Shown here piece after piece: positions 1 to 27,709 of a DNA stretch of 27,709 nt. The translations under genes were made by a program, and so were the position numbers. The notes under the pieces were generated by a model. The model did not search any database. It saw only the letters and a list, made by a program, of their open reading frames with translations, and was not told the DNA's origin. Source of the DNA: a virus; the IMG/VR virus record IMGVR_UViG_3300047089_000014, positions 1 through 27,709 of that record, one strand, 5' to 3'. Each line of letters starts with the position of its first letter. The stretch's first letter is position 1.

Positions 1-29
1 GCATTGCGACGCTCAGCTTATCATGACTA

Positions 30-162
30 CCTAGTATCCAGTCAAGTCCCTCCTTTCCTTAGCCTTTCTCGATCTGCATACTTAGTATCCACTCCGATCT
101 GGATACTTACGTAACGATCCACACTTCGTACCTTCCTGTCAACTGTATATTTAGTATCCAGT
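30..162. repeat. Cluster of four operator-like boxes (consensus TTAGTATCCAGT)
   Basis: Four copies of a roughly 12-bp box occur in the noncoding leader: 31-42 (CTAGTATCCAGT), 82-93 (TTAGTATCCACT), the minus strand of 98-109 (TAAGTATCCAGA) and 151-162 (TTAGTATCCAGT). The second and third boxes face each other and form an inverted repeat with 9 of 10 matching arm positions and an 8-bp spacer. A weaker match lies near 113-121. Such clustering next to a small helix-turn-helix gene is typical of phage operator regions, so these are likely sites for that repressor. Iterons of a second origin are the alternative. The repeats are seen directly; their function is inferred. Confidence 0.75.
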
Positions 163-211
163 TCTTATCTCCTCGCCGTAAGTCAAGTTCTTATTGGCTG
201 AGTTCTATTTC

Positions 212-240
212 TTGACAGACCAGTGCGCCCGACGCATAAT
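212..240 (+). promoter_or_regulatory. Sigma70-type promoter for the helix-turn-helix gene
   Basis: A perfect -35 hexamer TTGACA at 212-217 is followed after exactly 17 bp by CATAAT at 235-240, five of six matches to the -10 consensus. Transcription would start around 246-249, at or just before the ATG at 250. The mRNA would then have essentially no leader, which fits the lack of a Shine-Dalgarno sequence there. The operator-like boxes lie 50-180 bp upstream and do not overlap the hexamers. Confidence 0.75.
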
Positions 241-249
241 GCTTGCTCA

Positions 250-522
250 ATGACGAAACGACAGTTGTTACGGATTCTCGAGTCGGAGCTGAACAAGTTC
301 CCGACTCGCTGGAAGGCCGCAGAGTCATTCGGCATCTCCGAATCCTCGCTCTCAAAGGTAATGCGCGGACTGCAAGAGCCTGGGCCAGCCATCCTCGACC
401 GACTCGGCCTCACGAGCCAAGTGGTCTATATCAAGAAGCACAAGACTAACCATGTTGTCAATGGGCTAACTGTTGATACGGAAATAAATATACCTCAGAA
501 TTTCTCTGAGACGAAACCTTAA
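250..522 (+). CDS. Small Cro/CI-like helix-turn-helix regulator
   Basis: This 90-residue protein has a Cro/XRE-like helix-turn-helix in its first half: the segment starting WKAAESFGISESSLSKVMRG (about residues 19-38) has the expected A-x3-G-x5-L spacing. The basic C-terminal part has no recognised domain. The ATG at 250 is chosen over the GTG at 223 because the TTGACA/CATAAT promoter at 212-240 places the transcript start on this ATG, and residues 1-9 of the longer form add nothing family-like. Known lambda-type repressors made from PRM are leaderless in the same way. The gene probably binds the upstream boxes and sets the early transcription state. A 6-bp-stem hairpin (494-510) lies in its last codons. 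No divergent partner gene is visible in the window. Confidence 0.7.
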   Translation: MTKRQLLRILESELNKFPTRWKAAESFGISESSLSKVMRGLQEPGPAILDRLGLTSQVVYIKKHKTNHVVNGLTVDTEINIPQNFSETKP

Positions 523-549
523 AAGGCCGTTTGCGGCTCTGGAAACGCC

Positions 550-822
550 ATGACAAGCCATTTGGAAAACGCGGACTCAGACTCCTGCACGGCTACGTCA
601 GAACCTAAATCATCCAAGCGATCGCCAAAACCGCTATGGCAGGTTTCGGTCAGTTTAGAGTTTGATCTGCTGCCGGTCCTGACATGGCGCGGCGAAGTTC
701 CCGGCGCTTCTCCGAATGGGGCTGCAAATGCCGCCGTCAAGGCCGCTCGGAAGGCCTTCCCCAACAAGAAACCGCGTAGTTGGTCCATCGTGCTCGAGAA
801 ACTGACTGTAGCGGCGGCATAG
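550..822 (+). CDS. Hypothetical protein in the early region
   Basis: This 90-residue protein is not recognised. The N-terminal 30 residues are polar and Ser/Asp/Lys-rich, probably disordered. The remainder (WQVSVSLEF onward) alternates hydrophobic residues as in beta strands and then has an Ala/Lys-rich helix-like stretch, compatible with a small alpha/beta fold. It lies 27 bp after the helix-turn-helix gene and 8 bp before the replication gene, so it is probably cotranscribed and early. No metal-binding or catalytic motif is visible. Reading-frame position and spacing support it as a real gene; its function is unknown. Confidence 0.6.
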   Translation: MTSHLENADSDSCTATSEPKSSKRSPKPLWQVSVSLEFDLLPVLTWRGEVPGASPNGAANAAVKAARKAFPNKKPRSWSIVLEKLTVAAA

Positions 823-830
823 GCGCATTC

Positions 831-1520
831 ATGGCAAGAGGCCGAATGATCTCCAAGTCACTTAGCACGTCCGAGAAGTTTGCCTCGTTGACCACTATTG
901 CCGGCGAGCTGGCCGAGTTCTGCCAAGTGTTGTATCCCCTGATCGTGAGCCACGCTGACGACTTCGGTCGCCTCCAGGGGGATGCCTTCACGGTCAAGCA
1001 CATGTGCTTTCCTACCTCACCACGGTCGAAGGATCAGTTTGCACAGGGATTGTCCTACTTGCAGGACGTGACGCTAATCCAGTGGTATCAGGTCGAAGAC
1101 AAACAATACGTGCAAGTCCTTAATTTTGAGGCACATCAGCAAGGTTTGCATAAGCGAACAGAGTCTGTGTTCCCGGAATGTCCGGGAAGTTCCGGGAAAT
1201 TCATGGTCGCGCGCGCGCGCGGAACTGAACTTAAGGGAACTGAACTTAAGAGAAGGGAACTGAAGGGAACTAAAGATAAGAACAGCGGCGTTCCGCCGCC
1301 TTCCCTCACGGCTTTCCCTCGGAATCCGTCAGAAAACGTCAAAATCATTACCAAAATCGCGCATGAGGTGCTCAAAAGCATCAACGGTCATGCCTATCTC
1401 GGCTCTGACGTGGTGGAAGACATCAAGACGCTCTGCGCGAAGCGGAAAATCGCGTATGACGCGGAAGTGGTCCGCAAAGCTCTGGATTCGGCTGAGGTTC
1501 AGCGGAAGGCGGCACGATGA
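831..1520 (+). CDS. Phage replisome organizer / replication initiation protein
   Basis: This 229-residue protein begins MARGRMISKSLSTSEKF and continues with HADDFGRL and a GLHKRTES motif. That arrangement is characteristic of the phage replisome-organizer family, whose N-terminal winged-helix domain binds the origin and loads a helicase. The likely layout is winged helix at residues 1-120, a charged linker with repeated GTELK units at about 126-152, and a helical C-terminal domain at 165-229 that would contact the helicase or loader. The ATG at 831 is chosen because the family starts there; an upstream TTG in frame adds only unrelated residues. The linker DNA carries iteron-like repeats, as in lambda O. 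No helicase, primase or loader gene is recognisable next to it, so the host replisome is probably recruited. Confidence 0.75.
   Translation: MARGRMISKSLSTSEKFASLTTIAGELAEFCQVLYPLIVSHADDFGRLQGDAFTVKHMCFPTSPRSKDQFAQGLSYLQDVTLIQWYQVEDKQYVQVLNFEAHQQGLHKRTESVFPECPGSSGKFMVARARGTELKGTELKRRELKGTKDKNSGVPPPSLTAFPRNPSENVKIITKIAHEVLKSINGHAYLGSDVVEDIKTLCAKRKIAYDAEVVRKALDSAEVQRKAAR
1170..1275. repeat. Intragenic dyad and iteron cluster, candidate replication origin
   Basis: Within the replication gene, TTCCCGGA (1170-1177) and TCCGGGAA (1181-1188) form a perfect 8-bp inverted repeat with a 3-bp loop, and TCCGGGAA recurs directly at 1191-1198. An alternating GC tract follows at about 1208-1220. Then comes a perfect tandem duplication of the 15-mer GGAACTGAACTTAAG (1221-1235, 1236-1250) and two shorter copies, GGAACTGAAG (1256-1265) and GGAACTAAAG (1266-1275), leading into A-rich sequence. 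Lambda and other phages have their origin inside the initiator gene in the same way. The repeats are seen; origin function is inferred. Confidence 0.6.
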
Positions 1521-1732
1521 ATCCGCGTTGTCAGACATGCCGGAAGGTCGTCACGTCCGATCCGCGATGGCTGCGCTACTCGGATGGGAAGATCCATCTC
1601 GCGTTCTGGTGTTGCGGACATCAGGTGAATCTTCCAATTTCACGCACGCAAGCCTATCGATGGAATCTGGAGAGCTTTGAACACGCTCGCGCTCGACTCA
1701 CCGTCGCAAACGATGTGAAGTGGTCCGTATGA
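1517..1732 (+). CDS. Small Cys-pair protein, possible zinc ribbon
   Basis: The 71-residue product starts MNPRCQTCRKV and has a second cluster, CCGH, about 24 residues later. The CxxC...CCxH arrangement could hold one zinc ion. No family is recognised. The ATG overlaps the stop of the replication gene (ATGA), so translation is probably coupled. It is the first of a long series of small Cys-pair genes in the accessory region. DNA binding or protein binding would both be plausible. Confidence 0.6.
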   Translation: MNPRCQTCRKVVTSDPRWLRYSDGKIHLAFWCCGHQVNLPISRTQAYRWNLESFEHARARLTVANDVKWSV

Positions 1733-2031
1733 AAACTTGGAACCGCGCTCCGCGCTTGCTGTTCTGCGGTTACTGCAAACAGCGCGAGATTCCGAAAGGC
1801 GATCCGGTGCTGTTCATCACCATCGGCGCTGGTCGTCAGATGCGTCGGTGCGTGGATTGTTCAGGGCCAGCGCCTCCAGACTTGCCGGCGCTTATCGAGC
1901 AGAAAACTTCTGGTGACTTCGGCATGGTGTCGTTCGCGAGTGTGAAACCAAAAACTCGCGGCGAGTTCAAACAGCAAGTCAAAGAGTGGATGCCCTATCG
2001 GGATGCTCGAGAACCAGGCGAAGAAGGCTGA
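1729..2031 (+). CDS. Small protein with two CxxC pairs (zinc finger-like)
   Basis: This 100-residue product begins MKTWNRAPRLLFCGYCKQRE. A second pair, CVDC, sits about 28 residues after the first, a spacing suitable for a four-cysteine zinc site, with beta-type sequence between. The C-terminal third is charged and may be disordered. The ATG at 1729 overlaps the previous stop (ATGA) and is preferred to an upstream GTG at 1720. Function is not recognised. Its position directly after replication genes is compatible with a nucleic-acid-related accessory role, but nothing in the sequence proves that. Confidence 0.65.
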   Translation: MKTWNRAPRLLFCGYCKQREIPKGDPVLFITIGAGRQMRRCVDCSGPAPPDLPALIEQKTSGDFGMVSFASVKPKTRGEFKQQVKEWMPYRDAREPGEEG

Positions 2032-2032
2032 A

Positions 2033-2242
2033 ATGAAGAACGCTTTTCATCTCGGAACCGTTCGCATCAGCGCGATGACACGCGGCTGGGAATGTCCCAG
2101 TTGTCACGAAGTGCTTATTCGGAGCAGACGCGAGCCGGATGCCGATTCAGACTTGATGTTGTGTCAACGCTGTGAACGCTCATTCGCTATGCCGATCGAA
2201 CAAGTCATGGCGCGTGAGATTCCGTGGCCCGGTTGGAAATGA
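2033..2242 (+). CDS. Small zinc-ribbon-like protein
   Basis: The product of about 69 residues contains CPSC followed 20 residues later by CQRC, a classic two-knuckle zinc-ribbon layout. The ATG at 2033 is chosen because a purine-rich GAAGAAGG-like sequence precedes it at a good distance and it directly follows the preceding stop. The alternative ATG at 2003 lies inside the previous gene. No specific family is recognised. The ribbon may bind nucleic acid or a host protein. Confidence 0.6.
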   Translation: MKNAFHLGTVRISAMTRGWECPSCHEVLIRSRREPDADSDLMLCQRCERSFAMPIEQVMAREIPWPGWK

Positions 2243-2279
2243 CGAAGATGGAGCAGGAAGACGGATGGGAAGGCTGACC

Positions 2280-2687
2280 ATGAGAACCATGATTGCGCTC
2301 GCGCTGCTCCTTGCTATCTCAGCGCCTGTCGATGCTGGTCCGCTGCGCGATACGCTGAAATGGACCGCACTCGAGAGCGCCGGCCAACTCGGAGGCGACC
2401 ATCTGTCATCGTGGTATTTCGACAATCACACAATGGCGTGCTTTGAAAACAATCCGATCCTCACACGGCCTGATCAACGCTACGACGTAGGTCGAGGCTG
2501 GGCCTTCAACGCCATCACGATCGGCGGATTGAGTACTGCGCTCTACATCGCAAAGCGGTCGCATCATTCGTCGCTCGAGAAGTCTGCGAAGATCGCGATG
2601 GGCATCGGCGCAGCGTCTGGTTCCTTCTTTGGATTGCGAAACGTGATCGGCTGTTCAGGGAAGCCGATGAAGTGGGCGAGTGACTAA
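2280..2687 (+). CDS. Exported membrane-associated protein
   Basis: The 135-residue product starts with a typical signal peptide: MRTMIALALLLAISA followed by a small-residue cleavage region at about residues 18-20. Two further hydrophobic stretches occur, AFNAITIGGLSTALYIA and a Gly/Ala-rich segment near residues 105-122, so the mature protein may sit in the inner membrane. The start has a good ribosome site (GGAAGG around 2268-2273). Two cysteines could form a disulfide outside the cytoplasm. The family is not named here. Superinfection exclusion or an envelope role would fit an exported phage accessory protein, but this is inference. Confidence 0.65.
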   Translation: MRTMIALALLLAISAPVDAGPLRDTLKWTALESAGQLGGDHLSSWYFDNHTMACFENNPILTRPDQRYDVGRGWAFNAITIGGLSTALYIAKRSHHSSLEKSAKIAMGIGAASGSFFGLRNVIGCSGKPMKWASD

Positions 2688-2689
2688 CC

Positions 2690-2887
2690 ATGCCAATGAT
2701 GACATTTAGCGATCGTGTGCGGTATCAATTGGACGCATTGGCTGCGTTATGGGAACAGCAGGCGCGAGAGATGGGGCGCTATGAACCAGCCAGTATCGCA
2801 TTGCGAGAATGTGCGAGTGACCTCCGTGACAAAGCCAGTGACATCGAAGACATGGTGCGCGAATTGTTGGAGCAAAAACATGGCTGA
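2690..2887 (+). CDS. Small helical hypothetical protein
   Basis: The 65-residue product is almost entirely amphipathic helix, with segments rich in Ala, Leu, Glu and Arg and a C-terminal part that could form a coiled coil (CASDLRDKASDIEDMVRELLEQ, abbreviated by its ends). No catalytic motif is visible. The ATG lies 2 bp after the preceding stop and its end overlaps the next gene by 8 bp. It probably multimerises or binds a partner; function is unknown. Confidence 0.55.
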   Translation: MPMMTFSDRVRYQLDALAALWEQQAREMGRYEPASIALRECASDLRDKASDIEDMVRELLEQKHG

Positions 2888-3095
2888 TACACCAGTGCAG
2901 AAGGCGAGCGTCGGACGGATCGTGCATTACGTGCCCGATGGATCGATCGTGCATCTCGCTGCGCTCGTCACCTCAGTTGCGGATGATGCCGTGACTCTCA
3001 CCGTGTTCGATGCGGATTCCATGTTCCGCGCTTACGAGATTTCGCACGATGCAGACTGCGCTCCAGGCACGTATCACTGGCCTGAAAGGGACTAA
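2880..3095 (+). CDS. Small hypothetical protein, probable beta-barrel fold
   Basis: The 71-residue product (MADTPVQKASVGRIVHYVPD at its start) has short alternating hydrophobic segments, as in a small SH3-like or OB-like barrel. The pattern GRIVHYV...HLAALVTSV...VTLTVFD...AYEI resembles phage proteins of this size that are annotated only as hypothetical. The ATG at 2880 overlaps the end of the previous gene by 8 bp. The reading frame extends further upstream but without a credible start. Function is unknown. Confidence 0.6.
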   Translation: MADTPVQKASVGRIVHYVPDGSIVHLAALVTSVADDAVTLTVFDADSMFRAYEISHDADCAPGTYHWPERD

Positions 3096-3097
3096 CT

Positions 3098-3436
3098 ATG
3101 CGCGAAGAGATTGAACGACGAGCGACGTTCACCAGTGCCGTGCTGGATTACTTCATGGCCCATCCCCTCGAATGGATCGATGTGCATACCCTCGCCCATG
3201 TCGCAGGATTCGCAGCTTGGCGCACAAGAGTGAGTGATGCTCGCAAAGTCGTGAAGCGTGATGGCGGCGACATCGTGTGGAACGGAGAATCGCGCAACTC
3301 CTGCTATCGGTATCATCCACAAGCTCCACTCGGACGTGATGCCGGCGAACAGGTGCCACGCGAATGGAACACGGATGGACCTTACACGAGCATCGATGTC
3401 GGGCCCGATGGTCAGATGGTGATGAGGTTCAAGTGA
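3098..3436 (+). CDS. Probable winged-helix DNA-binding protein
   Basis: This 112-residue protein has an N-terminal helix pair (RATFTSAVLDYFMAHPLEWI) followed by VHTLAHVAGFAAWRTRVSDA, which reads like helix 2 and the recognition helix of a winged-helix domain. A strand-turn-strand with Gly-Gly and ending in YRYHP follows, as expected for the wing. Similar small phage proteins that judge identical DNA half-sites have this layout. The C-terminal 35 residues are polar. It overlaps the next gene by one base (TGATG). Its regulatory target is unknown. Confidence 0.6.
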   Translation: MREEIERRATFTSAVLDYFMAHPLEWIDVHTLAHVAGFAAWRTRVSDARKVVKRDGGDIVWNGESRNSCYRYHPQAPLGRDAGEQVPREWNTDGPYTSIDVGPDGQMVMRFK

Positions 3437-4038
3437 TGGACAGACGAGGATTCCTCACCACGCTATTTGGTGGAGCGACAGCGGCAGTCTTGCTTCCTCG
3501 CATCGATTTGACTGTTGCGAAGAATGCTCCTGCATGGAACGACATCGAGAAACTGCAATGGGACTCCACCTATAGCGAGGCGCTATCTGAAGCACACCGG
3601 ATCTTTTGCACCGAGATGTCCTCACACGGATTCCATATCCATCCCATGCACACCGATCGGCTTGCATCGCGAATCGGTGAAAGGGCTTGGGACGGCATCG
3701 TGATGACTACGCAGAAATCTGTGTTGGTCACAAATACGGATACGGAACGGTGCTTAATTCCCGCGATGTCCTGTATGGCGAATGAACTATCGCACCGTGG
3801 CATTGATAGATTCGGGACATTGATATTGCCGCAAGGCGTAGAATTTTCTGGAATACGTGGACCACTCCGTATGTGCGTTCAATATCAGATCGAACATGGC
3901 TATGTGACGCGATTCGATGTATTGGGTGGTTCATCGCCAGAGGCTCAGCGCGTCGTCAGGGCATATGATGCCGAGTATCTCAAGAGCAAGATCCGTAGAC
4001 GCCTAGGCACATATCGCAATCCATCGAGGTTGATGTGA
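3436..4038 (+). CDS. Tat-signal-bearing phage protein of unknown function
   Basis: The 200-residue product starts MDRRGFLTTLFGGATAAVLL. This matches the twin-arginine pattern R-R-x-F-L followed by a moderately hydrophobic, Ala/Gly-rich core ending near residue 21. Proteins starting this way occur in many environmental phages and are usually annotated only by the signal. The mature part contains His-rich HIHPMH and several isolated cysteines and looks like an alpha/beta domain; no family is identified. If the signal works, the folded protein would be exported to the periplasm. The ATG overlaps the previous stop (TGATG) and the end overlaps the next GTG. An alternative view is that the hydrophobic N-terminus acts as an anchor or in virion assembly. 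Confidence 0.65.
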   Translation: MDRRGFLTTLFGGATAAVLLPRIDLTVAKNAPAWNDIEKLQWDSTYSEALSEAHRIFCTEMSSHGFHIHPMHTDRLASRIGERAWDGIVMTTQKSVLVTNTDTERCLIPAMSCMANELSHRGIDRFGTLILPQGVEFSGIRGPLRMCVQYQIEHGYVTRFDVLGGSSPEAQRVVRAYDAEYLKSKIRRRLGTYRNPSRLM

Positions 4039-4457
4039 GTTGGACAGAAGACGACTACCGCGCTCTGATGTCCAATCGTGGACGTGAAGCGCAAGCCGCA
4101 GCGCCAGCCAAGCCAGCGAAATATCGCAATGTGAAGTGTGTGGCTGATGGGCAGACCTTCGATTCGCGCCGTGAAGCGGATTACTGGCTGCTCCTGAAAG
4201 CGCGAGAGCAACTCGGAGAGATTACCGGCCTACGGCGCCAGGTCCGCTTTCCGCTCTGCTGTCCTGACCCGCTGAAACCTGCGATGACGTTCGTGGTGTC
4301 CTATTATGTTTCGGATTTCGTATACGAGACATATAACGCCGTGCAGGACAGAAACATCATGCACGTCATCGACGCCAAAGGCGTGCGGACGCAGCTGTAT
4401 CGACTCAAACGGAAATGGTTGGAACTCCAGACCGGCATCGTCGTGCAAGAGGTGTGA
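4035..4457 (+). CDS. DUF1064-type protein, nuclease fold
   Basis: The 140-residue product has the hallmark order of DUF1064: KYRNVKC near residue 29, then FDSRREADYWLLL (about 42-54), the strand GLRRQVRFPL, YVSDFVYE, and HVIDAKGVRTQLYRLKRKW near the C-terminus. The family adopts a PD-(D/E)xK restriction-endonuclease-like core. The E of SRREA, the D of SDFVY, and D-A-K in VIDAKG occupy the expected catalytic positions. Such phage enzymes are thought to be junction or structure-specific nucleases. It starts at GTG, with a GTGA overlap with the upstream stop. Confidence in the family is high; the exact substrate is not known. Confidence 0.8.
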   Translation: MSWTEDDYRALMSNRGREAQAAAPAKPAKYRNVKCVADGQTFDSRREADYWLLLKAREQLGEITGLRRQVRFPLCCPDPLKPAMTFVVSYYVSDFVYETYNAVQDRNIMHVIDAKGVRTQLYRLKRKWLELQTGIVVQEV

Positions 4458-4588
4458 TGCAGTTAACATTCACGTTCCTCAGCGCACATCCGACGTATCG
4501 CTACCGTGATGGCATCGGGCTCTGGCGCTGCAATGCGTGCCTCCGTGAAGTGCCCCTGCGGCTGTGTGCCAGAGCAGGACCGCGATGA
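4457..4588 (+). CDS. Very small Cys-containing protein
   Basis: A 43-codon frame starts at an ATG that overlaps the DUF1064 stop (TGATG) and ends at 4588. The product contains a CNAC pair and one later cysteine (LWRCNACLREVPLRLCAR). This resembles other small phage proteins that hold a metal or a single zinc knuckle. It is followed by a 69-bp gap with a promoter. No function is recognised. Its support comes from tight junction spacing and the CxxC feature shared with neighbours. Confidence 0.45.
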   Translation: MQLTFTFLSAHPTYRYRDGIGLWRCNACLREVPLRLCARAGPR

Positions 4589-4621
4589 CGCGCCAAAGCC
4601 AACCCGTAAACAGTGGGATAG

Positions 4622-4650
4622 TTGACAACGCGGTCAGGATTGTATACAGT
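4622..4650 (+). promoter_or_regulatory. Internal sigma70-type promoter for the ribbon-helix-helix gene
   Basis: TTGACA at 4622-4627 is followed after 17 bp by TACAGT at 4645-4650 (four of six -10 matches). TATACA at 4643-4648 is a closer match at a short 15-bp spacing. The predicted start is near 4657, one base before the ATG at 4658, so the message would again be leaderless or nearly so. The 69-bp gap at 4589-4657 is the widest intergenic gap after the leader, which supports a real regulatory site. Confidence 0.55.
4639..4650. promoter_or_regulatory. Palindrome overlapping the promoter, probable operator
   Basis: ATTGTATACAGT at 4639-4650 is palindromic in 10 of 12 positions and contains the perfect core TGTATACA. 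It covers the -10 region of the promoter for a ribbon-helix-helix protein. Arc/MetJ/CopG-type regulators commonly bind such sites and repress their own gene, so autoregulation is the likely reading. The sequence ACTGTATA also appears at 142-149 in the leader, which could connect the two regulatory regions. Confidence 0.5.
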
Positions 4651-4657
4651 GACACGC

Positions 4658-4795
4658 ATGAAACTGATTTCAACCCGCGTGGAACAATCGACCTTCGACA
4701 TCCTGAAGAAAATGGCGGAACGGGAGGAACGCAAGCTCGGTGATATCGTGCGCCGTGTCTTGGTCAAGGCACTTCAGCCCAAGGGTGCGAAGTGA
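4658..4795 (+). CDS. Ribbon-helix-helix (Arc/CopG-like) regulator
   Basis: The 45-residue product begins MKLISTRVEQSTFDILKKMA. It has a short strand with alternating hydrophobic residues (LISTRV), then a helix (STFDILKKMAERE), a turn at KLG, and a second helix (DIVRRVLVKAL). That is the minimal ribbon-helix-helix fold, which dimerises and inserts the strand into the DNA major groove. The length is typical of the smallest members. It has its own promoter with an overlapping palindrome, so it is probably autoregulated and could switch a set of downstream genes. No toxin partner is visible, although the next gene encodes a tiny membrane protein that could be examined as one. Confidence 0.75.
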   Translation: MKLISTRVEQSTFDILKKMAEREERKLGDIVRRVLVKALQPKGAK

Positions 4796-4932
4796 TCGAC
4801 TGGCTGGCGCTGGTGCGTGTCGTGCTCATCGGCTGGGCCGCGTTGGACGTGCTGCTGCTGGCCTTCATGGCGCTGCCGTTGTTTCTGGATCTGTTCAAAG
4901 CCGATCAGCCACTTGGACGGGTGCGACGATGA
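4792..4932 (+). CDS. Tiny single-span membrane protein
   Basis: A GTG at 4792 overlaps the stop of the ribbon-helix-helix gene (GTGA) and opens a 46-codon frame. Residues 4-33 are almost continuously hydrophobic (including VVLIGWAALDVLLLAFMALP), so one long or two short membrane segments are predicted, followed by a charged tail. Its end overlaps the next ATG. Possibilities include a holin-like protein, a superinfection-exclusion factor or a toxin paired with the upstream regulator. None of these can be proven from sequence. Confidence 0.55.
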   Translation: MIDWLALVRVVLIGWAALDVLLLAFMALPLFLDLFKADQPLGRVRR

Positions 4933-5180
4933 TTGAAGTGTTCGCTACACCGCTGATCGCGGAAGACCCTGTGAACTACTTTAAGCCGCTTGGGCTCATT
5001 CAGACCAATCAAATAAAGCTTGTGCGGCCCTATGATGGAGCGAACTGCCGTGCGGAACTCTATCGCGGCGGTCCACTTTCATACGACGTGGTGTATATCC
5101 GTCATTCGTATGAAGAAGTCAACCATCGACCACTTCGCGTGCGCGGACTGTGTGAAGAAAAGTGGCGCGGGTTTCATTGA
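4929..5180 (+). CDS. Hypothetical protein
   Basis: The 83-residue product (MIEVFATPLIAEDPVNYFKP at its start) is not recognised. It has alternating hydrophobic segments suggesting a small mixed fold and a basic C-terminus. The ATG at 4929 overlaps the stop of the membrane-protein gene (ATGA). The frame stays open well upstream, but those residues are only the shadow of the preceding genes. Function is unknown. Confidence 0.55.
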   Translation: MIEVFATPLIAEDPVNYFKPLGLIQTNQIKLVRPYDGANCRAELYRGGPLSYDVVYIRHSYEEVNHRPLRVRGLCEEKWRGFH

Positions 5181-5193
5181 GCACATCCGATGA
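5110..5193 (+). CDS. Possible 27-residue CxxC micro-protein
   Basis: A short frame starts at ATG 5110 inside the end of the preceding gene and ends in a TGATG-type junction with the next one. The product contains HFACADCVKKSGAGF, again a CxxC pair with adjacent basic residues. The junction and motif match the local style, but the start lacks a clear ribosome site and the frame is short, so this is only a candidate. Confidence 0.25.
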   Translation: MKKSTIDHFACADCVKKSGAGFIEHIR

Positions 5194-5393
5194 TGGCTAA
5201 GATGAGCACATGGCAACGAATTGAGAACGCGCCGAATCGCATTCCGGTCCTTGTATTTGCCCAATCTCAACCGGACCACAGAGTTTGGATTTCTGTGCGT
5301 TTTGAAGATGAATGGTATGCGGACGATGCGGAGGATATGTTCCCAGACCCTACGCATTGGATGCCACTTCCAGATCCTCCGAGTATCGGCTGA
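5190..5393 (+). CDS. DUF551-type phage protein
   Basis: The 67-residue product matches the layout of DUF551 proteins: an N-terminal WQRIENAPNRIPVLVF, a central strand with FEDEWYADD, and the ending THWMPLPDPPS, which is the signature of the family. Such proteins are frequent in phage early regions, and no molecular function is established. Several ATGs are possible (5190, 5193, 5202); the first is annotated because it overlaps the preceding short frame. The end overlaps the next gene by TGATG. Confidence 0.75.
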   Translation: MMAKMSTWQRIENAPNRIPVLVFAQSQPDHRVWISVRFEDEWYADDAEDMFPDPTHWMPLPDPPSIG

Positions 5394-5671
5394 TGCCTGT
5401 CGAACTGCTTCGCGTCGAACGCATCGATTCATGGGACAGCAATGCCTCCAGCCACAATGTCTGGTTGGTGCGCGGATGGACCATCGAAGAAGAGCCGCGA
5501 CTGCTCACCGTGCGGACGCTCAATGCGTGGAACGCCTCACTCTGCAAGCAAGCGATGGCTCTGAAGCAACTGGTCTGGATTGGCTGGAAGGCTGGCCGCT
5601 ACGGTGCGCGAGACATGGTGACGGTGAAGCTGGACGACACGAAATTTCAGCACGATGAGGCGAGCCAGTGA
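5393..5671 (+). CDS. Hypothetical protein
   Basis: The 92-residue product (MPVELLRVERIDSWDSNASS at its start) shows no known motif. Aromatic-rich strand-like segments (NVWLVRGWTI, LVWIGWKAG) suggest a compact alpha/beta fold. The ATG at 5393 overlaps the DUF551 stop, and its own end overlaps the HNH gene start (GTGA). It is therefore most likely cotranscribed and translationally coupled with both. Function is unknown. Confidence 0.6.
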   Translation: MPVELLRVERIDSWDSNASSHNVWLVRGWTIEEEPRLLTVRTLNAWNASLCKQAMALKQLVWIGWKAGRYGARDMVTVKLDDTKFQHDEASQ

Positions 5672-5928
5672 TTCGGAAGAAGCCAGGGCCAACGGCACGC
5701 TATCGAGCGAAGCGTAAACGGGCGAAGGCGAAGGTCGTCAAGGTGGTGCGACCACAACTGGTGCATCGCGCTAATGCGGCCTGTGAACGCTGCGGCGAGT
5801 TCTGTGGAGACTTCGGCCATGCCCATCACCGCATTCCGCGCAGTCGCGGCGGACAATGGACCTTGGATAACATGGAATATCTCTGTCCAGAATGTCATCA
5901 ACTCGCGCATCTGGAGAACGCCCTGTGA
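5668..5928 (+). CDS. HNH endonuclease
   Basis: This 86-residue protein has a basic N-terminus (residues 1-30) and then a zinc-stabilised HNH fold. CERC (39-42) pairs with CPEC (73-76), the active motif HAHHRIPRSRGG starts at residue 51, N68 follows, and H77 lies after the second Cys pair. These are the expected metal-binding and catalytic residues of HNH nucleases. In many phages an HNH protein works with the terminase during DNA packaging. Here it lies about 2.8 kb upstream of TerL, so either packaging or general nuclease activity is possible. It starts at GTG with a GTGA overlap with the previous gene. The small size is normal for the family. Confidence 0.8.
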   Translation: MIRKKPGPTARYRAKRKRAKAKVVKVVRPQLVHRANAACERCGEFCGDFGHAHHRIPRSRGGQWTLDNMEYLCPECHQLAHLENAL

Positions 5929-6050
5929 TCCGGCAGTTGTGGCGCATCATGCGGGAGTGGCGGCATCGCTGGGACATCTGGACCTCACCCCATCTCCCGC
6001 TCAGTGCAGAACGTCGTCAACAACTGCGTCGGACCTATCTTGAGGATTAG
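5925..6050 (+). CDS. Very small basic hypothetical protein
   Basis: A GTG at 5925 overlaps the HNH stop (GTGA) and opens a 41-codon frame ending 2 bp before the next gene. The product is rich in Arg and Trp (MIRQLWRIMREWRHRWDIW) and predicted helical. It might bind nucleic acid or membranes. The tight junctions on both sides favour a real gene, but no homology is recognised. Confidence 0.45.
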   Translation: MIRQLWRIMREWRHRWDIWTSPHLPLSAERRQQLRRTYLED

Positions 6051-6052
6051 CC

Positions 6053-6313
6053 ATGACTGACGCGGATCGCGCCGCCCTGAAAGCCCTGGTGGAGCAATGG
6101 CGTGCCGAGTCTGGTAGTTGGGAACCAGGTATCGGCAGCGGCATCGAAATGTGTGCCGATGAACTCTCCGCCCTGATCGCCGCAGGGCTGAGCGAGGCAC
6201 CAGCGTTTGAATATGCCCATGGCGTAGCGAGGGACATGTGGTGCAATTTATGTAACCGCCAACTCGATGCGCTGTGCGAGGCACCAGCACCGCAGGAGAA
6301 GGAACATGAGTAA
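6053..6313 (+). CDS. Hypothetical protein with a CxxC pair
   Basis: The 86-residue product has an N-terminal helix (DADRAALKALVEQWRAESG) followed by a WEPGIGSGIEMCADELSALI segment. That is the common layout of short phage proteins thought to help form helical bundles. One CNLC pair sits near residue 66. It overlaps the next gene by 8 bp. The N-terminal design is shared with the following gene (LRRRAAALTGQSWERTANRD), so the two may be distant paralogues. Confidence 0.55.
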   Translation: MTDADRAALKALVEQWRAESGSWEPGIGSGIEMCADELSALIAAGLSEAPAFEYAHGVARDMWCNLCNRQLDALCEAPAPQEKEHE

Positions 6314-6653
6314 CTTGCCGAAGCGCGATGCGAAGCAGTTGATCGAATCGCTGCGAAGACGGGCGGCGGCTCTGACGGGGCAATCATGGGAACGCACCGC
6401 GAACCGCGACATGATGAACGAAGCCGCGCAGATGCTAGAAGACCTCACGGCGCCGGCCTCGCTCCGTCCAGCCCCAGAAGTGAAACATTCGGTGCTTGCT
6501 CACAAATACAACGACCGAAACTCATGCGAGGCGTGTCACCTATTCTGGTGCATGTCGCGCAACCAAGCGGACGGTGTGTTTGAACCGTACGAATGCACTT
6601 GCGATCTGATTCCGCTGGCCTCTCCCGCACCCCCGAAGGAGCCACAGCCATGA
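6306..6653 (+). CDS. Hypothetical Cys-rich protein
   Basis: The 115-residue product begins MSNLPKRDAKQLIESLRRRA, contains a helical segment, and then has a Cys-rich half: CEAC, FWC, and CTC near the C-terminus. At least five cysteines could bind zinc. The start at 6306 has a strong ribosome site (GGAGAAGG just upstream), overriding the earlier in-frame ATG. Its end reaches the ATG of the truncated 5' copy of the gene at 7632, so before the radical SAM cassette was acquired it probably abutted that gene directly. Confidence 0.6.
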   Translation: MSNLPKRDAKQLIESLRRRAAALTGQSWERTANRDMMNEAAQMLEDLTAPASLRPAPEVKHSVLAHKYNDRNSCEACHLFWCMSRNQADGVFEPYECTCDLIPLASPAPPKEPQP

Positions 6654-6675
6654 CTGAGCCGGTGCGACCGCTGGA
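6649..6675. repeat. Direct repeat, left copy (27 bp)
   Basis: A 27-bp sequence containing ATGACTGAGCCGGTG at 6650-6664 is identical to 7631-7657. It starts one base before a start codon and runs through eight full codons and the first two bases of the ninth. The two copies bracket the radical SAM gene, and the flanking sequences differ on both sides. Confidence 0.9.
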
Positions 6676-6691
6676 ACACAAGTGCGCGTAG
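6650..6691 (+). pseudogene. Truncated 5' end of the gene at 7632
   Basis: The left repeat carries the start codon and first codons of the downstream gene (MTEPVRPLE), then diverges to HKCA and a stop at 6691. It retains an AAGGAG ribosome site at 6635-6640. The 13-residue product is unlikely to have its own function. It overlaps the radical SAM GTG at 6682, so translation of this remnant could couple to the radical SAM gene. Confidence 0.65.
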
Positions 6692-7635
6692 GACTGTTCG
6701 ATCTGGATCGCACGGGCTTTCCAAATGTCGCGCTGATGAAGCTCTCAGCATGGCACAAGGCGCAAGGCGATACCGTGCTTCCCCTCAATAGCGGCGAGTC
6801 TGCCGATCAGCGGTATGGGTCTGTGGTGTTCACGTGGAATCGACACAAGGCGGCGGCATTGACGGCACAAGGCGCGGTCGTGGGCGGGAGCGGCGTGAGT
6901 CTCTCCGATGAACTTCCGGCCCATGTGGAGGCAATGCGGCCCGACTACAGCCTCTACGGCATCGACTATGGGATCGGCTATCTACAACGCGGGTGCATTC
7001 GGACCTGTGCGTTCTGTGTGGTGCCTGAGAAGGAAGGCAAGCCCCGCGCCGTCGCATCGATCGACGACCTATTGAACCAGACGACCGACCGCCGTCCGTT
7101 CGTCGTGTTGCTCGATAACGAGTTTTTCTGGAACCTGAAATGGGCGACCGCGCAATTGGAGGCGTTCACGGCACGCGGCATCGACTTCTGTCCGAGTCAA
7201 GGGCTGGACATCCGGTGCGTCACGCCAGCCTTAGCATCCGCGCTCGCGGTGTCGCCGTTCTGGAACGTCTCGCATTCGCGCCGACAAATCACGTTCGCGT
7301 TTGATGACATCGCGATCGCCGCTCGGTATCGACGGGGCGTTGAGGACTTACTCGCGGCTGGCATCAAGGCATGGCAGCTTCAGAGCTTCGTGCTTGTGGG
7401 CTTCAATTCCACGATTGAGCAGGACTTACAGCGGATTGCCATTATCCGCGAATACGGCATCGATCCGTTCGTGATGGTCTATCGCGACTTCCATACAGGG
7501 AAGGCTGGCCGAGACCGCGTGCGGTTGAACTTGGCGCGATGGGTCAATCGACGGCTCTACAAGACATGTGCCTTTGAGGATTATGAACCAGAGGCGCGGC
7601 GTCTTTCACAGCGATTGCTTTGGAGTGTGGCATGA
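6682..7635 (+). CDS. Radical SAM domain protein carried by the phage
   Basis: The 317-residue protein has an N-terminal region starting MRVGLFDLDRTGFPNVALMK that resembles the cobalamin-binding-like or Rossmann lead-in of some phage and MiaB/Elp3-like radical SAM proteins. The radical SAM cluster motif CxxxCxxC follows at C105, C109 and C112 (GCIRTCAFC), and these cysteines would ligate a 4Fe-4S cluster that cleaves S-adenosylmethionine. Downstream strand and helix alternation fits the barrel, including LQSFVLVGFNST. Substrate is unknown; modification of DNA, RNA or a protein are possibilities. The GTG at 6682 overlaps the truncated frame; the end overlaps the next ATG (ATGA). It is flanked by exact 27-bp direct repeats, suggesting acquisition as a cassette. 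Confidence 0.75.
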   Translation: MRVGLFDLDRTGFPNVALMKLSAWHKAQGDTVLPLNSGESADQRYGSVVFTWNRHKAAALTAQGAVVGGSGVSLSDELPAHVEAMRPDYSLYGIDYGIGYLQRGCIRTCAFCVVPEKEGKPRAVASIDDLLNQTTDRRPFVVLLDNEFFWNLKWATAQLEAFTARGIDFCPSQGLDIRCVTPALASALAVSPFWNVSHSRRQITFAFDDIAIAARYRRGVEDLLAAGIKAWQLQSFVLVGFNSTIEQDLQRIAIIREYGIDPFVMVYRDFHTGKAGRDRVRLNLARWVNRRLYKTCAFEDYEPEARRLSQRLLWSVA

Positions 7636-7657
7636 CTGAGCCGGTGCGACCGCTGGA
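7631..7657. repeat. Direct repeat, right copy (27 bp)
   Basis: This copy forms the natural 5' end of the gene at 7632, whose frame continues normally past the repeat. It matches 6649-6675 exactly. The distance between copies is 982 bp, so the unit is the repeat plus the radical SAM gene. Placement at the gene start suggests that insertion or duplication preserved the original gene. Confidence 0.9.
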
Positions 7658-8030
7658 GGCGCTGATCGCGGACATCAAGCATCTCCCGCGCTATTGGATG
7701 AAGATTCCGAATGCGGGGCAGTCACAAACGCAAGTGATCTGCGTCGTAGACCTGCAACGAATACTGGACGAACTCGCCGCGCTCCTCCAGGCTGCCGCCA
7801 CGCCTGCACCGACAGCGGATGTAATTAAGTTTCTACGCAATAGGGCGAGACTCCACTACATCAAAGGTGGCTTGGAGTACGAAATCCGTGCCTCTGAATG
7901 TGACGCACTCGCGGATGGTTTCGAGGAAGAACTAGCCGAAGCCGCCCCGCCTGAGCGCGTGAGCGAGGGGAAGAGGCCAGTGCTTCGTGATCCAGACGGA
8001 ATCGTGGAGCCGCGAGAGGAGCCGAGATGA
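7632..8030 (+). CDS. Hypothetical protein
   Basis: The 132-residue product begins MTEPVRPLEALIADIKHLPR and has mostly helical character. In the middle (FLRNRARLHYIKGGLEYEIR) it has an arrangement of charged and aromatic residues, and the C-terminus is acidic and Arg-rich. The start at 7632 overlaps the radical SAM stop and lies in the right 27-bp repeat. A GGAG at 7622-7625 may serve as the ribosome site. It would have followed the gene at 6306 directly if the radical SAM cassette was inserted later. No family is recognised. Confidence 0.6.
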   Translation: MTEPVRPLEALIADIKHLPRYWMKIPNAGQSQTQVICVVDLQRILDELAALLQAAATPAPTADVIKFLRNRARLHYIKGGLEYEIRASECDALADGFEEELAEAAPPERVSEGKRPVLRDPDGIVEPREEPR

Positions 8031-8233
8031 GTGAAACCTATTATCCGTCCTGTGAAGATGATCAATGCGGAAACTGCGGACATTTCGGTGATGAACATCT
8101 CTGTCCACCGTCCATCTGGTTGGAGATGCCTCACGCATGGACAGGGCTGATGGCTGGCTTTGCGCCAGCCGATATGGATTTCAGCACGACCAATAGCGGC
8201 GATGTAGGTGGACCAGTCTCGGAGAAACCATGA
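8027..8233 (+). CDS. Small CxxCxH protein, possible zinc binding
   Basis: The 68-residue product starts MSETYYPSCEDDQCGNCGHF. It contains C-x4-C-x2-C-G-H and a following H-L-C, enough ligands for one zinc site. The C-terminal half is Gly/Ser-rich and probably disordered. It overlaps both neighbours by four bases (ATGA). No family is recognised. Confidence 0.55.
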   Translation: MSETYYPSCEDDQCGNCGHFGDEHLCPPSIWLEMPHAWTGLMAGFAPADMDFSTTNSGDVGGPVSEKP

Positions 8234-8574
8234 CCAATGTCGAACGATTCAAAGAGCGGCTACAGAACGAGGATGCCATGAAGGACACGATTCCATTCCA
8301 GAGTCCGACGAATGTCATCGGCCAGTTGGACCGCGAGATTGCCGAGAATGCACTGCTCCGTCGAAGTCTCTCCGTGCTCACCTCACGCATCGAAGAATTG
8401 GAAGGTGAGATTGACAAGATGCGCGGAGAGACGATGCAGGTCATTCCAGACATCGAACGCATTGCCTCAGTGCTTCGCACGTTCTACTATGCGGACCTGA
8501 CCTTGAGCAATGTCCAACCGCTGTTAGCATTGTGTGTCGAACTCAACCCAGACATCATCGAACAACGTCGGTGA
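8230..8574 (+). CDS. Coiled-coil hypothetical protein upstream of terminase
   Basis: The 114-residue product has a long amphipathic helix (from LDREIAENALLRRSL through SRIEELEGEIDKM) with heptad spacing, so it probably oligomerises through a coiled coil. Its position near the large terminase raises the possibility of a small terminase, but the typical DNA-binding N-terminus is not evident, so this is not claimed. It overlaps the previous gene (ATGA) and the next GTG (GTGA). Confidence 0.55.
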   Translation: MTNVERFKERLQNEDAMKDTIPFQSPTNVIGQLDREIAENALLRRSLSVLTSRIEELEGEIDKMRGETMQVIPDIERIASVLRTFYYADLTLSNVQPLLALCVELNPDIIEQRR

Positions 8575-8732
8575 CGGTCACAGTCACGATCGTCCGGTGC
8601 TATTGTGCCGTCTGCAACTTCGCGGTCAGTGCGATGAGTATTGGTGCGCTTGTGGATGCCAAGAAAGAACATGAAGCGTATGTCCGATGGCTTGAGGATT
8701 TGCCGGCCATCATCATTCCGCCAGCGGTCTAG
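8571..8732 (+). CDS. Small CxCxxC protein directly upstream of TerL
   Basis: A GTG at 8571 overlaps the preceding stop and opens a 53-codon frame that ends 2 bp before the terminase ATG. The product starts MTVTVTIVRCYCAVCNFAVS, giving a C-x-C-x2-C cluster, followed by a helix and an Ile/Pro-rich end. It may bind metal. Its place immediately before TerL is where small terminase genes often lie, but its size and motif do not match that family. Confidence 0.5.
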   Translation: MTVTVTIVRCYCAVCNFAVSAMSIGALVDAKKEHEAYVRWLEDLPAIIIPPAV

Positions 8733-8734
8733 CC

Positions 8735-10192
8735 ATGCCTGAACTTGATTGGACAGGTATGGAAATTCATCTCGCCATCAAGCGGGATGTGAAAATGCCG
8801 GAACGGCTGATCGAGGGTTCTCTTGGATGTGCGAAAACTACGCTCGGTCTTGATTGTGAAATCGATGCGCTTATAAAGCATCCAGGCATTCCAGTCCTGC
8901 TATTCAGATGGACTGAGGATGCCGTGACTACGAAACTGCGTGTGGCCTTTGAGGAGTTGTGCCACATTCGCGGAATTGAACATTCATGGGATTCCAAGGA
9001 GAAACGCTATACGCTGCCGAACGGTTCGACAGCCTATGCCTTTGGACTGAAAGCGAACTCACTGGTGGAGGAGTTCAACAAGATTCGCGGCATCGGCGTC
9101 TCGCGCATTTTTGGCGACCAAGTTGAGGAGGTTCGTCCTTCCGTTGCCGCCGAACTGCGAGGAAGGCTCCGTCCGAATCTCGCGGCTACGCTCCGCAACG
9201 AACGCTATCCGATGCAACTCACATTCGTCGCGAACCCGTCCGATTATGAGTTTTGGTTGTCGAAGGAGTTTCCTGAATCGAACTCCATCAAGGGCCGGAA
9301 GATGTATTCCATTTCCATCTTCGACAACAAGCATCTGCCGCAAGAGAGCATCGATTCAATGCTGCGCCAATACGCACCTGATCATCCGAAATACCTGACG
9401 CTCGTCATGGGACGCCGAGGTCCGAACGTGACTGGAGTGCCCGTCTATGAAGGGCTGTATGACAAGTCGCTGCACTGGCGACCGATGGCTTACGATCCGC
9501 GCACGCCGATTCTCGAATCATTTGAGTTTGGTAAGCACACGCCGACATGGGTCTGCGCTCAGGCGCTCAGAAGCGGCGGTCTGGCGATCATCGGAGGCAT
9601 GATCGGGGAAGGGCTGGTGCTCGAGGACTTCCTGCCGCTGGTGCGACACTATCGCCAAGCATGGTTTCCGACAGAGGCGATCTACAAGACCTGCACTGGG
9701 CCAATGGGCGAGCAGCAACAATCCTTGCGCGGACGCTATACGCCACTCGACATCTTGCGGCGTCACGGCTTTTCAGCGCGGTGGCGCGACAACGGCAACT
9801 CACCGGACGTGCGCTTAGCTATGATCGAGAACATCGCCAGTTATCTCCGTCGTAGGAATGGCGGCGGCGAAGAATGCATCGGCGTGAATAATGCCGCTGA
9901 CCGCTTCATCATAGATTCGAGAGATGAGCATCGCGATTCCCCGTTCGTCCACCATGCGTTCGCTGGCGGTTATACATGGGATCCGCACTTCACGTCCGTT
10001 GCGAACAAGGAATTGCGGCAACCCTACGAAGACGATAAATTCGCTAATGTCATGCACGCCATCGAGAACATCGAACTAAACTTCTGCGCCGGTCAGCAGA
10101 CGCAAGCGGAGCAAGACACCAGGCGATCCGCAGCAGGGCATCAGATCCTGACCGACGAGTTCACGTCTCCTCATGCTTGGATGTGGCAATGA
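8735..10192 (+). CDS. Large terminase subunit (TerL)
   Basis: This 485-residue protein is the ATP-driven DNA packaging motor and headful nuclease. Residues 28-36 (GSLGCAKTT) form the Walker A site and residues 126-132 (FGDQVEE) the Walker B and catalytic acid region. The C-terminal half has the RNase H-like nuclease pattern starting at E264 (FEFGKHTPTWV), then LEDFLPLVRHYRQAWF, the motif NGNSPDVRLAMIE, and AFAGGYTWDPH. The length is close to P22 gp2. Two positions that are usually acidic differ: FDFG reads FEFG, and the usual DPAG stretch reads TGPMG at 321-325. It overlaps the next gene by four bases. The function is secure from motif order and genomic position; the activity of the nuclease site is less certain. 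Confidence 0.9.
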   Translation: MPELDWTGMEIHLAIKRDVKMPERLIEGSLGCAKTTLGLDCEIDALIKHPGIPVLLFRWTEDAVTTKLRVAFEELCHIRGIEHSWDSKEKRYTLPNGSTAYAFGLKANSLVEEFNKIRGIGVSRIFGDQVEEVRPSVAAELRGRLRPNLAATLRNERYPMQLTFVANPSDYEFWLSKEFPESNSIKGRKMYSISIFDNKHLPQESIDSMLRQYAPDHPKYLTLVMGRRGPNVTGVPVYEGLYDKSLHWRPMAYDPRTPILESFEFGKHTPTWVCAQALRSGGLAIIGGMIGEGLVLEDFLPLVRHYRQAWFPTEAIYKTCTGPMGEQQQSLRGRYTPLDILRRHGFSARWRDNGNSPDVRLAMIENIASYLRRRNGGGEECIGVNNAADRFIIDSRDEHRDSPFVHHAFAGGYTWDPHFTSVANKELRQPYEDDKFANVMHAIENIELNFCAGQQTQAEQDTRRSAAGHQILTDEFTSPHAWMWQ

Positions 10193-10359
10193 GAATCTGG
10201 GAGTGGTTCTACTTCCACTGCACCTGTAGACCATTCGATTGGGACACGTCAGACGATCCGCGATGCAGCATCTGCGGTCTACCGTCATCTCTGCATCCTG
10301 TCAAAACAAAGCGCGAATGGCTTCAGAAAATGCTATATTGTGCGGGAATCATCAGATGA
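10189..10359 (+). CDS. Small Cys-pair protein between TerL and portal
   Basis: The 56-residue product contains CTC near residue 11 and CSIC near residue 29, a spacing suitable for a zinc-binding knuckle, and Trp/Phe-rich flanks. The start overlaps the TerL stop (ATGA), and its end overlaps the next ATG. No family is identified. Its position suggests a packaging-linked accessory, although this is inference. Confidence 0.5.
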   Translation: MRIWEWFYFHCTCRPFDWDTSDDPRCSICGLPSSLHPVKTKREWLQKMLYCAGIIR

Positions 10360-10460
10360 GCGATAACGGACTGTGGGTCATGGGCCTAGTTCTTTCGGCG
10401 GTCGGGCTGCTCTGCTCAGGCATAGCATTGACTGCCATTTGGCTGGCGAGCCGTCTATGA
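10356..10460 (+). CDS. Single-span membrane micro-protein
   Basis: The 34-residue product starts MSDNGLWVMGLVLSAVGLLC and consists of one membrane-spanning helix with a short polar N-terminus and a C-terminal Arg. ATGA-type overlaps join it to both neighbours. It might act as a holin-like or regulatory membrane peptide. The next gene encodes a coiled-coil protein that could work with it. Confidence 0.5.
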   Translation: MSDNGLWVMGLVLSAVGLLCSGIALTAIWLASRL

Positions 10461-10729
10461 GCCATCAAGCAGCGTCTAACGGCGGTTTCCGTTGGCAGGA
10501 AATCTCGCGTGCGCGGTTTCAGGAAACCACAGCATCCATTCTGGGACAACAGAAACAGACCGCTGACGAACTGGCATTGAAGGTCAAGGCTCAGGGCGAG
10601 TTCCTCGCGGATATGTCGATGCGCCTGGACAACCATGCGGAATCCATCCGACTTCATACGGATGCGTTTATCGCATGGGGTTCACGGTCCTTCATGGCGC
10701 GTCTGCGCTGGATCTTCACAGGCAAATGA
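10457..10729 (+). CDS. Hypothetical helical protein
   Basis: The 90-residue product begins MSHQAASNGGFRWQEISRAR. A long amphipathic helix covers about residues 20-65 (starting FQETTASILGQQKQTADELA), suggesting a coiled coil. The basic, aromatic C-terminus (FMARLRWIFTGK) could touch membrane or DNA. It overlaps both neighbours by four bases. Function is unknown. Confidence 0.55.
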   Translation: MSHQAASNGGFRWQEISRARFQETTASILGQQKQTADELALKVKAQGEFLADMSMRLDNHAESIRLHTDAFIAWGSRSFMARLRWIFTGK

Positions 10730-11037
10730 GCGACGTGTCTGATCTGCTGGCGCTCTCGCAATCGGCACACACCGAGTATCAGCAGAACATGCCGCGCCAA
10801 TCGGCCCAAGGGATCATCCCTGGCAATCCAGAACTGGCTCGGGCCGCTCTTCAGCAAGCCTACGACCTCCGGGCACAAGCGGATTCGACAGACCCTGATC
10901 ATCTCGATCCAGCGTGGCTCATGGACCGTGCGCCCCATGAGACACTGATGGCCTTCTATACGAATCAAATGACCAAGGCTGATGAGAAAGAGGCAGCGCG
11001 ACTCGAGAAGAACACCAAGAAGGAATTGGCAACGTGA
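10726..11037 (+). CDS. Hypothetical protein upstream of portal
   Basis: The 103-residue product starts MSDVSDLLALSQSAHTEYQQ. It has helical segments rich in Ala and Gln (ARAALQQAYDLRAQADS) and a Lys/Glu-rich C-terminal tail. It is not recognised, but it sits directly before the portal gene and overlaps it (GTGA), so a head-assembly accessory role would be reasonable. The sequence shows no catalytic or metal site. Confidence 0.55.
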   Translation: MSDVSDLLALSQSAHTEYQQNMPRQSAQGIIPGNPELARAALQQAYDLRAQADSTDPDHLDPAWLMDRAPHETLMAFYTNQMTKADEKEAARLEKNTKKELAT

Positions 11038-13397
11038 TCGATGATGATGGCGAAGACATCACGCCAGATGACTCCATCCAAGACGCGATCGAGTGGTATC
11101 ACTTCGTCTGTGACACCGAACACGATCAAGACAAGCAAGAGCAAGAAGCGTTGCAATTCCAGCACGCCGAAGGCGCATGGCCCGATGATGTCAAAGGCCA
11201 GTTCTCCGCACTCGCGCCGAACTCTCCACAGAATCCTACAAATGTTCCGGTTCCAGCTCGGCCCATGCTCTCCGTCGCCTCAGCCGATGAACCGATTCTC
11301 CTTCAGGTCGCGCAGTTCCGACAGGCGCATCTAGCCGTTCGCATCCATCCCGTCAGCGACGACGCGAACGACGAAACCGCGAACATCATCCAGAGCCTCT
11401 ACCAGAACATCGAACGCGACTCTCGCGCCGACATTGCGCGTGGCTGGGCCTACGAACGGGGCTTATGGTGTGGACGAGGCGTCTATCGCGTCAATAAAGT
11501 CTTTGACTCCTACGGCGGTCACGAACTCGATCAGAAGATCACGATTGAACGGATCCTCGACCAGTCCACAGTGAAGCGTGACCCGTATGCCCAGCAGCCC
11601 GACTGGTCAGACGGCACGCGGCTCCAGATCACCGTGCCGATGTCCTTCGGCGCCTACAAAGCCAGGTATCCGAAATCGCGTGTCGGCAAGTTCAGCGATG
11701 CCACATTCGATTCGGAAGTCGAGAACTCAGGCAAGTGGCTGAGCATGGGCACAGACGACAACCGGCGCGTCACGGTCTGCGAAGAATGGCGCGTGGAGAC
11801 GAACGACCGGAAGAAGTCGCTGCTCGATGACCATTCGATGGGATTCGATGATGAAGACTTGCCGGAAGGTCGCACGAAGCTGACCGGCAAGGATGCTCGG
11901 AGCAGCACCGTCACCGAACGGCGCGTCTTCCGTCGTGTCATCAACTACACCGAAGTGCTGGAGCCCGAAGTGGAATGGGACGGGCAATACCTTCCCTTTC
12001 CCACAGCCATCGGGCGCGAACTTCAAGTCACCGATGGACGGCGTTCTTGGTTGGGCATGATCGGGAACGCCAAAGGCGCGATTCGTCTGACGAATTACGC
12101 GGCGACCAATGCCATTCGCATGGCCGCGCTCGAGCCGCGTGCGCCGTTCATCGGTGTTGAAGGTGTCTTTGAAGGCCACGCCGAATGGGGCATGGCGAAC
12201 ATCCGCGACTTCCCCTACCTGGAATACAAGCCGACCGACCTCTCAGGCCGACCAGCGCCTCCCCCACAGCGCAATCAGGTGGACATGAGCCGTCTCGGTC
12301 CATCGATGCAATTGCTGTCGATGGGTAAAGACTTCGTGCAGACGGCAATGGCGACCTACGGGCCGGCGCTCGGCACGCAGACACCGGCACATCGGTCTGG
12401 CAAGGCCATCGAAGCCTTGCAGGGGCAGACGATCAGTGCGAACTCGCCCTATATCGACAACTTCGCCAATATCACGATGACGTATGAGGCGATGATCATT
12501 CTGGACCTGATCCCAAAGGTCTACGACCGTCCGCAGCGCATCGCTAAAATTCTGGATGACAAGAATGTCTCATCGTGGGTGATGCTCAATCATCCCTTCG
12601 TGATGGGTGCGAATGGCCGACCGATCGCACTGCCCTATGAGACGGACCAAGAGAAGGCACAAGCTGATGCGATGGTGAATGACCCGAACCATCCAGCGAA
12701 ACACTACGACCTGACTAAAGGTCGCTACGGCTTAGAAGTGACCATCGGGAAGTCTTACAAGGACAAGCGCGATGAAGCGGTTGGGGAGATGGGGATCATC
12801 CTCCAGGCCGATCCGCAGATGATGCAGATCATCGGGCCGGAATACTTCCGTGAGAAGGGCGAAGCATGGGCGGCTCCCGTTGCAGACCTTCTGGAGAAGC
12901 ACAGGGACCATCAGTTTCCGTGGCTGGCGAAGAATCCGCAGCAAGTGGATCCGATGAAGGTCCAAGCCGAGAACCAGCAATTGAAGCAGCAACTGCAACA
13001 GGCTGGGCAGATCATCCAGACTAAGCAAGTTGAGACGCAGGGCAAAATCGCGGTCACGCAGATTCAGGAACAAGCCGAAACGGCGCGTGACCGTGCGGCG
13101 AATGAGACAAAGATTGCCGTGGCGGAACTCGGTGCAAAGGTGGATCGACTCTCGCTCTTCCTTGAGGAACGCGCACGGCTCGGTATCCAAGGGAACGACA
13201 ACCAGCAAGCGGGATTAGACCGCGCACATGAAGCCGCGATGGCTTCAGGTGACCATCAGGCGCAGATGGCTCAATCTGACCAGCAGCATCAGCAAGCCGT
13301 GGCACAGGCACAGCAGGGAGCCGCTAATACGGCATCGCAGTCCATCCTGGATGCTGCTCAACAACCACAGCCTGAACCGGCAGGAACGACGCAATGA
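11034..13397 (+). CDS. Portal protein, P22-like
   Basis: The 787-residue protein forms the ring through which DNA enters and leaves the head. Its family assignment comes from its length (P22 gp1 is about 725), its place after TerL, and sequence features typical of P22-type portals. These include IERDSRADIARGWAYERGLW near residue 130, YTEVLEPEVEWDGQYLPFP in the middle, and RSGKAIEALQGQ with YEAMIILDLIPKVYDRP before the stem and barrel region. Residues about 640-787 are Gln/Ala-rich with coiled-coil potential, corresponding to the C-terminal helical barrel, which is extended here. It starts at GTG overlapping the upstream stop. No frameshift is seen. Confidence 0.9.
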   Translation: MIDDDGEDITPDDSIQDAIEWYHFVCDTEHDQDKQEQEALQFQHAEGAWPDDVKGQFSALAPNSPQNPTNVPVPARPMLSVASADEPILLQVAQFRQAHLAVRIHPVSDDANDETANIIQSLYQNIERDSRADIARGWAYERGLWCGRGVYRVNKVFDSYGGHELDQKITIERILDQSTVKRDPYAQQPDWSDGTRLQITVPMSFGAYKARYPKSRVGKFSDATFDSEVENSGKWLSMGTDDNRRVTVCEEWRVETNDRKKSLLDDHSMGFDDEDLPEGRTKLTGKDARSSTVTERRVFRRVINYTEVLEPEVEWDGQYLPFPTAIGRELQVTDGRRSWLGMIGNAKGAIRLTNYAATNAIRMAALEPRAPFIGVEGVFEGHAEWGMANIRDFPYLEYKPTDLSGRPAPPPQRNQVDMSRLGPSMQLLSMGKDFVQTAMATYGPALGTQTPAHRSGKAIEALQGQTISANSPYIDNFANITMTYEAMIILDLIPKVYDRPQRIAKILDDKNVSSWVMLNHPFVMGANGRPIALPYETDQEKAQADAMVNDPNHPAKHYDLTKGRYGLEVTIGKSYKDKRDEAVGEMGIILQADPQMMQIIGPEYFREKGEAWAAPVADLLEKHRDHQFPWLAKNPQQVDPMKVQAENQQLKQQLQQAGQIIQTKQVETQGKIAVTQIQEQAETARDRAANETKIAVAELGAKVDRLSLFLEERARLGIQGNDNQQAGLDRAHEAAMASGDHQAQMAQSDQQHQQAVAQAQQGAANTASQSILDAAQQPQPEPAGTTQ

Positions 13398-13738
13398 CCG
13401 ACATTCCTCGGCTCCATGCGGAGGCAGACTACGAGAAGCTCTATGCGGAACTCCGCGCCCATGTGCGCGTGATGGGCGATGCTCCAGATGCACAGTCTCT
13501 GCGGGAATGCCCACGACTCTCAACAGAACATGGGCTAGTTCTATGGGAACTCGCAAATATACTCACAGCGTTTGCGAATATTTATGATCTATCGAATGAT
13601 GATGTGCTGCAAGCCTTCTCAACGTTCACCTATTTTGTGATGCTGAAATATGCGCCCAGAGACGCGGCACATTCAATGATCTTGTCAGCACTGCTCAATG
13701 CTCGCGATGTATACGCTCCGAAAAAAGTGAAGCCATGA
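13394..13738 (+). CDS. Helical hypothetical protein
   Basis: The 114-residue product starts MTDIPRLHAEADYEKLYAEL and is predicted mostly helical, with hydrophobic helices around LVLWELANILTAFANIYDLS and TYFVMLKYA. It overlaps the portal gene and the next gene by four bases each. It is not recognised. Its place in the packaging block suggests a role in head assembly, but this is based on position only. Confidence 0.55.
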   Translation: MTDIPRLHAEADYEKLYAELRAHVRVMGDAPDAQSLRECPRLSTEHGLVLWELANILTAFANIYDLSNDDVLQAFSTFTYFVMLKYAPRDAAHSMILSALLNARDVYAPKKVKP

Positions 13739-13935
13739 CAGATAGACTTGCCTCCTGCCGTAAATCTCCCAGTGGTAAACACGATCGGATGGCCTACACC
13801 ATCAATGGGAAGACATCCTGTCGCTATTGCGGACGCATCGCACGGTATTCAGCGGTGCTGGATGCCTACCACTGGACGCTGGAAGTCGTGGGGAAGGATC
13901 CAGAACCATTTGACGGCACGGCAACTCAGGTGTAG
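13735..13935 (+). CDS. Small CxxC protein
   Basis: The 66-residue product starts MTDRLASCRKSPSGKHDRMA and has CRYC near residue 29 with flanking Lys, Arg and Tyr. One additional Cys near residue 8 could add a third ligand. It starts with ATGA overlap and ends 17 bp before the next gene. That gap contains a single copy of the leader box sequence (TAGTATCCAC, 13933-13942). No function is recognised. Confidence 0.5.
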   Translation: MTDRLASCRKSPSGKHDRMAYTINGKTSCRYCGRIARYSAVLDAYHWTLEVVGKDPEPFDGTATQV

Positions 13936-13952
13936 TATCCACGGAGTAATTC

Positions 13953-14159
13953 ATGCCAGCTAAATCGAGGGCACAGCAAAGATTGATGCAAGCGGCAGAG
14001 CATGGGGCGCAGTTCCCGATGGCTCAGAAGATCCGTTCTACGATGACGCACCAACAGATGCATGATTTCGCTGTAGGGAGCGAAAAAGGCAAGCCACAAC
14101 ACGTCTCGCATCCGCATCGCAATCTTGGCGCGTATCTCCACAAAGCGAAGGGCAAGTAG
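13953..14159 (+). CDS. DUF3008-like small protein with shared C-terminal tail
   Basis: The 68-residue product starts MPAKSRAQQRLMQAAEHGAQ, which is the hallmark of DUF3008 proteins, followed by a helix ending in QQMHDFA. The last 16 residues (HPHRNLGAYLHKAKGK) are almost identical to the end of the next gene's product although the codons differ. Basic residues dominate, so a nucleic-acid-binding or head-internal role is possible. A good ribosome site (GGAG, 13943-13946) precedes the ATG. The next gene starts on the adjacent base. Confidence 0.65.
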   Translation: MPAKSRAQQRLMQAAEHGAQFPMAQKIRSTMTHQQMHDFAVGSEKGKPQHVSHPHRNLGAYLHKAKGK

Positions 14160-14396
14160 ATGGCGAAACTGACCGCCAGGACTCGCGCAGCCATTCCGAC
14201 CGCAAAATTTGCTGGCCCGAATCGCAGTTTCCCGATTCAGGATGCCTCGCATGCTCGCGCTGCGCTCTCGATGGCGCACTATGCGTCCAATCCGGGCTCG
14301 ATCAAAGCCGCAGTGCATCGCGCCTACCCGAGTATCGGCACGCAGCACCCACACAAGAACCTCGGCGCGTATTTGCATAAGGCCAAGGGCAAGTGA
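14160..14396 (+). CDS. DUF6582-like small protein with shared C-terminal tail
   Basis: The 78-residue product starts MAKLTARTRAAIPTAKFAGP and continues with SFPIQDASHARAALS. That pattern belongs to small phage proteins related to DUF6582, which often lie near capsid genes. The C-terminal HPHKNLGAYLHKAKGK repeats the tail of the preceding gene with a single Arg/Lys change. Only the tail is shared; the N-terminal parts are unrelated. It overlaps the next gene by GTGA. The function is not established, but the shared tail implies a common binding partner, perhaps a capsid component. Confidence 0.65.
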   Translation: MAKLTARTRAAIPTAKFAGPNRSFPIQDASHARAALSMAHYASNPGSIKAAVHRAYPSIGTQHPHKNLGAYLHKAKGK

Positions 14397-14677
14397 AGAC
14401 AGCTCTCCTCTTGGTTTCACTGATTGCCATCGAACGAGCGACCGGAGAGCGTGTCGTGGCGTGGCAGTGGGATGGGCACGACGAGACATCCCTGCGCGAA
14501 CTGATGCTTGATACGCCCTACGAGATTGACGGTGACCTTGTGGTATTCCATGTGGGCGAAGATGGGAATCGCATTGTCATGCGTCCAGACACCTACATCG
14601 TCAGCGGTCCACAGCAGGGCATGTTTCGGACCTTCACCATGCTGGACTTCGATGCCGCGTTCGCTGGGGAACGCTAA
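14393..14677 (+). CDS. Hypothetical protein before scaffold
   Basis: The 94-residue product starts MKTALLLVSLIAIERATGER. The hydrophobic start is short and could be a strand rather than a signal. Strand-like segments follow (ERVVAWQWDGHD, DLVVFHVGEDGNRIVM), suggesting a compact beta-rich fold. It starts at GTG with a GTGA overlap and its TAA overlaps the scaffold ATG by one base. No family is recognised. Confidence 0.55.
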   Translation: MKTALLLVSLIAIERATGERVVAWQWDGHDETSLRELMLDTPYEIDGDLVVFHVGEDGNRIVMRPDTYIVSGPQQGMFRTFTMLDFDAAFAGER

Positions 14678-15621
14678 TGGCAGACGAACAGGTTGAAGCG
14701 CCGGTCGCAGAGCCTGAAGAATCGCTCAGTGACTTCGTAGCGCGTGAGAATGCGCTCGAGCGCGGCGATCCAGAGCCTGAACCGGAACCGACGCCAGAAC
14801 CTGAGCCAGAACCCGAACCTGCCGCGACGACTGCGACGACCGAACCGAAGGTCGATAAGCGCACCAAAGAAGGTCGTAAACTCACCATCCAACAGGAAAT
14901 CGATGCGCTCACAGCCGCGAAACATGAGGCGAAGCGCGAACTCGAAGCTCACCAAGCCGAACTTGCCCGACTGCGGTCGGAGCCACGCACACCACAGCCC
15001 CAGGCGCGAACAGATCCTCAACCTGCAACGGCGCCTCCGACTGATGCTGAACCCGCACTGACCGACTTTATGAAGCTCCCGGACGGGACCGCGAATCCCG
15101 ATCCGTATAGTTCATGGGTCTTCGCCAAAGCGGCATGGATCAGTCGCCAGGAATACGGCAAGATCGCGCAGCAGACCGAAGCGCAGCGCCATCAGGCGGT
15201 AGTCGGCCAGACATGGGCCGGAAAACTGGCAGAGATTCGCCAGCGTGTGCCAGACATCGACCAGCGGTTGAGCCAGACACCGATTGACCAGCGGGTGTGG
15301 CCGTTCCTCCAGAACCACGCACAGGGTCCAGAAATCGCGGAATACCTCTCGCAGAATGTCCCGGAAGCTCGGGCTCTCCTCGGCCTGCACCCGATCGATC
15401 AGATCGGACGAATTGGGGAAATCGTCGGCAAGTTATCTGCGCGGTCTGCTGTTGCCCCTGCGGCTCAACGCAAACCGCCCGTTGTGAGTTCTGCGAAACC
15501 TCCCATCCAGCCGCTGGGAACTTCGCCCGTAGCCACTGCTCCTGATCCCGGTGATGACGAACCGTTTTCCGCCTTCTATGCGCGGGAAAACAAAGCCGAG
15601 AGCAAACGAGGGGTGCGCTAA
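14677..15621 (+). CDS. Scaffolding protein
   Basis: The 314-residue protein sits between portal and coat, where P22-type phages encode their internal scaffold (P22 gp8 is about 303). It is highly charged: an acidic Glu-Pro repeat at about residues 31-48, helical coiled-coil character at 69-97, and a Gln/Arg-rich middle. The motif S-x-F-x-A-R-E-N occurs at both ends, residues 18-25 and 298-305. This could be a coat or portal contact point. The C-terminal segment is followed by basic residues (ESKRGVR), reminiscent of the P22 scaffold coat-binding end. The start shares one base with the previous stop. Assignment rests mainly on position and composition. Confidence 0.75.
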   Translation: MADEQVEAPVAEPEESLSDFVARENALERGDPEPEPEPTPEPEPEPEPAATTATTEPKVDKRTKEGRKLTIQQEIDALTAAKHEAKRELEAHQAELARLRSEPRTPQPQARTDPQPATAPPTDAEPALTDFMKLPDGTANPDPYSSWVFAKAAWISRQEYGKIAQQTEAQRHQAVVGQTWAGKLAEIRQRVPDIDQRLSQTPIDQRVWPFLQNHAQGPEIAEYLSQNVPEARALLGLHPIDQIGRIGEIVGKLSARSAVAPAAQRKPPVVSSAKPPIQPLGTSPVATAPDPGDDEPFSAFYARENKAESKRGVR

Positions 15622-15633
15622 TGCGAGTTCCGA

Positions 15634-16875
15634 ATGCCGAATACACTTGCGACACCCTCATGGGTGACGAAGGACACTGCTAGAGGCTACCTGAACGACC
15701 TGACGTTCCTGAGCAACGTCAACCGGACCTACGACGATCAGTACATGCAGGCGGGAGCTGTGGTTGGTAACACGGTGAACGCGAGACTGCCCCAGCGTTT
15801 CACGGTGACTGACGGACAGGCGCTGCAGGTACAGAACATCTTCGATCAGACTGTTCCGATCACGCTCACAAATCAAAAAAACGTCGCGACGAGTTACTCA
15901 AGCGCACAGGCGACGACTGAGATTCAGTTCATCCGTGAGCGGTATACCAAACCCGCTGCGGAAGCCCTTGCGAGTGCCTCTGAAGTGTTGGCGTTTCAGG
16001 CGGTCTACCGGGACATCTACTCGTCAGTCGGCACGCCTGGGACGACGCCAAATGCCACGCTGACCTATCTGCAGGCTGGCACCAAACTCACGGACCTCGC
16101 GACTCCGCTCAAGGGCCGCGTGGCCTGTTTGGATCCGCTCGCGATGCAGACCATCGCGAATGCGACTTACACGCAATTCAATCCACAGAGTTCCGTAAGT
16201 TCCTTCTGGAAGGAAGGCCAGTTCTCGGGAATGAACCTCGGCGTCTCCGAGTGGTATCAGGATCCGGTCACGCCGACGCATACGACTGGTTCATGGACAT
16301 CGACGGCGACTCCGACCGTGAACGGCGCGAACCAGACTGGTTCGACGCTGAACACGCAGGCATGGGCCTCCGGTTCCACGACGTTGAACAAGGGCGACAT
16401 CATCGTGCTTGATGCGGTCAACAGCGTGAACCCGCTGTCCTATGCGAGCAACGGACGCCTCCAGCAGTTCGTGGTGACGGCGACGACCTCAGACAGCAGC
16501 GGCAATATGACCGCTCTGCCGATTAGCCCGTCCATCATCACCTCTGGTCAGTTGCAGACGGTGGACGCTTCGCCAGCCTCTGGCGCCGGCATCACGGTGC
16601 TCGGAGCCTCCTCGAAGACTTCTGGCACGCTCGTCGCGACGGCTTCACGTCAGTCATTCGTTTACCATCCAGACGCCTTCGCGTTCGTCATGGCCGACTT
16701 GAAGAAGCCTGGCGCTGGTGCGAATAGCTACTCGGTGCAGGACAAGACGCTGGGCATTTCCATCCGGTATGTCGAGCAGTATCAGATTGGCACCGACCAG
16801 AATCCCAATCGTATGGACATTCTGATCGGCGCGGCCACTCTTCAGGCACGTCTGGCGTGCAGAGTGTGGGGTTAA
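15634..16875 (+). CDS. Major capsid (coat) protein, P22 gp5-like
   Basis: The 413-residue protein begins MPNTLATPSWVTKDTARGYL, and the order N-terminal arm, NVNRTYDDQY, GNTVNARLPQRFTV, VPITLTNQKN and FIRERYTKPA is typical of P22-type HK97-fold coats. Residues about 210-325 contain an inserted domain with Thr/Gly-rich loops (SGSTTLNKGDIIVLDAV, NGRLQQFVVTATTS), corresponding to the P22 I-domain. The C-terminus ends in SIRYVEQYQIGTDQNPNRMD, the conserved final strand region. P22 coat is about 430 residues, so the protein is complete. An out-of-frame ATG at 15621 with a better-placed ribosome site precedes its start and may affect translation. Confidence 0.92.
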   Translation: MPNTLATPSWVTKDTARGYLNDLTFLSNVNRTYDDQYMQAGAVVGNTVNARLPQRFTVTDGQALQVQNIFDQTVPITLTNQKNVATSYSSAQATTEIQFIRERYTKPAAEALASASEVLAFQAVYRDIYSSVGTPGTTPNATLTYLQAGTKLTDLATPLKGRVACLDPLAMQTIANATYTQFNPQSSVSSFWKEGQFSGMNLGVSEWYQDPVTPTHTTGSWTSTATPTVNGANQTGSTLNTQAWASGSTTLNKGDIIVLDAVNSVNPLSYASNGRLQQFVVTATTSDSSGNMTALPISPSIITSGQLQTVDASPASGAGITVLGASSKTSGTLVATASRQSFVYHPDAFAFVMADLKKPGAGANSYSVQDKTLGISIRYVEQYQIGTDQNPNRMDILIGAATLQARLACRVWG

Positions 16876-16879
16876 TCAC

Positions 16880-17515
16880 ATGGCACTTGCCACAACGACT
16901 CTTTCCGCGACGATCACGGCACTCGATACCAACATCGTCGTGGCGTCAGCCGCGAGTGTGTCGGCTGGACGATTGGTGCTGATCGATCAGGAAGTGATGC
17001 AGGTCGCGCAGAACTACTCGACTGGCACCACGATTCCTGTGCTGCGTGGACGCGATGGTTCCAAATCGTCCGCGCATTTTCTGACCGCCGCCGTCACGCA
17101 CGGACTGGCGTCAGACTTTGCCCTGCCGTCTCCGCAACAGAACGTGACCTATTCGGTAGGCCGTCCTGTCGTCATGGCGAGCATCACGACGACCTCAACG
17201 AGTTTAGTTCTGCCCACGGCTGGACAGGACATGCGCGTGGTCATCAATCTCGCGACAGCAGCCTCCATTACCGTGCCTGTTCCGACGAAGGACATGGACG
17301 GCACGGAACTGTGGATCGTCAGCAGCACGGTGGCTGCGCACGTCGTCACCTTCACTGGTGGGCTCGGTGGTGTGGGCTCAGGCTATACCGCACTGACTGC
17401 CGCAACGGGCGCTCAGATGTGCATTCATGTGATGGCCTGTAACGGCACTTGGAACATTCCGTCTGCGCCGGCATGGACGGGCACGGTGACGAAGGTCACT
17501 GGAGGTATCGCGTAA
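16880..17515 (+). CDS. Virion structural protein with Gly-rich beta fold
   Basis: The 211-residue protein lies directly after the coat gene. Its N-terminal domain (about 5-75) has the pattern DTNIVVAS, IDQEVMQV, VLRGRDGS and H, which is repeated in the product of the gene at 18232. Residues about 90-211 are strand-rich and end with a W-containing segment, like many tail-fibre or head-decoration domains. No catalytic site is visible. It probably sits on the virion surface. The gene is 4 bp after the coat stop and shares a base with the next start. Confidence 0.65.
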   Translation: MALATTTLSATITALDTNIVVASAASVSAGRLVLIDQEVMQVAQNYSTGTTIPVLRGRDGSKSSAHFLTAAVTHGLASDFALPSPQQNVTYSVGRPVVMASITTTSTSLVLPTAGQDMRVVINLATAASITVPVPTKDMDGTELWIVSSTVAAHVVTFTGGLGGVGSGYTALTAATGAQMCIHVMACNGTWNIPSAPAWTGTVTKVTGGIA

Positions 17516-18231
17516 TGGCTGTCGCAAAAGCACGCCCCACAGGGTCAGCCGACAGCGCGACTGTCGCGACTCCGACGCGCACCGGCAAATATGCCGAGGC
17601 GGCGATTCTGCCGTATGGCATTGGTCGCGTCTCTCTGGCGGATGAAGGTTCCTACTTCGTCTGTCAGAACGCCACGGTGGGCACGCAGCTCACCGGCCAC
17701 GTCGCGCCGGCCATAGCTGACACGAATACCAAATCCATCATCCACATGTTCAACGCTGGACCTACGGATATGTATTTGGACTATATCGTGCTCACGACCG
17801 TCGTCGCGAACGCTTCGGCCACGGCAGTCGATTTCCTGGCATGGACCGACTCGAAGGGAGCGACCGGCCTCACGTCAGGAGGGACAGCCTCTGTGGCTGT
17901 CAATACGCGCTCAAACTCGACGGCTGGAACTGCGGTCACGTTGACGGCTGGCGCGTGCGTCACGGCCCCGCTCACGAACGTCAAGAAGGTGCTTCAGCGC
18001 ACCGTCAAGCCTTACATCGGCGTGGCGCTGGACTCCTACTCGTTCGTCTTCGGCAATGGCGCATGGGCTCCGACCGGCTATGCCCTCATCACCGCTGTGA
18101 CGAATACGATCACGTCATGCGCTCCGATCGTCATCGCGTCTGGCGGAAACTTCTACTTCGTCCAGACTGGTCCTAGCGGTGCGACTACCGCGATGACATT
18201 TGAATATGAGTGCGGGTGGTGGGAGCGGTAA
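17515..18231 (+). CDS. Virion structural protein, beta-rich
   Basis: The 238-residue product starts MAVAKARPTGSADSATVATP and is rich in Thr, Val, Ala and Gly with alternating strand patterns (MYLDYIVLTTVVANASA, YLDY aromatic edge). It ends in MTFEYECGWWER. Similar endings with a strand and glutamate occur in two later proteins of the block (19256 and 20045), so they may be relatives. A GGAGG ribosome site precedes the start at 17515, which also overlaps the previous TAA. Likely a decoration or fibre protein. Confidence 0.65.
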   Translation: MAVAKARPTGSADSATVATPTRTGKYAEAAILPYGIGRVSLADEGSYFVCQNATVGTQLTGHVAPAIADTNTKSIIHMFNAGPTDMYLDYIVLTTVVANASATAVDFLAWTDSKGATGLTSGGTASVAVNTRSNSTAGTAVTLTAGACVTAPLTNVKKVLQRTVKPYIGVALDSYSFVFGNGAWAPTGYALITAVTNTITSCAPIVIASGGNFYFVQTGPSGATTAMTFEYECGWWER

Positions 18232-18687
18232 ATGTCCACGCCCACGATCGCGCTCGCGAGCACGACGTTCACGCAGCCTGTTCTGGCGGGAGACACGATT
18301 GTGTATCTCGCCAGCACGGCTGGCATCATTCGCAACAGCGTGCTCTATGCTGGCGCTGAAGCCTTCGATGTGGAATACATCGACACCATCAACAGCGGTG
18401 TCCATGTGCGTCGTGGCTATGAAGGCACAGCCACGCGGATGCATTCTCCGCTTGAGACGGTCTGGATTGCATTACCGAATCAACTGTATCAGTCTGATCC
18501 GGTAGGCGTGCCGCCACTTGGCGTCTATGTCCTGCCGCACATCAACGTCTTGAACGGCAATGTCTGGACCGTGCAGGGTAATGAGAGCGGAGACGGAGCG
18601 CAGGACCGTTCATGGCAGTTGGTCACGAACATCCAGTATCCGGGTCCGCTCGGCGTCAGGCAATACAACCTGACGACGCCTGTTTAG
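18232..18687 (+). CDS. Virion structural protein related to the 16880 product
   Basis: The 151-residue product starts MSTPTIALASTTFTQPVLAG. Its first 78 residues align with the first 75 of the 16880 product, including AGDTIVYLAS, GAEAFDVEYID and VRRGYEGTATRMH. The rest is Asn/Gly/Tyr-rich and ends in a Tyr/Asn-containing strand. It starts on the base after the previous stop. A structural role on the virion is likely; the shared domain suggests that both dock on the same site. Confidence 0.65.
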   Translation: MSTPTIALASTTFTQPVLAGDTIVYLASTAGIIRNSVLYAGAEAFDVEYIDTINSGVHVRRGYEGTATRMHSPLETVWIALPNQLYQSDPVGVPPLGVYVLPHINVLNGNVWTVQGNESGDGAQDRSWQLVTNIQYPGPLGVRQYNLTTPV

Positions 18688-18697
18688 AAGAGGAACC

Positions 18698-19252
18698 ATG
18701 ATCATTCACAATCCTTCAGGGGCAACATCTGAAGAACTTCGCAAGTGGGAACAGCACAACACCATTTATGCGATGACTCCAGACGGTGACTTCAAGCCTG
18801 GCAATCCCTACGTCTTCAGGCCATATCCGAAGATGCTGTTCATGGCGAAGACGAATCCGAAGACTGGCAAGATGTCTGTCGGAGAAGTCCAGCCTGCACC
18901 GTGGCTCTACACGAACATGCAGGACTTGGAGCGTGACACGAACTTCGTGGAAGGCTTCAACCGGCAGTGCCAGAAGATCGTCCAGAATGAGGATGAAGAT
19001 CTGAAGGCGCAGGGTCAGGGGTGGTGCGAGAAGCAGGACGAGGCGCTGAGGCGAGCGGAGAAGCACTATGAGGACATGGCTGAAGAAGCCGCTCGCGTGC
19101 ATTATCAGGTCGCACGCATGGGCGAGAAGGCTCGAGCCGAGTTCAAGGAAGCGGATGCTTCGACCAGCCAGCACATCCTTGACGTGAAGCCGAAGCGGAA
19201 GCGTGGCCGACCGGCGAAGGGCGTGAAACCCGTCGAGATTTCGGCGGAATAG
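18698..19252 (+). CDS. Basic coiled-coil protein with an AT-hook-like tail
   Basis: The 184-residue product starts MIIHNPSGATSEELRKWEQH. A folded part of about 90 residues is followed by an amphipathic helix (residues 95-150, QGQGWCEKQDEALRRAEKHY at its start), then the tail KPKRKRGRPAKGVKP at about 164-178. The RGRP core with flanking basics is like an AT-hook, so DNA binding in the head or tail is possible. It has a good ribosome site (AGAGGA) and a 10-bp upstream gap. The family is not recognised. Confidence 0.6.
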   Translation: MIIHNPSGATSEELRKWEQHNTIYAMTPDGDFKPGNPYVFRPYPKMLFMAKTNPKTGKMSVGEVQPAPWLYTNMQDLERDTNFVEGFNRQCQKIVQNEDEDLKAQGQGWCEKQDEALRRAEKHYEDMAEEAARVHYQVARMGEKARAEFKEADASTSQHILDVKPKRKRGRPAKGVKPVEISAE

Positions 19253-19255
19253 CCG

Positions 19256-19792
19256 ATGGATGACCTCTATTTCGGAGACGCCTCAACGAACAGGAGGCTC
19301 TACTGCGCTCAAGCCATCGTCACGGCTCCGGTCATCTTCAGCACGGCGGCAGGGACAGGAGGACCGCTCCTCTGGAACGGTTCAACGACGGTCAACGCAC
19401 GCATCGTGGCTGTGGGATTCGCGGTCACGACAGCATCAGCGGCTGCTGGCGCGTTGGGTCTGACTGGAGCCACAGGGCAAACCGCCGCGCCAGGTTCCAC
19501 GACGGCGATCGACAGCACCGCGAATCTGTTCCTTGGTGGAAGGGCATCGTCCTGCACGGCCTATCGGGTGGGCACGCCAACGAACGCCGGCACGTTCTTT
19601 CTCCCACTGGCGCAGATCACGACAGGTGCGCTGACGGTGACTGAATCCACGATGAACTGGGCCTTTCTCAATCGCATCATCACGGTTCCACCAGGTGGAT
19701 GGGTATCGCTTGCCGGGTCTGCCACATTGACGACGGCAGTCATTCAGTGCGGTCTGATCTGGGAAGAAGCGCCGAAGGATTGGGCACCATGA
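19256..19792 (+). CDS. Virion structural protein, beta-rich
   Basis: The 178-residue product starts MDDLYFGDASTNRRLYCAQA. It is rich in Thr, Gly, Ala and Val, with strand-like repeats and a final segment, VPPGGWVSLAGSATLTTAVI, leading to GLIWEE near the C-terminus. The layout resembles the beta-sandwich head-fibre or tail-fibre domains seen in many podoviruses. It overlaps the next gene by ATGA. No enzyme motif is visible. Confidence 0.6.
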   Translation: MDDLYFGDASTNRRLYCAQAIVTAPVIFSTAAGTGGPLLWNGSTTVNARIVAVGFAVTTASAAAGALGLTGATGQTAAPGSTTAIDSTANLFLGGRASSCTAYRVGTPTNAGTFFLPLAQITTGALTVTESTMNWAFLNRIITVPPGGWVSLAGSATLTTAVIQCGLIWEEAPKDWAP

Positions 19793-20052
19793 TCGAAGTG
19801 GTTCCATTCATTTCACGACCTGTTGGGATGATGCGCTGTATCGCTTGTAGTGATTACAAGCGGCAACCGGGGAAGATGTGGCTCGGTATCAACAAACTGA
19901 CGCAAGAGGACATCTTGATCGATTGTCCGAAATGTGGTGGAACGGGTCAGGTCGAGAGATTCAAGCACATCGATGTTCGCACCGGGCGTGAAATTGAATA
20001 CGATAAGCCCGGACAGAAATTCGTCAACTTAGAGGACTCTACACATGGCTGA
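19789..20052 (+). CDS. Small zinc-ribbon-like protein in the structural block
   Basis: The 87-residue product starts MIEVVPFISRPVGMMRCIAC. Its second Cys set, CPKCGGTG, matches the CxxCxGxG unit of DnaJ-type zinc fingers and sits about 26 residues after the first CxxC, consistent with one four-cysteine site. It lies in the structural block, unusual for this kind of protein, and overlaps both neighbours by four to eight bases. It could act in assembly of adhesion proteins or as a nucleic-acid-binding factor. Confidence 0.6.
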   Translation: MIEVVPFISRPVGMMRCIACSDYKRQPGKMWLGINKLTQEDILIDCPKCGGTGQVERFKHIDVRTGREIEYDKPGQKFVNLEDSTHG

Positions 20053-20545
20053 TCGTTCCTATACCGTCTCTGGTGACAACATCACCGTCGTCGCGGCCCC
20101 ACAGCTTGTCTTCCTGAACGTCGCAGCCGGTGGCGCTGGCGTGCCTGGCTATGAACTGTTGCGATGCTGGGTGAGTCAGCGAGCCAACGCCACGTCGGCG
20201 CAACAGGGGATCTGCATCGGCACAAAAGTAACGGCGTTTCCGACGCTGACATCGGCTACGCCTGCGAAGACCTCGCTCGGCTTGCCGACCGCAAGTCTTG
20301 TTGGCAACACGACTGGTGCGGCTGGATCGGCTGGCATCAACTCCAGTGCGAACGGTGGTGGCACCGAAATCAAGGTCTATCCGGACAACTTCAACGTCCT
20401 CAACGGATGGCTCTGGGTTCCGACGCCTGCTGAAACCATGCAGTCGATGCCTGGGAGCACCAGTGGCACGTTCCTGCAGTTCACCTCGACGCCTGGAACA
20501 CTGACCGGATGGTCCTTCGGCGTGGTCTATCGAGAAATCGGCTAA
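20045..20545 (+). CDS. Virion structural protein, beta-rich
   Basis: The 166-residue product starts MADRSYTVSGDNITVVAAPQ. It contains Gly/Ser-rich loops and strand-like stretches and ends with LTGWSFGVVYREIG. Its size and ending resemble those of the 19256 product, so they may be distant relatives with trimeric fibre-like folds. It overlaps the preceding gene by eight bases. Function beyond structure is unknown. Confidence 0.6.
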   Translation: MADRSYTVSGDNITVVAAPQLVFLNVAAGGAGVPGYELLRCWVSQRANATSAQQGICIGTKVTAFPTLTSATPAKTSLGLPTASLVGNTTGAAGSAGINSSANGGGTEIKVYPDNFNVLNGWLWVPTPAETMQSMPGSTSGTFLQFTSTPGTLTGWSFGVVYREIG

Positions 20546-20552
20546 GGCGCGG

Positions 20553-20564
20553 GGGCTTCGGCCC
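20553..20564 (+). promoter_or_regulatory. UUCG-loop hairpin just before a start codon
   Basis: GGGC (20553-20556), TTCG (20557-20560) and GCCC (20561-20564) form a 4-bp GC stem capped by the very stable UUCG tetraloop. It ends two bases before the ATG at 20567. No U-tract follows, so it is unlikely to be a rho-independent terminator. It may limit translation of the next gene or mark an RNA processing site. No ribosome site is visible for that gene. Confidence 0.45.
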
Positions 20565-20566
20565 AT

Positions 20567-21343
20567 ATGCCGAAGTATTACATTCCAACGAAGCGAGGGA
20601 GGACCGTCACGCCTCCCTCGCCTTTCCATGCGTCCTATTCCACCTCGTTTCCGCTCGTAGAAAATCCGCTCTCAGAAAGCGGACTCTGGATCAACGGGCA
20701 GACCAATGGGCGTGATTGGACGAATATGCGCGTGAGTCCAAGCGGCAAAGCCATCGGGACTGAGACAGGAAGCGCAGCCAGTATCTATGATGATTCCACG
20801 GCGCTCCTCACTGGCACGTGGAGTAATAACCAGCAAGCGAGAGGCACCATCTTCACGACACGCACTGCAGGGAATTGGAACTCTGAAGTAGAGATGCGGC
20901 TGCGGTCAGCCCTCTCTATAGGCATCAACCGTGGCTATGAGTTCAATGTCCGTATCCCAGGCTATCCAGCCGATCCCTATATCGAAATTATTCGGTGGAA
21001 TGGAGCCATCGGCAGTTTCACGGCGCTTCTCCATACCGATAATGCTAGCTGGGTGATGCATACCGGCGACCAAATACGTGCCACGGCTATCGGATCGGTG
21101 CTGACGAGTTACCTCACAATCGCTGGCTTCAACGGTGGCAATGGCGTCGGTGTCGAGTTTCAGGCTGGCACCTATAACACCTCCACAGGAAACGATGGAG
21201 GCGCTGGCAGTAATCCAGGTGGACCGGATTCAGTCATTTGGTCTGATGGCAATCCAGGGATGGGTAGCTTCTGTCACGACTTCGGCGCGACAAGCGACAT
21301 CACCCTTTACGGCTTCACCTTCTATGAGGCGCTGAGTCTCTAA
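20567..21343 (+). CDS. Probable lectin-like (concanavalin-fold) adhesin
   Basis: The 258-residue product starts MPKYYIPTKRGRTVTPPSPF. A sequence of strand segments follows (ENPLSESGLWINGQTNGRDW, then TGTWSNNQQARGTIFTT and YEFNVRIPG), with regularly spaced Trp and Gly. It resembles the LamG/laminin-like jelly rolls found in phage tail proteins. The end includes DITLYGFTFYEALSL. It probably binds surface glycans. An upstream hairpin and missing ribosome site suggest modest translation. The ATG of the next gene overlaps its TAA by one base. Confidence 0.65.
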   Translation: MPKYYIPTKRGRTVTPPSPFHASYSTSFPLVENPLSESGLWINGQTNGRDWTNMRVSPSGKAIGTETGSAASIYDDSTALLTGTWSNNQQARGTIFTTRTAGNWNSEVEMRLRSALSIGINRGYEFNVRIPGYPADPYIEIIRWNGAIGSFTALLHTDNASWVMHTGDQIRATAIGSVLTSYLTIAGFNGGNGVGVEFQAGTYNTSTGNDGGAGSNPGGPDSVIWSDGNPGMGSFCHDFGATSDITLYGFTFYEALSL

Positions 21344-22101
21344 TGGCATGGGCACGTAGGGCCGGCGCGATTCTCACCGGAACAGAGAATGCCGGCACAT
21401 CAAAAGACTTCGGCGATCTCGGAGCGGCCACGGTCGCCAACGATCGTGTCATTGCCGTGATTGGCGTCAGCACTATCCATTCAGCAGGCGCCTTCTCTGT
21501 TTCGAGTATCACCGATACGCAAGGCAATACATGGAACCGTGACCTCCAAGAGCAGAAGGATTACGGGTCAGATTTCGGTTGCCTGGAGGTGTGGAGCACG
21601 GTCGCGAATGGCACCAGTGTCACGCATATCACGGTCACATTTAGCGGGAACCTGACGGCGACGGGTGGCGCAGCGGTCGCCATTGGCGCGTATAGCGGAA
21701 TCTCGACAGCCGTAGGAGCGGCAGCGGCTATAGACATTAGTAAGGCGAACTCTGTCGGTTCAACTGGTCCAGCGGATTCTGGCACGACCGCAGGCACGAC
21801 CACGGCGGCGAACGAACTCAAGATCGGCGCCTATGCGGACGACGGGGTGAGCAAAACTCTTTCGGCTGGCACAGTCGATACGACGTATAGCGTCTTCGCG
21901 AAACTCGATGCCAGTTCCACTGAAGAGGCGTTGCTGGAGGATGCGGATTCTGGCTCCTCTGGATCGACCGCTCGCGCAGAAGTGACGTGGGCCAGCGGCA
22001 CGGTCAATTGGAATATGGCCGTATTGGTCTATAAACTCTCGGCTGTGTCGTCAACACAAGTGCCACGCAATAACTACATGGCGCCTATTCTGACGCAATA
22101 G
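21343..22101 (+). CDS. Probable Ig-like tail or fibre protein
   Basis: The 252-residue product starts MAWARRAGAILTGTENAGTS. Its middle has strand-like repeated elements, ITDTQGNTWNRDLQEQKDYG and LEVWSTVANGTSVTHITVTF, typical of phage adhesins with Ig-like domains. Gly/Thr/Ala-rich loops alternate with hydrophobic strands through the protein. It overlaps the previous stop by one base (TAATG) and lies 1 bp before the fibre gene. No enzyme motif is visible. Confidence 0.6.
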   Translation: MAWARRAGAILTGTENAGTSKDFGDLGAATVANDRVIAVIGVSTIHSAGAFSVSSITDTQGNTWNRDLQEQKDYGSDFGCLEVWSTVANGTSVTHITVTFSGNLTATGGAAVAIGAYSGISTAVGAAAAIDISKANSVGSTGPADSGTTAGTTTAANELKIGAYADDGVSKTLSAGTVDTTYSVFAKLDASSTEEALLEDADSGSSGSTARAEVTWASGTVNWNMAVLVYKLSAVSSTQVPRNNYMAPILTQ

Positions 22102-22102
22102 C

Positions 22103-24127
22103 ATGGCGTTTTTCTATCCGCCTCCACCGCCGTCGCAATCATCGAGTGTCACACCTCCTGTGCCGCATGAGCCACAGGGATCAACTGGCGATCAGCCTCC
22201 TCGTCGGCAAGTGCAGGCAGTTCTGGCGATGGCCGTCGTGTTGGCCTCATGGCCGGCAGACCTTGAGCCCAGACTTCAGGCGCCGAACAATCAGCAAGTC
22301 AAGAATGCAGCGGTCATTCCGCCGCCGCCATTTGTTCCGCCACAAATCCCGTTCACGCTTCAGATCCATCCGATCATCGGGCAATGGAAGACGGAATGGT
22401 CCGCGCAGACGATTATTGGCAATGCGGCGGTCATTCCGCCTCCGCCAATCGTTCAGCCGCCAGTTCCTTACAACACGCCACTGACGCATGTCTATGGTCA
22501 ATGGCTCCCGGCATGGCCGGCACAACGAGCGTTTGGCACGGCAGCGGTCTTGCCGCCTCCACCAGCGGCGAATCCGCCGATTGCGCGACAGCCACTGAGT
22601 ATCCTTGCGTCGTGGCATGAGCCAGCGGAGATTGACCTCGTTACGACGTGGACGATCGGACCTGATAATCCAGATCCACCTCCCATTCGTGGTCCGCTAG
22701 CCGCTCCATACTATTCGGTCGCGCAGCGGTCATGGCCGACGGAATGGTCCGCGCAGTCGGCACGGCATGTCACTCCACCGACATTCATTCCGCCGCCTCT
22801 ACCATCCCAGAAGACGCCATCGCTGAATGCCGTGCTGGCCTCATGGCCGGCATCGCTAGAGCCACGTCTACAGGCGCCGAACAATCAGGAGAACAAGATT
22901 GCCCCGCTGATGTGTCAGCCGGTGGGGCTCCCAGCGCATGACGAGTTCAACGTCAACTACGGGACTTCACTCGGGTCATGCAACTGGACAAACGTCATTG
23001 GGAATTTTGAAACCAATGGCATCAACGCCTTCCCAGGAGCAGTCGGTCAGAATCTTTCGTTCTGGAAAGAAACCACATTCTCTCCAGACCAGTTTGCCCA
23101 AGTCACGATTGCCGCATACGGTGGGGATACTCCAGGCATCGTCGTTCGCATCTCACCATCAGGGGATGCCTCCTATGCGATGGTGGGAGATGCCAGCGGT
23201 GGCACGATCACGCTCTACCAGACCGTCGCTGGCGTCGGCACGGCCATCCAGACCGTTTCAGGACTCACCCTCGTTGATGGAGATATCTATCGTCTACAGG
23301 TCATCGGATCTGCGCTGCAGATGTTCCTCAATACCGCGCAGATCGGCACGACACAAACCGATACCGCCGTCACGACTGGACAGCCTGGCATCTTCGTCAA
23401 CGACATCGCCTCGCCAGCCCTGCTCGATAATTTCATAGCCGACAACTTCACTGGGCAATATCCGACGCATCAGACAGGCTGGCTGAATCCAGGCATCTGG
23501 GCCGCAGCGTTCCCAGACCTCCAGATCGTTGTTGTCGATTCCAATGTCCTGATCCCGGTCAATTCACCAGATCAGCCAAATCCGCACGGTCCATACAGTC
23601 CGCAACAGTGGGTCATTCGGCAGGCATGGTCCAGCGACTGGCCTGAACCTCAGCGTCTGACGACGTTCGTGCCGCCGACGCCAAGTGCTCCACCTGTTCC
23701 GCAGGGACCACTGTCCGCGACAGCAGTCAGCGAACTGGTGCGATCGTGGCCGACCGACTGGCCTGAGCCTCAGCGGCTGACCGCATTCGTTCCGCCGACG
23801 CCATTCGCGCCTCCGACACCGCATGGACCACTGTCAGTCACGGCCATCAGTGAATTGGTCAGTCCGTGGCAACCGGCTTGGAACGCACAGCGTGCGCGGA
23901 ACATGACGGCGAGTCTGCCGTCTGGAACGGCTCCTCCTCCTGTCAGGTCGATCAGTAATGCGAATCTCGGAGCTTTAGTCAATCAATGGGTCCAGCATTG
24001 GGCAGCACAATCAGTGAAGCCAATGCAAACCATCAGTGGTGCTGCGCCTCCTCCATTCAATCCAGAATGGGCGACGAACAGTAACCAGATTGTTGGACCT
24101 TGGGCGCCTCAACCGGAGACGCATTAG
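22103..24127 (+). CDS. Proline-rich repeat fibre with an inserted lectin-like domain
   Basis: The 674-residue protein has three parts. Residues 1-277 contain degenerate repeats built from a Trp-x3-Trp/Leu...Gln core followed by a PPPP-type stretch (for example VIPPPPFVPPQ, PPPPIVQPPVP). Residues about 278-450 (from HDEFNVNYGTSLGSCNWTNV) form a LamG-like jelly roll with Trp, Asp and Gly spacing as in glycan-binding domains. Residues 451-674 resume proline-rich repeats, including two 40-residue copies encoded at 23641-23880. Such repeats suggest an extended spacer, with the lectin-like module presented in the middle. It probably forms part of the tail or a head fibre. The stop shares its last base with the next gene's GTG. 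Confidence 0.7.
   Translation: MAFFYPPPPPSQSSSVTPPVPHEPQGSTGDQPPRRQVQAVLAMAVVLASWPADLEPRLQAPNNQQVKNAAVIPPPPFVPPQIPFTLQIHPIIGQWKTEWSAQTIIGNAAVIPPPPIVQPPVPYNTPLTHVYGQWLPAWPAQRAFGTAAVLPPPPAANPPIARQPLSILASWHEPAEIDLVTTWTIGPDNPDPPPIRGPLAAPYYSVAQRSWPTEWSAQSARHVTPPTFIPPPLPSQKTPSLNAVLASWPASLEPRLQAPNNQENKIAPLMCQPVGLPAHDEFNVNYGTSLGSCNWTNVIGNFETNGINAFPGAVGQNLSFWKETTFSPDQFAQVTIAAYGGDTPGIVVRISPSGDASYAMVGDASGGTITLYQTVAGVGTAIQTVSGLTLVDGDIYRLQVIGSALQMFLNTAQIGTTQTDTAVTTGQPGIFVNDIASPALLDNFIADNFTGQYPTHQTGWLNPGIWAAAFPDLQIVVVDSNVLIPVNSPDQPNPHGPYSPQQWVIRQAWSSDWPEPQRLTTFVPPTPSAPPVPQGPLSATAVSELVRSWPTDWPEPQRLTAFVPPTPFAPPTPHGPLSVTAISELVSPWQPAWNAQRARNMTASLPSGTAPPPVRSISNANLGALVNQWVQHWAAQSVKPMQTISGAAPPPFNPEWATNSNQIVGPWAPQPETH
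23641..23880 (+). repeat. Two 120-bp direct repeats in the fibre gene
   Basis: Segments 23641-23760 and 23761-23880 are aligned in register with exactly 120-bp period. They share blocks such as the start GCCTGA[AG]CCTCAGCG and GGACCACTGTC. Each encodes a 40-residue unit of the Pro-rich repeat (EPQRLT.FVPPTP..PP.P pattern). Similar but shorter sequence pairs occur earlier, for example near 22242 and 22836 (offset 594 bp) and near 22391 and 22739 (offset 348 bp). All offsets are multiples of three, so the gene probably grew by in-frame duplication. Confidence 0.85.
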
Positions 24128-25521
24128 TGCATTACATACAGCGTCGTCATGGCATCCCAGTCGTGTCTTCTTCCGCGCCCGTCAATCCGTCACTGCTGCA
24201 CACCAGCGATTTCACCTATCTGGGCTTTGTGACGATGCCGCCAGATGACCAGCCGAACGGCGTCAAATTCTCTTATTCGATGGGTGCGCTCACAGGTCGA
24301 AAGGTGGGATCAGACATCAATCTCTTGATCTGCGGCTCACAAGCTGAAACGGGATGGCCCGATCCCGTCTACGAAATCAAATACAACGGTACTGGAACCG
24401 TCTGCACGCTTGTTCAGAACTGGTGGGATGTGACCTTGGGCGGTAAGGTCGGATCATCAAATCCGAAACCGACGCGAGGTCTGCTCTGGGACGAGGTAGC
24501 TGGTCAACTCCTCTGGTCCTATCAGGATCAATACAACGTGGGATTCGATTGGAATCCGAGTTTCGGAAGCACGATTCTCAGTCTGCCTACTGTGCAACCC
24601 TTCGGTCCGTGGCGCACCTCCCAATTCTCAGGCTTCACTGCTGGCTACATGATGCCTGTTCCTTCAGCCTACCAAGCGACCTTGCAAGGCCGGATTCTCT
24701 GTGGGGCTCCTATTGGGTCTGGCAATTCTGGCTCACCATGGGGAGTGGCGTCATCGGCGTGTAACGTGCCGGCGAACAGCACGCCTCCAGATGGCTATCA
24801 GGATGGTCATGTGAGCGTGCCTGTCACGACGCTGATCTACTCGGACATCTCCAATAAACAGTCACGGCCAAACGATGTGGATGATTGCGGATGGACCCAT
24901 TACGGAGAGGGGGGAGACTTCGCGCATCAGCCGCAAGCTAACCCCGTGCAGGATGGCAGCGGCTGCAACATTGATGGAGCGTTCTGCGGTGTGCAGTTTG
25001 GACAAGTAGATGTCTTTACGGCTCTGGATAACGTCACAGCCTCCGTCTGGATTAACGGGACGACTAAACAAGGCGTGGTGTTCATGGGCCAACTCGCCAG
25101 AACCGTGGCGTCTCTGTCAGGGAGCTATCCGCCAGATGGACGAGTTCATACGTGGTATGGACCGGCGCAGGTGTTTGGTTCGCTGAAGATGTGCGCCCAT
25201 GGGCAGAACGACACGCACTACGGCAACGAGGCGACGGGACCAGGCACTGTCTCGATGCAATCGTCCATGTGGATCTACGATCCCGCCGACTTGCTGGCGG
25301 TGGCGCTCGGATCGAAATCTTCGGTCCTCTTACCGCCAGTCACGTCTGCTGCACTCTTCGTGGATATGCCAGGAGGGAGCAGTTTCCCTGAGCTGGCCCC
25401 ATGCCAGAACGCGCATGGAGGCGCATGGTTTGAGCCGACGAGCAAACTGCTGTTTATGACGGCCCGGAATAGTGAAGGTGATCATCGACCTGTTGTTCAT
25501 GTTTTCTCAGTGAATTGTTGA
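24127..25521 (+). CDS. Probable beta-propeller adhesin or glycan-active tail protein
   Basis: The 464-residue protein starts at GTG 24127 (MHYIQRRHGIPVVSSSAPVN), one base into the preceding stop. It has repeated segments with a strand, a turn, and Trp or Phe: GLLWDEVAGQLLWSYQDQYN, LQGRILCGAPIG, GVVFMGQLARTV, and AWFEPTSKLLFMTARNSEGD at the end. This blade-like layout suggests a beta-propeller, a common fold among sialidase-like and receptor-binding proteins. Several cysteines (WTSxxC-like context and others) could form disulfides. No catalytic triad is clear from the sequence, so a binding role is favoured over an enzyme. It likely acts at the virion tip. Confidence 0.6.
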   Translation: MHYIQRRHGIPVVSSSAPVNPSLLHTSDFTYLGFVTMPPDDQPNGVKFSYSMGALTGRKVGSDINLLICGSQAETGWPDPVYEIKYNGTGTVCTLVQNWWDVTLGGKVGSSNPKPTRGLLWDEVAGQLLWSYQDQYNVGFDWNPSFGSTILSLPTVQPFGPWRTSQFSGFTAGYMMPVPSAYQATLQGRILCGAPIGSGNSGSPWGVASSACNVPANSTPPDGYQDGHVSVPVTTLIYSDISNKQSRPNDVDDCGWTHYGEGGDFAHQPQANPVQDGSGCNIDGAFCGVQFGQVDVFTALDNVTASVWINGTTKQGVVFMGQLARTVASLSGSYPPDGRVHTWYGPAQVFGSLKMCAHGQNDTHYGNEATGPGTVSMQSSMWIYDPADLLAVALGSKSSVLLPPVTSAALFVDMPGGSSFPELAPCQNAHGGAWFEPTSKLLFMTARNSEGDHRPVVHVFSVNC

Positions 25522-25550
25522 CAGATCAGCGATACTAAGCAGGCGCAGCC

Positions 25551-26591
25551 ATGATCAGAGCAGCATCGGGACAAGTCATCGGCGCACAGATGGTCAATGC
25601 GACCACAGGCGCAGCCTTTGCCGGAACGGTCACGGTCTACGTCACCGGGGATGGCGGCACGCAGACGCTAGGCGCTGTCGGGAGTGGCATCTGCACGGCA
25701 GAGGGTAACGGTTATTACACCTATCGACCGACCGCAGCTGAAACCGATTACGTCCTCATCGCTTTCACCTTCATCGGCAATGGTGCTGTCCCTGCGACGA
25801 TTCAGGTGGCGACGGTCACCGAGGCTCAAACCGTCGCATCCGCCAACACGACTGGCGGCACCTCTATCACCGTGCGGAATATGATCAAGGCCGCGATGCG
25901 GCGGATCAACGTCATTCAGGAGAACGAAGACCCCAGCGGAGACTCCCTCAGCGATGCCTTCGATCGGTTCAATGACTGGGTGGATTCCATCTGCGGCAAC
26001 GAGCGTCTGAGCATCTACACCGTGACGCGCACGACATGGAACCTCGTCCCAAGCCAAGCCACATATACGATCGGGCTAGGCGGCGATGTGAATATCGTCC
26101 GTCCGCAATTCATCAATCAGATCAACTGGATCAATGCGAATCTGTCCGTGCCATTTGAGCAGCAGTTGACGCTGCTGACGGAAGATGCTGAAGCCTCGCT
26201 CGCGCTCAAGTCGCTGACCTCGACGTATCCGTTCTACGCCTACTACAATCCGACCTATACAGGGGCTCTGGGAACACTCACGATCTGGCCGACCGTGACC
26301 GGAACAGGTCTGCAAGGGGCGCTCTATTACCCACAGCAAGTGAACCGATTCTCGAGCGTGAACGACACGATTGCATTGCCGCCTGGCTATAACCGATTCA
26401 TGCGAGAAGGGCTCGCACTGGAACTATTCCCTGAGTTTAGGGAGGGGCAGCAGATGGACCCATACCTGATGCAGAGCGCCTCTGAATCGAAGGCTAATAT
26501 CAAGCGCATGAACAATCGCCTGATGGACCTCCAGAGCGATCCACAGTTGATGTTTGGTAGTCGTCGGTATTCGATCTATACCGGGCCATGA
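25551..26591 (+). CDS. Head-to-tail adapter, P22 gp4-like, with an N-terminal Ig-like domain
   Basis: The 346-residue protein has two regions. Residues 1-95 (MIRAASGQVIGAQMVNATTG onward) have strand-like alternation and a GYYTYRPTAAE turn typical of an Ig-like or fibronectin-like domain. Residues 106-346 hold the gp4 adapter family core: TVRNMIKAAMRRINVIQENE, DRFNDWVDSI, the YTIGLGGD loop, RPQFINQINW, PGYNRFMREGLALELFPEF, and a helical C-terminus. P22 gp4 itself has about 166 residues, so both an added N-terminal domain and a longer core are present. The adapter binds the portal and begins tail assembly. It ends four bases into the next gene. Family assignment is strong; the N-terminal domain role is inferred. 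Confidence 0.8.
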   Translation: MIRAASGQVIGAQMVNATTGAAFAGTVTVYVTGDGGTQTLGAVGSGICTAEGNGYYTYRPTAAETDYVLIAFTFIGNGAVPATIQVATVTEAQTVASANTTGGTSITVRNMIKAAMRRINVIQENEDPSGDSLSDAFDRFNDWVDSICGNERLSIYTVTRTTWNLVPSQATYTIGLGGDVNIVRPQFINQINWINANLSVPFEQQLTLLTEDAEASLALKSLTSTYPFYAYYNPTYTGALGTLTIWPTVTGTGLQGALYYPQQVNRFSSVNDTIALPPGYNRFMREGLALELFPEFREGQQMDPYLMQSASESKANIKRMNNRLMDLQSDPQLMFGSRRYSIYTGP

Positions 26592-27709
26592 AGTATCCAG
26601 GCTTCATCGGGGTGAGCGATAAGACGCAGAGCGTCACCGCTAACCCTGAAGAGACAATCAACTGGTATTATGAATCGCAACCTCAACATGCGAAGAATAC
26701 CGCTGCGCTTTATCCGACACCTGGCTTCTCTGTCTGGGTAGCCTCAGGCGCCTCGATCTCGCAAGGACGTGCGTTGTTCTCTGAGAATGGGCGCACCTTC
26801 GGCGTGATGGGGAAGGATTACGGTGAGCTGACTGTCAGCACGACTGGCGTGAATACCTTCACGCGATATGGATTCGTCTCCTACGATACGAACCAAGCGC
26901 AGATCGTGACGAACGGGTCCAATGCGAATCAGGCCTTTGTGGCGAGCGGCACGAACGGTTATCTTCACGACCTCGCCACGAATACGCTCACGCAAGAACT
27001 GACTGGCGATTGCGGCATGGTTGGCATGCTCGACGGTTATTTTGCCGTCTTAGACCCACTCACCAGCACGATGCGTATCTCTGGTCTGAACGACGGCACG
27101 ACATGGGATCCACTTCAGTTCGTGTCTCGCTCGTCGGCTCCAGACAACTGGGTGGCGATGGCGATCGTGGCGCCAGACGTTTGGCTGATTGGCAGCAAGA
27201 CCGGAGACATCTGGTATGACGCTGGCACATTCCCATTTCCATTCGCGCCTCGCACCGGGCTGAGTTACAAGTATGGGATCGTCGCCCCATTCACGCTCAA
27301 AGCGTCTGGTGCGTCATTGTTCTGGCTCAGTCGCAATGATGACGGTGGCGGAATCGTCGTGAGGACTCGCGGCTATTCACCGACGCCAATCAGCGATGCC
27401 GCCGTCGAGACAGCCATCGCGTCCTATGAACGTGACTCCACCATCACCGATGCGGAAGCGTTCGTCTATCAGGAAGAAGGACACACCTTCTACATCCTGC
27501 ACTTCCCTACAGCCAAGGTCACATGGGCCTATGACATCGAAGAGAACAAGTGGGCCAAGCGTAGCTATTGGAATCCAAGAACAATGATGGATGAACCGTG
27601 GCGTGCTCGCGTGCATACCTACGCCTTCGGGAAGCATCTGACGGCAGATTTCACGACAGCCAATATTTGCGCGATGAGTATCACGACTGGCACCGAAGCT
27701 GACGGATCC
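26588..27709 (+). CDS. Packaged DNA stabilization protein, P22 gp10-like (partial)
   Basis: The frame starts at ATG 26588 (ATGA overlap with the gp4-like gene) and stays open to the window edge, giving 374 residues without a stop. It begins MKYPGFIGVSDKTQSVTANP, then NWYYESQPQHAKNTAALYPT, YDTNQAQIVTNGS and LDGYFAVLDPLTSTMRISGL. FVSRSSAPDNWVAMAIV, VWLIGSKTGDIWYD, FWLSRNDDGGGIVVRTRGYS and HFPTAKVTWAYDIEENKWAK follow. This order is the signature of P22 gp10, which closes the neck below gp4 and carries the tailspike or needle. P22 gp10 is about 472 residues, so roughly 80 percent is present. Family confidence is high. Confidence 0.88.
   Translation, partial: MKYPGFIGVSDKTQSVTANPEETINWYYESQPQHAKNTAALYPTPGFSVWVASGASISQGRALFSENGRTFGVMGKDYGELTVSTTGVNTFTRYGFVSYDTNQAQIVTNGSNANQAFVASGTNGYLHDLATNTLTQELTGDCGMVGMLDGYFAVLDPLTSTMRISGLNDGTTWDPLQFVSRSSAPDNWVAMAIVAPDVWLIGSKTGDIWYDAGTFPFPFAPRTGLSYKYGIVAPFTLKASGASLFWLSRNDDGGGIVVRTRGYSPTPISDAAVETAIASYERDSTITDAEAFVYQEEGHTFYILHFPTAKVTWAYDIEENKWAKRSYWNPRTMMDEPWRARVHTYAFGKHLTADFTTANICAMSITTGTEADGS

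Follow-up and report, generated by a model that had tools for sequence, protein, structure and literature searches.

The window, which is the whole stretch of DNA analysed here (27,709 nucleotides, positions 1 to 27,709 of the IMG/VR record IMGVR_UViG_3300047089_000014), belongs to a phage with P22-like portal and coat proteins and probably holds a linker-delimited cassette array, in which recombination at short linkers would swap small genes and domains. This reading is drawn from sequence comparison. An exact 27-nt repeat on both sides of a radical SAM (rSAM) gene is block A of six ordered DNA linkers, E-F-A-B-C-D (6173–8031, 22–49 nt each). The linkers are always translated in one frame as Pro/Ala/Glu-rich peptides, and several of them hold the ribosome site and the stop-start overlap of the next small gene. 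The region is composed of the following features.

6053–6313, + strand: 86-aa ORF that contains linker E and another E-like copy; missing from the relative L083
6173–6204, + strand: linker E (CTGATCGCCGCAGGGCTGAGCGAGGCACCAGC); exact copy in G020 at 28350
6271–6310, + strand: E', the second E-like copy, holding the ribosome site of the next gene (18-nt repeat at 94%, spacing 84)
6306–6653, + strand: 115-aa ORF with linker F at its end
6621–6644, + strand: linker F (TCTCCCGCACCCCCGAAGGAGCCA), the ribosome site of the stub; exact copy in G020 at 28497
6649–6675, + strand: linker A, left copy (repeat search)
6650–6691, + strand: stub ORF of 13 codons (MTEPVRPLEHKCA), its stop overlapping the rSAM start region; proposed coupling leader
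6682–7635, + strand: radical SAM protein, 317 aa, CX3CX2C (C105, C109, C112), phrog_9298
7631–7672, + strand: right copy of linker A, 42 nt long; G002 matches it throughout, G001 over 35 nt
7632–8030, + strand: 132-aa mosaic ORF, A-x-B-x-C-x-D
7771–7819, + strand: linker B (AALLQAAxPPAPTA; cross-phage comparison)
7940–7973, + strand: linker C (AAPPERVSEGK; cross-phage comparison)
8003–8031, + strand: linker D (VEPREEP), with the ribosome site and ATGA overlap of the next gene
8027–8233, + strand: 68-aa gene that follows D; its DNA is 93% identical to G001 over 8003–8167

Repeat and pattern searches of the window give 27/27 identical nucleotides between 6649–6675 and 7631–7657. A repeat of this length is expected by chance 0.00 times (100 shuffles), and no third copy was found in the window with up to 3 mismatches allowed. 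The right copy supplies the ATG at 7632, which opens the 132-residue ORF ending at 8030. The left copy supplies the ATG at 6650, followed by 13 codons and a stop at 6689–6691, within the start of the rSAM gene. A complete rSAM ORF with a GTG start (6682–7635, 317 aa) lies between the two copies. ATGA stop-start overlaps are present at 6650 and 7632, and the ribosome-site pairing energies of the stub and the 132-aa gene are -8.0 and -10.2 kcal/mol. The initial annotation was right in these respects: it had described an exact 27-bp repeat, a right copy serving as the start of the 132-residue gene, a left copy forming a 13-codon stub of that start, an rSAM gene occupying, as one unit, the interval between the copies, and a ribosome site with a stop-start overlap kept at both junctions.

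The A-rSAM-A junctions are very likely real, judging from the assembled sequences, since a separate assembly (L002/G018, IMGVR_UViG_3300046739_000155) carries both copies, at 1382 and 2364. The record L084/G019 carries the right junction. An assembly artefact is disfavoured by the recurrence of both junctions in L002, the basis being assemblies. L002 matches the window exactly over 5889–11987, differs from it at 44 sites in 5394–5888 and lacks the gene at 5190–5393; the change from differing to identical sequence at 5888/5889 has the appearance of a sharp recombination edge.

Isolated exact repeats of at least 18 nt are not rare: at least one was found in 16 of 43 background records and loci (two of these entries being the same contig), several of them at gene starts or ends. 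For this reason a doubled boundary sequence is weak evidence when taken alone, and the case is carried by the order of linkers across phages and by their silent-site identity. The doubled boundary phenomenon may be wider than this phage.

In a scan of viral contigs, the first 20 nt of the repeat were found in L082 (G001, 65.9 kb), L083 (G004) and L085 (G002, 41 kb). The cores of C and D occur in the same three records and in L145 (G020, 47 kb). In these four phages linker A opens proteins that differ from one another, or lies close to their starts; a few extra codons precede the A block in G020, so A is not always the exact gene start. The initial annotation had regarded the 27-mer as a duplication of the neighbour's start made by an insertion. 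This is not borne out, since the same sequence stands at other proteins in four phages and is one of six linkers. The order A-B-C-D is the same in the window, G004, G001 and G002, and a second array in G001 shows B-C-D at a contig end. The longer order E-F-A-B-C-D is common to the window and G020, the only other phage that shares E and F, both as exact copies.

Searches beyond these phages returned little. The B and C cores, sought in genome_contigs as a possible bacterial source of the linkers, gave 0 matches; isolated phage records gave no DNA match to 5000–12500; and the only relatives found for the 132-aa and 115-aa proteins are in L002 and L084/L086.

The linkers are nearly constant, and what lies between them is not. 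Mean pairwise identity within linkers A–D is 0.96–1.00 (5–6 arrays per linker, out of six arrays in five phages). In the adjoining 20-nt bins it is 0.22–0.54, mostly 0.22–0.37, where random sequence would give 0.25. Higher flank values are seen directly after A (0.46) and around D (0.37–0.54), next to a gene that is shared in part. Exact matches of at least 20 nt are confined to the linkers in 8 of the 10 genome pairs among five phages. The exceptions are the window with G002, which share tail genes too, and G002 with G003, which share one unrelated 20-mer; the exact match of the window with G002 at 7780 is linker B. The contents between linkers vary in length and sequence, and some include a stop as well as a new start. 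In the G002 record (L136) a tRNA-Leu(taa) gene (743–824) is placed inside the open frame between two B copies, the second B being at 832.

Four-fold silent sites in the linkers show 10 differences in 385 comparisons. In the portal gene, 82 of 364 such sites (23%) differ between the window and its nearest relative, L083. Since the linkers differ at so few of these sites, protein-level selection alone is insufficient, and the sequences indicate that linker conservation acts at the DNA level, beyond protein.

Several signs of exchange are seen. One 40-residue cassette, VTRLE..GR..VELSYQDxGRTLK, occupies slot B-B' of G002 and slot E-F of G020 with 67.5% identity; as it stands behind B in one phage and behind E in the other, cassettes change slots. 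Gene 8027 is 93% identical in DNA to G001 over 8003–8167, and beyond this gene and the linkers G001 has no exact 20-nt match with the window. By this sequence criterion, gene 8027 is a recently shared cassette between the window and an otherwise unrelated phage. Three segments are flanked by a doubled linker: by E/E' and by A/A in the window, and by B/B' in G002.

Linker length (22–49 nt) is near the minimum of about 30 bp for Red-beta, and phage Rad52-like recombinases act on short, diverged homology (PMC3945230). Among the array-bearing records, RecT is the recombinase found, in G002 only; models of ERF and YqaJ gave no match in these records, which are fragments. A separate observation is that the window encodes a Holliday junction resolvase-like protein at 4035–4457 (phrog_190, DUF1064).

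From this pattern we infer homologous recombination at the linkers as the cause of the exchanges, and translational coupling likewise. Each slot between linkers would be exchangeable and could be a whole small gene, a piece of 20–60 residues or a tRNA gene. Matching linkers of co-infecting phages would recombine, so that a slot is replaced or added, and an added slot would end up between two copies of one linker. Linker A, as the 27-bp repeat, would then flank an added A-A slot with the rSAM gene. The left A, read from the ribosome site of linker F, would form a 13-codon leader feeding ribosomes to the weak GTG of the rSAM gene.

The translation chain of gene 6306, the stub, the rSAM gene, the 132-aa gene and gene 8027 is linked by ATGA overlaps, except at the rSAM gene, where the first letter of the stub's stop codon comes 7 nt after that of the GTG. 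Of the seven starts tested, that of the rSAM gene has the weakest ribosome site (-3.3 kcal/mol, the others lying between -6.0 and -10.2 kcal/mol). Many rSAM relatives have an upstream ORF whose end overlaps, or lies close to, the rSAM start. On these grounds, coupling of rSAM translation by the A stub, as the initial annotation had suggested, is plausible from the sequence. In this way a phage could take up an accessory enzyme, for instance a radical SAM protein, with its translation chain unbroken.

The initial annotation had proposed a single insertion of an rSAM cassette at the start of the 132-aa gene, with duplication of 27 bp of the target. The exact repeat does flank a complete gene, and L083, the nearest relative of the window (91–93% identical in nearby shared stretches), has one A and no rSAM. 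Nevertheless such an insertion is very improbable. The repeat occurs in phages lacking the rSAM gene, ahead of other proteins, and the ends of the unit have neither a transposase nor terminal inverted repeats. In L083 the gene ending at 6043 is joined directly to A, the joint being at ATGACTGA, and the genes at 6053 and 6306 are missing as well, so L083 is not the clean empty site. The ancestral junction sought for the insertion, gene 6306 followed by a single A and gene 7632, was not found among the relatives examined. Since G020 has E and F before A, the simpler sequence-based reading would be that E-F was lost in L083 and A-rSAM was gained in the lineage of the window. Relatives with the rSAM gene but no repeat had been named as contradicting the insertion, and the rSAM relatives L004–L008 (69–76% identity) have no copy of A; the repeat is therefore not a property of the rSAM gene. 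In isolated phage records the rSAM protein has matches only below 60% identity.

A rather unlikely history would make the left A what is left of a further A-D array of this mosaic family, in which the rSAM gene either took the place of the body or marks the end of a deletion. In that case the region would remain a linker array, but the rSAM gene would have been joined illegitimately 4 nt behind A instead of arriving by exchange between linkers, and the right A would belong to the surviving array. Two arrays do occur in one genome (G001), DNA homology to the rSAM relative L004 starts at 6680, 4 nt after the left A, and elsewhere the window and L083 differ by many gene-scale changes whose joints lie at start or stop codons without linkers. 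Against it, traces of B, C and D are absent between the left A and the rSAM gene, and E/E' and B/B' are doubled without any such remnant. It is hardly credible that the linkers were kept by selection on their peptides or translation signals, and not by recombination, while the contents diverged fast by mutation: the constant frame and the ribosome sites in the linkers would suit this, but their four-fold sites are nearly unchanged in genomes sharing almost nothing else, and the contents differ in length, stops and starts, and in one case contain a tRNA gene. A stronger form of the array reading, considered improbable, treats the linkers as dedicated exchange sites, that is, ordered and addressable slots which a phage recombinase would fill with genes, domains and tRNAs, so that proteins are assembled combinatorially across unrelated phages.

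Known classes of mobile units were also considered. Integron-like (attC-like) or stem-loop sites were rejected, since the linkers fold no better than shuffles. Promoter cassettes were rejected, as promoter-like sites are not in excess. A transposon or insertion sequence was rejected; the unit holds only the rSAM gene.

The rSAM protein falls in phrog_9298 (E 5.5e-64). Its CX3CX2C motif (C105, C109, C112) is present in at least 95% of 30 sequences and invariant in 14. The structural model (pLDDT 87) matches AprD4 (Z 19.1, rmsd 3.3 over 293), MgmA (Z 18.8) and MiaB (Z 17.4). The cluster motif and the near full-length fold (Z 17–19) are shared with these enzymes at 13–17% identity to the solved structures, and none of the NCBIfam models came near its cut-off. 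By motif in the sequence and fold in the model, the protein belongs to the radical SAM superfamily. Its 4Fe-4S/SAM chemistry is putative, and the fold common to AprD4, MgmA and MiaB does not show its substrate.

Short conserved boundary sequences were reportedly proposed by Clark and colleagues, from HK620 and the nin region, to drive mosaicism of lambdoid phages. The array fits this boundary-sequence mosaicism, which is of a known kind. As in the lambdoid case, near-identical short DNA stands at gene boundaries, the contents are unrelated, and recombination by general or phage enzymes is assumed. The difference here is that the linkers are ordered and largely intragenic, many being translated inside one ORF, and that they occur in phages otherwise nearly unrelated, with almost no other exact 20-nt match. 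In T4-type mobile regulatory cassettes, short repeated elements have been proposed to shuffle small early genes. These cassettes resemble the present array in combining short repeated elements with small genes, whereas the linkers have no promoter-like excess and no stem-loop.

The model of boundary-sequence mosaicism has been summarised (PMC3029335, PMC3233612). In mycobacteriophage Island3, compared with Brujita, an extra small gene (genes 67/68) lies between two copies of a 50–60 bp boundary sequence, and the relative has one recombinant copy (PMC3029335). This resembles the A-A slot in that an extra small gene is flanked by copies of a boundary sequence. The Island3 repeat is at gene 3' ends and its single-copy relative is known, whereas the repeat described here is at gene starts and a clean single-copy relative was not found. 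The start-associated sequences (SAS) of cluster K mycobacteriophages, 13 bp with the consensus GGGATAGGAGCCC, are located 3–7 bp upstream of the start (PMC3203893). Like the linkers, they are repeated at starts of small non-structural genes and have a ribosome-site core; unlike SAS, the linkers are longer, lie in coding sequence and come in several kinds. In the window the SAS consensus has 0 matches with up to 2 mismatches allowed. A narrow-term literature search returned nothing on linker arrays or radical SAM cassettes.

Opinion is divided on whether phage mosaicism arises through recombination at short shared boundaries or through random joins that selection then filters (PMC3029335, PMC3233612, PMC3945230). 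Near-identical ordered boundaries with unrelated contents make this old question testable, since deletion and swap products would be predicted at defined linkers.

Other linker sets were observed in L088/L090, L006/L007 and L013/L014. Isolated linkers stand at small genes in L088 (945, 1317, 1493, 1833) and L090 (5077–5914), for example ATGACTGACGGCGTCCTGACGGCAGAGGCACGGC and TCGCTGGCGTTCAGCGCACGGGAGCCGAGA, some of them repeated in one phage. Two adjacent ORFs upstream of an rSAM relative in L007 share a 29-nt start block (4754/5292) and a 27-nt inner block (4864/5426); the sequence between the shared blocks differs, which is the same design with other linkers. The G001 record L132 has a 53-nt exact direct repeat (18900 and 19130, 230 bp apart) with a ribosome-site-like end and ATGA. 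Downstream of the structural genes of the window, a 674-aa ORF contains diverged direct repeats at 22237–22911 and 23627–23866 (120 nt at 74%, 81 nt at 78%).
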